The notes under the pieces were generated by a model that had not been told where the DNA came from, made no database searches, and saw only the letters and a list, made by a program, of their open reading frames with translations. The translations under genes were made by a program, and so were the position numbers. A stretch of 64,000 nucleotides of DNA from Candidatus Zixiibacteriota bacterium (GTDB taxonomy: Bacteria; Zixibacteria; MSB-5A5; GN15; FEB-12). The stretch covers positions 86,094-150,093 of the forward strand of contig JAJRQO010000034.1 in assembly GCA_024280215.1 (NCBI GenBank), given 5' to 3'. Each line of letters begins with the position of its first letter. Positions within the stretch are counted from its first letter, which is position 1. Of the stretch, positions 1 to 64,000 are shown piece after piece.

Positions 1-2
1 TT

Positions 3-617
3 GACCCATCAAATTGTCCTGTTGATTTAACTATCGCTGTCTGGCCGTGGGGAAAATACCTTGGTGATGATGCTCTTGAAAATGGAGTTTCAGTATGTGT
101 CTCATCATGGAACCGTATTGCTCCAAACACTATGCCAGCAATGGCAAAAGCGGGTGCCAACTATATGAACTCACAGCTTATCAAACTTGAAGCTCTCTCG
201 CATGGCTATGTTGAAGGAATAGCTTTGGATATTCATGGTAACGTTTCTGAAGGTTCTGGCGAAAATATATTCTTGGTTCGCAATGGTGCTTTGATTACAC
301 CAACATTCTCTGCATCGATTTTACCAGGGATCACCCGTCGTTCGGTTATCAAGATTGCAACTGATTTAGGTCTCAAAGTGATTGAACAAAATATCCCTCG
401 TGAAGCACTTTATCTTGCTGATGAAGTTTTCTTCACAGGTTCTGCCGCCGAAATTACACCGATTTCACAAATTGATAAAATTCAAATTGGAATTGGCAAA
501 TGCGGTCCGATTACAAAACAAATTCAAAAAGCTCTCTTTGATATTTTAGAAGGTCGTGCGGAAGACAAATATAACTGGTTGACTTATGTGCCTGAATATA
601 AAAAGGTGCTTGCCTAA
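3..617 (+). CDS. ilvE: branched-chain amino acid aminotransferase, 5'-truncated by window edge
   Basis: Frame 3 is open from the window start ([21 protein letters not shown]...), PLP class IV motifs [14 protein letters not shown] and [17 protein letters not shown] track only lists the internal ATG at 132. Confidence 0.9.
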
Positions 618-1054
618 TGCGAGTTGCAATTGGTTCCGACCATGCGGGCTTAGAGTTGAAAGAAAAAGTCAAAGTGATTCTAACATCCTTTGGCTACGAG
701 CTAACTGACTTTGGCACCCACGCCAAAGACTCGGTTGACTATTCTGATTTTGGTCTCAAAGTTGCCCATGCGGTCGCCGACGGTGATGTTGACTATGGTA
801 TCAATATCTGCTGGACTGGTAATGGTATGGCGATGGCATCAAACAAAGTTAAAGGCATCCGTGCGGGGATTGCTGTTAATGCCGAAATGTCTCACATGAC
901 TCGCCTGCACAACAACGCCAATATATTGGTGCTCTCACAAAAATATACCCCTGAAAATGAACTCGAAGAAATTTTGAAACAGTTTTTTAATACAAAATTT
1001 GAAGCGGGACGACATCTTCGTCGAATCGAAAAGTTTATGGAGGAAGAGGGGTAA
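617..1054 (+). CDS. rpiB: ribose-5-phosphate isomerase B
   Basis: [19 protein letters not shown], RpiB/LacAB family; TAATG overlap with ilvE. Confidence 0.93.
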   Translation: MRVAIGSDHAGLELKEKVKVILTSFGYELTDFGTHAKDSVDYSDFGLKVAHAVADGDVDYGINICWTGNGMAMASNKVKGIRAGIAVNAEMSHMTRLHNNANILVLSQKYTPENELEEILKQFFNTKFEAGRHLRRIEKFMEEEG

Positions 1055-1091
1055 CGAGGGGAGTTGAGAGATTAATAGATTGAGGGAGTTT

Positions 1092-1904
1092 ATGAAGCAT
1101 TATTTGGATGAAATTCTAAAAAATAAAATACTCTTTTGGGTTGTCATATCTTTTATTTTAATTGTTATTACAATTATAATTGATTTCTTTTTCTTTGAAT
1201 TTGATTTGGAGGGATTTGTTACTGAATGGCATGGCTTTTTACTTGATATAGTTGTCTTTGGTGTAATTCTTTCGATCTACGAATATTACTCTGAAAGAAA
1301 TAAAGATATAAAATATTTAAAAAAAGAATTAAGAAAAAACTTAACTTTAGATACAAAAGAGAGTGTTTTACAAAAAATTGATGACATTAAATCTTTAAAT
1401 AAATACTCAACACCATTGCCTAAGTTGTTTGGTATTTATCTAGATAAAGCTAAAGATGATGAATCAATTGATTTTAGCAAAAGTGATATGCGGTATGTTC
1501 AAGCGAACTTCGCATCGTTCTTGAATTGTAATTTTACGAATGTAGTTGCTCAATGGGGGTGGATGAAAAATTCAAATTTTTCAGTTTGTGATTTTAATAA
1601 GGCAAATTTTAGTGCTGTTCATTTTGATGAAGCTATCTTTAATGATTGTCAAATGAAAAACACCATATTTACTGCTGCCTACTTTATTGATGCTCACGTA
1701 GATGATTCTGATTTAACGTATGCTATTTTTCGTAGAGCGAGGATGGAAGGAGTGTCTATGAATAAGACCAATGTAACAAATGCTGATTTTGATGGTGCTA
1801 ATTTAGAAGGAGCAGATTTAAGGGGTGTTATTGGTTTAACTAAAGAACAATTAGTAAATTGCAAAACAGATATAAATACTAAGCTTCCTGATTATTTGAA
1901 TTGA
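1092..1904 (+). CDS. membrane-anchored pentapeptide-repeat protein
   Basis: Two N-terminal hydrophobic helices, then A(D/N)LxG-type repeats (ANFSAVHFDEAIF, ADFDGANLEGADLRG); ATG 1092 preceded by GAGGGAG. Confidence 0.75.
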   Translation: MKHYLDEILKNKILFWVVISFILIVITIIIDFFFFEFDLEGFVTEWHGFLLDIVVFGVILSIYEYYSERNKDIKYLKKELRKNLTLDTKESVLQKIDDIKSLNKYSTPLPKLFGIYLDKAKDDESIDFSKSDMRYVQANFASFLNCNFTNVVAQWGWMKNSNFSVCDFNKANFSAVHFDEAIFNDCQMKNTIFTAAYFIDAHVDDSDLTYAIFRRARMEGVSMNKTNVTNADFDGANLEGADLRGVIGLTKEQLVNCKTDINTKLPDYLN

Positions 1905-1929
1905 TTTGTTGAATTAATTCGTATCAAGC

Positions 1930-1954
1930 GGAACAGGCAAGCCTGTTCCCTACA
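1930..1954 (-). repeat. REP-like palindrome GGAACAGGCAAGCCTGTTCC-CTACA
   Basis: 9-bp stem; exact reverse complement of 2321-2345. Confidence 0.85.
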
Positions 1955-2057
1955 AACTTATTATAAAAGATACGATTTTTATAAAATTAAACTGACATCA
2001 TCTGTCAGTTAATCTTGTTATATTTATCATAGTTAAAAATTATGATAGGTTGTACAA

Positions 2058-2555
2058 TTGAAAAAATATCCTCAACGTAAACTGGTTCGCCTACAAAATT
2101 TCAACTATAATTCAGTTGGTTATTATTACGTCACTATAAATACCTTTAATAAAGTTCACCATTTTGGAGAAATTTCAAATTGTAAGATGGTTTTGAATAA
2201 ATGTGGTGAAATTATCTTTAAGCATTGGCTGAATATCCCAAGTCATTATAATAATCTTGATTTAGATAAATTCATCATAATGCCAAATCATCTACATGGA
2301 ATAATTATAATAAAAAATTCTGTAGGGAACAGGCTTGCCTGTTCCGCAGAGATAAAAAGACAGTATCAATTATTACCAAATATTATTGGTGGATTTAAAT
2401 CAGGTGTATCAAAAGAATTAAACGAAAAGAGGTATGGAATTCATTTTAGATGGCAGAAATCATATTATGACCACATTATCAGAAATGAGTATTCCTTAAA
2501 GTTAATAAGAGAATATATTCGAAATAACCCATTGAGAGCAGACATAGAAAAATAA
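2058..2555 (+). CDS. REP-associated tyrosine transposase (RAYT, Y1_Tnp/IS200-like)
   Basis: NYNSVGYYYVTINTFNK, HUH motif MPNHLHGIIII, YDHIIRNE, EYIRNNP; TTG start. Confidence 0.88.
   Translation: MKKYPQRKLVRLQNFNYNSVGYYYVTINTFNKVHHFGEISNCKMVLNKCGEIIFKHWLNIPSHYNNLDLDKFIIMPNHLHGIIIIKNSVGNRLACSAEIKRQYQLLPNIIGGFKSGVSKELNEKRYGIHFRWQKSYYDHIIRNEYSLKLIREYIRNNPLRADIEK
2321..2345 (+). repeat. REP-like palindrome TGTAGGGAACAGGCTTGCCTGTTCC inside the RAYT ORF
   Basis: Exact reverse complement of 1930-1954; encodes VGNRLACS in the RAYT linker. Confidence 0.85.
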
Positions 2556-2570
2556 TCAAATTAAGAAAAC

Positions 2571-2594
2571 GGAACAGGTAAGCGTTTTCCTGCA
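2571..2594 (-). repeat. decayed REP-like copy GGAACAGGTAAGCGTTTTCCTGCA
   Basis: Aligns to 1930-1954 with a few substitutions and one deletion; followed by the same AACT. Confidence 0.6.
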
Positions 2595-2911
2595 AACTCA
2601 CATTATATACAAGGTCGTTTCTCAACCAAAACAGGCAACGATCGCTCCATTATCGCTGTAAAGTGTTGAAATCATTGAGAAAGTCGCATTCCAGCGATAA
2701 TCTTTTAACTCGCATACCAAACAAAATTGAACTTTTTGGACATTTTATACGTTATATATAGTAGATTCTGCTTGCATAAACGACTATTTATGACGATATT
2801 AGTTTTAGAGAAACATTTCTAATCGCACCGATAAACACTACATTGTATTTCAAAATAATTAAGACAAAAACGTAACAATACGTATGTTTAATAGAACTAT
2901 AAGGAGGATTT

Positions 2912-3295
2912 ATGGAACAAGTAAGATTGTCTGATCGATCTCGAGTTATATCCTTTGTGAAAATCATCTCAGATTCGAGTAAAACCGAATGTGGTCGTGT
3001 GCTCGACATCTCTTCGAAAGGAATGAGAGTTCGCAGTAAAAACCCATTTCGGACAGACCGTCCATTTCGTTTTTCGATGTTAATGCCTAACATTAATTTT
3101 CGAGAAAAAGTAATCAAGTTTGACGCTTCTGTTATTTGGAGCGATGAATCAGCAGTAGATGGTTACTACGAAGCAGGGCTGCAAATCGAATCAGTCTCTG
3201 AGAAAGACCGTTCGCTTATCGAACAGTTTATCAATGATTCATCGTATAGGGATCGTTGGATTCAAGTTGATGAGTGCTTTTCACAAGAGCATTAA
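2912..3295 (+). CDS. PilZ-domain (putative c-di-GMP-binding) protein
   Basis: RxxxR (RLSDR) followed by DISSKG (D/NxSxxG); SD AAGGAGG. Confidence 0.75.
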   Translation: MEQVRLSDRSRVISFVKIISDSSKTECGRVLDISSKGMRVRSKNPFRTDRPFRFSMLMPNINFREKVIKFDASVIWSDESAVDGYYEAGLQIESVSEKDRSLIEQFINDSSYRDRWIQVDECFSQEH

Positions 3296-3404
3296 AAGTA
3301 ATGCATCTTCTGTGCAACACATGGAAGTAATTGTGTCGGGACGTTTCTAATTTCTAACTAAAATTGGCAGGAAGCAGATTGTTCTTCAGACACAGAGATG
3401 TTAA

Positions 3405-3435
3405 TAGGCTGGATTTTCAAATCCAGCCTATTTTT
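3405..3435 (+). terminator. intrinsic terminator
   Basis: TAGGCTGGATTT-TC-AAATCCAGCCTA followed by TTTTTA. Confidence 0.88.
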
Positions 3436-3513
3436 ATAGCTTAACTTTTATTGACCTTCTTTCTGTTTTTACATACATTTCAAGTCTAAAACTAATAATT
3501 TGGAGCAATAGAT

Positions 3514-4767
3514 ATGTCATATTTAAAAAAATTAGACCCAGAAATATATAACGCAATTTCCCAAGAAACGACTCGTCAGACAACCAAGCTCGAACTGATT
3601 GCATCTGAAAACTTTACTTCAGAAGCGGTCATGGAAGCGGCAGGCGGGGTGATGACCAACAAATATGCCGAAGGGTATCCAGGTAAACGGTACTACGGCG
3701 GATGTGAATTTGTCGACATCGCCGAGGATATCGCCCGTGATAGGTTGAAACAAATTTTCGGATGCGACCATGCTAATGTGCAACCGCACTCAGGTTCACA
3801 GGCGAACATGGCGGCCTATTTTACTGTGCTGAATCCAGGTGATAAAGTGATGGGACTTGACCTTTCGCATGGTGGGCATCTGACCCATGGACATCCAATA
3901 AATTTTTCTGGAAAATTGTACGAGTTTGAAGGCTACCAAGTTGACCCAGAAACTGAAACTATCGACTATGATAAGCTAATCGACCAAGCCAAGAAATTCA
4001 GACCGAAAATGATTGTTGCGGGCGCATCTGCATATCCTCGTTTTTGGGATTTTGAAAAAATCCGTGAAGCGTGCGATGCTGTCGGAGCTATCATGATGGT
4101 CGACATTGCGCACATTGCGGGACTTGTCGCAGCAGGGTTGCACCCATCGCCAGTTCCATACGCAGATTTTGTTACATCGACAACGCACAAAACTTTGCGA
4201 GGTCCTCGTGGTGGAGTGGTGATGTGTAAAGAGCAGTATGCGGCAGACCTTGACCGTACGGTGATGCCTGGGATTCAGGGTGGACCGCTTATGCATATTA
4301 TCGCTGCCAAAGCGGTCGCATTTAAGGAAGCACTTACCCCTGAGTTTAAAGTGTATCAACAACAAGTTATAAATAATGCTAAGGCGATGGCGGAAGCATT
4401 GATTGCCAAAAACCATAAACTTGTCTCGGGTGGAACTGATACCCATCTGATGCTTGTATCATTTTTAGATGTGAAAAATGTATCGGGTAAAAAAGTTGAG
4501 ATTGCTTTGGACAAAGCTGGTATGACAGTCAATAAAAACACGGTTCCATTTGACACTGCAAAACCATTTATAACATCGGGGATTCGTATTGGAACGCCAG
4601 CGGTGACGACTCGTGGAATGAAAGAAACCGAGATGGTAATTATTGCCGATTTTATTGATAGAGCGATACAAAACCGTAAAGATGACGATGCCCTTGCGAA
4701 AATTTCTGCCGAGGTCTCGACGCTCTGTGAAAAATTCCCGCTCTACCCAGAAAGACAAGAGGGATAA
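3514..4767 (+). CDS. glyA: serine hydroxymethyltransferase
   Basis: [42 protein letters not shown]. Confidence 0.98.
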
Positions 4768-4770
4768 GCG

Positions 4771-5088
4771 ATGTTATTTCAACTGACGATGTTTCCCTCT
4801 GGTTCCAAACGGAAGTCCGCTTCTGTAAGTGAACACGTTGCCAAAGTGATTAACATAATTGACAAGTCGGGGCTTTCGTATAAGATGACTCCGATGGCGA
4901 CGTGTATTGAGGGGGAGTGGAACGAAGTGATGGCGGTTATTAACAAAGCACGTCTGATGCTTCGTCGGATGGGGCATGAACGGATTTATATTTCGATTAC
5001 GATTGATGACCGCAAGGGTGCCAAGAGACGTTTGGATGGTAAGGTCAAATCAATAGAGAAAAAACTTGGGCGGGAAGTTAAGAAGTAA
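4771..5088 (+). CDS. MTH1187-family thiamine-binding protein (DUF77)
   Basis: Small protein with MATCIEGEWNEVMAVINKA and ERIYISITIDDRKG. Confidence 0.8.
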   Translation: MLFQLTMFPSGSKRKSASVSEHVAKVINIIDKSGLSYKMTPMATCIEGEWNEVMAVINKARLMLRRMGHERIYISITIDDRKGAKRRLDGKVKSIEKKLGREVKK

Positions 5089-5148
5089 ATTGTTTTTTTA
5101 TAATTATTTATTATAGAAATAAATGGTTTGTAGATTAATTAGTTTATT

Positions 5149-5173
5149 TGTAGGGAACAGGCATGCCTGTTCC
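5149..5173 (+). repeat. REP-like palindrome TGTAG-GGAACAGGCATGCCTGTTCC
   Basis: 20-nt perfect palindrome with TGTAG tag. Confidence 0.88.
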
Positions 5174-5180
5174 TAATTGA

Positions 5181-5205
5181 GGTTCGGGCATGCCCGAACC
5201 CTACA
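5181..5205 (-). repeat. REP-like palindrome GGTTCGGGCATGCCCGAACC-CTACA, head-to-head partner of 5149-5173
   Basis: 20-nt perfect palindrome with CTACA tag, BIME-like pair. Confidence 0.88.
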
Positions 5206-5220
5206 AAAAGAGATCAGAGT

Positions 5221-5727
5221 ATGACATTTTATAGTAGAAAATCAAATAGATTAAAGGATTATAACTACAATTCAGCAGGGTATTATTTTATAACTATTTG
5301 TACTTTCAATAAAGAAAAGTTCTTTGGAGAAGTAATAAAGGATGATGTTAAATTATCAAATATTGGTGAAATAGCAAAAAATTGTTGGTTAGAAATCCCG
5401 ATATATTTTAAAGGAGTCATATTAGATATATTTGTAGTAATGCCAAATCATATTCATGGTATAATACTCATTCCAGATACCGTTTCTAATATGGGCTTAT
5501 CAAATATCATTGGCTCATTTAAATCATCTGTAACAAGGCTTGTTAGAGGAAAAGGACATTGTTTTAGTTGGCAGAGATCTTTTTATGACCATGTTATTAG
5601 AAATGATAAGACACTAAGTAGTATTAGGGAGTATATGCAGAATAATCCTCATAAATGGTCTATTGATATTGAAAATAAATTGGCACATATTAATGGAAAT
5701 GATTATTATTCAAAATTGATTGAATGA
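5221..5727 (+). CDS. REP-associated tyrosine transposase (RAYT), paralog of 2058-2555
   Basis: NYNSAGYYFITICTFNK, HUH MPNHIHGIILI, YDHVIRNDKT, EYMQNNP. Confidence 0.88.
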   Translation: MTFYSRKSNRLKDYNYNSAGYYFITICTFNKEKFFGEVIKDDVKLSNIGEIAKNCWLEIPIYFKGVILDIFVVMPNHIHGIILIPDTVSNMGLSNIIGSFKSSVTRLVRGKGHCFSWQRSFYDHVIRNDKTLSSIREYMQNNPHKWSIDIENKLAHINGNDYYSKLIE

Positions 5728-5754
5728 ATTGGTCTAGTTAATTTATTAATTGGA

Positions 5755-5779
5755 GGTTCAGGCATGCCTGAACCCTACA
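5755..5779 (-). repeat. REP-like palindrome GGTTCAGGCATGCCTGAACC-CTACA
   Basis: 20-nt perfect palindrome with CTACA tag. Confidence 0.88.
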
Positions 5780-5823
5780 ACTCAAAGACATGAAAACAGA
5801 AGTAAGATGAAAAGAACAACTAA

Positions 5824-6273
5824 ATGAAATGCCCGAAGTGTGGACATGATGAAGATAAGGTCGTCGATAGTCGTCCGTCGCAAGACAACTCTGCGATAAG
5901 GCGTCGTCGTGAATGTTTAGAATGTAAAGAACGATTTACGACATACGAATATGTGGAGCAGGGAACTTTAACGGTAACCAAATCCGACAACCGTCGAGAA
6001 CCGTATGATAAATATAAACTTCTCTATGGAATTAAACTGGCATGCAACAAACGTCCTGTTACGCCAAAAGAAATCGAAGCGATGGCATCGGAAATTGAGT
6101 TGCAAATAAAAGGGAAAAACAAAAACGAGATTTCATCACATGCGATTGGGGAGATGGTTATGGAAAAACTTCGTCCGATTGATGAGATTGCCTATGTCCG
6201 TTTTGCATCGGTGTATCGTAAGTTTAAAGACAAAGAAGAATTTTTAGAAGAGATGAAAAAGTTGCTGGAGTGA
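5824..6273 (+). CDS. nrdR: transcriptional repressor NrdR
   Basis: MKCPKCGHDEDKVVDSRPSQDNSAIRRRRECLECKERFTTYE. Confidence 0.97.
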   Translation: MKCPKCGHDEDKVVDSRPSQDNSAIRRRRECLECKERFTTYEYVEQGTLTVTKSDNRREPYDKYKLLYGIKLACNKRPVTPKEIEAMASEIELQIKGKNKNEISSHAIGEMVMEKLRPIDEIAYVRFASVYRKFKDKEEFLEEMKKLLE

Positions 6274-6323
6274 TTGAGCATACTTCGATTCCGCTCAGAA
6301 TGACATATTGCATATTCTATTTC

Positions 6324-6340
6324 GTAGGGGCGTCCGCCCT
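6324..6340 (+). repeat. short REP-like palindrome GTAGGGGCGTCCGCCCT
   Basis: GTAG tag plus GGGCG-TC-CGCCC; preceded at 6275-6305 by the repeat-like string GAGCATACTTCGATTCCGCTCAGAATGACA. Confidence 0.45.
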
Positions 6341-6407
6341 TTAACTCTCACACTAATTTATTATTTCTGATTGACAAAAGCTTACTTTTTTCTGACATTT
6401 GTAACCT

Positions 6408-7157
6408 ATGAGCGAACAAGAACATGACAGATTAGAAGATGGTATATTAAAGACGAACAATTCGATGCCATTTTTAGAGCATTTAGAAGAATTACGATGG
6501 CGACTGATAAAATCGGTCTTATCTATTATTGTCTGTGCTTTTGTCGCCTTTAATTTTGCCGAATATCTTGTTGTTTTCATCAGACGTCCCTTAGGTGATA
6601 TCCAACTTTATAATATTGCTGTTACGGGTACATTTTACGCCTATATCAAAATTTCGCTTATTTCGGGGTTGCTTGTCGCTTTACCATTTGTCTTTTATCA
6701 GGTGTGGTCATTTATTGCTCCTGGATTATATAAAAAAGAACGGTTGATGATTATTCCGTTAGTCTTGATTTCAACGATTCTCTTTTTGGTCGGAGCTGGA
6801 TTTTGTTTTCAATATGTATTACCACTTTCATTTGATTTTCTGATTGGATTTGGTGGTGGGCAAATTGAGAATACCATCACAATCGGCTCTTATATCAGTT
6901 TTGTCGGATTGCTTTTGATGGCTTTTGGGTTTGGTTTTCAGATGCCTCTGCTAAGCTATTTCTTAGGCAAAATGGGCGTTATCAATGCTAAAATGCTTGG
7001 TAAAGGTAGAAGATACGCGATTGTCGCTATCTTAATCGTTGGGGCGATTATCACGCCACCCGATGTATTTACCCAGTTTATGCTTGCTGGACCTCTCTAT
7101 ATTCTATATGAGATTTCTATAATCATCGTCAGAGTTACTCAGAAAAAAGATAAATAA
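6408..7157 (+). CDS. tatC: Sec-independent protein translocase TatC
   Basis: MPFLEHLEELRWRLIKS, six hydrophobic helices, ITPPDVFTQ. Confidence 0.95.
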   Translation: MSEQEHDRLEDGILKTNNSMPFLEHLEELRWRLIKSVLSIIVCAFVAFNFAEYLVVFIRRPLGDIQLYNIAVTGTFYAYIKISLISGLLVALPFVFYQVWSFIAPGLYKKERLMIIPLVLISTILFLVGAGFCFQYVLPLSFDFLIGFGGGQIENTITIGSYISFVGLLLMAFGFGFQMPLLSYFLGKMGVINAKMLGKGRRYAIVAILIVGAIITPPDVFTQFMLAGPLYILYEISIIIVRVTQKKDK

Positions 7158-7306
7158 AGAGAAAATAGCTCAATCTGGTTTATTTTAACTATTATTCTTC
7201 CAATAGCTTATATCAGTATATGTTGACAAAAATGAATTAATTGATACATTGGGGGACTGAAGAGTTTTACTATTGAGTTATTCTGTATTGTAAACGTAAG
7301 GTTGTT

Positions 7307-8590
7307 ATGAAAGTCTCTGCTGTTGAACCGGATTCTCCACTTTTTGGATATGTCCGTCCAGGCTACACAATTAAATCTGTTAATGGTTCTGATGTTATCG
7401 ATTCTATCGATTTTCGATTTAAAACTACTGATGAAGCTTTGCAAATTATTTTTGCTGACACTAAGGGGAAAGAACTCGCCTTTGAGTTTGAGGATTTTGA
7501 TGGTTCCGATTTAGGTCTGACCTTGGATGATGGCAAAATCAAAGTTTGTCGCAACAGTTGTATATTCTGTTTTGTGCATCAACAACCAAAAGGGATGCGG
7601 AAGTCACTTTATATTAAAGATGAGGATTATCGTCTTTCATTTACCCATGGCAATTTTGTCACACTTTCAAATACAACGCAGGAAGATTTAGATCGGATAG
7701 TTGAACAACGATTGTCGCCGATTTATGTCTCGGTGCATGCTTCCGATGATACACTGCGCAGGTGTATGCTCAAAAATGAAAAGTTAGCTCCTATAATTCC
7801 AACTCTAAAATATCTCACCCAAAATGGAATTACTGTTCACACACAGGTTGTACTTTGTCCTGAGGTCAATGATGGGAAGTATCTGACAAAAACTATTGAT
7901 CAATTGGTAGAGCTTTGTCCTGATGTGGAAACATTGGCGGTTGTGCCTGTTGGGCTGACCAAGTATCGAGACCATCTTCCGAATTTACGAAACTACCGAG
8001 CTGATGAAGCTGCTGAAGTTATCGACTATATAGAAAAACGTCAGAAAGAATTGTTAAAAGCACATGGTACCCGTTTTGTCTGGGCATCGGATGAGTTTTA
8101 TGTCGAAGCAAAACGACCAATGCCAGCCCGTCATACCTATGAAGATATGTCGCAGTTTGAAAATGGTATCGGGATGGTGCGTGAGTTTATGATGATGTTT
8201 AACTATCGTAAGAAAAAATTAAAAAAATTAAAATCAGATAAGCGAGTTCTCTTTTTGACTGGTTATTCCGCCTATCCATTTTTATCTGAAGAGATTTTAC
8301 CCTATGTTCAGAAAGAACTGAAACTGAATCTTGAAATTTTACCAGTAGAAAATAAATTCTGGGGCAAGATGGTTACAGTATCGGGACTTTTGACAGGACA
8401 GGATATGCTTAGGCAAGCACGGATCCATCATGATGAGTTTGATACTTTGGTCTTACCACCAAATTGTATAAATAATGATGATCTCTTTTTGGATAATCTT
8501 TCTCTTCAACAATTTGAAACGGCTTTAAATAAAAAAGTCGTTATCGGGCAATATAATTTAGCAGAAACATTACACGAGGTGTTCAATTGA
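7307..8590 (+). CDS. DUF512-family radical-SAM-like protein with N-terminal PDZ-like region
   Basis: CRNSCIFCFVHQQPKGMR, DEDYRLSFTHGNFVTLSN; immediately upstream of der. Confidence 0.85.
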   Translation: MKVSAVEPDSPLFGYVRPGYTIKSVNGSDVIDSIDFRFKTTDEALQIIFADTKGKELAFEFEDFDGSDLGLTLDDGKIKVCRNSCIFCFVHQQPKGMRKSLYIKDEDYRLSFTHGNFVTLSNTTQEDLDRIVEQRLSPIYVSVHASDDTLRRCMLKNEKLAPIIPTLKYLTQNGITVHTQVVLCPEVNDGKYLTKTIDQLVELCPDVETLAVVPVGLTKYRDHLPNLRNYRADEAAEVIDYIEKRQKELLKAHGTRFVWASDEFYVEAKRPMPARHTYEDMSQFENGIGMVREFMMMFNYRKKKLKKLKSDKRVLFLTGYSAYPFLSEEILPYVQKELKLNLEILPVENKFWGKMVTVSGLLTGQDMLRQARIHHDEFDTLVLPPNCINNDDLFLDNLSLQQFETALNKKVVIGQYNLAETLHEVFN

Positions 8591-9900
8591 AAATTCCAAT
8601 AGTCGCAGTTATCGGTCGTCCAAATGTTGGAAAATCATCTCTTTTTAATCGGTTTCTTCAAAAACGTATTGCGGTTGTTGATGAACAGCCTGGGGTAACA
8701 CGTGATAGAAACTATGCTGTTTGTGATTGGGCGGGTAGAGAATTTTATCTAATAGATACTGGTGGGATTGTTCCTGATTCGTCTGATATGATGGAAAAGC
8801 TTATTACCGATCAATCTGATTTTGCTATCAATGAAGCCGATGTTATTATGTTTGTTGTTGATTCGCATATTGGTATTGACTCAGTAGATATGAAAATTGC
8901 CAAATCTTTGAAAAAAGAAAAAAAGCAATGTGTCCTTGTTTCCAATAAAGTTGATAATTCTGAATCAGGATTACAAATTTATGAGTTTATGAAACTTGGA
9001 CTGGGTGAGCCAATTCCTGTTTCTGCAACGGTTGGTTTAGGTGTTGGAGAGCTTTTGGACAAACTTGTTGAGGCTCTTCCAGCAGAGGATAAGAACGTAG
9101 ATGTTGACCCTGACGCTGTGCGAATAGCTTTAATTGGTCGTCCAAATGTAGGTAAGTCGTCATTTATAAATAAGTTGGTTGGTCAAGATAGACTAATTGT
9201 ATCTCCAATAGCAGGAACTACTCGTGATGCGGTTGATACACCATTTGAATATAACGGTGAACAGTATACATTAGTTGACACCGCAGGATTACGTCGTAAA
9301 TATAAAGTACAGGAATCGGTTGAATTTTATACTAATTTACGAACTGATAGAGCTTTGGATGCATCGGATGTTGCCCTTGTGCTAATTGATGCGACCGAAA
9401 AAGTTTCGAGTCAAGACCAACGGATTTTAGATAAGGTAACTTCGATGCGTCGTCCAGCAGTTATCGCTGTGAACAAGTGGGACTTAATTGAAAAAGATAC
9501 TTCGACAGCCGCTGAGTTTACTCGTGATATTCAAGATATAATTACGATGTATTCCTATCTTCCTCTTATTTACATTTCTGCAAAAACTGGACAGCGACTT
9601 GGCAAAGTTATCTCGCTATTAAAAACTGTCCATGAAGAAAATCATAAAAAAATCTCAACAGCAGAACTAAATAATTTTTTAGAAAAAGTTACTAATCGCA
9701 CTCATCCACCTGCTAAACAAGGTAAGTATATTCGTTTTTATTACATGACTCAGTCAGAGGTTGCTCCGCCAACATTTGTGTTTTTCTCAAATTTCCCAGA
9801 ACTGGTTGATAAAGCATATATCAAGTTTCTTTCTAATCAAATCCGTCAAGAGTTTGGGTTTGAAGGTGTTTCTATACGCTTGAAGTTTAAAAAGCGGTAA
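8587..9900 (+). CDS. der: ribosome-associated GTPase Der (EngA)
   Basis: Tandem G domains GRPNVGKSSLFNR and GRPNVGKSSFINK; KH-like C-terminus. Confidence 0.97.
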   Translation: MKIPIVAVIGRPNVGKSSLFNRFLQKRIAVVDEQPGVTRDRNYAVCDWAGREFYLIDTGGIVPDSSDMMEKLITDQSDFAINEADVIMFVVDSHIGIDSVDMKIAKSLKKEKKQCVLVSNKVDNSESGLQIYEFMKLGLGEPIPVSATVGLGVGELLDKLVEALPAEDKNVDVDPDAVRIALIGRPNVGKSSFINKLVGQDRLIVSPIAGTTRDAVDTPFEYNGEQYTLVDTAGLRRKYKVQESVEFYTNLRTDRALDASDVALVLIDATEKVSSQDQRILDKVTSMRRPAVIAVNKWDLIEKDTSTAAEFTRDIQDIITMYSYLPLIYISAKTGQRLGKVISLLKTVHEENHKKISTAELNNFLEKVTNRTHPPAKQGKYIRFYYMTQSEVAPPTFVFFSNFPELVDKAYIKFLSNQIRQEFGFEGVSIRLKFKKR

Positions 9901-9962
9901 TCTGTCTCCATTATTCTATTATATCCTTTCTTACAATTCTATTAAAATATTCGCTTTCTTAG

Positions 9963-9989
9963 TAGATAATTTCTGATAAGTGCCGATAA
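9963..9989 (+). promoter_or_regulatory. putative sigma28 promoter TAGATAAT-N11-GCCGATAA
   Basis: Perfect -10 GCCGATAA, weak -35; ends 10 nt before the ATG at 9999. Confidence 0.55.
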
Positions 9990-9998
9990 TTCAGTACT

Positions 9999-11291
9999 AT
10001 GGAAACTACACTTTCGATAGAAAATAAGTACGAAGAATTAGAAAGTAAGTTTGCTGAGCATAAAGCAAATTTACACGATCTTGCAATGATGGGATCAGTA
10101 ATTACATCGATTCATGAAATAAATTCTGTTCTTTCAGTTGTTATGGAGATGTCAATACGACTTGTCAATGGTGAGGTTGGTGGGATTCTTCTTAAAGATA
10201 AAGATGAACTTATTGGCAAAGCAGTGTGGGGTGTCGATACTGATTTTTTAAAAAATTTAATGTATGCTGAAAATGTTGATCTCGCAACCTATTGTATTAA
10301 CAATGGGGAGACAACTGTTTTACAACATCTTGATGTCCATTCTGAAGAAGGGATGGAGATAGATTCAATTATCTGTTCACCAATCCAAACTTCAAAAACA
10401 TGTTACGGTGCACTTATTGTAATCAATAAGGCTGATGGTTCTGATTATACTGAAGATGATAAAGAGATGCTTGAAATGTTATTATCATTTGTTGCTGTAG
10501 CAATCGAAAATTCAATTTTGATGCAGGAGCGATTGGCAAGACAAAAGATTGAACAAGAAATGTTAATAGCTAAACAGATACAGGAAACAATATTACCACA
10601 AAAGACAAATCATATCGCGGGAGCAGAAATAGGTGCAGTTTATTTTCCAGCCAATGAAGTTGGTGGAGATTTTTATGATGTTGTGAAGCTCGATGATGAT
10701 ACCTGTGTAGTGATTATGGGGGATGTTTCAAACAAAGGTGTTCCTGCAGCTCTTGTTATGTCGGCAGCATCGGCAATTATCAAATCAACTCTGAAGCAGA
10801 ATAAAGATATTTCTATCGCCGAACTTGCTAATACAACTAATACTTTACTATCTGAAGAAATTATAAAAGAGAGAGAAATGTTCGTGACACTCTTTTTCTG
10901 TAAATTTGATTTTAAGAAAATGAAAGTAACCTTTTGTAATGCTGGTCATTTGCCTGGACTTTTCTGGGATAACAGAGAGAAAAAAGTAATTGAATTAGCA
11001 GTTGGTGGTCCAATTATTGGACAATTCCCTGAAATAAAATTTAAACAAGGTGAACAGACAATTTCTGCGGGCGATAGACTCTTCCTGTTTACTGATGGTC
11101 TCACAGAAGCAGCTGATGATACAGGTCAACTTTTTGGAAGAGAAAGAGCAGAACATGTTCTCTCAGTTGAAAATCATCTACCACCCAAGGAATTTTGCTT
11201 AAAAGTAAAAGATTGGATTGACGATTTTACTGTTGGATGTGCAGAAGATATGGTTGATGACTTTACTATTTTACAAGTAAAGGTTAAATAA
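9999..11291 (+). CDS. GAF + PP2C-type (SpoIIE/RsbU-like) serine phosphatase
   Basis: GAF-like N-terminus, PANEVGGDFYDV, GDVSNKGVPAALVMS, FTDGLTEA. Confidence 0.9.
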   Translation: METTLSIENKYEELESKFAEHKANLHDLAMMGSVITSIHEINSVLSVVMEMSIRLVNGEVGGILLKDKDELIGKAVWGVDTDFLKNLMYAENVDLATYCINNGETTVLQHLDVHSEEGMEIDSIICSPIQTSKTCYGALIVINKADGSDYTEDDKEMLEMLLSFVAVAIENSILMQERLARQKIEQEMLIAKQIQETILPQKTNHIAGAEIGAVYFPANEVGGDFYDVVKLDDDTCVVIMGDVSNKGVPAALVMSAASAIIKSTLKQNKDISIAELANTTNTLLSEEIIKEREMFVTLFFCKFDFKKMKVTFCNAGHLPGLFWDNREKKVIELAVGGPIIGQFPEIKFKQGEQTISAGDRLFLFTDGLTEAADDTGQLFGRERAEHVLSVENHLPPKEFCLKVKDWIDDFTVGCAEDMVDDFTILQVKVK

Positions 11292-11292
11292 T

Positions 11293-11715
11293 ATGGCTTC
11301 TTATAGCTTTATATACGCATCAGTACTTGATTCAGAAGAAAAAATGTTAAGTGATTTAGCAACATTGCTAAACGAAAATCAAATATTGAACCCAGAACGG
11401 TATGGATTTATGTTGGTTGTGTCAGAAGCATTTACAAATGCACTTCTGCATGGAAATCAATTAATCCCAAGCAAAAATATCTACCTTCATGTAGAAATTA
11501 ATAAAAACCAGTTATCTGCCGACATAATTGACGAGGGCGAATTGGGGCTGAAACAAATAGAAGCTAAAAAGCCGTCTATATTAGATGAACCAAACGGGCG
11601 TGGAGTTGATTTAATCAGGCATTATGCAACTGACGCTATATTTACCGAAGCTGAAAATGGTGGAACGAAAGTGTCTATAACTTTGAATAGAAAATTAGAA
11701 AAAATAACCTATTAA
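11293..11715 (+). CDS. ATP-binding anti-sigma-factor-like kinase (RsbW/SpoIIAB-type HATPase_c)
   Basis: VSEAFTNALLHGN (N box), DEGELG, NGRGVDLIRHYATD. Confidence 0.85.
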   Translation: MASYSFIYASVLDSEEKMLSDLATLLNENQILNPERYGFMLVVSEAFTNALLHGNQLIPSKNIYLHVEINKNQLSADIIDEGELGLKQIEAKKPSILDEPNGRGVDLIRHYATDAIFTEAENGGTKVSITLNRKLEKITY

Positions 11716-11733
11716 ATCCTCCAGGAGGACAAA

Positions 11734-12084
11734 ATGGAAATTACAAAAAAAACTGAAAATTTAGTAACAGTCTTATGCTTAAAAGGTCGTCTTGACTTAG
11801 CAAGCGGTGCTGGATTAAAAGACGAAATCAAAGCCTTAATGGATAAAGAACAAAATCTTATTCATTTAAATCTTGCCGATGTTGATTTTATCAACTCATC
11901 GGGGCTTGGTGTGCTTGTCTCTATAATGAAAGAAATACGTATGCATAAAGGAAGATTAACTCTTTCAGATTTAGCAAGTTATGTACAAGAAATTTTTGAA
12001 ATTACACAACTCTCTCATATTTTTGAAATATTCACATCAGAGAGTGAAGCATTAACTTCGTATCAGTCAGTTTCTGCCAATTAA
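11734..12084 (+). CDS. STAS-domain anti-anti-sigma-factor-like protein
   Basis: GRLDLASG, VDFINSSGLGVLVS. Confidence 0.9.
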   Translation: MEITKKTENLVTVLCLKGRLDLASGAGLKDEIKALMDKEQNLIHLNLADVDFINSSGLGVLVSIMKEIRMHKGRLTLSDLASYVQEIFEITQLSHIFEIFTSESEALTSYQSVSAN

Positions 12085-12115
12085 TAACTCAAAACTTGAA
12101 AGAAGTTGGTTGAAT

Positions 12116-14020
12116 ATGAGTAATGAAATTGAAAAAATTGGAGCCTTGTTAGAAAAATTACAATCTCCTGATTTTTATAACCGAGAAGAAGCTGTAAACG
12201 CACTTGGTTCCTGTGAAGTTGATGAAGCAGTAGCTGGATTAGTCATGGCATTAGAAGATGATGATCTCGGTATACGTGAGTTAGCAGCTGAACATTTAGT
12301 GAAAATTAAAGGTGATGTTGCTTCTCAATTACTAATTAAGTTTTTAGGCTCTGAAGATATTGGAAGTAGAAACTTGGCTTCTGAAATCCTTGTTAAAATT
12401 GGTGATGGTGCTGTTACCGCACTTGTAAATGAATTAGAGAATGATGACCATGATATTCGTAAATTTGTAGTTGATATCTTAGGACTTATAAAGAGTGAAA
12501 ACTCTGCTGAAGCAGTGAGTGGAAAACTAAATGATAGTAACATCAATGTTGTCTGTTCAGCAGCCGAAGCCTTAGGTGAAATTGGTTCTGAAAAATCAAT
12601 TGACAGTTTAATTGATGGATATAAAAAAAATGAAGATATCAGATTGCAGGTAGTAGAAGCATTAGGGAAAATTGGTGGCGATAAAGCACTTAATTATCTT
12701 TATGAGTATTTGAATTCTGATGACCCTATGATTCTATTTTCTGTCATTGATGCTATTGGAATTACAGGAAATAAAAAATCTGTAAACCATCTTGTCAAAT
12801 TTTTAGATTCTGACGATACTTCAATTGCTGAAGCTGCTATGTCAGCGATTGTAAATATCTCAATTGAAAATAAAGGCACAATCGAACACGACTTACCGCT
12901 TGATAAATTTTCATCATTCTTATTTGATGGTATTAAAAACAAAAATAAAAAATTAACAGAATTTACTCTTGCCCGTCTCAAACATTGGTATGGACAGGAT
13001 GTTATGAATTCCCTTTTAGAGGTTTTACATTTTGTTGATGAAGAAGATTTGAAATCTATTGTAAAAATGTTAGGTGAAATTGGACCATCTGCTTCACCTG
13101 CGATATTAAAACAATTTCCAAACGCAACGTCAGAATTGAAAATAATATATCTTAATATTATGAAACAGTATGTTGATGGCGATCTTGCTTCTCAACTGTT
13201 GCGTTATAATACTGATGCTGACCCAGAGGTAAGAAGAAATATTGCTTTTGTATTAGGTGCCTCAGGTGATGTGTCAATGATTGACCATCTTAAAGTTATG
13301 ACTCAAGATAAAATTGGTAATGTTCGTTCAGCGTCTTATGCCGCACTCGGATGGCTTTGTTCAGAAAATGATCTGAATTTCTTGTTTGATGGACTTGATG
13401 ATAGATATCCAGATGTACGTGACGCTGCTATGGGAGCATTGGTTTTACTCGGCTCTCAACAAGTTGTATCACGGTTCTTTGAAGATTTATCTCATGATGA
13501 TACGGAACGTCAAAGATTAGCTGCGACCGCTCTCGGACTCATTGGAGATTCATCTGTTGTTGAGCCATTACTTCAAGCACTAAACCATCCTGAAAGTTCA
13601 ATACGAAAATCAGCAATAGATTCATTGGCTAAAATCAGAGAAGTAGACAATGTTGAACCTCTTATGTTGTCGTTAAATGATGAAACCTCTGGAGTAAGAA
13701 AATCTGCTTGTACAGCATTGGTGATGATAAAAGGTCACACAGTAATTCCAGAGATCAAATTTCTTTTGGATGATGCCGATATCTGGGTTCGATATCATAT
13801 GATTAATATAATCGGTGTTTCTGAACAAGCAATTTATGGCGAACTTGTGAAACCATTTATTGATGGTAACGAGGATATTTTAAAGATTGCTGCTATTAAA
13901 GCGTTAGCAAAGCTCGGATGTAAAGATTTTATGAAAGATATCTCAGCTCTACAAGATGATAATAACCAAGATATTGTTGATGCCGCTAAAGGTGCAATTA
14001 CTGAGTTACAGGAAGCATAA
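12116..14020 (+). CDS. HEAT-repeat (PBS-lyase-type) protein
   Basis: Many ~31-residue repeats (DDDLGIRELAAEHLVKIKGDVA...); ATG 12116 preferred over TTG 12110. Confidence 0.85.
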   Translation: MSNEIEKIGALLEKLQSPDFYNREEAVNALGSCEVDEAVAGLVMALEDDDLGIRELAAEHLVKIKGDVASQLLIKFLGSEDIGSRNLASEILVKIGDGAVTALVNELENDDHDIRKFVVDILGLIKSENSAEAVSGKLNDSNINVVCSAAEALGEIGSEKSIDSLIDGYKKNEDIRLQVVEALGKIGGDKALNYLYEYLNSDDPMILFSVIDAIGITGNKKSVNHLVKFLDSDDTSIAEAAMSAIVNISIENKGTIEHDLPLDKFSSFLFDGIKNKNKKLTEFTLARLKHWYGQDVMNSLLEVLHFVDEEDLKSIVKMLGEIGPSASPAILKQFPNATSELKIIYLNIMKQYVDGDLASQLLRYNTDADPEVRRNIAFVLGASGDVSMIDHLKVMTQDKIGNVRSASYAALGWLCSENDLNFLFDGLDDRYPDVRDAAMGALVLLGSQQVVSRFFEDLSHDDTERQRLAATALGLIGDSSVVEPLLQALNHPESSIRKSAIDSLAKIREVDNVEPLMLSLNDETSGVRKSACTALVMIKGHTVIPEIKFLLDDADIWVRYHMINIIGVSEQAIYGELVKPFIDGNEDILKIAAIKALAKLGCKDFMKDISALQDDNNQDIVDAAKGAITELQEA

Positions 14021-14021
14021 A

Positions 14022-14402
14022 ATGATGTCAAAGAATTCGATATTAGTCGTAGATGATGAACTTTTAATTAGAGATCTCTTGTATGATTTTTTTCAGGATC
14101 AAGGATGGGAAATTTCGATTGCTTCCGATGGAAAAAAGGCGATGGAGGTTTTAAAATCAAAAGAGATTGATCTGCTTTTAACTGACATTAAAATGCCTGA
14201 AATGGACGGTTTGGATTTAACCAAATATGTAAGAGAAAATTATCCTGACATTCCAGTGGTTCTAATGACTGGTTTCCCTTCAGTTGAAACAGCAGTTACT
14301 GCATTGCGGGAAAAAGTTGAAGATTATATTGTGAAGCCGTTTAACATTAATAAATTGTACAAAACGGTTGAAAGTAAAGTAAACGAATCTAAAAGTGAAT
14401 AG
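14022..14402 (+). CDS. single-domain response regulator
   Basis: VVDDE, LLTDIKMPEMDG, VKPF; ATG 14022 follows the HEAT gene directly. Confidence 0.88.
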   Translation: MMSKNSILVVDDELLIRDLLYDFFQDQGWEISIASDGKKAMEVLKSKEIDLLLTDIKMPEMDGLDLTKYVRENYPDIPVVLMTGFPSVETAVTALREKVEDYIVKPFNINKLYKTVESKVNESKSE

Positions 14403-14409
14403 TGGGAAG

Positions 14410-14883
14410 ATGTCAATTATAATTTCAGATTCAGATCCTTTGATAAGAGAAAATCTTACTGAATTTTTAAGTAATTCGGGGTATGAAGTTACATCAGTTC
14501 AGTCAAGTCAGCAATTGTTGGATGCTCAGCTACTTCAATCAGTAGAAGTTGTTCTCCTCGATTGTTCCAAAGATGAAAATGAAGTTTTAAAAACTATTCA
14601 AAAAATAAATAAGCTTAATTCGTCAGTTATAGTAATGGTGATGTTGATTGAGCCAACGATTAAAAGACTGTTTAAATTATTAGACAATAATGTTTTTTAC
14701 ATTTTAGTAAAACCATTGACCTTAAATGATTTTATCGAAAATCTCGAAAGAGCCATTGTACGTTATCAGGAAAATTTTGAGTTTAAAATTTTTCAGAAAA
14801 ATAAAAATTTAATTTTAGATGTATTAGCTGAAAAGGGTCTCGATTTATTTCCACATCAAAAGATACTTGAAACTACTTCGTGA
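14410..14883 (+). CDS. receiver-like protein (divergent)
   Basis: SDSDPLIREN, VVLLDCS, ILVKPL; ATG 14410 or GTG 14395. Confidence 0.7.
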   Translation: MSIIISDSDPLIRENLTEFLSNSGYEVTSVQSSQQLLDAQLLQSVEVVLLDCSKDENEVLKTIQKINKLNSSVIVMVMLIEPTIKRLFKLLDNNVFYILVKPLTLNDFIENLERAIVRYQENFEFKIFQKNKNLILDVLAEKGLDLFPHQKILETTS

Positions 14884-14944
14884 GAAGTTTAATTATATTT
14901 GTTAGGGTAAAGAGATAGGCAGAAATGCTTTAAAGAGGATAAAT

Positions 14945-15955
14945 ATGGGATATAAAACAATTTCCGAGCCAGAGATGACCAAAGATGAATTCATTATGAT
15001 TCGTGATTTTATTCATGAAAAATGTGGAATCTTCTTTGCTGAAAACAAAATGTATCTGGTAAAAAATCGTTTGATTAAACGGATGAAAGACTTAGCTATA
15101 AGTAGCTTTCGTGATTATTTCTATCATGTGAAATATGACACTTCGCAAAAAGAATTTACTGCTTTAGTGGGGCTTATTACAACCAATGAAACAAGTTTCT
15201 TTAGAAATGAACCTCAGCTATTATCGTTTTCAGAAGAAGTATTGCCAAAAATTATTAAAGCGAAGCAAGAGAGTAAAGCATCTAAAACGATTAAGATTTG
15301 GTCTGCTGGTTGTTCTACTGGTGAAGAACCTTATACGCTTGCAATTATTATGAAAGAAAAAATAAAAGATTTTTCGAATTGGAAAATAGAAATTATTGCC
15401 AATGACATTTCTGAACCAGTGTTGCAAAAGGCTCGTACTGGTATCTATAGTGGTATCACGCTACGTAATCTAAAACCTGAAATATTGAATAAGTATTTTA
15501 CGAAAACAAATGAAGATTATAAAGTTAACCAAGATATAAAAGCAATGGTAAAATTTTCTCATCTCAACTTAAATGATCCAAGGAAAATTACGATGTCTTC
15601 AAATTTCGATACGGTCTTTTGTCGAAATGTGATGATTTATTTTTCAGAAGAAATAAAAAAACAGTTGGTTCGTGGCTTCTTTAATTCACTTACTCCAGGT
15701 GGCTATTTCTATATTGGTCATTCAGAAACTCTACACGGAATTTCAAAAGCATTCAAGTTAGTATATTTAAAAAATGCTTTAGTCTACAATAAAGAAAATG
15801 CAAGCACAGATACAAAAACAAAATCGTTGACTGGAATCTCAGTCAGACGGCCTACCATGCTTGTAAATAAAAAGACAGATGCTGCCGGAGGTGCTGTTCG
15901 TGCCTTGGAACTTTTGCAGAAAATAAAAAAAAATACAGCAGCCGTTAAGAGATAA
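14945..15955 (+). CDS. cheR: chemotaxis protein methyltransferase CheR
   Basis: NETSFFRNEPQL, WSAGCSTGEEPYTLAI, FCRNVMIYF, GHSETL. Confidence 0.95.
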   Translation: MGYKTISEPEMTKDEFIMIRDFIHEKCGIFFAENKMYLVKNRLIKRMKDLAISSFRDYFYHVKYDTSQKEFTALVGLITTNETSFFRNEPQLLSFSEEVLPKIIKAKQESKASKTIKIWSAGCSTGEEPYTLAIIMKEKIKDFSNWKIEIIANDISEPVLQKARTGIYSGITLRNLKPEILNKYFTKTNEDYKVNQDIKAMVKFSHLNLNDPRKITMSSNFDTVFCRNVMIYFSEEIKKQLVRGFFNSLTPGGYFYIGHSETLHGISKAFKLVYLKNALVYNKENASTDTKTKSLTGISVRRPTMLVNKKTDAAGGAVRALELLQKIKKNTAAVKR

Positions 15956-15978
15956 TTAAGGAAGTCAGGATAAATATT

Positions 15979-16353
15979 ATGGATAGAATAATTTTAGTAG
16001 TAGATGATTCACCGACAGTTATTAAATTTGTCAGTTTTTCGTTGAAAAATAAGGGTTATAAAGTTGTCACAGCTTGTGACGGTATGGACGCCGTAGAAAA
16101 AATTTCGAATATGTCAGAAAAGGTTGATCTTGTGATTACCGATCTCAATATGCCAAACCTTGATGGATACGGGTTAATTGATACACTCAGACATAATGAT
16201 GAGTTTTGTGAAACTCCTATTATCATTCTTACTTCAGAAGAGGAAGAAGAAGATAAGCAAAAAGGTATACAAGTTGGTGCGAGTTCATATTTGGTGAAGC
16301 CATTTAAGCCAGCATTGTTAGTGAACGAAGTAGAAAAGTATTTGAAGAATTAA
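15979..16353 (+). CDS. CheY-like response regulator
   Basis: VVDDSPTVIKFV, VITDLNMPNLDG, TSEEE, VKPFKP. Confidence 0.9.
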   Translation: MDRIILVVDDSPTVIKFVSFSLKNKGYKVVTACDGMDAVEKISNMSEKVDLVITDLNMPNLDGYGLIDTLRHNDEFCETPIIILTSEEEEEDKQKGIQVGASSYLVKPFKPALLVNEVEKYLKN

Positions 16354-16375
16354 TCATATAATAAAAGGAGGAACT

Positions 16376-16750
16376 GTGTCTGACTTAAAAATACTTGCAG
16401 TTGATGACAGTCCTACAATGAGAAGAATTATTCTCAACACACTAAAACGGGCAGGTTTTACAGATGTCGTTGAAGCTGTTGATGGCAAAGATGCACTTGC
16501 GAAAATGGAAGTAGATACTTTCAATTTTGTGATTACTGATTGGAATATGCCTGAAATGGATGGACTGACATTTGTAACTACTCTTCGTGAAAAAGACCAG
16601 TACAAAACATTACCAATTCTTATGGTTACAACTAGATCTGTGAAGGATGATATCTTGGAAGCAATGAAAGCAGGAGTGAATAATTATATCGTCAAACCTT
16701 TTACTCCAGAAACATTAAAAGAAAAAATAGATCAAGTGTTAGCTGGTTAA
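16376..16750 (+). CDS. cheY: chemotaxis response regulator CheY
   Basis: AVDDSPTMRRIILNTLKRAGF, VITDWNMPEMDG, VTTRSVKDDI, VKPFTPETL; GTG start. Confidence 0.9.
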   Translation: MSDLKILAVDDSPTMRRIILNTLKRAGFTDVVEAVDGKDALAKMEVDTFNFVITDWNMPEMDGLTFVTTLREKDQYKTLPILMVTTRSVKDDILEAMKAGVNNYIVKPFTPETLKEKIDQVLAG

Positions 16751-16773
16751 ACAGTTATTAAGGAGAATTTGAA

Positions 16774-17361
16774 ATGTCAGAAGTTCTAAATCTGCAGGAT
16801 AAAATAAAAAATGAACTCTTGGATATTTCTGGGACTATTAGTGAAATCGTAGATAGTTATAAACAACTACATAGTCCTCTTGTAGAGACCCAGAAAAATG
16901 TTCCAAAAGCAACTGAACAGCTTGATAAAATAGCTGAACAGACTGCGGCAGCAACTCATCGGATGCTTGATACAGCTGAGCTTATTACCCAACGTGAAGA
17001 TGAAGTTATCGCAGGTTTAAATATAATTAAAGAAAAAATTAATAACAAAAATTACGATGAAGTTATTGAACTTTGTGATGACTTAGCATTAAAAGCATCT
17101 GATAACAATAATGATGCATTTGTAATTATGGATGCCCTTCAGTTTCAAGATATAACTTCACAACAAATCGACCATGCTGTAGTTTTGCTTGAGGAGCTTG
17201 AAAAAAAGCTCCATCGTATTTTAGCCGTTTTAAATGGTGAAGATAATAAAGATTTACCAGAAGTTTCAGTAAGTAAAAAACGTGCTTTTGATCCACATGC
17301 TGACTTATTTACAAATAAAACAAATCAGCATGATATTGATAGCTTGTTTTCAAAAAAATAA
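16774..17361 (+). CDS. CheZ-like CheY-P phosphatase
   Basis: Helical; DALQFQDITSQQID resembles the CheZ FQDLTGQ active-site helix; C-terminal HDIDSLFSKK resembles the CheZ CheY-binding tail. Confidence 0.7.
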   Translation: MSEVLNLQDKIKNELLDISGTISEIVDSYKQLHSPLVETQKNVPKATEQLDKIAEQTAAATHRMLDTAELITQREDEVIAGLNIIKEKINNKNYDEVIELCDDLALKASDNNNDAFVIMDALQFQDITSQQIDHAVVLLEELEKKLHRILAVLNGEDNKDLPEVSVSKKRAFDPHADLFTNKTNQHDIDSLFSKK

Positions 17362-17418
17362 TTAGAAGATATCTTTTTATAATATCTTTACAAACAAAAT
17401 AAACAGATGGGCTGAAAT

Positions 17419-19218
17419 ATGTCAGAAGACACAGATTTTGAAATGGAAGAAATGCAGGAAATTATTGATGATTTCCTCGTTGAAGCAGATGAGCTTATTA
17501 GTTCGCTTGATAATAATTTAGTTGAATTGGAATCTCAGCCTGAAAATTTAGATTTGTTAAACGAAATTTTTAGAGCAGCTCATACTATTAAGGGTACTTC
17601 GAGCTTTTTGGGTTTTGATCAGGTAACTGATTTAACTCATAAGATGGAAGATATTTTAAATAAGCTGAGAAAATCAGATTTAAAAGTTTCCACTAATATC
17701 ATGGATATCCTTCTTGAATCACTTGATTTGTTAAAAGTGTTGATTGAAAATGTTCGTGAGCATAAAGATGAAAAACTTGATTTAGATGATATTATCAAGA
17801 GGCTTGTGGTTGCTTTTGAAGGTAAAGATCAACCTGCTTCTCCTGAACCAGCACTTGAAGTTACTAACCTACCTGAAAATACAACGACTGAGACAAAAAC
17901 TGTTACAAAAGAAGTTTCAGAAGTTCAACCAGCATCAATTCTATCATCTGCTTCTACTCCAGTACCAGTAGTAGATGAAGAACATACTAATGACGAAATT
18001 AAAAGCAAACCTCCTAAAAAAGCATCTGAACAGACTATTCGTGTTGATGTTGATCGCTTAGATACTTTGATGAATATGATGGGTGAGCTTGTCTTAGGTC
18101 GTAATAGTATGGTGCAGACTGTTGGGAAGCTTGTATCAGATAATGAGGGTGATTACAATTTAGAACAACTCACATCATCATCAAACTCTATCAATTTTAT
18201 TACAACTGAGCTTCAGATGGCTGTTATGAAAATGAGAATGCAACCAATCGGCAAAGTATTTAAAAAAGTGCCAAGGTTGGTTCGTGATTTATCAAGAGAT
18301 TCTGGAAAAGATATTGCTTTAGTTATTAAAGGTGAAGCAACGGAATTAGATAAATCAGTTATAGAAGAAATAGGCGATCCATTGGTGCATATTATTCGGA
18401 ACTCATGTGACCATGGGATTGAATCTCCAGAAGATCGTATTGCCGCTGGCAAGCCAAAACAGGGAACCGTACAACTCATTGCTGAACAAGAAGGTTCAAA
18501 TATCATTATAAAAATTGTCGATGATGGTAGGGGGCTTGATGTTGAAGCAATTCGTAATAAAGCAGTCGAGCGGAATCTTACTTCAAGAACTGAAGTCGAT
18601 AATATGTCTGATAAAGAAGTCTTTAAATATATCTTTGGTGCTGGATTCTCAACAGCTAAAAAAGTGACTGATGTTTCTGGCCGTGGTGTAGGGATGGATG
18701 TTGTTCGTACAAATATAGAAAAACTGAATGGTATGATCGAGCTTGAATCGGAACTCGGTCAGGGTACAACAATTTCTATCAAGCTACCACTTACACTTGC
18801 AATTATCCAAGGTTTGTTAGTACAATCTGATGAAGAAGTTTACATTTTGCCATTATCATCTGTTCATGAAACAGTTAAATCTGAACATTCAGAGATTTAC
18901 TATGTGAATAAAAAACCTGTACTCAGATTGCGTGAAGATGTAATCCCTATTATTAACTTAGGTGAAGTCTTACGTGAGAGTTCTGCTGGTTTTACTCTGA
19001 CCGAAAAACCATACATCGTTGTTGTTGGTTTAGCAGAAAGCAAAATAGGAATTATTATTGATAAATTTCTTGGGCAAGAAGAAGTCGTGATTAAATCTTT
19101 GGGAGACTATCTTGGTACGACTGAAGGTGTTGCTGGAGCAACAATCTTGGGTGATGGACGTATTCGTTTAATTGTTGATTTGATTGGACTATTTAATATT
19201 GCTAAGAAAATTAAGTAA
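17419..19218 (+). CDS. cheA: chemotaxis histidine kinase CheA
   Basis: Hpt AAHTIKGTSSFLG, HNSCDHGIE, GFSTAKKVTDVSGRGVGMDVV, CheW-like C-terminus. Confidence 0.97.
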   Translation: MSEDTDFEMEEMQEIIDDFLVEADELISSLDNNLVELESQPENLDLLNEIFRAAHTIKGTSSFLGFDQVTDLTHKMEDILNKLRKSDLKVSTNIMDILLESLDLLKVLIENVREHKDEKLDLDDIIKRLVVAFEGKDQPASPEPALEVTNLPENTTTETKTVTKEVSEVQPASILSSASTPVPVVDEEHTNDEIKSKPPKKASEQTIRVDVDRLDTLMNMMGELVLGRNSMVQTVGKLVSDNEGDYNLEQLTSSSNSINFITTELQMAVMKMRMQPIGKVFKKVPRLVRDLSRDSGKDIALVIKGEATELDKSVIEEIGDPLVHIIRNSCDHGIESPEDRIAAGKPKQGTVQLIAEQEGSNIIIKIVDDGRGLDVEAIRNKAVERNLTSRTEVDNMSDKEVFKYIFGAGFSTAKKVTDVSGRGVGMDVVRTNIEKLNGMIELESELGQGTTISIKLPLTLAIIQGLLVQSDEEVYILPLSSVHETVKSEHSEIYYVNKKPVLRLREDVIPIINLGEVLRESSAGFTLTEKPYIVVVGLAESKIGIIIDKFLGQEEVVIKSLGDYLGTTEGVAGATILGDGRIRLIVDLIGLFNIAKKIK

Positions 19219-19232
19219 CCAGGAGCTATATA

Positions 19233-20375
19233 GTGGCTGTAGATAAAATTAGAGTTCTTGTTGTCGATGATTCAGCATTTATGAGAAAAGCTCTCACGAT
19301 GATGCTTGAGGAAGACCCGCAGATAAAAGTCGTTGGGTCAGCACGAGATGGACAAGAAGGGTGTGAAAAAGTAAAATCTCTCAAACCAGATTTAGTTACG
19401 ATGGATATAGAAATGCCTCGCATGGATGGATTGACGGCACTAAAAAATATTATGGATGAAAATCCGACTCCAGTCATGATGCTTTCATCACTGACAACAG
19501 AAGGGGCTGGGGCAACACTGGATGCGATGGATTTAGGGGCGGTTGATTTTATTCCTAAAGAGCTGTCATATGTTTCATTAGACATTGTTAAGATAAAAGA
19601 AGGCTTACAAAAAAAGATAAAAGATATTGCCAGACGTAAACATATTCTGATGGCACGTTACAAGCAAGCTGCGGCATTTAAAAAAGCTAAAGGAACAAAG
19701 CAACATTTACGTACCAAAATTAGAACTGGTGGTGCTCGTTTTGCAGGGAAACCTGGTGTCACAAAAGCAGCGGTGTCTTCTCCAAGGTTTATTAAAAAGC
19801 AAAATCATCATATAGATATTATTGCTATAGGTTCTTCAACTGGTGGTCCTCCTGCTTTACAGGAAGTGATTACAAAACTTCCTAAAAATCTACCTGTCGG
19901 AGTTGTTGTTGCACAGCATATGCCTCCGATGTTTACAAAGTCTCTTGCTGAACGTCTTGATAAACTTTCTCAAGTGACAGTAAAAGAAGCTGAAAATGGT
20001 GAAATTGTTCAACCTGGATTTGTCTATATTGCTCCAGGAGGGAAACATCTTACTTTGAAAAAATTTGTAGCTCGGGCTAAAATTGTAATATCTGATAAAC
20101 CTGATACAACCTTATATAAACCATGTGTAGATGTAATGATTAAGTCAGTTGCTGAAATTTATGGTAAATCTGTTTTAGGTGTTATTTTGACAGGTATGGG
20201 AAGTAATGGTGTTATCGGCTTGAAATTGGTAAATAATTCGGGTGGTAAAATTATAGCACAAAATGCTGAGTCCTGTATAGTGTATGGTATGCCAAAAGCT
20301 GTCGTAGATGCACAGATTGCTGACCATATAGCTTCAATTGAGAATATATACTCAGAAATTGCGGCTTATTTTTAA
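19233..20375 (+). CDS. cheB: protein-glutamate methylesterase CheB
   Basis: Receiver plus IGSSTGGPPALQEV, AQHMPPMFTKSLAERL, LTGMGSNG; GTG start. Confidence 0.95.
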   Translation: MAVDKIRVLVVDDSAFMRKALTMMLEEDPQIKVVGSARDGQEGCEKVKSLKPDLVTMDIEMPRMDGLTALKNIMDENPTPVMMLSSLTTEGAGATLDAMDLGAVDFIPKELSYVSLDIVKIKEGLQKKIKDIARRKHILMARYKQAAAFKKAKGTKQHLRTKIRTGGARFAGKPGVTKAAVSSPRFIKKQNHHIDIIAIGSSTGGPPALQEVITKLPKNLPVGVVVAQHMPPMFTKSLAERLDKLSQVTVKEAENGEIVQPGFVYIAPGGKHLTLKKFVARAKIVISDKPDTTLYKPCVDVMIKSVAEIYGKSVLGVILTGMGSNGVIGLKLVNNSGGKIIAQNAESCIVYGMPKAVVDAQIADHIASIENIYSEIAAYF

Positions 20376-20442
20376 AAAAAGTTTTTGTTGAAATTTTTTC
20401 CTACTATGTCTATCATCGCATTATAAACGATGAAAGAAGAGA

Positions 20443-21777
20443 ATGGACGAATTAAGCAAAACTTTAGACAACTCCAATACCGATAGCAGCGAATTAGCTC
20501 GATTTACTGAGTCATACGCTTCTTTTAATCGAATAATTAATTCGCTTCAAAGAAAATATATTGACCTCAAGGAAGAATTTTCCGCTCAAAACAATCTCTT
20601 AGTACAAGCTAATAAGAAATTAGTTGAGTTAACTGACAGAAATATAACTGCCACTGAATATCTTAATTCAATTCTCCACTCAATCTCAGCAGGAGTTATA
20701 ACAGTAGATTCTGATGGGAAGATAACTCATTTTAACCCTGCGGCGTCTGTTATTTTAGGTATTCCAAAATCAGATTCAATTGAAAAATCATACAGAGATA
20801 TTATTCCACAAGGTATTCCAGCTCATGCGAACGCACTTCGCACAGCAGAAACAGGCAATGAATTTGAGTCAGTTGAAAAAACTATCACTATGGCTGATAA
20901 GAGCAAACTTCGTCTATCTGTTTCAACCGCTCTTATAAAAGATAAAAATGGAAACGCGATTGGTGCCACAGAAGTTTTTCAGGATCTTACAAAAATTAAA
21001 AAGATGGAAAATGAAATCGCTCGTCTGAATACCCTTGCCGCCCTGGGGGAAATGGCAGCGACAATCGCTCATGAAGTTCGTAACCCAATTGCGGGAATTG
21101 GTGGGTTTGCGGCACTTCTGGACAGAGATTTATCGGTAGATGATCCCAATAAAAAACTGATTGGGAATATTGTTAAAGGCGTTAATAATCTCAATTTGAC
21201 GATTGATACTCTTTTGAATTATACCCGATTTGAAGAAATAAATAAAGAAGAGACCAATTGTACTCGGTTTTTAGACCAAGCAATTGAGCAGTTCAAAATT
21301 GATCAGCAGGAAAATTTAGATTCAGTTGAAATCCAGCATTCAAAATTAAATTCGACTGAAAAATCGATTGAAGTTTCTATCGACCCCATGCTCTTTAGGC
21401 AGGTTATTTTCAATATTATGAAAAATGGTATTGAGGCTATCGACTACAAAGGAATAATTAAGATTCAAACCGAAAAACTTTCAAGACAAAAAGCTTTGAA
21501 GTTGTATGCTGAGCGACTGATGTTTGGATTGCAAGAAACTGTGATAGAAATAAAAATATCAGATTCTGGAGATGGGATTGATAAACATAATATAGATAAA
21601 ATATTCTCTCCGTTTTTTACGACAAAGACAGAAGGAAACGGTTTGGGATTAGCTGTTGCGTGGAAAATTGTGAAAACTCATGGAGGTGATATGTTTGTAG
21701 AAAATAACAAACTCGAATCAGGTGCTCTGTTCACTATTTTGTTAACAACTGGTATTAACAATAGGCAGGGAGAGTAA
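20443..21777 (+). CDS. PAS sensor histidine kinase (FlgS/AtoS-like)
   Basis: PAS, AHEVRNPIAGIGGFAALL, DSGDGI, GNGLGLAV. Confidence 0.88.
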   Translation: MDELSKTLDNSNTDSSELARFTESYASFNRIINSLQRKYIDLKEEFSAQNNLLVQANKKLVELTDRNITATEYLNSILHSISAGVITVDSDGKITHFNPAASVILGIPKSDSIEKSYRDIIPQGIPAHANALRTAETGNEFESVEKTITMADKSKLRLSVSTALIKDKNGNAIGATEVFQDLTKIKKMENEIARLNTLAALGEMAATIAHEVRNPIAGIGGFAALLDRDLSVDDPNKKLIGNIVKGVNNLNLTIDTLLNYTRFEEINKEETNCTRFLDQAIEQFKIDQQENLDSVEIQHSKLNSTEKSIEVSIDPMLFRQVIFNIMKNGIEAIDYKGIIKIQTEKLSRQKALKLYAERLMFGLQETVIEIKISDSGDGIDKHNIDKIFSPFFTTKTEGNGLGLAVAWKIVKTHGGDMFVENNKLESGALFTILLTTGINNRQGE

Positions 21778-21780
21778 TCG

Positions 21781-23130
21781 ATGAATTATTCCGTTTTAAT
21801 TGTAGATGATGATAAGTTAGTAAATGAGTTCTTAGTTGAAACTCTTAAAAGAGCAGGTTATGAATGTGAATCTGTCTTTTCGGGAGAAGATGCTTTAGTT
21901 CTTTTTAAGCAAAAAGAGTTTGATATTGTGCTTTCTGATTATAAGATGAAAGAGATGGATGGAGTTCAGCTTTTAAAGCATATAAAAAATATTAATCAGC
22001 AAACTGCCTTTATTATCATGACAGGATATGGTACTGTTGAGACTGCTGTCAAAGCGATTAAACTTGGTGCATATGATTTTCTTCTGAAGCCAGTTACGCC
22101 AGAAACTATAGAGCATATCATGCAACGAGTGACTGAAATGCTTGATCTCAAGCAGGAAAATGCAACCATGCGTCAGGAACTTTCCGATAAATTTCAAAAT
22201 ATTATCGGTAAATCAAAAGAGATGCGTGAAGTGTTTGAACTTATTCAATCGGTCGCATCGGCACGTTCTACGATTATGATTACGGGTTCATCTGGTTCAG
22301 GTAAAGAGATGGTCGCCCGAGCGGTTCATTATGCATCCAATAGAGCAGACAAACCATTTATTAAGCTCAATTGTGCGGCACTTCCTGAAAACTTAGTTGA
22401 GGCAGAACTTTTTGGTTATGAAAAAGGTGCCTTTACTGATGCCAAGAAAACCAACAGAGGGCGATTTGAACTTGCTGATGGTGGCACTCTTCTGCTTGAT
22501 GAAGTTTCTGAAATGCCAATGAACTTACAATCGAAACTATTGCGTGTTTTACAAGAGAGAGAATTTGAACGGATTGGTTCTGCTACGCCAATTTCTGTTG
22601 ATATTCGAATTATTGCTACATCAAATAGGAATTTAAAAGAGTTTATCGCAGCGGGTAATTTTAGAGAAGATTTGTATTACCGACTTAATGTTATTCCGAT
22701 TCATCTTTGTGCGTTAAACGAACGAGCTGAAGATATTCCACTTTTGGTGCAGCACTTTATTGAAAAGTATAATAAAGAAAATGGTAAAAATGTTGTTGGT
22801 GTCGACCAAACAGCTCTTAATCTCTTCATGAAATACGGTTGGCCTGGTAATGTTCGTGAACTAGAAAATATGATTGAGCGTGCCGTCGTTACGACAAAAA
22901 ATAAGACGCTTACCGAAGATGATTTCCCGGTGGAAATGGCAATTGGCCATGCCGCTGATGATTCACCTGGTTTAAAAGTACCAATGAAGCTTGAAGAGGG
23001 AAGTAAGTTTTTAATTCTCAAAACATTAGAGAAATTCAACGGAAACAAAACCAAAGCTGCTGATGCTTTGGGGATTACAACTCGTACGATTAGAAATAAA
23101 TTAGCGGAGTACAAAGTTGTAGAGAATTAA
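21781..23130 (+). CDS. sigma54-dependent response regulator (FlgR/NtrC-like)
   Basis: Receiver, GSSGSGKEMVARAVH, ELFGYEKGAFTDA, GWPGNVRELEN, Fis-type HTH. Confidence 0.92.
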   Translation: MNYSVLIVDDDKLVNEFLVETLKRAGYECESVFSGEDALVLFKQKEFDIVLSDYKMKEMDGVQLLKHIKNINQQTAFIIMTGYGTVETAVKAIKLGAYDFLLKPVTPETIEHIMQRVTEMLDLKQENATMRQELSDKFQNIIGKSKEMREVFELIQSVASARSTIMITGSSGSGKEMVARAVHYASNRADKPFIKLNCAALPENLVEAELFGYEKGAFTDAKKTNRGRFELADGGTLLLDEVSEMPMNLQSKLLRVLQEREFERIGSATPISVDIRIIATSNRNLKEFIAAGNFREDLYYRLNVIPIHLCALNERAEDIPLLVQHFIEKYNKENGKNVVGVDQTALNLFMKYGWPGNVRELENMIERAVVTTKNKTLTEDDFPVEMAIGHAADDSPGLKVPMKLEEGSKFLILKTLEKFNGNKTKAADALGITTRTIRNKLAEYKVVEN

Positions 23131-23154
23131 AACGAGCGAAAAGCAACAAATAAC

Positions 23155-23186
23155 AGGCATTTTGATGATTCAAAGTGCCTTTTTTT
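23155..23186 (+). terminator. intrinsic terminator
   Basis: AGGCATTTTGA-TGAT-TCAAAGTGCCT + TTTTTT. Confidence 0.9.
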
Positions 23187-23187
23187 A

Positions 23188-23214
23188 TACAATTTTAACA
23201 AAATCTGCCGATAC
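23188..23214 (+). promoter_or_regulatory. putative sigma28 promoter TACAATTT-N11-GCCGATAC
   Basis: -10 matches GCCGATAA at 7/8; -35 matches TAAAGTTT at 6/8; spacer 11; upstream of motA. Confidence 0.72.
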
Positions 23215-23287
23215 TTTAAGAAGTAAGGAAAATAGGTTGAAAAACCATTTTCGACGATAATTTGTTCGTACTTCTAAAAGGATAAAC

Positions 23288-24049
23288 ATGGATTTTGCTA
23301 CTATATTTGGCTTGGTGATGGCTATTGGAGCTATTTCTGGAGCCTATGTAATAGAAGGTGGAACTTTAGAATCTGTCTTCTTGTTTGCTCCGATTTTAAT
23401 TGTGGTTGGAGGTACTCTTGGAGCAACTGCTATTACAACTTCACTCACAACGGTTAACAAAATTCCAACTTATCTTAAATTAGCATTCTTTGGAAAACAT
23501 GAATTTAATCCGTCTTACACGATCTCTGTTTTGATTGCACTTGCTGAAAAAGCAAGACGTGAGGGTGTCTTAGGTCTTGAAAAACATATAGAATCTATCC
23601 GAGACCCATTTTTTAAAAAAGCGGTTTTATTGGTAGTTGATGGAACCGAATTGACATCACTTCGTGAAATATTAGAAAATGAAATAGCATTTTTAGAAGA
23701 ACGTCATAAACATGGAATTATGTTGTTTCAAAAAGCTGGAGGTTTTGCTCCTACGATGGGAATTTTAGGTACTGTCCTAGGGTTGATACAAACACTCAGT
23801 AATACATCGGACGCTGCTAAGATGGCAACTGCTATTGCTGGTGCATTTATCGCAACACTCTGGGGGGTTGGCTTAGCAAATCTTTTCTTACTTCCAGTTT
23901 CTGATAAGCTGAAAATGCGTCATGAAGAAGAGTTAGCCCATTACGAATTAATCATGGAAGGTATTATCGCAATACAATCAGGTGATAACCCTCACGAAGT
24001 CCAAACTCGCCTCAACTCATTTGTACCTCCTGAACTCCGTAACGAATAA
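23288..24049 (+). CDS. motA: flagellar motor protein MotA
   Basis: MotA/PomA family: GGTLGATAITTSL, GGFAPTMGILGTVLGLI, PVSDKLK. Confidence 0.93.
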   Translation: MDFATIFGLVMAIGAISGAYVIEGGTLESVFLFAPILIVVGGTLGATAITTSLTTVNKIPTYLKLAFFGKHEFNPSYTISVLIALAEKARREGVLGLEKHIESIRDPFFKKAVLLVVDGTELTSLREILENEIAFLEERHKHGIMLFQKAGGFAPTMGILGTVLGLIQTLSNTSDAAKMATAIAGAFIATLWGVGLANLFLLPVSDKLKMRHEEELAHYELIMEGIIAIQSGDNPHEVQTRLNSFVPPELRNE

Positions 24050-24058
24050 AGGTTGTTG

Positions 24059-24802
24059 ATGGCTCGTATAAGAAAACAGCTAGAATCTACTGAGAACCAA
24101 GAGCGATGGTTGCTTACCTACGCTGACTTGATTACTCTCTTGTTGGCATTTTTCATTGTTATGTATGCTATGTCTCAAATAGATGCTAAGAAATTTGATA
24201 AAGTTTCACAGGCACTCAATGGTGTTCTCAAGGGTGGAAGTTCTATTATTGACAAAGGTGATGCTGAGCAGATAAAAAATTTAGGTCTAATTAAGCTTGG
24301 TGATCTTAATATTATCCAAAAACAGTTAGCAAAAAAATTTGAAATCCTTGGCAAAAACGAAGAGGTACAAACTGAAATTACTGAACGAGGGCTTGTAGTA
24401 CATATTATGGAATCTGCTCTGTTTGAAGAAGGGTCTGCCGATTTGATGAGTCGAACAACAGAAATATTGGACATTATTTATGAAGGTATCAAAGGTCGTC
24501 CAAATCATGTTCGTATTGAGGGACATACCGATGACCGCACTATTCAATCACTAATCTATCCGTCTAACTGGGAACTTTCAACGGCTCGGGCCACATCGGT
24601 CGTTCGATATTTTATAGATAACTATGAAATTAGTGCTGATAAACTTTCGGCTTTAGGATATTCTGAGTACCGTCCGATTAAGCCTAATAATACAATTGAA
24701 AATCGAGCAATCAATCGCAGAGTTGATATTGTCATCCTGACAATGGATTTAACATTAAAGGAACCATCATCGCAATTGTATGAATTCGCTAATAATCGGT
24801 AA
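24059..24802 (+). CDS. motB: flagellar motor protein MotB (OmpA-like C-terminus)
   Basis: WLLTYADLITLLLAFFIVMYAMS, RIEGHTDDRTI, NWELSTARATSVVRYF, NRRVDIVI. Confidence 0.93.
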   Translation: MARIRKQLESTENQERWLLTYADLITLLLAFFIVMYAMSQIDAKKFDKVSQALNGVLKGGSSIIDKGDAEQIKNLGLIKLGDLNIIQKQLAKKFEILGKNEEVQTEITERGLVVHIMESALFEEGSADLMSRTTEILDIIYEGIKGRPNHVRIEGHTDDRTIQSLIYPSNWELSTARATSVVRYFIDNYEISADKLSALGYSEYRPIKPNNTIENRAINRRVDIVILTMDLTLKEPSSQLYEFANNR

Positions 24803-24819
24803 TTTCTTCACATCACATT

Positions 24820-24864
24820 GGAAAATTCTTCCTAATCAAATCTTCTTGTTCCAATATGGAACAA
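24820..24864 (+). promoter_or_regulatory. candidate activator (UAS) inverted repeats upstream of the flgB sigma54 promoter
   Basis: GGAA-AATTC-TTCC (24820-24832) and TTGTTCC-AATAT-GGAACAA (24846-24864). Confidence 0.5.
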
Positions 24865-24920
24865 ATCTAATAATACCTATCTTTTAATACAGCAATGGTT
24901 TACGTGTAATTTTGTTTGTT

Positions 24921-24936
24921 TGGCACAGCCCTTGCT
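24921..24936 (+). promoter_or_regulatory. sigma54 promoter TGGCAC-AGCCC-TTGCT
   Basis: Exact -24/-12 consensus; 37 nt upstream of flgB. Confidence 0.88.
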
Positions 24937-24972
24937 TAACAAGAAGCTGTAGAAAACTATAAATAGGATATT

Positions 24973-25386
24973 ATGGAAAATAAGATTACACAATTTATCT
25001 TTGATAAAATTGGCGTTCCAAAATCGCAGAAGTATCTCGATCTTGCATCGTTGAAGCATAAACTGGTCTCTGGCAATATTGCCAATATCTCAACACCAGG
25101 TTATAGGTCGAAGAGTTTCGATTTCCAAAAAGAGTTTCAAAAAGTTTCTGGTGGTGGAAGTTCATTGCGTGGTGTGACAACTAATGCGAATCATATACCA
25201 ACAGGGTCTCATGAAGCGAAAGCTCCTAAACTTGATGCCAAAAAAGTTGAAGTAGGCGAAATGAATTCTGTAGATATAGATAAAGAAATTGCTGGACTCG
25301 CTCAAAACGAACTGCTGTATGAAGTTGGTGCTACATTATTACAAAGAAAATTTGAAGGGTTGCGTAAGGCAATCCAAAGTAAATAG
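24973..25386 (+). CDS. flgB: flagellar basal-body rod protein FlgB
   Basis: KHKLVSGNIANISTPGYRSKSFDF; first in flgBC-fliE. Confidence 0.93.
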   Translation: MENKITQFIFDKIGVPKSQKYLDLASLKHKLVSGNIANISTPGYRSKSFDFQKEFQKVSGGGSSLRGVTTNANHIPTGSHEAKAPKLDAKKVEVGEMNSVDIDKEIAGLAQNELLYEVGATLLQRKFEGLRKAIQSK

Positions 25387-25396
25387 GAGTTAAGCT

Positions 25397-25891
25397 ATGT
25401 CAGGATTATTGAATGCAATAGATGTCTCTTCACGGGGACTCTCAATCCAACGTTCTAAGATGAACGTCGTTGCGGAAAATATAGCCAACGCCGAAACGAC
25501 AAAAACTGAAAAAGGCGGTCCATACCGTCGTCAGCAAATTGCAGTCTCTGAAGAAAAAGTGAATACAAATTTTAATTCTCAACTGAAACAAGCAGGACTG
25601 AAATTAAACAAAACATCATCTGGTCATATGGCAAGTCGAACACACAGTGTTAAAGGTAACGCTCGGATGTCAGATGTTAATATGAAAGTTGTGGAAGATG
25701 GTTCCGAAACATTTAAACTTGTCCATGACCCATCACACCCAGACGCCGACGCTGATGGATATGTAAAATATCCTGATATTGAGGTCGTCACAGAAATGGT
25801 CGATATGATGTCAGCATCACGTGCCTATGAGGCAAATACTGTTGCAATATCTACCGCCAAAAAAATGGCAGAACAAGCATTGGATATATAG
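25397..25891 (+). CDS. flgC: flagellar basal-body rod protein FlgC
   Basis: SSRGLSIQRSKMNVVAENIANAETTKT, MMSASRAYEANTVAISTAKKMAEQAL. Confidence 0.95.
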   Translation: MSGLLNAIDVSSRGLSIQRSKMNVVAENIANAETTKTEKGGPYRRQQIAVSEEKVNTNFNSQLKQAGLKLNKTSSGHMASRTHSVKGNARMSDVNMKVVEDGSETFKLVHDPSHPDADADGYVKYPDIEVVTEMVDMMSASRAYEANTVAISTAKKMAEQALDI

Positions 25892-25902
25892 AGAGGTAAA
25901 AG

Positions 25903-26229
25903 ATGAAAATTAACCCTATTGGAATTCAGTCGTATCAACAAATTACAAATCGTAATAATCAAGCTACACAAAAGCTTAATGATGACAACTTGTTGAAAAC
26001 AACAAACGATGAAAAAGTAACTATTAAACCACAGGATGCAGTTGATTCAAAAATTGCTGTAAAAACACAAAACTCAAGCTATGCTGACTTTCTTTCTCCT
26101 GAGGAAAAAAATGTATTAGATATTTTATTTAACAAGTTCAAAGATTCTGAAAAGTTTGGTTCTTCATTTCAAGCAGGTCAAGAATCAAATGAAAACAAAT
26201 TAGGCTCTACCATAGATCTAAAGGTGTAA
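25903..26229 (+). CDS. hypothetical protein between flgC and fliE
   Basis: Intact 108-codon ORF tightly packed in operon. Confidence 0.7.
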   Translation: MKINPIGIQSYQQITNRNNQATQKLNDDNLLKTTNDEKVTIKPQDAVDSKIAVKTQNSSYADFLSPEEKNVLDILFNKFKDSEKFGSSFQAGQESNENKLGSTIDLKV

Positions 26230-26230
26230 A

Positions 26231-26551
26231 ATGACGAATGGTATTGGAAGTATAAACCGCTTAGTTCCTGGTTTGATTGAACAAACTTCAATTACAAAAC
26301 CAGATATAACGAAATCATCAGATACAAAAGAGGCAGGGTTCTCTGAAATTCTTGGTGATATGGTGAACTCGGTTAATTCAGTCCAAAAAGATTCCGCTCA
26401 ATTGCAGGAAGCATTTATGAATGGAGAACCAGTTGAATTGCACCAGATGATGATTAAGGCACAAGAAGCTGGAATCTCAATGGATCTTTTGCTTGAAGTT
26501 CGCAATAAACTTGTGAACGCATATTCAGAAATAATGAGAATGCCAATATAA
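26231..26551 (+). CDS. fliE: flagellar hook-basal body protein FliE
   Basis: EPVELHQMMIKAQEAGISMDLLLEVRNKLVNAYSEIMRMPI. Confidence 0.93.
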   Translation: MTNGIGSINRLVPGLIEQTSITKPDITKSSDTKEAGFSEILGDMVNSVNSVQKDSAQLQEAFMNGEPVELHQMMIKAQEAGISMDLLLEVRNKLVNAYSEIMRMPI

Positions 26552-26605
26552 ATGTTGACTCATCGGCCATGGAAGGCTTTTGACTTTTTTAAATAGGACT
26601 TATAT

Positions 26606-28171
26606 ATGAATGACGTAAAACAATATTTTTCTAATTTGATGGACTATGTTAGTCGCATGACAACCTCGCAGGTTATGATGCTTTTTGGTGTTATAGCTGG
26701 CTCGATTGTAGGAATCGTTCTTGTTGTCGGGTGGCTCGGCACTGTTTCCTATACGCCACTTTATTCTAATCTGGATGAAAGTGAAGCAGGGGAAGTTATC
26801 GGGTATCTTACTGATAATAAAATTCAATACAACATTACCAATGGTGGGAAAACTATTGAAGTGCCTACCAACGATGTGTATAAGACTCGTATTTCTCTCG
26901 CATCACAGGGTTTACCTCGTGGTGGAAATATCGGGTATTCAATATTTGATCAGAATAATTTAGGTATGACTGATTTCTTACAGAATTTAAATTTCAGAAG
27001 AGCCTTAGAAGGTGAACTTACTAAGACAATTATGCAACTCAATGAAGTTAAGGCTGCCCGTGTTCATATTGTTATGCCAAAAGAAAGATTGTTTAAAAAA
27101 GATAGCCAACATGCCACCGCATCTGTTGTTTTAAAATTAAGAGGTGGTACCTCATCATTGAGTGTACATCAAATCAAAGGTATCTCGCATCTTGTCGCTT
27201 CATCTGTTGAGGGATTAAAGCCAAGTAACATTTCAATTATTGATTACAATGGGAATTTGTTAACATCAGGTTCAGAATCTGATCCTCTTGCGGGCTTGTC
27301 ATCATCGCAACTTGAAGTTCGGAAAAAGGTCGAAGGATATTTACAAGAAAAAGCACAGTCTATGATGGATGATGTTTTAGGTGATGGGAAATCAGTGATT
27401 CGTGTGACTGCTGATTTGAACTTCCAGCAGATAGAAAGAACTTCTGAAATTTTTGATGCCAACACACCGTCAATACGTTCTGAAGAAAGAGTCAAATCAA
27501 CTTTTTCAACATCTGATAAATCTGATGAAACAAACGAAAGTTCAGAAGAAGATAATAATGAAACAGTAATTACAAACTACGAATTAAATAAAACGGTAGA
27601 ACATTTAGTAAACGCAGTAGGTTCTATTGACAGAGTCTCAATCGCAGTTATGATTGACGGTAAATATGTCCCACAGGAAAACGCTGATGGCGAAACTGAG
27701 ATGGTATATCAACCTCGTCCACAGGAAGAGTTAGACCGTTTGGCAGCAATTGTTAAAAATGCTGTAGGTTTTGACACGCAACGAAATGATCAAATCGAAA
27801 TGATTAATATTGCCTTTGATAAGCAGGACCTAACCTATCAACAACAAATGCTTGATGATATGTATACACGTGAATTCTATACAGATATTGCTAAAAAAGT
27901 AGGATACTTCTTGTTAATCGCATTCTTACTTTTCTACTTTAAGAAAAAATCTAAAAAGCTTTTTGCTGCCATGGCAACAATAGCTCCTCCTCCACAAGTA
28001 CAACGTCCACAGCCATCTACTCATGCTGGAGTTGTCGCTGAAGAAGATGAATTCTTAGAGCCGATTATTCCTGAAAAACGTGAAGCAAAGTTGATTGATA
28101 AAATGCAAGAAACTGCCAAGGAAGAACCAGAAGAAATCGCAAGAGTTATTAAAACGATGATGGTTGAATAA
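26606..28171 (+). CDS. fliF: flagellar MS-ring protein FliF
   Basis: YTPLYSNLDESEAGEVIGYL, FRRALEGELTKTI, ARVHIVMPKERLF. Confidence 0.96.
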   Translation: MNDVKQYFSNLMDYVSRMTTSQVMMLFGVIAGSIVGIVLVVGWLGTVSYTPLYSNLDESEAGEVIGYLTDNKIQYNITNGGKTIEVPTNDVYKTRISLASQGLPRGGNIGYSIFDQNNLGMTDFLQNLNFRRALEGELTKTIMQLNEVKAARVHIVMPKERLFKKDSQHATASVVLKLRGGTSSLSVHQIKGISHLVASSVEGLKPSNISIIDYNGNLLTSGSESDPLAGLSSSQLEVRKKVEGYLQEKAQSMMDDVLGDGKSVIRVTADLNFQQIERTSEIFDANTPSIRSEERVKSTFSTSDKSDETNESSEEDNNETVITNYELNKTVEHLVNAVGSIDRVSIAVMIDGKYVPQENADGETEMVYQPRPQEELDRLAAIVKNAVGFDTQRNDQIEMINIAFDKQDLTYQQQMLDDMYTREFYTDIAKKVGYFLLIAFLLFYFKKKSKKLFAAMATIAPPPQVQRPQPSTHAGVVAEEDEFLEPIIPEKREAKLIDKMQETAKEEPEEIARVIKTMMVE

Positions 28172-28173
28172 TT

Positions 28174-29184
28174 ATGGATTTTGAACAACTAACCCCAATT
28201 CAAAAAGCTGCCGTTGCTTTAGTCGCATTTGGTGCTGAAATCTCATCCTTAGTGCTTAAAGGATTAGATGAAAAAGAACTTGAAGCAATCACTGTTGAAA
28301 TTGCAAACCTTCGTGATGTACCAGCAGAAATAGAAGATAAAGTAATTGAAGAGTGTCATGAAATATTTATGGCTCGTCAATATATCTCTCAAGGTGGTGT
28401 TGACTATGCCAAAAGTATTTTAGAAAAAGCAGTTGGAACATCGAAGGCGAGTGTTATTATGCAAAGGCTGGAGTCATCATTTAAGTCTTCAGGCTTCTCG
28501 CTTTTAAAAGATATTGACCCCAAACAACTAAGCTCCTTTTTGCAAAATGAACATCCACAAACAATTGCTCTGATTTTAACTCAATTGAATCCTCAAAATG
28601 CTGCTGGTGTACTTTCGGAACTTTCACCAGAATTGCAAGCAGAGGTTTCGCTTCGAATAGCTCTTATGGAAAAAATTGCTCCAGAGATTTTAACTGAAAT
28701 CGAACAAACTTTAGAAGGTCACTTTGAACGTCAAGCTGGTGGCGAAATGTCGGCATCGGGTGGTGCTAAAGCAATTGCTGAAGTGCTTAACTTAATCGAT
28801 CAATCGGCTGAAAAAAATATTTTACAATCTCTTGAAGCAGAAGATCCAGATTTGGCTGCTGAAATTAAAAACATGATGTTTGTCTTTGATGATCTTATTT
28901 TACTTGATGATCGTTCAATACAGAAATTACTTAAAGAAGTTGAAACAAAAGATGTTGCTATTTCTCTTAAAGCTGCTAACGAAGAAGTAAAATCAAAAAT
29001 CTTTGCCAATGTTTCCGAGCGTGTTGCTGTCATGATTCAAGAAGAAATGGAATTCATGGGACCTACTCGTTTATCTGACGTAGAAGCAGCCCAAACACGG
29101 ATTGTTGAAATTGTCAGGAGGCTTGAAGAAGAAGGACAGATTATTATTTCAGGTCGAGGTGGAAAAGAGGAAATCATTGTCTAA
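28174..29184 (+). CDS. fliG: flagellar motor switch protein FliG
   Basis: NEHPQTIALILTQL, MFVFDDLILLDDRSIQKLL. Confidence 0.96.
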   Translation: MDFEQLTPIQKAAVALVAFGAEISSLVLKGLDEKELEAITVEIANLRDVPAEIEDKVIEECHEIFMARQYISQGGVDYAKSILEKAVGTSKASVIMQRLESSFKSSGFSLLKDIDPKQLSSFLQNEHPQTIALILTQLNPQNAAGVLSELSPELQAEVSLRIALMEKIAPEILTEIEQTLEGHFERQAGGEMSASGGAKAIAEVLNLIDQSAEKNILQSLEAEDPDLAAEIKNMMFVFDDLILLDDRSIQKLLKEVETKDVAISLKAANEEVKSKIFANVSERVAVMIQEEMEFMGPTRLSDVEAAQTRIVEIVRRLEEEGQIIISGRGGKEEIIV

Positions 29185-29878
29185 TATTATTCGAAACACA
29201 CTTGAAGCTCCCAAAGTATTTGTTGGTGAAAAACGTCTGGACTTTGAAAATGAGAAAAAAGCTCATCTAAGATTAAGTTCGCTTTTCCCAACTGTTTCTG
29301 TTATTACAGATGCAGATGGTTCTCGATTTATTCCAATTCAACAAATAACTTTGCTTGAGCAAATACTAAAAGAAAAAAATAAAAAGTCGTTTGATAATGG
29401 TCATAAACAGGGATATGATAAAGGTCTTCAAGAAGGACTAACACAGGCAAAATCTGTATTGAAGAATTTTGAAAATGCCATTAAAGCCGCAGTTACCCAA
29501 CGTGAGGCGATGCTTGATGAGTCAAGAGACAGAGTCTTAGAACTTGTCATTAAGATTTGTAGAAAAATTTCTTATGATGCCATTGAGGTTGATCCTGAAA
29601 AAACCTTGCAAATTATCAATGGAGTGATTAACTCACTTGTTGATAAATCTAATTTAAAAATTAAAGTTAACCCTCAACATCTACCGATTGTTGAACAAAA
29701 TATCAATTCATTTTCTCAAGGATCAACTCTGATAAAACAGATAGAAATTATTGGCGATGATAGAGTGAAGTTTGGTGGTTGTTTTATCGAAACACCTACT
29801 GGCGATATTGATGCTCGACTTAATTCTCAAATTGATGTTATTGAAGATCTTCTTCATTCACACGGGGGAGAGGAATGA
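29177..29878 (+). CDS. fliH: flagellar assembly protein FliH
   Basis: Position between fliG and fliI; FliH/YscL-like; TTG start at 29177 overlapping fliG by 8 nt preferred over the ORF-track start 29102. Confidence 0.8.
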   Translation: MSNIIRNTLEAPKVFVGEKRLDFENEKKAHLRLSSLFPTVSVITDADGSRFIPIQQITLLEQILKEKNKKSFDNGHKQGYDKGLQEGLTQAKSVLKNFENAIKAAVTQREAMLDESRDRVLELVIKICRKISYDAIEVDPEKTLQIINGVINSLVDKSNLKIKVNPQHLPIVEQNINSFSQGSTLIKQIEIIGDDRVKFGGCFIETPTGDIDARLNSQIDVIEDLLHSHGGEE

Positions 29879-31191
29879 GTTCTATTCCATTTGATGGGTA
29901 CTTAGAACAGATTGACAACATTACAACAGTAAAACATTTTGGGAAAGTTACTCAAGTTGTGGGGTTAGTCATAGAATCTGCTGGTCCAGCCGTTTCTATT
30001 GGTCGGTTATGTAATATTGAAAATAGAGATAATGGGGAAACTATAAAAGCAGAAGTTGTTGGCTTTCGTGATGATCGAATATTGCTTATGCCTCTTGGTA
30101 CAGTTAGAGGTATCACTCCAGGTGCGATTGTTACGTCTACGTCTGAACAACTTCGTGTCCCTGTCGGACCTGAGCTAATTGGGCGAGTGCTTGGTGGATT
30201 AGGGCAACCAATCGACGGTAAAGGACCTCTTCGGACAGTCACAACTCGTTCAATTGATGCTGAACCAATTCCTGCATTACAAAGAAACAGGATTTCTGAA
30301 CCATTGCGAACTGGAGTCAAAGTGATAGATTTGATGACGACAGTTGGTAAAGGACAAAGATTAGGAATTTTTGCTGGTTCTGGTGTTGGCAAGTCAGTTA
30401 CCCTTGGAATGCTCGCACGTGGTTCATCTGCTGATATAAATGTTATCGGTTTAATTGGTGAGCGTGGTCGTGAGGTTCGTGAATTTATTGAAAAGGATTT
30501 AGGCCCTCAAGGTCTTAAAAATACAATAGTGGTTGCGGTGACATCTGACCAACCTGCACTTATACGAATAAAAGGTGCGATGATTGCAACTTCGATTGCG
30601 GAATATTTTCGTGATCAAGGGAAAGATGTTATGCTCATGGTTGATTCTCTCACTCGTGTCGCAATGGCTCAACGTGAAATTGGAATTACCGTCGGAGAAC
30701 CACCTACTACTAAAGGTTACACACCATCAGTTTTTGCCTTGCTTCCAAAACTTTTAGAACGAGCTGGACAAAAAGATAAAGGTTCGATAACAGGTATTTA
30801 TACGGTATTGGTTGAAGGGGATGATTTTAATGAACCCGTCTCAGACGCGGTTCGTTCAATTTTGGATGGTCATGTTGCTCTCTCTCGTAAATTGGCGTCG
30901 ATGAATCAGTATCCTGCTGTGGATATTTTGGACTCTATTAGTCGATTGATGATTGAAGTGACAAATGATGAAGAGTATGATCTCTCTGTCAAAGTTCGTG
31001 AGATTTATTCGGTCTACCGTGATGCAGAGGATTTGATTAATATAGGAGCCTACGTCAAAGGTAGTAATCCAAAAATTGATTACGCAATTTCAAAGATTGA
31101 CGCCTTGAAAGATTTCTTCAAACAAAAAATTCTTGAAGAAGTTAATTACGACAAAACCTATGCTGCTTTGAAAGAAATTATCGAAAGTTAA
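29875..31191 (+). CDS. fliI: flagellum-specific ATP synthase FliI
   Basis: GIFAGSGVGKSVTLGMLAR, GERGREVREFIE, DSLTRVAMAQREIG. Confidence 0.97.
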   Translation: MSSIPFDGYLEQIDNITTVKHFGKVTQVVGLVIESAGPAVSIGRLCNIENRDNGETIKAEVVGFRDDRILLMPLGTVRGITPGAIVTSTSEQLRVPVGPELIGRVLGGLGQPIDGKGPLRTVTTRSIDAEPIPALQRNRISEPLRTGVKVIDLMTTVGKGQRLGIFAGSGVGKSVTLGMLARGSSADINVIGLIGERGREVREFIEKDLGPQGLKNTIVVAVTSDQPALIRIKGAMIATSIAEYFRDQGKDVMLMVDSLTRVAMAQREIGITVGEPPTTKGYTPSVFALLPKLLERAGQKDKGSITGIYTVLVEGDDFNEPVSDAVRSILDGHVALSRKLASMNQYPAVDILDSISRLMIEVTNDEEYDLSVKVREIYSVYRDAEDLINIGAYVKGSNPKIDYAISKIDALKDFFKQKILEEVNYDKTYAALKEIIES

Positions 31192-31197
31192 ATCCTT

Positions 31198-31650
31198 ATG
31201 AAAAAATTTCGATATAGAATGGAACCGCTTCTCAAGCAACGGAAGCATATTGAAGATGAAAAGCAAAAGGTGCTCGCATCAGCTACGAAGAAAATTCTTG
31301 AACAAGAAGATGAATTGATACAAATTGAAGAAACCCGTCAGTCATCTTGTAATAATCATTTTGAAAAAATAAAAAAAGAGTTCAACGTTATCGACCTACT
31401 CGTCTTCTCTCGCTATGTCCATAAATTAAAAACAGATAGAATGGTTGGAGGGGAGATGTTAAAAGTATTAAGGCAAGATGAAAATGAAAAACGGAAAGAG
31501 TTACTCAATGCGTCTCGAGAACGGAAAAAATATGAGAAGCTAAGGGAGATTCAAGAAGAGAAGTTTTATAAAGTGATTGAAGAAAAAGAAAAAAAAGAGA
31601 GCGATGAAATCGCTCTCAATATATTTAGATATAATAATAAGCTAAAATAA
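31198..31650 (+). CDS. fliJ: flagellar export protein FliJ
   Basis: Coiled coil, MKKFRYRMEPLLKQRKHIEDEKQK; after fliI. Confidence 0.82.
   Translation: MKKFRYRMEPLLKQRKHIEDEKQKVLASATKKILEQEDELIQIEETRQSSCNNHFEKIKKEFNVIDLLVFSRYVHKLKTDRMVGGEMLKVLRQDENEKRKELLNASRERKKYEKLREIQEEKFYKVIEEKEKKESDEIALNIFRYNNKLK
31581..31617 (-). terminator. minus-strand intrinsic terminator inside fliJ
   Basis: Minus strand reads GAGAGCGAT-TTC-ATCGCTCTC-TTTTTTTTCTTTTTCT. Confidence 0.85.
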
Positions 31651-31651
31651 T

Positions 31652-32416
31652 TTATGGACAAGATGGGAGTTGAGGACCATCTCTAAACATAAAGTCTACC
31701 AAATAGACTAAATCACCAATATCGAGTACCTCATCAATAGAACCATCAACATTGGCTTCAGCCATACAGGTTGGTTCAGGACCTTCTCTAAACATAAAGT
31801 CTACCAAGTATACCAAATCAGCAATATCTAAAATATCATCAGGTGATGCATCAATATTACCTCTATCACCTAAACAACAAGAACCTGATTGGATAGTCAG
31901 AACTCCAGGGTTTATGACTGGAGAGAAAGCATTGGCAAATTCATCAGAAAAAGCAGTTGAAAATTCTCTATCTAAAATAGTAATAGTCATAGTATCGATA
32001 GAGACAGATTGTGGAGTTATTCCAGGAATAAATGAGAAGAACAGATAACCTAAAAGACCATTACCGCTGGCAACTAATCCTTCTGATAAGGCATAGGTGT
32101 ATACGGTGAGAGAGTTGGCGGCAATCTGATCGGCTCCTTTAAGTGAGTAGTTTTCTACACGACTTCCAACAAAAGAAAAAGAATCAATCATAACATCAGT
32201 CGTGCTATAAGTCATAGTTAATTCAATTCCAGCTAATGGCTGGTCATTATAAAAATAGACAGGAACAAAGCCTGAGTTGGGAGAAAATGTTGTCATCGAC
32301 TGAATAGTGACTGTATCACGTATCGTCGGGTCAGTTCCAATTGGTTGACTTTTGGCAACAGCAGCCATAATTAAGACAGCTATTATTACAGATAGTACTT
32401 TCAAGTTGATTCGCAT
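31652..32416 (-). CDS. secreted cohesin-like protein with two dockerin-like repeats
   Basis: Signal peptide MRINLKVLSVIIAVLIMAAVAKSQ, cohesin-like beta domain, two DIxDLVYLVDFMFR(E/D)GP repeats 35 codons apart; ORF track extends to 32464. Confidence 0.78.
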   Translation of the reverse strand: MRINLKVLSVIIAVLIMAAVAKSQPIGTDPTIRDTVTIQSMTTFSPNSGFVPVYFYNDQPLAGIELTMTYSTTDVMIDSFSFVGSRVENYSLKGADQIAANSLTVYTYALSEGLVASGNGLLGYLFFSFIPGITPQSVSIDTMTITILDREFSTAFSDEFANAFSPVINPGVLTIQSGSCCLGDRGNIDASPDDILDIADLVYLVDFMFREGPEPTCMAEANVDGSIDEVLDIGDLVYLVDFMFRDGPQLPSCP

Positions 32417-32668
32417 ATAATCCTTTTTCCTTTCGGAAAGATATAAAGCAAATTTAATGCTCAATTTATTATTCTTTTTTTATAATTAGAGAAATTCTCT
32501 ATAAATTGTTCGATTCTTGTAAGTAGTTGAAATGAATATAATTTGTACGGCAAAAATATAATACCAAAAGCCAAATTTCGCAACTGAAATTTTATGGATG
32601 ATTTTCATGTGCATATTTATGCACCTATTGTTGTTTATTTATATCTAAACAACGGAAATTCATAAATC

Positions 32669-32695
32669 TAAGTATTTGCTTTAGAACGCCGATAT
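32669..32695 (+). promoter_or_regulatory. putative sigma28 promoter TAAGTATT-N11-GCCGATAT
   Basis: -10 matches GCCGATAA 7/8; overlaps ATG 32694, so ATG 32703 may be the real start. Confidence 0.55.
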
Positions 32696-32702
32696 GAATG
32701 AT

Positions 32703-32918
32703 ATGATCGATAGAGACAAAAAATTTAAGGTCGCCGAACGCTGTTTATACCTCAAAGTCTGTTATTTGGCTGAAGATTTAAAATGTTTTGGTTACAAGAC
32801 TGATTGTGTTTTGTATCAGAAATCAAATAATGAGAACTGTTCTCAAACTCGATTTGATGATGCTATGGATAAGCTCATAGATCAGACAATGCTCAAATAT
32901 CAAGATATTCCTGAATAG
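32703..32918 (+). CDS. small cysteine-containing hypothetical protein
   Basis: CLYLKVCYLAEDLKCFGYKTDCVLYQKSNNENC; ORF opens at 32694, start 32703 suggested by promoter position. Confidence 0.55.
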   Translation: MIDRDKKFKVAERCLYLKVCYLAEDLKCFGYKTDCVLYQKSNNENCSQTRFDDAMDKLIDQTMLKYQDIPE

Positions 32919-32946
32919 TCTATCTAAGAAAAAAATTCCTATTAAA

Positions 32947-32965
32947 TTCGGAATTCTCTTCCGAA
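32947..32965 (+). promoter_or_regulatory. candidate activator (UAS) inverted repeat upstream of the flgF sigma54 promoter
   Basis: TTCGGAA-TTCTC-TTCCGAA, same GGAA-N5-TTCC core as 24820-24832. Confidence 0.5.
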
Positions 32966-33038
32966 ATCTATCTTAAAAACATTTCCTTCTTAAAGTTAAC
33001 GTGAAGCGTTACAATTGATTAACTGTACGTAATCAGTT

Positions 33039-33054
33039 TGGCATGGCCTCTGCT
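33039..33054 (+). promoter_or_regulatory. sigma54 promoter TGGCATGGCCTCTGCT
   Basis: GG-N10-GC spacing, TGGCA conserved; 23 nt upstream of flgF. Confidence 0.75.
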
Positions 33055-33076
33055 ATAACCAATAGTGGAGAAAATT

Positions 33077-33805
33077 ATGATAAAAGGTTTATACACATCT
33101 GCATCTGCGATGATACCGCGGATCAAAAAACAGGAAGCATCAGCAAACAATATTGCGAATGCGTCCACCCCCGGCTTTAAGAAAGAACGGGTATTTACAA
33201 AAGAACTTTCTAAGGCTGAGCTGAAAGTAGCTCATCGTCGAAATGTTTGGGAACAACCGATGGTTGATAAATCCTACACATCATTTGCACCTGGCGTATT
33301 TGACAAAACAGGCAACCCACTTAATATGGCTATTGATGGTGATGGATTTTTCACTTTAGAATTACCAGATGGAACCAGAGCTTTAACTCGCAATGGTGCA
33401 TTTTCAGTCAACAATCAAGGGCAACTCGAAATCCCTGGTGGTGCGTTAGTCATGGGTGATGGGGGACCTATTGAAGTTGGTTCGGGCGTTGTAGAAGTTT
33501 CAGGAACTGGTATAGTTTCATCGAATGGTTTACCCGTCGGTCAAATTACCCCTGTAACGGTCAATGATTTACAAGCACTTAATAAAATTGGAAGCTCAAT
33601 GTATATCCTACCAGAAGGAGAGGAACTGATTCCTGCTACAAAATCTACGATACAACAAGGGTATCTTGAAGCATCAAATGTTGACATAGTTCGTGAGATG
33701 ATTGAGATGATAATCTCATTCAGAAATTTTGAAGCCGACTCAAAGTCGATTTCAGTACAGGATCAATCTCTTGAACAACTGTTTAGCAGAGTCGGCAGTA
33801 GATAA
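33077..33805 (+). CDS. flgF: flagellar basal-body rod protein FlgF
   Basis: ANNIANASTPGFKKERVF, LDMA-like NPLNMAIDGDGFFTL; upstream of flgG; ATG 33077 preferred. Confidence 0.88.
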   Translation: MIKGLYTSASAMIPRIKKQEASANNIANASTPGFKKERVFTKELSKAELKVAHRRNVWEQPMVDKSYTSFAPGVFDKTGNPLNMAIDGDGFFTLELPDGTRALTRNGAFSVNNQGQLEIPGGALVMGDGGPIEVGSGVVEVSGTGIVSSNGLPVGQITPVTVNDLQALNKIGSSMYILPEGEELIPATKSTIQQGYLEASNVDIVREMIEMIISFRNFEADSKSISVQDQSLEQLFSRVGSR

Positions 33806-33839
33806 GAAAAAATAAAATCATACTATAGGAAGTAGAAAA

Positions 33840-34628
33840 ATGATTAAAGCAATGAGAACAGCGGCAACAGGGATGATTGCCCAACAAATGAATGTTGACA
33901 ATATTGCCAACAACTTAGCAAACGTTAATACAACAGGTTTCAAAAAAAGTAAATTAGAATTTCAAGATATTCTCTATCAGAATGTAAGAAAAGCTGGTAC
34001 AGCAACTGCTATCGGTACATCAGTACCGACAGAACTTTCGATTGGGTATGGTACCCGTGCTGTTGCGACTAATAGAATGTTTACTATTGGTAATTTACAG
34101 TTGACAGGTAACCCTTTAGACTTGGCAATTTCAGGTGATGGTTTTTTTCAAATCCTACATCCAGATGGCACTACAGTCTATACCCGTGATGGAGCATTAA
34201 AAATTGCTGGTGATGGTTCTGTGGTCACATCTGAGGGGTATAAAATTATTCCAGAGATTACAATCCCTGAAGATGCATCATCGATTTCAATTGGTGCTGA
34301 TGGTAATGTACAAGTGATACAATTTGGTTCTGACGGACCTACCGATGTTGGTCAAATCGAATTAGCACGTTTTATCAACCCATCTGGTCTTGAAGCTATC
34401 GGTCGAAACCTTCTTGTTAAAACTGGTGCATCAGGTGAACCATTGACAGATATTCCATCCCAAAGTGGATTAGGTTCAGTTGATCAGGGATATTTGGAAA
34501 TGTCAAATGTTGATGTTGTTGACGAAATGGTAAACATGATTGTCGCTCAGCGTGCCTATGAGATGAACTCAAAAGCAATTACTACTGCAGATGATATGTC
34601 GCAGATTGCTAATAATCTCAAGAGATAA
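33840..34628 (+). CDS. flgG: flagellar distal rod protein FlgG
   Basis: MIKAMRTAATGMIAQQMNVDNIANNLANVNTTGFKKSKLEFQDILYQ. Confidence 0.96.
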   Translation: MIKAMRTAATGMIAQQMNVDNIANNLANVNTTGFKKSKLEFQDILYQNVRKAGTATAIGTSVPTELSIGYGTRAVATNRMFTIGNLQLTGNPLDLAISGDGFFQILHPDGTTVYTRDGALKIAGDGSVVTSEGYKIIPEITIPEDASSISIGADGNVQVIQFGSDGPTDVGQIELARFINPSGLEAIGRNLLVKTGASGEPLTDIPSQSGLGSVDQGYLEMSNVDVVDEMVNMIVAQRAYEMNSKAITTADDMSQIANNLKR

Positions 34629-34631
34629 ATT

Positions 34632-35315
34632 ATGAAAACTTTTTATTCAGCTCTAACAATTTTCTTATTGGTATGCACTCTTAATAGTAATGCGATTACG
34701 ACAGAAGATGCAATCATTGAGAAGATGTACACTGATTATCAACTTGATACAACAGACTATGAGATTGAAATTCTTACAAGTCGTATCAAATTAAAGAATA
34801 TTGAAACAGAAGAACTGTCAATTAAAGCATTGACTCAAAAAGAGCCTCTCGGGCTTTTTACTGTTTTAGTCTCTATCATGAAAGATGGAGAGAATGTCGA
34901 AACGTCACAAGTTCGTATGCGTATTAAAAAATTCAAGACTGTACTAATTACAACAGACCGATTAAAACGTCATACCGAATTGACAAACTCAAATACAGCA
35001 GTCAAGCGTGTCGAAGTGACAAATTTACGGAGCAAACCATATCTTTCTGTCGCAGAAACATTCGGCTATCGTCTCAAAGGTGCTGTGAAAAAACAAATTC
35101 CTTTAACAAGTTCAATGCTGCAAAAAATCCCAGACATTGCTTCTGGTCGAGAGACGACAATTGTCTATGTTGGTTCAGTTTTTAAAATAACTGCCGAGGG
35201 GGTCGCATTACAGTCAGGTAGTGAAGGTGATTTTATCAAAGTAAAAAACAAAACAAGTAAAAAAATAATTATAGCCCGCGTCATTGATTCACATCATGTC
35301 GCAGTTGACCCATAG
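34632..35315 (+). CDS. flgA: flagellar P-ring assembly chaperone FlgA
   Basis: Signal peptide; SAF-like region; C-terminal VALQSGSEGDFIKVKNKTSKKIIIARVIDSHHVAV. Confidence 0.85.
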   Translation: MKTFYSALTIFLLVCTLNSNAITTEDAIIEKMYTDYQLDTTDYEIEILTSRIKLKNIETEELSIKALTQKEPLGLFTVLVSIMKDGENVETSQVRMRIKKFKTVLITTDRLKRHTELTNSNTAVKRVEVTNLRSKPYLSVAETFGYRLKGAVKKQIPLTSSMLQKIPDIASGRETTIVYVGSVFKITAEGVALQSGSEGDFIKVKNKTSKKIIIARVIDSHHVAVDP

Positions 35316-35336
35316 GATTGGGCAAAGGATACAGTT

Positions 35337-35927
35337 ATGAACATAAAAAAAATTGGATTTATTTTATTCGTTCTGCTCATGCTCCCATTTACTGTAAAAG
35401 TTTTTGGAAGTAATGATTTTGGACAAACACAATCGCTGTTTACTGATATCAAAGCAAATATTGTTGGTGATATTTTAACAGTACTAATTTTTGAACAAAG
35501 TAGAGCTACTCAAAAAGCAGAATCTAAAACTGCAAAATCTACTCAAGCCTCTATTTCAGCAGGACCTGGTATAGGACCGCTTCGTTTTATTCCTATCTTT
35601 GGTGCTGATGGTAAAAATAGCTCGACATTTGATGGCAAGGGAGAATCCATTCGAAATGGTACCTTTTCTGCCAAGATGTCTGTAACCGTTGTCGCTGTCA
35701 AAAATAATGGCGATTTGGTTATACAAGGTTCACGAACAATAGGACTCTCTGGTGATAGGGAAACAATGAATCTTACTGGTGTCGTTAGAAAAAAAGATAT
35801 TAGCCCAAATAATACAATCGATTCATACTTAATTGCCGATGCCGAAATTTCATACTCTGGTAAAGGGAATGCAAATACGACTCAGCGACCTGGTGTTTTT
35901 ACTCGTTTCTTTAACTGGGTATTTTAG
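35337..35927 (+). CDS. flgH: flagellar L-ring protein FlgH
   Basis: SLFTDIKANIVGDILTVLIFE, FSAKMSVTVVAVKNNGDLVIQGSRTIG. Confidence 0.92.
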   Translation: MNIKKIGFILFVLLMLPFTVKVFGSNDFGQTQSLFTDIKANIVGDILTVLIFEQSRATQKAESKTAKSTQASISAGPGIGPLRFIPIFGADGKNSSTFDGKGESIRNGTFSAKMSVTVVAVKNNGDLVIQGSRTIGLSGDRETMNLTGVVRKKDISPNNTIDSYLIADAEISYSGKGNANTTQRPGVFTRFFNWVF

Positions 35928-35936
35928 GAGATAACA

Positions 35937-37073
35937 ATGCTACAAGCAATATTTACAAAAATTTCACTTCCGATTTGTATCGCACTGGTCACAATGTTTA
36001 TTACAACATTTGTGACGCCAGTAGATGCGGGGAAAGTACGTATTAAGGATATTTGCCAGTTTCAAAATATGGAAGAATCTGACCTAATCGGTTATGGACT
36101 TATTATTGGCCTTGATGGAACAGGTGATGGAAAAGGAACTCAATTTACGAATCAATCGTTGACAAATATGATGGAGCGAATGGGGCTAACTGTTGATGTG
36201 AAGAAAGTAAAAGTAAAGAATGTTGCAGCTGTCATGGTAACGGCTAAAATTAGTTCTTTCAATCGAAACGGTACTTACGTTGATGTTACTGTTTCTTCTG
36301 TGGGGGACGCAAAGTCGCTTCAAGGAGGAACATTATTAATGACACCACTTTCTGATCGAACTGGTTCTGTTCGAGCAATTGCACAGGGAGCTGTTTCGAT
36401 AGGTGGTTTTAATGTTCAGGTTGATGATGGGAATAAAATTATAAACAACTATACTTTGGTTGGACGAGTTCCCAATGGAGCAAAAGTTTCTAATGAACTC
36501 ATTGGTCCTGAAAGAACAAAAAAAGAATTTTTTATCTCATTGCGTTCACCTGATTTTACAACAGCTAATAGAATAGCCGAACGTATTAATATAAAATATG
36601 GTATGACCGCGTTTGCTTTAGACGGTGGAACTGTACAGGTAATGATTCCAGATTCGCTTTCGCATATGGTCTATCGTACTCGGTTTATTTCTGATATAGG
36701 ACTTTTAACTATTGTACCCGACCAAGTTGCACGTGTTGTCTTAAATGAAAAAACAGGTACCATAGTCGCAGGGCAACATGTTACCATTGAACCAGTTGCA
36801 ATTGCTCATGGTACTATAACGATTAATATAGAGTCAACGCCGATTATCTCGCAACCAGAACCGTTTTCATCTGGCGAGACAATAGTAACTTCAGATTCAC
36901 GAATTACAATTAGTGATGAACCCGCTCGAGTGATACATTTAAAACGAACTGTCTATCTTTCTGATGTTGCTAAAGCACTCAACAAAATAGGTGCGGCACC
37001 GAGAGATATTATTGCAATTTTTCAGGCTATGAAACAAGCAGGAGCATTGCAAGCGGAACTTATTATATTGTAA
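35937..37073 (+). CDS. flgI: flagellar P-ring protein FlgI
   Basis: VRIKDICQFQNMEESDLIGYGLIIGLDGTGDG. Confidence 0.95.
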   Translation: MLQAIFTKISLPICIALVTMFITTFVTPVDAGKVRIKDICQFQNMEESDLIGYGLIIGLDGTGDGKGTQFTNQSLTNMMERMGLTVDVKKVKVKNVAAVMVTAKISSFNRNGTYVDVTVSSVGDAKSLQGGTLLMTPLSDRTGSVRAIAQGAVSIGGFNVQVDDGNKIINNYTLVGRVPNGAKVSNELIGPERTKKEFFISLRSPDFTTANRIAERINIKYGMTAFALDGGTVQVMIPDSLSHMVYRTRFISDIGLLTIVPDQVARVVLNEKTGTIVAGQHVTIEPVAIAHGTITINIESTPIISQPEPFSSGETIVTSDSRITISDEPARVIHLKRTVYLSDVAKALNKIGAAPRDIIAIFQAMKQAGALQAELIIL

Positions 37074-38026
37074 TGGATATTTCATCTCTTAACATGCCGG
37101 CTCAAGTCGACTATCCTAAAACAGATTTAGACAGACTCAAAACACAGTCGCCACAGACTCTTGAGGATGAAAAAGCAAGGCTGAAAAAAGCGACCAAAGA
37201 ATTTGAGTCGTTTTTTTCCTACCAACTTTTAAAGTCGATGCGAAAAACTATTCCGAAGAGTGAATTGACTGAGGGGGGAGCTTTCTCGGGAGGTATGGGT
37301 AAAGAGATATTTACAGATATGTTCGATATGAAAATGGCAAAGCAGATGACACAAAATTCTGACAGATCGATTTCTGCTGTGTTGTATCGTTCACTTGAAA
37401 AAATCATTTCTGTACCATATCAGGATATCCCTGAGAAAGTACAAATTAAACCACTTGAAAAAGATTCAGTGCAGCCGATTGAACTCAAAAAAAATGAGCT
37501 ACATGAGTTGCAAAGATCAAAAGAAAACTTTGAAATTAAAAAAAGAGATGGCGAATTTATGAATGTCTCGCAGCCACCTCGTATCGCAAAACAGATTTCA
37601 TCAGATCCCATACTTTCTAAATACGGAGCTGAGATACAAAAGGCAGCTGAGAAATATTCGCTCGACCCTGCTTTGATAATTTCTGTTATCAAAGCAGAGT
37701 CAGGTGGAGACTATTTAGCCGAATCACCTGCAGGTGCCAAAGGTTTGATGCAATTGATTGACTCTACTGCTGCAGAGATGAATGTGGAAGATGTCTTTAA
37801 TCCTGCGGATAATATCGATGGTGGAAGCCGTTATCTAAAGAGCATGCTTGACCGCTTCAAGTCGGTTAAACTCGCTCTGGCAGCTTATAATGCTGGTCCT
37901 GGCAATGTGATGCGATACGATGGTATCCCTCCATTTCCTGAGACTGAGGCGTACGTTGACAAAGTGGTCGACACATTGTCAAACATTAATGTCAATTCTG
38001 ATGCGAAACATGCTAAAGTGAAATGA
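37073..38026 (+). CDS. flgJ: FlgJ-like rod-binding protein fused to SLT lytic transglycosylase
   Basis: Rod-binding FESFFSYQLLKSMRKTIP plus IKAESGGDYLAESPAGAKGLMQLI and AYNAGPGNV. Confidence 0.85.
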   Translation: MDISSLNMPAQVDYPKTDLDRLKTQSPQTLEDEKARLKKATKEFESFFSYQLLKSMRKTIPKSELTEGGAFSGGMGKEIFTDMFDMKMAKQMTQNSDRSISAVLYRSLEKIISVPYQDIPEKVQIKPLEKDSVQPIELKKNELHELQRSKENFEIKKRDGEFMNVSQPPRIAKQISSDPILSKYGAEIQKAAEKYSLDPALIISVIKAESGGDYLAESPAGAKGLMQLIDSTAAEMNVEDVFNPADNIDGGSRYLKSMLDRFKSVKLALAAYNAGPGNVMRYDGIPPFPETEAYVDKVVDTLSNINVNSDAKHAKVK

Positions 38027-38073
38027 AAATAGACCGACTATAAATGTGAAGATAAAAACTATTGGATAGAAAA

Positions 38074-38562
38074 ATGATTGATACACTAATCGACATAATT
38101 GGCAAGGAAGCCGTACTCTTTGAGTCTTTTTTGGAACTCCTGGAAAAACAACAGAGAATGCTGGTGGAAAATAATCTTGATGGATTAAATCAAGTGACTG
38201 CCGAGCAGCACGAACGTTTGACGGAAAGTCAAATGCTTAATAGCCGTCGCATGGAAGTTGTCGCACAGATTAAAAAAGATAAACAAATCGAAGGTAATTT
38301 AAATATTACCCGATTACTCACATTGATTGATCAACAACAAGCAGATAGATTAGAACAACTCCAAGATGTGATTCTTTCTCTGAGTGACAAAATTACAGAG
38401 ACCAGAAATCAAAATGCAATATTGCTGAACCGCTCTCGAGAATATATTTCCAAAACCATGGATATGCTCTCAAAGATCAATGCTCCTAAATCACCGACTT
38501 ATGGACAAAAAGGTGAATCGGAACATCAGCATGCTGCCTTATCAATAGATAGGAGAATCTAA
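38074..38562 (+). CDS. FlgN-like flagellar chaperone
   Basis: Helical, immediately upstream of flgK; ATG 38074 preferred over TTG 38062. Confidence 0.7.
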   Translation: MIDTLIDIIGKEAVLFESFLELLEKQQRMLVENNLDGLNQVTAEQHERLTESQMLNSRRMEVVAQIKKDKQIEGNLNITRLLTLIDQQQADRLEQLQDVILSLSDKITETRNQNAILLNRSREYISKTMDMLSKINAPKSPTYGQKGESEHQHAALSIDRRI

Positions 38563-39953
38563 TGGGACTATTTCAAGGACTCGAAATTGGTCGCAGAGCT
38601 TTGCTTACAAGCCAGATGTCATTACAAACTATTGGACATAATATTTCCAACGTAAATACACCGGGTTATTCAAGACAAAGAGTTAATATTGCAAGTTCAA
38701 CGCCAATAAGTAATACAATCGGGTCAATAGGTTCTGGTGTTCAGGCAACAGAAATTGTACAAATTCGGGATCTCTTTTTGGGTAATCAGTTTAGGCAAGA
38801 GAGTAAATCACTTGGTGAGTGGAGTTACAAAGAAAAAGTGCTTTCACAAGTAGAATCTGTTTTTAATGAACCAAGTAATCAAACTCTTTCAAATAAAATG
38901 ACTGACTTTTGGGATGCATGGGATACCTTTTCACAATTTCCCGATGATCCTACCTCAAGAAATGGATTAGTTAGTTCTACATCAACAATGTTAAACTCAT
39001 TTCATAAATTATCAAATGATGTTGAAAGTTTAAGAAAATCTATCGATGCTGATATGAATAATTATACTAATGAGATTAATCGTCTTACTGGAGAAGTAGC
39101 CAGATTAAATCTGCAAATCAAATCACTTGAAGTTGGTGGTGTGACAGCCAATGATTTACGTGATAATCGAGATTTGATTTTAGATAATCTATCGTCACTT
39201 GTAGATATCAATACAAATGAAAATCAAAATGGTGATATGGTCGTCTATATCGGTTCGATGTCAGTTGTCAACGGTGGAGATGCTATAAATATTGAAGCAA
39301 AAGTTGCTAATGTAAATGGTAAGCCTACTCATAAACTTGTATGGGAAGGAACAGATGTTGAATTAAATAATACTGCTGGGCAACTTAAAGCCCTGATTGA
39401 AAGTCGTGATGTAATCATTCCCAAATATGTAGAAAAACTTGATACCTTAGCGGCAACAATGGTTGAACAAGTAAATGCGATTCACAGACAAGGTACTACT
39501 AAGGATGGACAGACAGGTATTGATTTTTTTGATCCATCAAAAACAACAGCTGAAACAATTTCAGTTAATCCAGTCATTCTTGCCGATTCTGGATATAGCC
39601 TTATCGTGGCTGGTGAGGGAGAAGCAAGTGATGGTCGGTTTGCAGCACAAATTGCCAAGTTAAGTAATACAAATGTTTTAAATAATGACTCCACTTCACT
39701 TAATGATTTCTATAATTCAATCATTGGAGCTGTCGGTGTTGAAGCACACGAAGCAACTTCATTTGCGGCAAATTATGAACTCTTAGTGCAACAAGTAGAA
39801 TTTGCTAAAGAATCTGTTCAAGGAGTTTCCCTTGATGAAGAAATGACAAACATGATAAAATATCAACACGCCTATGATGCCGCTGCTCGAGTAATTACAA
39901 CTATGGATCAAGCTCTCGACACAGTTTTATCGATGGGAGTTGTTGGGAGATAA
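38562..39953 (+). CDS. flgK: flagellar hook-associated protein FlgK
   Basis: TIGHNISNVNTPGYSRQRVN, NMIKYQHAYDAAARVITTMDQALDTVL. Confidence 0.95.
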   Translation: MGLFQGLEIGRRALLTSQMSLQTIGHNISNVNTPGYSRQRVNIASSTPISNTIGSIGSGVQATEIVQIRDLFLGNQFRQESKSLGEWSYKEKVLSQVESVFNEPSNQTLSNKMTDFWDAWDTFSQFPDDPTSRNGLVSSTSTMLNSFHKLSNDVESLRKSIDADMNNYTNEINRLTGEVARLNLQIKSLEVGGVTANDLRDNRDLILDNLSSLVDINTNENQNGDMVVYIGSMSVVNGGDAINIEAKVANVNGKPTHKLVWEGTDVELNNTAGQLKALIESRDVIIPKYVEKLDTLAATMVEQVNAIHRQGTTKDGQTGIDFFDPSKTTAETISVNPVILADSGYSLIVAGEGEASDGRFAAQIAKLSNTNVLNNDSTSLNDFYNSIIGAVGVEAHEATSFAANYELLVQQVEFAKESVQGVSLDEEMTNMIKYQHAYDAAARVITTMDQALDTVLSMGVVGR

Positions 39954-39990
39954 TATCAATAGTAGATAAACAATTAACATATAGCATAAG

Positions 39991-40004
39991 AACCAAGGAG
40001 GGTT
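39991..40004 (+). promoter_or_regulatory. possible CsrA-type GGA hairpin over the csrA Shine-Dalgarno
   Basis: AACC-AAGGAG-GGTT. Confidence 0.35.
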
Positions 40005-40008
40005 TAAC

Positions 40009-40326
40009 GTGCTGATTTTAACAAGGAAGTTAGGTGAATCGATTAATATCGGAGAAGATATTAAAATCTCGGTATTAGGGATTCATGGAAGACAAGTAAG
40101 AATCGGAATTGATGCTCCGATGAATGTAGTAGTACACCGCGAAGAAATTTATGTTAAGATTCAAGAAGAGAACCGCAAAGCATCAAGTTCTATTTCTAAA
40201 GATTTAAAAGGTATGGTTGACCTTATAAAAAGTAAGATTAAAGGTGAAGAAATCAAACCACCTGCTATCGATTATAAGGACAAGGTGAATAAAAAAGATT
40301 CATCTCAACGAAAACCAAACAATTAA
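40009..40326 (+). CDS. csrA: carbon storage regulator CsrA
   Basis: [51 protein letters not shown] start. Confidence 0.97.
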
Positions 40327-40341
40327 ACAAGCGAGTAAGTT

Positions 40342-42252
40342 ATGCGTGTTACTAATTCAATGATTACCGGAAGAGTTATTTTTAATACTCAAAATTCGTT
40401 AAATCGGTTTTTGAATTTACAAACTCAAATGTCAACTGGTAAAAAAATCAATAAACCGTCTGATGATCCTTTGGGCATCACTCGGGATCTTGAATATCGC
40501 AAAGAGTTGTCAAATAACGCACAGTATCAAAACAATGTGAGTCTTGCTCAGTCTTGGGGTGATACGACCGGTGATGCGTTATATACGATTCAACAACAAA
40601 TTGCGGACGCAAAAGAAATTGCTGTCAATGCTGCCGACGAAACTTATTCGGGTTCTTTTCCAGATGGTATTGAACAATTTATAGACAGTATCTTAACTGC
40701 GGGTAATTCACAACTTTCTGATCGTTATATTTTTTCTGGTTTTAAAACAGACACACCTGCATTACGGGAACATCCGAATGGCATGAGTTTTGAAGGAGAT
40801 AACGGTTCCATTAAATATCAAATTGATTCCTCAGTCGATGTTGGAGTTAATATGGATGGAGCATCAATCTTTTTTAAACAGATTAAAACGCTTGGGGATG
40901 GATTTGATTTAAATACTGCCATAAATGGTAGCACACAACTTGATGACCTCCACGGAGGAAATGGAATAAATCAGACTCCAGGACTTATCCAAATCAGAGA
41001 TGTCAACTTAGGTATCACCGCTACAATAGATTTAAATACTGAGACAAATATAGACCAAGTGTTACTTCAAATAAATAATGATCTTGTTGCCAATGGTATT
41101 ACTAATCTTACTGCACGTATTTCTGATACGAACAATTCTCTAATGTTTGAGTCTACCCCAACAGGAATTATTTCAGGTGATACTCCATTAGATAATATCA
41201 ATAGTGGTACTGGGGTTAACATGAACGAAAGTCAGATAAGGGTAACCGACGGTGCTGGGATTGATGTTAAAATTGATTTAGAATCCGCAAGAACAATTGA
41301 TGAAGTAATCACTGAATTTAACTCCCAAATGATGACTGCTGGAGTATTTAATGTGACGATGGGAATTAATGCTGCGGGAACAGGACTTGAAATCAATGAT
41401 ACAAATGGTGTTCCATTAAATTTAAAAATTGAAGATCTAAATGTAAAAAGTAATCTGGCTGGTCAACTTGGTATTCTCGGAACTATAGATCCATCATTAA
41501 CAGGCAAAGATTTAAATCCGCAAGTACATTTTGCCATTGAAGAATTTGGCGGCGGTACTACTGCTGAAGATTTAGGAATCTTAGATGAATTCAATTCTGA
41601 TTTTATTGGCAATGATTTAGATGCCCAACTTTTAACATCTGCTAACTTGAATGAATTAAATAACGGACTTGGTCTTGATTTAGGTGAAATAACTTTGTGG
41701 CAGGGTGGTTCAAATGCGATTATCGATTTAGATAGTCCTTCAATTGTTACTGTTCAGGATATGCTTGATGCTTTCAATAATTCAGGTCTTGATATTACAG
41801 CAACTCTTAATGATACCAATACGGGCATACAAGTTGTCAGTAATGACCTGAACTCATCTTTTACTATTGAAGAAGTTGGTTCTGGAAATACGGCTAAAAG
41901 CTTAGGTATCTATGGCTCATCGGATATGATTGGTTCTATGTATGTGCTAAACAATGCTATGAAAGCTGGTGCACAAGAAGAGGTTGGTCTGATGTTAGAA
42001 AATATGGATTTAGCCCATGACCAGGCTTTGAATTATGGAGCAATAAATAGTTCAAAAAGCGTAAGATTAGAAAATACGTCGAACAGGCTTTATGCCCAAG
42101 AGTTTATGTTTACAGCGCGACTTTCAGATCTTGAAGATGCCGACCTTACAAAAGTTATTACAGATTTATCTATATATGAAAATAATTATCAAGCGGCTCT
42201 TATGGCGTCGGCGAAATTAATTCAACCCTCACTATTGAACTTTTTAAGATAG
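40342..42252 (+). CDS. flgL: flagellar hook-associated protein FlgL
   Basis: FLNLQTQMSTGKKINKPSDDPLGITRDLEYR; flagellin-like C-terminus. Confidence 0.92.
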   Translation: MRVTNSMITGRVIFNTQNSLNRFLNLQTQMSTGKKINKPSDDPLGITRDLEYRKELSNNAQYQNNVSLAQSWGDTTGDALYTIQQQIADAKEIAVNAADETYSGSFPDGIEQFIDSILTAGNSQLSDRYIFSGFKTDTPALREHPNGMSFEGDNGSIKYQIDSSVDVGVNMDGASIFFKQIKTLGDGFDLNTAINGSTQLDDLHGGNGINQTPGLIQIRDVNLGITATIDLNTETNIDQVLLQINNDLVANGITNLTARISDTNNSLMFESTPTGIISGDTPLDNINSGTGVNMNESQIRVTDGAGIDVKIDLESARTIDEVITEFNSQMMTAGVFNVTMGINAAGTGLEINDTNGVPLNLKIEDLNVKSNLAGQLGILGTIDPSLTGKDLNPQVHFAIEEFGGGTTAEDLGILDEFNSDFIGNDLDAQLLTSANLNELNNGLGLDLGEITLWQGGSNAIIDLDSPSIVTVQDMLDAFNNSGLDITATLNDTNTGIQVVSNDLNSSFTIEEVGSGNTAKSLGIYGSSDMIGSMYVLNNAMKAGAQEEVGLMLENMDLAHDQALNYGAINSSKSVRLENTSNRLYAQEFMFTARLSDLEDADLTKVITDLSIYENNYQAALMASAKLIQPSLLNFLR

Positions 42253-42274
42253 AAGATATAAAGGAAATAGATGT

Positions 42275-42751
42275 ATGATTGTACAAAGTTTACGATTAGG
42301 TGACATTGAAGTCTCTGACGACAAAATTATAACTATGGAAAGACCTGTATTAGGTTTTGAAAAGTTTAAAAAGTTTTGTCTTATTGAAGTTGATGAACTC
42401 AAACCATTTTTATGGTTACAATCGATTGATGAACCAGAAATTTCATTTTTGGTAGTCAATCCTCGGTTGTTCATAACAGATTATAAAATCGAAATCAATT
42501 CAAAAGAAATTGCTGAATTGAAAATCGATGATGTTACATCTGTTGAAACGTATGTTGTTGTTACTCTGGCAGAAATTCCAGAAGATATCACTGCCAATAT
42601 GCAAGGTCCGATTTTAATCAATACAGAAAATAATCTCGGCAAACAACTTGTATTAGTCAATACTGACTACAATGTAAAGTACCATTTTATGAAGTACATA
42701 AAACCAAGTGAAGATGTAACCAAAAAAGAAGCAGTTGTAACGACGGTCTAA
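42275..42751 (+). CDS. fliW: flagellar assembly factor FliW
   Basis: GFEKFKKFCLIEVDELKPFLWLQSIDEPEISFLVVNP. Confidence 0.93.
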   Translation: MIVQSLRLGDIEVSDDKIITMERPVLGFEKFKKFCLIEVDELKPFLWLQSIDEPEISFLVVNPRLFITDYKIEINSKEIAELKIDDVTSVETYVVVTLAEIPEDITANMQGPILINTENNLGKQLVLVNTDYNVKYHFMKYIKPSEDVTKKEAVVTTV

Positions 42752-42817
42752 GTATTTGGACATGTTGCAATTATTAAACTGAGGTTTAAAGAATCAGTGC
42801 AACTAAATTAAAGGTGT

Positions 42818-43780
42818 ATGATGACTGATAAAAAGAAAAATGCTATCTTGGATAAAGCATCTAAGATGTATCTGGAGTACGAATATAAGAATCTTTTTGA
42901 GTACTTAAATGCTTGTAAAGGACAGTTTCAAATAGATACAAAGAGAGAAAACAAAAAGTTCAATCATCTATTTGCCTTAGTAGATGCCTTTCAGAATAAT
43001 TTATCTGATGCGGAAGAACTTTGTAATGAATGTATTAAAGTCGAACCAAAAGAGATTGACTACTATTTTGTTTTAAGTTATGTGTTCTTGAAATTGCGTG
43101 AATATGACAAGGTTCTGACAAATACAAAATACTATCTTATAAATCATAAAAATAAGAAAATCGGAAATTTGAGTCATACATATTCAAAGCATTTCAAATG
43201 CCAAATATACTCTTTTATTGGTACTGCTCAAGCCGAAATAGGAAACTATGAAGAAGCGGTCACTCAATTTTTAAAAGCTATCAAAACTGAAAAAGAAAAT
43301 CAATTACCATATTTACAGTTAGTCAATTTATATCTACATACAAACGAATATAGCCAAGCGGAACAATTAATTCAAAAAGGTATCAAGAACTGTAATCAAA
43401 TTCAGGAACTTCGATTACTTGAAAAATCTTTAGAAATTTCACAACAATCTCCAACGCTTAATCAATTCAAGTTTGATGTGGAATTTTCAGAGATTGATCA
43501 ATTGAACCCAAATTCTCAAGATTATGCTACACTTACGATTTTAGCCGATACCTATAAAAATGACAAAAAGTATGAAAAAGCATTACAGATATACGAAGTT
43601 TTACTCCATGTTGAGCCGAATAATGAGCGACTATTGTTTTCACTATCTGAGTGCTATCTAATTATGGGACATGAAGATTCAGCCATTATTGGCTTTGAGA
43701 GAGTACTGGCATTAGCCCCAGGTCATAAGTTTGCCCAAGAGCAGTTAGACCGTTATAAAAAGGCTGAATTTGTAAATTGA
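42818..43780 (+). CDS. TPR-repeat protein
   Basis: Several TPR-like units (IGTAQAEIGNYEEAVTQFLKAIK, YEKALQIYEVLLHVEPNNERLLFSLSECYL). Confidence 0.8.
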   Translation: MMTDKKKNAILDKASKMYLEYEYKNLFEYLNACKGQFQIDTKRENKKFNHLFALVDAFQNNLSDAEELCNECIKVEPKEIDYYFVLSYVFLKLREYDKVLTNTKYYLINHKNKKIGNLSHTYSKHFKCQIYSFIGTAQAEIGNYEEAVTQFLKAIKTEKENQLPYLQLVNLYLHTNEYSQAEQLIQKGIKNCNQIQELRLLEKSLEISQQSPTLNQFKFDVEFSEIDQLNPNSQDYATLTILADTYKNDKKYEKALQIYEVLLHVEPNNERLLFSLSECYLIMGHEDSAIIGFERVLALAPGHKFAQEQLDRYKKAEFVN

Positions 43781-43818
43781 GGGAAATAAAAGGTATGAGA
43801 AACTCTATATTTTTTAGT

Positions 43819-43845
43819 TAAAGATGTTCAAAATTTTGTCGATTA
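43819..43845 (+). promoter_or_regulatory. putative sigma28 promoter TAAAGATG-N11-GTCGATTA
   Basis: Partial match to TAAAGTTT-N11-GCCGATAA upstream of flagellin. Confidence 0.5.
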
Positions 43846-44010
43846 AATATGTATGAAAATAGAAGTTTCAATAAATATAATCCTACTGTTAACTCAGGGA
43901 AAGGGTACAACAAATAAGACAGACTAAGGAAATTGGATGATTCTGGAGGTCTTTAAACAACACATTGAAGTGTTTTTGTGTATGAAATTTATAAACTTAA
44001 ATAAGTGAAC

Positions 44011-44026
44011 AGGGTAAGGACACCCT
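44011..44026 (+). promoter_or_regulatory. putative CsrA-binding hairpin 1 in flagellin leader
   Basis: AGGGT-AAGGAC-ACCCT, GGA in hexaloop. Confidence 0.65.
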
Positions 44027-44031
44027 AAAAA

Positions 44032-44048
44032 ATATCCAAGGAGGATAT
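44032..44048 (+). promoter_or_regulatory. putative CsrA-binding hairpin 2 enclosing the flagellin Shine-Dalgarno
   Basis: ATATCC-AAGGA-GGATAT, overlaps SD AAGGAGG. Confidence 0.65.
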
Positions 44049-44052
44049 ACAC

Positions 44053-46233
44053 ATGGCACTAAGCATAAATCACAACATGGCTGCAATGAATGCACAAAGA
44101 AACTTGTTGAACACAAACGAAGAATTAAACAAATCAATGCAACGTTTGTCTTCAGGTTTTAGAATTAACCAAGGTTCTGACGATCCAGCTGGATTAGTTA
44201 TTTCAGAACAGTTCCGTGCTCAAATTGCTGGCCTAAACTCAGCAATTGGTAACTCAGAAGGTTCTATCTCAATGGTTCAAACTGCTGAGGGTGCAATTAC
44301 TGAAATTAACAATCTCTTAATCTCTATGAGAGAATTAGCAATTCACGCTGCAAACGAAGGCTTCAATGATTCTGACCAGCTCGCTGCTGATCAAGCTGAA
44401 ATTGCCAATGCGATTACTACTATTGATCGTATTGCTGCCAATACTCAATTTGGTACAAAAAAATTGCTCGATGGTTCTAAAGAAAACATCGCAACAATTA
44501 CTTCAGCTGGTACTTCTGGATTAGATGTCAATGCTTCATACTTATCCACAGGTACTCACTCTGTAACAGCTACAAAAACTGCTGATCCATCAGCTACATT
44601 AAATACAGACTCTTTAGGTCTTTCTTTAGCTAATAATGATGGTGATCCATATAACCTTTCTGAAGCTGTTCATAATGTTGATGTTATTCAAGCTTCTGAC
44701 GTTGCTTCCAGAACAACTGATTCTATTGATTTAACAGATGCTTTTGGTAATAACTTAGAATTAGCTGCTGCTGGTTCAGCCGCAACTTTAGCATCTGCTG
44801 CTGTTGTTGGTACTGCTGTCGCAGCAAACGTTGGTGATTACACATTTTCTTTTAATTATCAGGAAAATGGCGAATCTCCAACAGGTAACCAAGAAGTTAC
44901 TATTGCTGTTGCAATTGGTGATACTACTTCATCAATCGCTACAAAATTGAATACTGCTATTAACTTGAATGCTGACTTACAGGGTAAGATTACAGCTTCT
45001 GGTGCTGATGGTGCTGCTTTAGATATCACAGCAACTAACCAAGGTGCTCAATATTCTGTTAGTACTGAAGCTTCTACTACAACAGCTACTACATCATTAC
45101 TTTCTTTTACAGCTGGTTCTGACCGTGGTGCTTCTGTAAACGTCTTGAATATGACAGCTAACACAGCTGCTAACGCATCTGTTACTTCTGCTGTTACTAT
45201 TGGTGCTGCAACATATTCCGATATGTCAACATTAACAGCTGCTTTCAATACAGCTTTAGACACTGCCTTTGGTGATGTTGACGCTGTAGCTGGAACTCAG
45301 GATGTTTTTGCTGAAGTTACTAACACAAATCAAATCAATATTCATACAAGAGATGAAGGCTCAAGCTATTCATTACAAATTAATGAGCTAAACTCTAATA
45401 CAAATAATGCTCGTAACGTATTAGGTCTTTCTACTTTTGATTCATCTGCTAATACAGGTGTTGATGCATTAGTTTCTTTCAACAACTATACTAACACTAT
45501 TGATGATGTAAAATATGGTACAGCTGGTGAAGTTACTTTGAAAAACAAAGCTGATGATGACATTACTCAAGGTACTGTTTTAATGACAACACAAACAGCT
45601 CAAAGTGGTGGAATTGAAATTGGTAACTTATTGCTTAATGCAAAAGCTGCTAAATTTGACGTCCGTTTAGACGGTGGACCTGCTTCATCTGTTACAGCTG
45701 GTGTTGACACAGTTATCTTTAATGCTGATCGTTCAGAATCAATGAATATTGCCTACGGATTAACCTCCCAAGGTGGTACTGAAACAATCAACAATACTGA
45801 CCAATCATTAGTATTCCAAATCGGTGCTAACGTTGGTCAAACAGCAAAAATCGGTCTCAGAAACATGTCTGCTTCTTCATTAGGTAATGGCTTATCTGAC
45901 AATGGTAACTTATTCCGTTCACTTGCTGATATTGATGTAACATCTGTTCAAGGTGCTCAAGATGCACAGTCAATTATTGATGCTGCTATTAACGAAGTTT
46001 CCACTACTCGTGGTACTCTTGGTTCATTCCAAAAGAATACTTTGGAATCTAACTTAAGAAACCTTCGTATTGCTGCTCAAAACTTGACCGCTTCTGAAGC
46101 TCAAATCCGTGATACTGATATGGCTTCTGAAATGTCCAATTTCACGAAGTACCAGATTCTATCTCAAGCAGGTACATCTATGCTTGCTCAAGCGAATCAG
46201 GTTCCACAGTCTATCTTGTCACTATTTAGATAG
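44053..46233 (+). CDS. fliC: flagellin (large, 726 aa)
   Basis: N-terminal MALSINHNMAAMNAQRNLLNTNEELNKSMQRLSSGFRIN and C-terminal SMLAQANQVPQSILSLFR; Ala/Thr/Ser-rich centre. Confidence 0.97.
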   Translation: MALSINHNMAAMNAQRNLLNTNEELNKSMQRLSSGFRINQGSDDPAGLVISEQFRAQIAGLNSAIGNSEGSISMVQTAEGAITEINNLLISMRELAIHAANEGFNDSDQLAADQAEIANAITTIDRIAANTQFGTKKLLDGSKENIATITSAGTSGLDVNASYLSTGTHSVTATKTADPSATLNTDSLGLSLANNDGDPYNLSEAVHNVDVIQASDVASRTTDSIDLTDAFGNNLELAAAGSAATLASAAVVGTAVAANVGDYTFSFNYQENGESPTGNQEVTIAVAIGDTTSSIATKLNTAINLNADLQGKITASGADGAALDITATNQGAQYSVSTEASTTTATTSLLSFTAGSDRGASVNVLNMTANTAANASVTSAVTIGAATYSDMSTLTAAFNTALDTAFGDVDAVAGTQDVFAEVTNTNQINIHTRDEGSSYSLQINELNSNTNNARNVLGLSTFDSSANTGVDALVSFNNYTNTIDDVKYGTAGEVTLKNKADDDITQGTVLMTTQTAQSGGIEIGNLLLNAKAAKFDVRLDGGPASSVTAGVDTVIFNADRSESMNIAYGLTSQGGTETINNTDQSLVFQIGANVGQTAKIGLRNMSASSLGNGLSDNGNLFRSLADIDVTSVQGAQDAQSIIDAAINEVSTTRGTLGSFQKNTLESNLRNLRIAAQNLTASEAQIRDTDMASEMSNFTKYQILSQAGTSMLAQANQVPQSILSLFR

Positions 46234-46243
46234 TAATTAATTT

Positions 46244-46270
46244 TCAGGGGAAGCGTAATGCTTCCCCTGA
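46244..46270 (+). terminator. post-flagellin hairpin lacking an immediate U-tract
   Basis: TCAGGGGAAGC-GTAAT-GCTTCCCCTGA, 11-bp perfect stem. Confidence 0.6.
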
Positions 46271-46332
46271 TACTAAACAAATAAAGATTTTTCTTATGAA
46301 GACATTGAAGTCGAAATTTATAGGAGTTACAC

Positions 46333-48669
46333 ATGCCAGGTTCTAATTCTATTGATGGGCTTAGTTCGGGGCTCAATACCACTGAAATCGTTGACTCTAT
46401 CATGCAATTTGAGAGACGTCCTGCGGTCTTGCTTGAAATACAACAAGCCGAAAAGACGGCAATGGTTTCAGCCTTACAAGCACTATCCGCAAAATTTATA
46501 GGTCTTAATACTGCCACTATTCCACTTAATACTGAATCTACTTTTGAACAAGCATCAATTGATATTTCCAATGAAGATGCTCTCTCAGCTACATCCGATG
46601 GAAGAGTTGGTAAAGGTAATTTTGAATTACAGATTTTAGAATTAGCTCGAAACCACCAAGTCGCCTCACAAGGTTTTAACACAAACGATACCTCTCTTTT
46701 TGGAACTGGTACGATTTCTCTTCAGATTGGTGATGATAGTATTAGAGAAATTGAAATTGACGCAGAAAATAATACTCTCTTAGGTGTTAAAGATGCTATT
46801 AATGATGCCAATATGGGAATCACGGCATCAATTATTAATGATGGCACCAATTCAAATGCATTTCGTCTGATTTTGACATCTAATAAAACAGGTAAAGATA
46901 ATGAAATTCAAATGACTTCTACATTAACTGGTGGAACAGAGTCATTTAACTTTTCAACAGCTTCTTTTGATGTCCCAGAAATTCTTTCTTTTGATGAAAC
47001 ATCAACCTCGGCAATTTCACTTGGTATGATTGCATCAAACTCGGGTGCTGAAAATAAAACGTATACATTTACTGTTTCATCTGCGGGAACACAAGTTGTA
47101 GGGTCTGATGTTATTACTTTAGACTGGACAGATGGAACAAATACAGGTTCAATAGTAGTAACACAGGCTGATTTTGACGTTGAACTTGTTGGGGCTGGCT
47201 CCAACGGACTTTCATTGTCACTTGCTGCTGGTACGCTCAATGAAGGGGACACGTTTCAAGTAAATTCGTTCGCACCATTGTTACAACAAGCATCCGATGC
47301 AAAAATTGCTTTTGGGGCAGGTGGTGGGGGTGGTTCTCCGATTATTATTTCATCTGATACAAATGTCTTTAAAGATATTATTGAAAATGTAGATATCACC
47401 GTTCATCAAATTAGCCAAGCTGGTGAGTCTGTTTCAATCAAAACTGATATTGATACTGGAGCCATAAAGACTAAAATTGAAGGATTTATTAAAGCGTATA
47501 ACTCTCTTGTCGAATATGTTGATGACCAAAATAAATATACCGAAGATACTGAAGAAGCACCTCCACTTTTTGGTGATACCACTGTTTGGTCGGTGTCAAA
47601 TACACTTCGGAGAAATGTTACTTCTACAATTGCTGGAATTGATTCAAAATTTAACCAAATGTATGCTATTGGAATTCGCTCCAAAGGTGATGGGAAATTG
47701 GCAATTGTCGATAGCTCGGCATTAGATAAAGCTCTTGAAGAAAATCTCGATGATGTTATCAAGATGTTTGTTGATTCTGCCAACTCAAGCAATAATGGGA
47801 TTTCGTTTTTGAATTCTTCTGATAAGACAAGAAGCAATGTTGAATTTACGGTTGATATTACTCAAGCAGCAACTCATGGTGCATACGAAGGGTCTCAACT
47901 TACAAATTTATCAACGAACGCTATTACACTTGACAATACTAATAATAAAATGCAATTAAAAGTTGACGGACTTATTTCTGATGAAATAGTTCTCGCTGAA
48001 AAAACATATAATTCTTCTGATGAACTGGTACTTGAAATACAAAACAAAATCAATGCAGACCCTAAATTAGGAACTCATAGTCCGATTGTTGAATGGGTCG
48101 ACAATGAAGATGGTACAGGGTTTATAAAAATTTCATCGCCTACATTCGGTGGATTTTCTAAAATTGAATTCAGTAATTCAATCGGAAATACTGCTTACTC
48201 AACTTTAGGACTTGCTACTGGTACTGCTATTGAAGGATTGGATGTAGAGGGAACTATCAATGGAGAAGAAGCAGAAGGTGCTGGGCAAGTTTTAAAAGGT
48301 ATTGAAGGAAACGAATATACGGAAGGACTTGAACTCAAAGTAGAATTAGAAGAGGCAGATTTAGCTAATGGTTTTGAAGGTACTCTCGAAGTTGTAAAGG
48401 GCTTCGCTGCCAAGCAAGTCGACATGATTGATTCGCTTACAAAATCTGAGACAGGTCTTTTTGAACGAAAAATTGCATCGATTCAAAATCAAGTTGATTA
48501 CCTTGGAGAAAGAGTTGAGCAGATTGATAGCATACTTGCCCTAAGAAGAGATTCTCTATTTTTGAAGTTCTTCGAAATGGAGTCAGCCCTTTCATCTTTA
48601 AATGCAACTGGAAGCTTTCTTACAACACAGTTGGCATCATTAGATAATAATTGGAATTTTAATAATTAA
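46333..48669 (+). CDS. fliD: flagellar filament cap protein FliD
   Basis: IDGLSSGLNTTEIVDSIMQFERRP; C-terminal coiled coil. Confidence 0.93.
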   Translation: MPGSNSIDGLSSGLNTTEIVDSIMQFERRPAVLLEIQQAEKTAMVSALQALSAKFIGLNTATIPLNTESTFEQASIDISNEDALSATSDGRVGKGNFELQILELARNHQVASQGFNTNDTSLFGTGTISLQIGDDSIREIEIDAENNTLLGVKDAINDANMGITASIINDGTNSNAFRLILTSNKTGKDNEIQMTSTLTGGTESFNFSTASFDVPEILSFDETSTSAISLGMIASNSGAENKTYTFTVSSAGTQVVGSDVITLDWTDGTNTGSIVVTQADFDVELVGAGSNGLSLSLAAGTLNEGDTFQVNSFAPLLQQASDAKIAFGAGGGGGSPIIISSDTNVFKDIIENVDITVHQISQAGESVSIKTDIDTGAIKTKIEGFIKAYNSLVEYVDDQNKYTEDTEEAPPLFGDTTVWSVSNTLRRNVTSTIAGIDSKFNQMYAIGIRSKGDGKLAIVDSSALDKALEENLDDVIKMFVDSANSSNNGISFLNSSDKTRSNVEFTVDITQAATHGAYEGSQLTNLSTNAITLDNTNNKMQLKVDGLISDEIVLAEKTYNSSDELVLEIQNKINADPKLGTHSPIVEWVDNEDGTGFIKISSPTFGGFSKIEFSNSIGNTAYSTLGLATGTAIEGLDVEGTINGEEAEGAGQVLKGIEGNEYTEGLELKVELEEADLANGFEGTLEVVKGFAAKQVDMIDSLTKSETGLFERKIASIQNQVDYLGERVEQIDSILALRRDSLFLKFFEMESALSSLNATGSFLTTQLASLDNNWNFNN

Positions 48670-48697
48670 TTTATAAAAGATTGGAAAATTAAAGCTC

Positions 48698-49138
48698 ATG
48701 GATGAAAAAGTTCAAGCATATCAAACAGCCGACACCCTCGGAATGTCACAAATTGATTTAATCATTAAAGTTTATGATGGAGCAATTGCTTCTTATAAAC
48801 GAACAAGTCAGTTATTTTCAAAAGAAGATTTTATCAATGGAAGAGAAGAACTTGTTAAAGCAAAGAAATTTGTTACTCATTTGTATGCCACTCTTGATAT
48901 GGAAAAAGGTGGAGATATTGCTAATCAGTTAAGTAATCTTTATGCTTTTGTTGTCAATCAGACGAACATTATTGAAGCTACAAAAGATTTAAAACAAATT
49001 GACGATATTATTAATATCCTTGGAAATTTAAAACAAGGATGGGTAGAGTTAAAGCAGGCAGGTGTTGAGAAAGCTCCATTACAAGAACAGGAAAAATCAG
49101 CACAACCACAAACAGCAACATTTACAACATCGGCATAA
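48698..49138 (+). CDS. fliS: flagellin chaperone FliS
   Basis: AYQTADTLGMSQIDLIIKVYDGAIASYKR, after fliD. Confidence 0.88.
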   Translation: MDEKVQAYQTADTLGMSQIDLIIKVYDGAIASYKRTSQLFSKEDFINGREELVKAKKFVTHLYATLDMEKGGDIANQLSNLYAFVVNQTNIIEATKDLKQIDDIINILGNLKQGWVELKQAGVEKAPLQEQEKSAQPQTATFTTSA

Positions 49139-49143
49139 GAACT

Positions 49144-49596
49144 ATGGAACAAAATGCAATTAGTAGGCTTGAAAAAGAATTAATCGTCATATTAAAAGAA
49201 GAATATTCATTCTATCAAAATTTATATATCATGCTTGATAAACAAAAAGATACGATTCGTTTTAATAAAGATGAAAATCTGCTTGATATATTTGCTGAAA
49301 TAGAACGTTGTCATAAAAGAATAAAAAAATCTGAGGATAAAATCAAAGCTATCAAAGAAAGAGATCCAAAACTTTTTCGTTTAGCATCTATTGCTCCAAA
49401 TGTTCGCAAAGTTGTGAATTCTATTGTGACACTTGTAAAAAAATCAATTACTGTTGTCTCTGATAATGAAAAATATATGAATATGAAATATAATCGTATC
49501 AAAGATGAATTAGGTGAACTTAAAAATTCAGAAAAAATTATGCAATATATGCAAAATGATGATACAACTGCTCATTTTATAAATGGAGATAGTTGA
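49144..49596 (+). CDS. FlgN-like helical protein
   Basis: Helical chaperone-like, follows fliS. Confidence 0.55.
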   Translation: MEQNAISRLEKELIVILKEEYSFYQNLYIMLDKQKDTIRFNKDENLLDIFAEIERCHKRIKKSEDKIKAIKERDPKLFRLASIAPNVRKVVNSIVTLVKKSITVVSDNEKYMNMKYNRIKDELGELKNSEKIMQYMQNDDTTAHFINGDS

Positions 49597-49639
49597 TTCA
49601 ACGTAATATAAACTTTCTATAGGAAAAGAAGGTGATAAG

Positions 49640-49975
49640 ATGAAAATAGGACCATCCAACAGACCTGATTTAACACAGGTCAATGTACAAAAAAAACAAG
49701 CTGAGATTCAAAATATCCAGCTTCATAAAGAAAATAAGGACACTGTCGAAATTTCTACTTCAGGACGTAAAAAACTTAAGGAAATTGCTGATTCATATCA
49801 TAAAGATTTAAGAAATGATAATGAAATTATAGAGCAGATTTCTCCAAAAGTTGCCAGAATCCGAAATAAAGTGGAAGCAGGTTATTATGACCTCGAAGAT
49901 ATTGAAAGTAAAATTGCTGTCAAATTAGCCGATACTATTAATATCGAACTTGAAAACTTTAAAAAGATGGAATAA
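49640..49975 (+). CDS. FlgM-like anti-sigma28 factor
   Basis: DTVEISTSGRKKLKEIADS ... PKVARIRNKVEAGYYDLEDIESKIAVKLADTI. Confidence 0.7.
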   Translation: MKIGPSNRPDLTQVNVQKKQAEIQNIQLHKENKDTVEISTSGRKKLKEIADSYHKDLRNDNEIIEQISPKVARIRNKVEAGYYDLEDIESKIAVKLADTINIELENFKKME

Positions 49976-49982
49976 CTAAACT

Positions 49983-50864
49983 ATGTCAACCGCAACTATA
50001 GACAGTAAAGTAAAAAGAGTTGTCTCAAATATTAGAAATTTGCCAACTCCGCCGATTGTTTTTCATCAAATTCAAAAAGTGATAAATGATCCGAATGTCT
50101 CAGCAGATCAGATTGCGAATATTCTCGCTGAAGATCCAGCTATGTCTGTAAAAGTTTTAAGATTAACAAACTCCGCTTTTTATGGCTTGAGTAGAGAAAT
50201 CGAATCAGTAAAACATGCGGTTATTATCGTTGGTTTAGAAGCTATTAAAAATCTAGTTCTCTCTGCATCTGTTTTGGATATGTTCAAAGGGAAATCCATT
50301 GATGATAATTTCCAAGATAAATTCTGGAGACATTCACTTGCGACTGCTTTTGGATGTAGACTCTTGGCTAAAAAATATAGAGACCAAGTTATGGTTGATC
50401 CTGATTCTGCGTTTTCTGCTGGACTACTTCATGATGTAGGTAAAATTATTTTTGTCTGTTTCTTAAACGGTGAATACAAACAATTTTGTGAATTTAGAGA
50501 AGATAATAAAACATTGATGGACTACGAAATTGAGCAGGAACTCTTTGGGTTTACTCATGCTGATATTGGTGGGTACTTAACGGAGCAATGGAAAATTCCT
50601 CATAAATTGACAGAAGCGATTACCCAACATCATGGTGTTGGAGAAATTGATGCTGATTCTGGGCATAGTTGTATCGTCTATATGGCTAATCATCTTGCTA
50701 AAAGAACCTTTTATGATTTAGAAGATGGCTATCAAATTGGAACACCTGATCCAAAAGTCATGGAATTCCTTGGCATCACCGAGGAAAACTTTGAAGAGCT
50801 CGAAGACTTATTACGGGTAGAATATTCGCATTCTGAAACATTTATGCAAATGGTCGGAATGTAA
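49983..50864 (+). CDS. HDOD-domain protein
   Basis: LPTPPIVFHQIQKVINDPNVSADQIANILAEDPAMSVKVLRLTNSAFYG. Confidence 0.9.
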   Translation: MSTATIDSKVKRVVSNIRNLPTPPIVFHQIQKVINDPNVSADQIANILAEDPAMSVKVLRLTNSAFYGLSREIESVKHAVIIVGLEAIKNLVLSASVLDMFKGKSIDDNFQDKFWRHSLATAFGCRLLAKKYRDQVMVDPDSAFSAGLLHDVGKIIFVCFLNGEYKQFCEFREDNKTLMDYEIEQELFGFTHADIGGYLTEQWKIPHKLTEAITQHHGVGEIDADSGHSCIVYMANHLAKRTFYDLEDGYQIGTPDPKVMEFLGITEENFEELEDLLRVEYSHSETFMQMVGM

Positions 50865-50885
50865 CGCTATACAAATTAGCAAAAC

Positions 50886-50912
50886 TGTACCGACAGGGCA
50901 TTGCCCTGTCTC
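50886..50912. repeat. REP-like palindrome TGTACCGACAGGGCATTGCCCTGTCTC
   Basis: 9-bp stem; 27-nt exact reverse complement of 63777-63803. Confidence 0.85.
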
Positions 50913-50913
50913 T

Positions 50914-53346
50914 CTACATAATCGCGACGAACTTACCCATCTGTACTTCACCATCAGGGAATTCAACTGTCCAGTAATATAAACCCGATACAATCATCTG
51001 AGTGTTGCGTGTTATCAAATCCCACTGATGATGCGAATTAGTCGGGTCACTATCGGGCATGTTGTGTGAGAGATGACGAATCAAATCACCATCGAGAGAA
51101 AATATCTTTATCTCGCACTTCGGTGGAAGATTGGCAAAGTTTAATTCACGGACTCGATAGTCGGGTCGGTCCTCTTCGGTACGTCCTTCATAACCCAACT
51201 TACGATAATCACCATTGATTTTATATGGATTTGGGTAAATATAGACTTGTTTGCGTTCGCCTGAATTGTCATCAGCGTGCAAAAGCGGATAGGCTTCTTG
51301 GATGCCGAGAACTTTGGATGTCTCAAGTGCCTTGAGTCCCGACTTTGGCGAACCAAAATCAAAAGCGGTCACATTGACCCAGTAGCTAACTGTTGGTAAA
51401 AGATTTTCGATAAAATATTCATACTCAAAAAATTTAAAATACCCATCATCGGTATAGTCAGAATCAAGTAACGAATCAATATGAACATGTCGAGGGTCAC
51501 GGGCGTTTGGATATACTTTTGTGATAGAGGACTCTTCAACATTGAATGCATGCTTCTCAAAAAAGATGAGTGAGTCAAGTTTGAACAAAGGCTCGGAACG
51601 GGTGTACATGAGCGGGTCAAATGATGTGTCGTTACAGCTATCGGCGTAGGTGCAAAGTATTTGTTCAAGGGTCAGCGGGATATCTTGTACGGTGTATCGC
51701 TTGACTCCGAAGTCATATACAAATTTGTCATAGTTGTCTTTGTCGTATGATGCTACAAGCGATAGCGAGGTTTCTCGTTCGTCACGTCCGAAATAAATAT
51801 TGTATCCTTCAAAATCAGCAATACGAGTAAAAATATCTTTCTCCGTTTCTGAACGGGAACCGTTGAATCGTACATGCACCCCGTTATGGGTCGCATCAAG
51901 CCAAACATACGGAGCAGGTGGAGGACCTGCTGCTTTCCAGTCGGGGATTCCATCACCACGATACCAGAAAGTGTCAGTTGCTGATGCTGTCCATTCACCA
52001 TCGACAAGTTGCGAATCTAAAACACAAATTTGGTAAAGTCCTGAATCGCCGTCACCGTCGGTGTCAACTCCTGGGTTATCGTAAATCCATCTCGCCCATT
52101 GGGCATTGGTGACAAGGTCAGTGAAGTCAAGGTTGCGGTAATATTGGTTTGGGAAGTTTGGTAAGTTGTCGATGTTTGTCGGAATGGTGTGAAAGTTTTC
52201 TCCCGCAACATAAGCGAATGGAATCTTCAACACTCCACCCGGTGGAATATCGAAGGGGCCGATAGAGAGCATGTGAGGAATTAAAAAATATCCGTCCGCA
52301 ATATCTTCATCCCAGTCTTGGTCTGGGTAAGTCCATACAGGATCAAATTCACTAATAGATGCAGTATATATTTGGTCAAAATCAACTTCATGATTTGACA
52401 TTATGTAATAATAATCTATTCTTTCTTCTGGAAAACTTGGATACTGACCTTTAAAGGCTCTAGCCTGAGATTTGTGTTGTGGGTTGTAGTCAAACGACCA
52501 CCAATTATATGATGATATATCTTTTGAATTCTTTTTGTTTTTTGGAAAGTCTAAAAAAAATGCTCCAGAAACAGAAGTTGCTGATTTTACTGTACCAGAC
52601 CCAATAGTCATCGGACGAGATACAAATTCATTATCGACTGGGTCACCATCATTGTCAGCTCCCCAAATCATGTTTATATCATTGTTGTTTAACTCACAAT
52701 TATTGTTTAGTTGATATTCCTTTAAAAAACCACCTATATCGTCGTACTTATTAGGGTTTTCGTCTGGATTATAAGCAGTGATAAAATATATTCGTAATCC
52801 TATATAAACATCTTTGAAGGTTTTATCTTCAAGGTTTTTGATTTCTACATCAAATAGGACAAAGTCATCGGCATAATCATACGACCATGCAAAGGATGAA
52901 TTTGATACCTGAAGGTTTAGTTGAGTTTTCAGATTAGTACGAAACATATAATCCTGTTCAGAAACCGCTCCTTCAAAGGCATCACTCGTAGGATCTATGG
53001 TTGAACGATATTTATTTCTGTAAATATCGTTCCACTCTTCTCCATCAATCATTAGTGTGTCATTGTCGATAATACCACCAATGTAAATGAGAGCACTTCT
53101 TAAAGATACTATCCCAGAATTTTTTGGATATTCAGCTCCATATTTAAATAAGGTCTTGTTAGTCAGACAATCCCTAACATTAGAAGTTCGACCTCCAAAA
53201 GCAATAACTGAGCTCGTTTTAAGAGCGAGTTTGCCTACATCGTGAGTTGCTATACAGTAAGGATCATCTACCTCTTGTGAAAAACTTTTTTGGATAAATA
53301 GAAATAAAATAAAAAAATAGCAACTCAACATTTTTATCTTCATCAA
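50914..53346 (-). CDS. large secreted protein with FlgD-Ig/T9SS-type C-terminal domain
   Basis: Signal peptide MLSCYFFILFLFIQKSFSQ; C-terminal VYIYPNPYKING...CEIKIFSLDGDLIRHL...SGLYYWTVEFPDG. Confidence 0.78.
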   Translation of the reverse strand: MMKIKMLSCYFFILFLFIQKSFSQEVDDPYCIATHDVGKLALKTSSVIAFGGRTSNVRDCLTNKTLFKYGAEYPKNSGIVSLRSALIYIGGIIDNDTLMIDGEEWNDIYRNKYRSTIDPTSDAFEGAVSEQDYMFRTNLKTQLNLQVSNSSFAWSYDYADDFVLFDVEIKNLEDKTFKDVYIGLRIYFITAYNPDENPNKYDDIGGFLKEYQLNNNCELNNNDINMIWGADNDGDPVDNEFVSRPMTIGSGTVKSATSVSGAFFLDFPKNKKNSKDISSYNWWSFDYNPQHKSQARAFKGQYPSFPEERIDYYYIMSNHEVDFDQIYTASISEFDPVWTYPDQDWDEDIADGYFLIPHMLSIGPFDIPPGGVLKIPFAYVAGENFHTIPTNIDNLPNFPNQYYRNLDFTDLVTNAQWARWIYDNPGVDTDGDGDSGLYQICVLDSQLVDGEWTASATDTFWYRGDGIPDWKAAGPPPAPYVWLDATHNGVHVRFNGSRSETEKDIFTRIADFEGYNIYFGRDERETSLSLVASYDKDNYDKFVYDFGVKRYTVQDIPLTLEQILCTYADSCNDTSFDPLMYTRSEPLFKLDSLIFFEKHAFNVEESSITKVYPNARDPRHVHIDSLLDSDYTDDGYFKFFEYEYFIENLLPTVSYWVNVTAFDFGSPKSGLKALETSKVLGIQEAYPLLHADDNSGERKQVYIYPNPYKINGDYRKLGYEGRTEEDRPDYRVRELNFANLPPKCEIKIFSLDGDLIRHLSHNMPDSDPTNSHHQWDLITRNTQMIVSGLYYWTVEFPDGEVQMGKFVAIM

Positions 53347-53558
53347 AAGAATATCCTCGTTGTTTATTCACATAGTGTAGCATACATAAATATAAACGTA
53401 CAATCAAGAAAATTGTGTAACGTGGGCAAAGTAATCCTTGACAAATGTTTTTTTTTTGCAGTAACTTATAGTACAATAAAGACACCATTGTTTATTATTC
53501 AGCTTTGTAGGGAGTAAACTTAAAACCTCGCCAATAATATTTTGGTTCGGGAGGAAGT

Positions 53559-54116
53559 ATGTCTACTAAGAAAATTATTATCAGTATAGTTATGATTTTA
53601 ATTGTCGTTTCTGTTGCTTATATTGCAGGAATTGAAGCGCGAAGTTATTTTCAAGAGAAACAAACTCAAGCGAGAAGAGATAAGTTTAGTAGCAGTCCAG
53701 CTATGAAATTGAATGATTTAAAAGTAGGCGACAAACTTCCTGATGGAATTTTTGAAGATTTACAGTTTAACAAAATTTCTCTTGTAGAAAACATTCGCGG
53801 CACAACAATTATAACTTTTATGTCTCCAAATTGTAATTCCTGTCTTGAAGATATCCAGTTTATATATAAATCTGTTTCAGATACAAACTACTATAACAAG
53901 TTTGTATATATTTCCTATGGGAACCCTCGTCAACTTTTGGATATTCAAAATGAGTTCAATGTCAAGTCACCAATTCTTTATGACCATAATGGAAAATATT
54001 CATCTCAATTTGATGTAGCGATATTTCCTTTACATCTGTTAGTTGATAAAAATCTAACGGTATTAGATATATATGCTGGTTCTATTACAGAAAATGATAT
54101 AGAAAAAGCTTTATAA
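53559..54116 (+). CDS. membrane-anchored thioredoxin/TlpA-like protein
   Basis: N-terminal TM; TFMSPNCNSCLEDIQFIY (CxxC), VAIFPLHLLVDKN (cis-Pro region). Confidence 0.8.
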   Translation: MSTKKIIISIVMILIVVSVAYIAGIEARSYFQEKQTQARRDKFSSSPAMKLNDLKVGDKLPDGIFEDLQFNKISLVENIRGTTIITFMSPNCNSCLEDIQFIYKSVSDTNYYNKFVYISYGNPRQLLDIQNEFNVKSPILYDHNGKYSSQFDVAIFPLHLLVDKNLTVLDIYAGSITENDIEKAL

Positions 54117-54178
54117 AAATTTGATTCGAATGAATTGTTCTATTAACGAAATTTAACAATTTTGAAAGGAGTTTACGT

Positions 54179-54424
54179 ATGAAAAAGGGATTTAAACTAT
54201 TTTTACTCATCTGCTTTATGTTTACCTTTGTATTTTCATTAGCATTTGCAGGACCTGATCCAGATCCTGAAGATTGTCCTATTAGTTGTTGTGTTATTCC
54301 GGCTACACCACATTGTAGTGCAGGAGCAGGTGTGTGGGTTCTAACACAAGATGCTATATGCGTTTGTATGGCAGTAACTGGTGGAAATCCTAAATGCGAA
54401 CTTTTATATCCTATTTGCCAATAG
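54179..54424 (+). CDS. small secreted cysteine-rich peptide
   Basis: Signal peptide MKKGFKLFLLICFMFTFVFSLAFA then eight Cys; SD GAAAGGAG. Confidence 0.72.
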   Translation: MKKGFKLFLLICFMFTFVFSLAFAGPDPDPEDCPISCCVIPATPHCSAGAGVWVLTQDAICVCMAVTGGNPKCELLYPICQ

Positions 54425-54449
54425 TTAGGCAGAAGTTAATTTAAAACTC

Positions 54450-54477
54450 AAGCACTCTCTGCAGGGAGTGCTTTTTT
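54450..54477 (+). terminator. intrinsic terminator
   Basis: AAGCACTCTCTGCAGGGAGTGCTT + TTTT. Confidence 0.9.
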
Positions 54478-54589
54478 ATTATAATCAAAGCATCTGATAA
54501 CCCCTTTTCCATGCAAAATTAGCTTGACTTTCAGACGAATAATCATATACTACACGACTGTCGTACTAATATCTAACGGCAACTGGTGT

Positions 54590-54666
54590 GGGCGATTAGC
54601 TCAGTTGGTTAGAGTGCTTGCATGACATGCAAGATGTCACTGGTTCGAATCCAGTATCGCCCACCA
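54590..54666 (+). tRNA. tRNA-Val(GAC)
   Basis: Cloverleaf GGGCGAT..ATCGCCC, anticodon arm CTTGC-ATGACAT-GCAAG, GGTTCGAATCC T-arm, encoded CCA. Confidence 0.95.
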
Positions 54667-54738
54667 TTTTTATTGTAACCGAGTAACTGCGGTGAGTTAC
54701 ATATAAGTAGCTCGCTTTTAACTGTTTATAGGCAAAAT

Positions 54739-56679
54739 ATGGCAATGATTCAAGTGACATTTCCTGACAATTCTCAAAGAGAATTTGAATCAGGAACTAC
54801 TGGGTTTGATATAGCAAAATCGATTGCTCCAGGTTTGGCAAAAGCTGCTATTGCGGTGAAAATCGATGGAGAAATCAAAGGTCTTTTTGATGTTATCGAG
54901 AATAATATCAAGCTCGAGATTTTGACATTTGACAATCCGCTTGGGAAAGAAGTTTTCTGGCATTCTTCTTCGCATATTATGGCTCAGGCTGTATTGGAAG
55001 TTTTTCCAAAAACAAAACTTGCTATCGGACCAGCTATTGAAGAAGGTTGGTACTACGATTTTGAAGTAGAAAAACCATTTTCTCCAACTGACCTTGAAAA
55101 AATTGAAAAGAAAATGTCCGAAATTGTTGCAGAAAAAGCAAAATTCAGTTGTGAAACAAAATCTCGTGCAGAAGCAATTGAGTATTACAAATCCCTTGAA
55201 AACGGGGAATATAAAGTTGAAATTTTAGAAGGTCTCGAAGATGACACCGTTAGTTTTTATTCTCATTCTCGATTCGAAGATCTTTGTCGTGGACCACATA
55301 TTCCGAATACTGGATATATAAAAGCATTTAAATTAATAGCATCCTCTGGGGCCTATTGGCGTGGTGATGAAAACCGTCAGATGCTCCAACGTATTTATGG
55401 TGTTTCCTATCCGAAAAAAGCGATGCTTGAAGATTATCTCACTCGGATGGAAGAAGCCAAAAAACGTGACCATCGGGTTATTGGCAGACAACAGGAATTG
55501 TATACAATTTCAGAACGTGTTGGTGCTGGCTTAATTCTTTGGAGACCTCGTGGTGCCAGAATCCGTAATGAAATAGAAAATTTTTGGCGTTCAGAGCATA
55601 TCAAGTTTGGTTATGATTTAGTCTATTCACCTCATATCGCAAATAGAGCTTTATGGGAACAGTCAGGACATACTGATTTTTACACAGATGATATGTTCGG
55701 GGCAATTTCCGTTGAAGAGAAAAAATATTTACTAAAACCAATGAACTGTCCATTTCATATTGAGATGTACAACTCTCGCAAATGGTCCTATCGTGATCTA
55801 CCGCTTCGTTGGGCAGAGCTTGGAACAGTCTATCGCTATGAAAAACCAGGTGTGTTACATGGCTTGATGCGTGTTCGAGGGTTTACGCAGGATGATGCCC
55901 ATCACTTTGTGGCACAAGAGAATATGGAAGAGGAATTAGTTTGGATTATCAATTTCTGTGTCCATATGCTTACATCATTTGGGTTTAAAGATTACAATGT
56001 TTTCTTGTCGACAATGCCTGAAAAAGCAATTGGTGATAAAGAAGATTGGAACCGAGCCGAAGATGGATTAAGAGCTGCTTTGGAAAAAGCTGGGCTTCCA
56101 TATGAAGTTGACGAAGGTGGTGGGGCATTTTATGGTCCTAAAATCGACATTCAGATAAAAGACGCTATCGGTCGGGGCTGGCAATGTTCTACAATTCAGT
56201 TCGATTTTTCCTTGCCAGAACGGTTCGATTTGTCGTATATTGATTCTTCCGGTCAACAAAAAAGACCGTATATGATACATAGAGCTTTATTAGGCTCAAT
56301 AGAAAGATTCTTTGGTGTTCTTATTGAACATTATGCTGGTAATTTCCCTTTATGGCTTGCACCAACTCAGGTGAAAGTCTTACCAATTACCGATTCAGTA
56401 AATGAGTATGCTGCGGAATTAACGAAGAAACTAAAAGAAAACAATTTCCGAGTTGAGCTTGATGATCGTTCGGAAAAAGTTGGTGCCAAGATTCGGGATG
56501 CCGAAATCTTTAAGGTGCCGTATATGTTTGTGATCGGTGCCAGAGAAGCCGAGTCAGGTCAAGTCTCTATCAGACGACATGGCGAAGGTGATATTGGTAC
56601 AATGACTTTAGATGATGCTTTAGCAATGTTGATTGCTGAACAAAAATCAAAAGGTATTACAGATGAACAGAAATCGTAG
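54739..56679 (+). CDS. thrS: threonyl-tRNA synthetase
   Basis: TGS domain, HSSSHIMAQAVLEVFP, MNCPFHIEMYNS, FYGPKIDIQIKDAIGRGWQCSTIQFDF. Confidence 0.97.
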   Translation: MAMIQVTFPDNSQREFESGTTGFDIAKSIAPGLAKAAIAVKIDGEIKGLFDVIENNIKLEILTFDNPLGKEVFWHSSSHIMAQAVLEVFPKTKLAIGPAIEEGWYYDFEVEKPFSPTDLEKIEKKMSEIVAEKAKFSCETKSRAEAIEYYKSLENGEYKVEILEGLEDDTVSFYSHSRFEDLCRGPHIPNTGYIKAFKLIASSGAYWRGDENRQMLQRIYGVSYPKKAMLEDYLTRMEEAKKRDHRVIGRQQELYTISERVGAGLILWRPRGARIRNEIENFWRSEHIKFGYDLVYSPHIANRALWEQSGHTDFYTDDMFGAISVEEKKYLLKPMNCPFHIEMYNSRKWSYRDLPLRWAELGTVYRYEKPGVLHGLMRVRGFTQDDAHHFVAQENMEEELVWIINFCVHMLTSFGFKDYNVFLSTMPEKAIGDKEDWNRAEDGLRAALEKAGLPYEVDEGGGAFYGPKIDIQIKDAIGRGWQCSTIQFDFSLPERFDLSYIDSSGQQKRPYMIHRALLGSIERFFGVLIEHYAGNFPLWLAPTQVKVLPITDSVNEYAAELTKKLKENNFRVELDDRSEKVGAKIRDAEIFKVPYMFVIGAREAESGQVSIRRHGEGDIGTMTLDDALAMLIAEQKSKGITDEQKS

Positions 56680-56694
56680 TCTTAGGAGGACAGA

Positions 56695-57354
56695 ATAGCC
56701 AACAAGGAACCGCGGATAAATAGCCGTATAAGAATCTCACCAGTTAGACTCATTGGACCAGATGGAGATCAGTTCGGCGTTGTTCCAACAGCAGAAGCAC
56801 TTGAACGTGCTACCGATATGGGTTTGGATTTAGTAGAAGTTTCCCCTAATAGCAACCCACCGGTCTGTCGTATTTTGGATTATGGCAAATACAAATACGA
56901 ATTGGCTAAAAAAGATAAGCTGTCGAAGAAAAAACAGCACACTATGCAAATGAAAGAGATGCGTTACCGTCCAAAAATTGATGAACATGATTTTCAATTT
57001 AAAACTAAACATGTTCGAGAGTTTATTTCGGAAGGTTCTAAAGTAAAAGCATTTGTTATGTTTCGTGGTCGTGAGATGGCACATACTGAGTATGGACGCA
57101 AAGTTTTAGAAAGACTTGCCGAAGAACTCAAAGATATTGCTAATATCGATTCTTATCCAAAGCAGGAAGGTCGTAAGATGATTATGATTTTAAGTCCGAA
57201 TGCTGAAATTATGAAAATAAGAAAACAACAAAAAGAAGCTCAACTGAAACCTGATAAGAAACACAAAAAAGAAGTTGAAAAGGCTGACGAAGTTGTTGAA
57301 GAAACAGTAACTGAAAAAGTTACTGATAATGTAGTAAAAGAAGATAGTAATTAA
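56695..57354 (+). CDS. infC: translation initiation factor IF-3 with AUA start
   Basis: In-frame upstream of ORF-track ATG 56818: ATA-AANKEPRINSRIRISPVRLIGPDGDQFGVVPTAEAL-type N-domain; AGGAGG 5 nt upstream; in-frame TAG at 56683. Confidence 0.88.
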   Translation: MANKEPRINSRIRISPVRLIGPDGDQFGVVPTAEALERATDMGLDLVEVSPNSNPPVCRILDYGKYKYELAKKDKLSKKKQHTMQMKEMRYRPKIDEHDFQFKTKHVREFISEGSKVKAFVMFRGREMAHTEYGRKVLERLAEELKDIANIDSYPKQEGRKMIMILSPNAEIMKIRKQQKEAQLKPDKKHKKEVEKADEVVEETVTEKVTDNVVKEDSN

Positions 57355-57375
57355 TATATAGAAGGTGCTTGAATA

Positions 57376-57570
57376 ATGCCAAAAATGAAAACAAATAGAG
57401 CAGCTGCCAAACGGTTCAAAAGAACTGGTACTGGTAAACTAAAACGCCATAAAGCGTATAGCTCTCACATTTTGACTAAGAAATCTCGTAAGAGAAAAAG
57501 AAATTTACGCCAGTCAACTTTGGCTTCTGTTTCTGATATGAACAAATTAGCAATTATGCTTCCTTATTAA
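57376..57570 (+). CDS. rpmI: 50S ribosomal protein L35
   Basis: [24 protein letters not shown]. Confidence 0.97.
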
Positions 57571-57601
57571 TTTTGAATGAATTGTTTTTAGGAGATAGAA
57601 C

Positions 57602-57952
57602 ATGCCACGCGCAAAGAATAATGTAGCTGCCCATGCACGCCATAAAAAGGTTCTCGATAGAGCCAAAGGCAACTTTAATGGACGCGGCAAACTGTATCGT
57701 ACTGCTTTAGAGACAGTCAACAAAGGTATGACATATGCATACCGTGACCGTCGTAATAAAAAACGTGTTTTCCGCTCTCTCTGGATTGCCAGAATTTCTG
57801 CTGGAACAAAAATGTGCGGTACTAATTACTCTACGTTTATCCACGGCTTGAAAAAAGCTGGTGTGAACTTAGATAGAAAGATTTTAGCTGATATTGCTGC
57901 CAGAGATATGGCGACATTCAGCAATCTTGTAAAAATCGCTGTAGAAAATTAG
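57602..57952 (+). CDS. rplT: 50S ribosomal protein L20
   Basis: [23 protein letters not shown]. Confidence 0.97.
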
Positions 57953-57970
57953 TCAAGGAAAGACACAGAT

Positions 57971-58984
57971 ATGTCTGTCCTTGACGAAATAACCCGTCTA
58001 CAAAACGAAGCTATCGAGCGAATCGGTAAATCTGACTCGCTCGATTCTTTACAAGAGATTCAAAATGTCTACTTAGGCAGAAAAGGTCTCATCACTTCGA
58101 TTTTAAAATCCCTCAAAGATTTACCAAATGACCAACGAAAAGAAGTCGGTGCATCTGCTAACAAAGCACGTGTTGCGGTTAGTAATTTACTTAATGAGAA
58201 AAAAGAATCCCTCTCGGGTGGTGGCGAACGTTCTGCGTTTGACCCAACTCTCCCTGGGACTCAACCTCAGACTGGTGTTGTCCATATTATAACACAGGTC
58301 ATAGAAGATATTTGTAATACTTTTCATGGTATGGGTTTTGAAATCGCCCGAGGTCCGAATGTTGAAACTGACTACTATAATTTTGAAGCCCTCAACTTTC
58401 CGCCTGACCATCCTGCTCGTGATATGCAGGATACGATGTTTGTCGAACATGACAGACTGCTCCGCACACACACAACTCCAGTGCAGTCTCGTTTTTTGGA
58501 AACACACAAACCACCTATAAAAATTATAACGCCTGGGATTTGTTTCCGTAATGAAGCAATCTCTACTCGTTCGCATGTAGCTTTCCATCAGGTTGATGGA
58601 TTTGTTGTCGACGAAGGTGTTACAATGGCTGATATGAAAGGTGCAATTCTTGCATTTTGCAAAGCATTCTTCTCTGATGATGTTAAACTGAAATTCCGTC
58701 CATCTTATTTTCCGTTTACCGAACCATCGGCAGAAGTTGACATCTCTTGTTTTCTCTGCGAAGGAAAAGGTTGTCGTGTTTGTAAATATGCGGGATGGCT
58801 TGAAATCTTAGGTTGTGGCATGATTGACCCGAACGTACTTGAAAAAGCTGGTATTGATTCTGAAAAGTATTCAGGATATGCATTTGGTATGGGTGTTGAA
58901 CGTCCTGCAATGTTGAAATACAAAATTAATGATATCAGACTTTTCTTTAATAATGACAATAGATTTTTAAGGCAATTCAGATAA
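57971..58984 (+). CDS. pheS: phenylalanyl-tRNA synthetase alpha subunit
   Basis: LPGTQPQTGVVHIITQVIEDICNTFHGMGFE, FGMGVERPAMLKY. Confidence 0.97.
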   Translation: MSVLDEITRLQNEAIERIGKSDSLDSLQEIQNVYLGRKGLITSILKSLKDLPNDQRKEVGASANKARVAVSNLLNEKKESLSGGGERSAFDPTLPGTQPQTGVVHIITQVIEDICNTFHGMGFEIARGPNVETDYYNFEALNFPPDHPARDMQDTMFVEHDRLLRTHTTPVQSRFLETHKPPIKIITPGICFRNEAISTRSHVAFHQVDGFVVDEGVTMADMKGAILAFCKAFFSDDVKLKFRPSYFPFTEPSAEVDISCFLCEGKGCRVCKYAGWLEILGCGMIDPNVLEKAGIDSEKYSGYAFGMGVERPAMLKYKINDIRLFFNNDNRFLRQFR

Positions 58985-61371
58985 TGAAAATTTCATATAA
59001 ATGGCTTATCGAATTAACTGGTTTAGATTGGAACCCTGAAGATTTAGGCGACCGTCTTACTCTTTGTGGAACAGCTTGCGAATATATCGATCCAGCTGAC
59101 CAATATATGCATGGCGTTATTGTAGGTGAGATTCTCGCTATCAACAAAATTGAAGGTGCTGACAAAATCAGACTTGCGACGGTCAACTTAGGAGACCGTC
59201 AACTTGATGTTGTCTGTGGTGCTCCAAATATTGAAGTTGGTCTTAAAGTTCCTGTTGCTACATTGGGTGCAAAACTCGACGGTGGTATTGTTATTAAAAA
59301 AGCAAAGATTCGTGGGATTGATTCCGAAGCAATGATATGCTCCGAGCGAGAACTTGGACTCTCTGATGAACATGCTGGGATTTTAGTATTAGATTCATCA
59401 GCAACTCCAGGACAAGAGCTTGCCGAACTACTCGACTACAAAGATGATTTCATGATGACCTTTGAATTGACACCAAACCGTCCTGACTCTATGTCGGCTG
59501 TTGGTATTGCTCGTGACATGGCAGCGCTTGCTTCGGTCAAAGTAAACAAGCCAACATTTGAATTGACTGAATCAGAAGAAAAAGCATCTGACTATATAAA
59601 AGTAACTATCGAAGATGAAGTTGCATGCCCACGCTATGCCGCACGAATTATAAAAAATGTAAAAATTGCTGAATCACCATATTGGTTGAAAAAGAAATTA
59701 GTGCTTGCTGGTGTTCGTCCGATTTCAAATGTTGTTGATATTACAAATTTTGTTATGCTTGAACTCGGACAACCTCTTCATGCTTTCGATTACGACCGTT
59801 TTGGTTCAAAAGAAGTTGTCGTTCGTATGGGAAAAGAGAAAGAACCATTCAAATCTCTTGATGGTGCCGACCATGAACTGACCTCTGAAGTTATCATGAT
59901 TACCAATGGTAAAACTGGTGTTGCTGCTGGTGGTGTCATGGGTGGGTTTGATTCTGAAGTTGAAGATGGTACAACAAACATTCTACTTGAAGCTGCTTAT
60001 TTTAACGCCTCGATGATTCGCAAAAGTCGTCGTCAATTAGGATTTGTAACTGAGTCATCACAACGCTTTGAAAAAGGTGCTGATCCAAACATTATTGAAT
60101 ATGCTATCGACTACGCTGCATCACTTCTACAATCACTTTGCGGTGGGGAAGTGCTTGCTGGAATAGTTGATTGCTATCCATCTGTTATCGAACCATTGAA
60201 AATTAAATTCAGACCAAAAAGATGTAATGATATTATTGGAACCGAATTAACTTCTGATAAAATGAAACAAATATTTGAAGATTTAGAATTTACCGTCACA
60301 GGTGATACTGACTTTGAAGTGACGGTTCCGACATTTAGACCTGACATAGAACGTGAGATTGATTTGATAGAAGAAATTTCTCGTATCATCGGATTTGATA
60401 ATATTCCATCTTCAAACACAAATATCGGTTCTTTATATACACCGATACATTATGAAGATAAGTTTAAAAAAGAGATGCGGACGGTTTTAACTGGAGTTGG
60501 CTTTGATGAGTTTATCTCACATGGATTAGCTGACAGTAAACTTGCGAATCTCTTACATACTGACCGCCCTCAACTCAAAATAGCAAATCCGATTTCTGAA
60601 GATTTAGATATAATGCGTAACTGTCTAATGCAAACTGCTATGACGGTGATACATCATAATGTGTCGCATCGTTCTTTAGATTTATCTATTTTCGAAATTG
60701 GAAAAACCTATCTTCCACCAGATGATAAAGATTACTGGGCGGAAGATGAGTCATTAGTTTTAGCTGTCACTGGTAATACCCAACATACCTGGCGTGACAA
60801 ACCTCGCCCAAGAGATTTTTATGATATTACTGGTGCTATGAAAGCGATGGCGACGCATTTTGGTTGGGGCGATTTTTCTTTTGAAGCCAAACAATTTTCA
60901 TTTTTTGAAAAAGAAATCTCATTTGAAATTTCTCTCAACAATAAAGTCTGTGGCTTAATTGGAAAGATGAATTCAAAAGTATCTAAAAAGTTTGGAGTCA
61001 AACAAGATGTGTTCATCGCTGAACTCAATCTTGCTTACTTACTTTCATTGAGCAACAAACTTATCGCATATCAACCATTACCAATTTATCCAGCAGCATT
61101 GCGTGACTTAGCGATGATTGTAAAAGAAGAGGTTCAGGCAAATGAACTCCTTCAACAAGTTAAAAAATCTGCTGGAAAATATGCTGAATCTGTTGAAATT
61201 TTCGATTTATATCAAGGCAAACAGATTGAAAAAGGGAAAAAATCAATAGCAATTTCAATTAGCTATCGTTCTAAAGAAAGCTCACTTGAAAGTGCTATTG
61301 TTGATGCTTCTCAGCAAAAAGTCGTAGCAGACTTAGTCAAAAAATTTAATGTAGAAATACGGGACAAATAA
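58984..61371 (+). CDS. pheT: phenylalanyl-tRNA synthetase beta subunit
   Basis: tRNA-bind domain, B3/B4, FDX-ACB C-terminus; ATG overlaps pheS stop. Confidence 0.97.
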   Translation: MKISYKWLIELTGLDWNPEDLGDRLTLCGTACEYIDPADQYMHGVIVGEILAINKIEGADKIRLATVNLGDRQLDVVCGAPNIEVGLKVPVATLGAKLDGGIVIKKAKIRGIDSEAMICSERELGLSDEHAGILVLDSSATPGQELAELLDYKDDFMMTFELTPNRPDSMSAVGIARDMAALASVKVNKPTFELTESEEKASDYIKVTIEDEVACPRYAARIIKNVKIAESPYWLKKKLVLAGVRPISNVVDITNFVMLELGQPLHAFDYDRFGSKEVVVRMGKEKEPFKSLDGADHELTSEVIMITNGKTGVAAGGVMGGFDSEVEDGTTNILLEAAYFNASMIRKSRRQLGFVTESSQRFEKGADPNIIEYAIDYAASLLQSLCGGEVLAGIVDCYPSVIEPLKIKFRPKRCNDIIGTELTSDKMKQIFEDLEFTVTGDTDFEVTVPTFRPDIEREIDLIEEISRIIGFDNIPSSNTNIGSLYTPIHYEDKFKKEMRTVLTGVGFDEFISHGLADSKLANLLHTDRPQLKIANPISEDLDIMRNCLMQTAMTVIHHNVSHRSLDLSIFEIGKTYLPPDDKDYWAEDESLVLAVTGNTQHTWRDKPRPRDFYDITGAMKAMATHFGWGDFSFEAKQFSFFEKEISFEISLNNKVCGLIGKMNSKVSKKFGVKQDVFIAELNLAYLLSLSNKLIAYQPLPIYPAALRDLAMIVKEEVQANELLQQVKKSAGKYAESVEIFDLYQGKQIEKGKKSIAISISYRSKESSLESAIVDASQQKVVADLVKKFNVEIRDK

Positions 61372-61375
61372 TACA

Positions 61376-61618
61376 ATGGATACGAAATTAGACTTATTAT
61401 CTGAAAAAATAGAATTACTTATTACGAAACTTGAAAATATTCAAATTGAAAATAAAAAGTTAAAAGAAGAAAATTCCAGTTTATCTGCCGAGGTACAGAC
61501 ATATAAACGTGATTATGAGACCTTAAAACTCAGTTCAACTGATAAAAACGAGGTCGTTAAGACTAAATTAACGACAATCTTGAATCGTTTGGACCAGTTA
61601 GAAGAGATTGCCTCGTAA
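61376..61618 (+). CDS. ZapB-like coiled-coil protein
   Basis: Short coiled coil between pheT and zapA. Confidence 0.6.
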   Translation: MDTKLDLLSEKIELLITKLENIQIENKKLKEENSSLSAEVQTYKRDYETLKLSSTDKNEVVKTKLTTILNRLDQLEEIAS

Positions 61619-61710
61619 CGATTTTTTACTTGACTTAATTAACCCATATTACGTAATATTTATGTAATAGAAGGATTAGATAATACACGATTTGTGAAAA
61701 TAAGAAACCA

Positions 61711-62001
61711 ATGACAAATTCTGCTGAAAATAAAGTAACTGTTAATATCTATGGTGAAGAATATCCGATAACGGGTGTTTCCGATCCTGCCGATATTTCC
61801 AGAATTGCTGATTATGTTGATTTAAGAATGAAAGAGATAGCAAAGAGTTCTCGTGTTGCTGCTCGTGACAAGGTTGCCATTTTGGCTGCGATGTCTATTG
61901 CCTCTGAATTTTATGAAAATAATGATTCAAAAGATGAACTTCAGAAGCAATATAGCTCTAAAATTGATAATCTTCTCAGTCGGTTGGACTCAGTTTTATA
62001 A
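61711..62001 (+). CDS. zapA: cell division protein ZapA
   Basis: VTVNIYGEEYPITGVSDPADISRIADYVDLRMKEIA. Confidence 0.88.
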   Translation: MTNSAENKVTVNIYGEEYPITGVSDPADISRIADYVDLRMKEIAKSSRVAARDKVAILAAMSIASEFYENNDSKDELQKQYSSKIDNLLSRLDSVL

Positions 62002-62100
62002 TTAATTGGTATTCTAATAAACCACATAATTCTTATCATGTATGTCTTATCCATAACTTTAATATAGATGAAAGTCCGATGTTTCGGATCGGAGGATTAA

Positions 62101-63666
62101 ATGAATGATGCTATGATTTTCGCAGGTATCGCAATCGTTGTAGGATTAGTTTCCTTTTTTCTGTTTGCATACTTAGGAAAAAAATCAAGCTCTGCTGTTA
62201 TTGAGCAAGCTAAAAGTGAAGCGAAATCTATAAAAGCTGAAGCTATTAGTGAAGCAAAAATATCCAAAAAAGAAGCTATTTTAGAAGCGAAAGAAGAAGC
62301 GCTCAAACAAAAGCGGGAAAATGATGATCATTTTAACAAAGTCCGCAAAGAGCAAGATGACATAGATAAGAAACAAAAAGATATGCAATCTGATTTGCTG
62401 AAAAAAGTTGAGTTTCTTGATGTGCGTCAAAAAGATCTTTCAAATCGTGAAAATAATATCACTACTCGAGAAAAAGGGATCGCTATTCGAGAAACTGACC
62501 TTGAAAAAATTATTACTTCTCAAAATGACCAACTCCAAAAAATTGCTCAGATGACTCCTGAAGAAGCAAAAAAGCAATTGTTGGATAATATGATTAATGT
62601 AGCAAAAGTTGAAGCGGCTGCTCATATCAAAGAGATAAAAGATAGAGCGGAAAAAGATGCTGATAAAGAGACGAAAGAAATTATTCTTTCTGCTATTTAT
62701 CGTTGTGCAGCTGACCATACTGTAGAAACAACGGTGTCGGTTGTCAATCTACCATCTGATGAAATGAAAGGACGTATTATTGGTCGTGAAGGCCGTAATA
62801 TTCGTTCTTTTGAAACAGCTACCGGAGTTGATGTTATTGTTGATGATACACCTGAAGCGGTTATTCTTTCTGGTTATGATCCTGTACGTCGTGAGATTGC
62901 TCGGATGTCACTTGAGAAATTGATTTCTGATGGTCGTATTCACCCAACCCGAATTGAAGAAGTGGTCGAAAAATCTCGTCTTGAAATGGAAGTGATTGTT
63001 CGTGAGGCAGGTGAACAAGCCTGTTTTGAACTTGGAATTCATAATCTACATGCCGACGTTATTGCTCAGCTCGGTAAACTACATTTTAGAACTTCGTACG
63101 GTCAGAATATTTTAGCTCACTCAAAAGAAGTTGCTATGCTATGTGGACTTATGGCTGCTGAGTTGGAGCTTGATCCAGTATTAGCCAAACGATGCGGACT
63201 GCTTCATGATATTGGTAAAGCGATTGACCGTGAAACAGAAGGTACCCACACACAAATCGGTACTGATTTTATCAAACGGTATAAAGAAGCTGACGAAGTG
63301 GTCAACTCGGTAGAGTCGCATCACAATGATGTACCAATGCTTTCACCATATCCAATCTTGGTACAGGCAGCCGATGCTATTTCAGGTGCCAGACCTGGTG
63401 CCAGACGTGAACCACTTGAAGCCTATGTGAAACGTTTGCAACAACTCGAAGAGTTAGCTGATTCTTTTAAAGGTGTGAACAAAGCGTATGCGATTCAGGC
63501 GGGACGTGAAGTTCGGGTCATTGTTGAAAATGAAACACTCGATGATCTTGGTTCATCTATATTGGCAGCTGACATTGCTGATAAGATTGAACATGAGATG
63601 CAGTATCCTGGTCAAATAAAAGTCACCGTTATTCGTGAGGCTCGTGCTACCGAATACGCAAAATAG
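62101..63666 (+). CDS. rny: ribonuclease Y
   Basis: N-terminal TM, coiled coil, [19 protein letters not shown] domain [10 protein letters not shown]. Confidence 0.97.
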
Positions 63667-63687
63667 ATTTTTCTATCAATATGTTTT

Positions 63688-63720
63688 AAAGCGGAGTCTT
63701 AATTTAGATTCCGCTTTTTT
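63688..63720 (+). terminator. intrinsic terminator after rny
   Basis: AAAGCGGA...TCCGCTTT + T-tract. Confidence 0.85.
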
Positions 63721-63776
63721 TATGCCAATCAAGTACTAAGACCATGCAAGTCTGGTCTTATCGAGACCTGACATAT

Positions 63777-63803
63777 GAGACAGGGCAATGCCCTGTCGGT
63801 ACA
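63777..63803. repeat. REP-like palindrome GAGACAGGGCAATGCCCTGTCGGTACA
   Basis: Exact reverse complement of 50886-50912. Confidence 0.85.
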
Positions 63804-63952
63804 AATACGATGCAAGGCAGGAATCCTTGTCTTTCAGTCTTAAAATGGGTTCGTTCCCTATATAAAAAGTTTTTTTAAGGCGCTTTTTTCACTCTTTTTC
63901 CGCTATAAACGAATCAGTCACATGGTGTTATAGTGAAATGGCTTTGCCTGAA

Positions 63953-63973
63953 AAAATGGCTTAAAGCCATTTT
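63953..63973. repeat. palindrome AAAATGGCTT-A-AAGCCATTTT
   Basis: 10-bp perfect stem, 1-nt loop. Confidence 0.7.
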
Positions 63974-64000
63974 GGTTCATATTTATTGTAGACTTTTTGT

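Follow-up and report, generated by a model that had tools for sequence, protein, structure and literature searches.

Flagellin leaders under the control of CsrA and FliW are already known. In Bacillus subtilis CsrA represses hag and FliW antagonises CsrA through the CsrA C-terminal extension, and two accounts of the system describe the CsrA sites BS1 and BS2, one of which covers the Shine-Dalgarno sequence (SD), and no long-range helix at the start codon (PMC7652899 and PMC8523840, citing Yakhnin 2007). The flaA leader of Campylobacter jejuni contains two adjacent GGA hairpins with a GGA spacing of 21 nt (PMC4894983), and is like the leader analysed here in having the second hairpin over the ribosome site, a sigma28 promoter, csrA and fliW, and compensatory changes in the stems (PMC4894983). 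Outside the flagellins, the Escherichia coli glgC, cstA and pgaA leaders each hold several GGA sites, one of them over the SD (PMC7652899), and E. coli ymdA has CsrA sites together with an RNA structure in which the ribosome site is hidden (Renda et al., 2020, PMC7492729).

The leader described here was found in a 64 kb stretch of DNA (the window) from Candidatus Zixiibacteriota, whose host genome comprises 3.03 Mb. It is a variant of the known flagellin leader in which a start-codon helix, termed P0, is predicted to lie in the same junction as the two GGA hairpins. Whereas the flaA leader is 45 nt long and is probably bound by one CsrA dimer, that of the window extends over about 200 nt and has more GGA sites in addition to P0; with hag it shares two putative CsrA sites, one over the SD, but its CsrA is longer (105 aa). 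The ymdA leader differs in being activated by CsrA and in having a hairpin that hides the SD only (PMC7492729), while the structure in the window is predicted and conserved, and glgC, cstA and pgaA are non-flagellin genes without FliW and without a helix closing the start codon. An Rfam search of the leader returned no match to any described RNA family, and a start-codon helix joined to CsrA hairpins and itself built on a CsrA site was absent from Rfam and from the open-licence literature searched, and may be new. To our knowledge no other flagellin leader has its start codon clamped by a long-range helix. With a probability of roughly 0.7, and on the comparative evidence given below, we read the leader as a sigma28-transcribed flagellin leader that would serve as a CsrA/FliW translational switch closed by RNA structure, including P0.

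Flagellin was searched in 98 relatives and in 80 genomes of the order, the leaders were extracted, and about 85 orthologous leaders, all from the class of the window, were compared. The closest flagellins in the public collection belonged to metagenome-assembled genomes of Candidatus Zixiibacteriota (80 and 79% identity). The gene order of the locus is flgI, flgJ, flgN-like, flgK, csrA, flgL, fliW, a TPR protein gene, flagellin, fliD and fliS, where csrA, fliW, TPR, flagellin, fliD and fliS were named from Pfam and the remainder from reading the translations. The Pfam matches bear out the earlier placement of csrA and fliW in the flagellin locus by an inspection of the sequence alone (hereafter the sequence-only reading). 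Residues 2-75 of the window CsrA, which retains the RNA-binding R44, align with CsrA in the FliW-CsrA crystal structure 5DMB, and the window FliW aligns with chain A of the same structure. Among the 98 relatives csrA was found in 91 and fliW in 86, the absences being mostly incomplete genomes. The CsrA tail of the window is charged and long, and the relatives mostly have csrA frames of about 105-130 codons, which exceeds the usual CsrA length. The features of the leader and of the associated genes are listed in Table 1.

Table 1. Positions of the leader elements and associated genes in the window (RNA or DNA letters as read on the plus strand).
Feature	Position	Strand	Basis
csrA (105 aa from a GTG start, R44 retained, with a long C-terminal tail)	40009..40326	+	Pfam, E 4e-24
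fliW (158 aa)	42275..42751	+	Pfam, E 1.6e-38
sigma28 (FliA)-type promoter, TAAA-N15-GTCGATTA	43819..43845	+	direct reading and relatives
Flagellin mRNA leader, about 200 nt	43846..44052	+	reading, promoter in relatives; no Rfam match
Site A, unstructured GGA at the distal end (TCAGGGAAAGGG), reading GGAGG in most relatives	43894..43905	+	GGA positional profile
Site B, hairpin with GGA (43935-43937) in the loop and an AGAC/GTCT outer stem	43921..43952	+	leader comparison
Site C relic, ACACAUUGA	43960..43968	+	comparison; relatives have ACAUnGGA
P0 5' strand, AGUGUU (43969-43974) and UGUGU (43977-43981)	43969..43981	+	prediction, alignment, RNAalifold
H1, AGGGU[AAGGAC]ACCCU, CsrA-type ANGGAN hexaloop	44011..44026	+	reading, alignment, RNAalifold
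H2, AUAUCC[AAGGA]GGAUAU, encloses the SD	44032..44048	+	reading, arm-swap test, alignment
P0 3' strand, ACACA (44049-44053) and GGCACU (44055-44060); covers start codon and codons 2-3	44049..44060	+	prediction, alignment, RNAalifold, codon usage
Major flagellin gene (726 aa)	44053..46233	+	Pfam Flagellin_N, Flagellin_C

The sigma28-like promoter had been proposed from the window alone with coordinates that proved exact, and the element recurred in 64 of 73 orthologous leaders at a median position of -226, where shuffled sequences would be expected to yield 1.2 and an upstream control region yielded 0 of 72. Because of this promoter position the leader is about 200 nt long across the relatives, in agreement with the length given by the sequence-only reading. 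The folding energy of the whole leader was rejected as evidence, since the 240-nt leader gave a z-score of +0.48 and only the proximal domain (43959-44070) folded better than dinucleotide shuffles (z -2.30, 8/200). The raw GGA count was likewise weak evidence, with 5.8 motifs per leader as against 4.9 after dinucleotide shuffling, and GGA borne in loops gave the clearer signal (1.9 per leader vs 0.8 in shuffles).

The two proximal GGA-loop hairpins, H1 and H2, lie exactly where they had been placed, and direct reading confirmed both the 22-nt spacing of their GGA motifs (starting at 44018 and 44040) and the position of the SD in the second loop (AAGGAGG, 44038-44044, 8 nt from the ATG at 44053). 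Using a criterion of at least 5 Watson-Crick bp and a loop of 5-7, 15 GGA-loop hairpins were counted on the plus strand of the window and 4 on the minus strand, and H1 and H2 were the sole pair on either strand that was 12-40 nt apart; the observation is far above chance. Conservation was assessed in an alignment of 67 leader ends, from which three leaders of family f3 without GGA in H1 were excluded. In this alignment 73.7% of the H1 cells were paired, as compared to 26.7-55.1% in slid registers, double changes occurred at all six pairs, and the covariation score was 0.357 vs 0.240 in shuffled alignments (0/500). The H1 loop conformed to ANGGAN in most aligned rows and contained GGU in three close relatives of one genus. 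In H2 the sequence TCAAGGAGGA was almost invariant across the aligned leaders, and its stem reached 4.27 bp within species vs 3.59 bp when arms were swapped between species (0/2000). The distance between the GGA of H1 and that of the SD was 19-25 nt in 78 of 84 leaders, with a median of 22 nt, and the spacing in the window falls inside the range of 10-63 nt that one CsrA dimer can bridge (review, PMC7652899). The sequence-only reading had named the absence of both hairpins from orthologous leaders as its refutation and stem covariation as a check; H1 and the SD hairpin were kept throughout the class, the former with compensatory changes and the latter with complementarity above permutation. 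We have high confidence in H1 and H2 as putative CsrA sites. An H1-like hairpin with GGA in its loop was also seen some 20 nt ahead of the SD in flagellin leaders from Actinobacteria, Sporosarcina and an uncultured Acetatifactor, which suggests that the proximal module is very widespread.

Further GGA sites were distinguished upstream. Site A is the weakest of the sites and was recognised from a peak of the GGA positional profile near -160 to -140; an upstream open reading frame following its GGAGG was considered and dropped, since no conserved start codon follows the GGAGG. The additional GGA motifs that had been pointed out at about 43927-43947 are real and constitute the hairpin of site B, which is weak in the window and much clearer in relatives (e.g., CGGTA-ATTGGATA-TACCG in G002). 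This hairpin preceded site C by 31-53 nt in most leaders of family f1, the family of the window, and its stems were unrelated between genera (CGGTA/TACCG, GGTTATC/GATAACT, TCGGTCAT/ATGACCGA), although tests of individual leaders were only moderate (14 of 43 with p<=0.05). Apart from the SD and H1, no part of the leader was as well conserved as site C (ACAUnGGAAGUGAC, about -80 to -97). In families outside the order the site takes the form of a simple GGA hairpin (e.g., GACC-AUGGA-GGUC), and in family f1 its own hairpin has only about 3 bp. Since the relatives have ACAUnGGA, the GGA of site C was lost in the window and in two congeners, where it now reads UGA.

The helix P0 is built on the complementarity between GAAGUGAC, which forms the 3' half of site C, and G-UCA-CUU-C, which comprises the last base of the AUG and codons 2-4. 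RNAalifold, applied unguided to the MAFFT alignment alone, returned P0 together with H1 and H2, and 92.2% of the P0 cells were paired, while slid registers of the whole structure gave 32-50%. The predicted probability of the P0 core averaged 0.91 in f1 and exceeded 0.5 in 40 of 43 leaders; in the window itself the core was weaker, with 0.62 in a 143-nt context and 0.86 in 133 nt. At P>0.7, the first nine coding bases were predicted to pair with partners over 40 nt upstream in 86% of f1 leaders vs 11% of 46 control open reading frames of the window, the value of the window's own leader on this measure being 0.58. The best leader/start duplex scored a mean of 19.9 in f1 and 21.2 in family f4, as compared to about 13 for shuffled leaders, and nothing above background was obtained in f2, f3 and other classes. 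P0 was missing in G024 and G018 and marginal in G020 and G009. A covariance model of P0-H1-H2 gave one match in each of 77 among 132 genomes of the phylum, situated at the start of the major flagellin wherever the place of the flagellin was known. When P0 was sought in f2, f3, other classes, Bacilli, Lachnospiraceae and Actinobacteria it was not conserved; single high P0 values were noted for leaders of Cellulomonas and Isoptericola. As shown by comparison of the leaders, P0 in the family of the window joins the start codon and codons 2-4 to an element about 85 nt upstream, and P0, H1 and H2 form one predicted junction that would occlude both the SD and the AUG.

Covariation and codon usage were examined at the paired coding positions. 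Position 4 of the reading frame was paired with its partner base in 41 of 43 f1 leaders vs 30.0 expected (0/1000 permutations): this leader partner of the first base of codon 2 was A where the codon was UCA (G in G040, still pairing) and U or C where it was GCA, the pair being broken in G025 and G024 carrying a non-pairing U. On the flagellin tree four independent changes of codon 2 were placed, three accompanied by a change in the leader, one without and none opposite, and the corresponding sign test was underpowered, as all three informative pairs agreed and 0.05 was unreachable. One genome omitted from the tree due to a truncated reading frame (G008) also agrees, and G018 is doubtful, having an indel in the element. 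For the upper part of P0 between SD and AUG (UGUGU/ACACA in the window) complementarity was 9.85 within species vs 8.63 between species (0/1000). Ser2 was encoded by TCA in 35 of 35 f1 flagellins, vs a 15% share of TCA among the other serine codons of these genes, and Leu3 by CTT in 34 of 42 vs 14% expected. This constraint is not wholly due to P0, because f2, which lacks P0, also uses TCA-CTT. The Ala codons 10, 11 and 14 in f1 were GCG in 37-54% of cases vs 15-16% elsewhere in the gene, which again points to constraint at the RNA level or on the initiation region. We consider it very probable that P0 forms and is selected.

A start-codon helix of different construction was recovered in family f4, where the pairing strand is GUGACAUC, directly 5' of the GGA of site C, while the f1 strand lies 3' of the same GGA. 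The f4 helix has 8-10 bp, was paired in 90.8% of cells and recovered by RNAalifold, and in G074 shows a single compensatory change, from C-G to U-A, immediately before the AUG. The flagellin tree places f4 with f2 and other families, apart from f1, so that two origins of the start-codon helix are likely and a single origin with later rearrangement is less so.

The CsrA/FliW switch reading is well supported by comparison, namely by the compensations in H1, the GGA spacing, the sigma28-like promoters and the near-universal csrA and fliW, from which we infer CsrA binding. Of the hag-type architecture put forward in the sequence-only reading, the hairpins, their spacing and the presence of csrA and fliW stand; it was incomplete with regard to two further conserved GGA sites and P0. 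In the proposed mechanism, a single CsrA dimer would span H1 and H2 and hold the closed state, with which P0 would be compatible, pre-organising H1 and H2 for binding. Sites B and C, and possibly A, may recruit a second dimer or help to titrate CsrA. Upon export of flagellin, FliW would be freed and bind the CsrA tail, CsrA would be removed and ribosomes could open the site. By analogy with the known systems it is predicted, with good though lesser confidence than for the sites themselves, that CsrA represses and FliW relieves, and we lean slightly towards P0 acting jointly with CsrA as a repressive clamp. Freeing the GGAs of H1 and H2 was predicted to require 1.4 kcal/mol with P0 staying at 0.96, and opening the entire ribosome site 13.9 kcal/mol; simple de-repression by FliW does not easily accommodate this modelled opening cost of about 14 kcal/mol in the absence of CsrA. 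It also appears to count against a closed switch that f3 keeps csrA and fliW yet has no GGA in H1.

Activation by CsrA from the distal side would turn P0 into a default OFF state, in which binding at site C, in the families with its GGA intact, frees the start codon and binding at H1/H2 represses, the leader being a two-way switch. In both families P0 takes one arm of the site-C hairpin, the 3' arm in f1 and the 5' arm in f4, so that CsrA at site C and P0 would compete; freeing the site-C GGA was predicted to require 4.0 kcal/mol and a single-stranded GGA to lower P0 from 0.95 to 0.69, and there is a precedent in E. coli ymdA, where CsrA melts the hairpin sequestering the SD (PMC7492729). However, P0 mostly survives the freeing of this GGA, the site-C hairpin of f1 is short, and the genus of the window has lost the site-C GGA yet retains P0, and we regard such activation as unlikely. 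A distinctly unlikely elaboration is that a cis-antisense element within the CsrA site closes the start codon and arose twice in Zixibacteria from opposite hairpin arms, with CsrA acting in both directions; if true, distal CsrA would open P0 and proximal CsrA would block the SD, so that flagellin synthesis would respond to CsrA in a band-pass manner set by FliW.

It could be argued instead that this is an ordinary two-site leader of the hag/flaA kind and that P0 is a functionless by-product of constraint on site C and the first codons, given that the combination of H1 and SD is common in other phyla without P0 and that f2, f3 and other classes lacking P0 still keep CsrA and FliW. The covariation at codon 2, the complementarity of upper P0 above permutation, the codon constraint and the presence of differently built start-codon helices in two lineages make this improbable. 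Very improbable is a non-CsrA purpose of the structure, with P0 as an intrinsic regulator (temperature, ribosome stand-by or RNase protection) and incidental GGA loops, for although P0 was kept in the window's genus despite the lost site-C GGA and opening the ribosome site is costly, H1 holds its GGA in an ANGGAN hexaloop while the stem sequence varies, as is the signature of a CsrA site, and csrA and fliW lie in the same locus.

Read as a CsrA/FliW switch closed by RNA structure, the leader would extend the CsrA-FliW-flagellin circuit of Bacillus, Campylobacter and Clostridioides to an uncultured phylum by phylogenetic evidence, and it indicates that flagellin leaders can be controlled at a second level, through a start-codon helix that shares one junction with the CsrA hairpins. 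The hairpin that probably gave rise to P0 is still visible in sister families, and the leader offers an example in which joint action of RNA structure and CsrA can be tested.

Several minor observations were made in the course of the comparison. The f3 leaders (G055, G058, G064) appear to be rewired: the GGA is gone from H1, which reads UGACU-AGCG-AGUCA in G055 and G058, and upstream there is a perfect AACA-UGGA-UGUU hairpin and a possible long CUCGC/GCGAG stem, csrA being kept in two and fliW in all three of these genomes. A short second flagellin-like gene (about 260-300 aa) was present elsewhere in nearly every genome, at G000:C6:417-1157 in that of the window. Several of these short genes have sigma54-like GGCACG-N-TGC elements upstream, and their leaders, read by eye, showed no GGA hairpin pair and no P0-like element. 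Single in-frame stops (TAA, TAG) interrupt the otherwise full-length major flagellins G008:C169:2654-4819 and G043:C1:303888-306047, and may be assembly errors or real. Finally, the leader of a diverged flagellin in G037 (538 aa; G037:C267:3750-4060) carries GGGCAAGGAUGCCC ahead of the SD, and this paralogue thus also has the H1-SD module.
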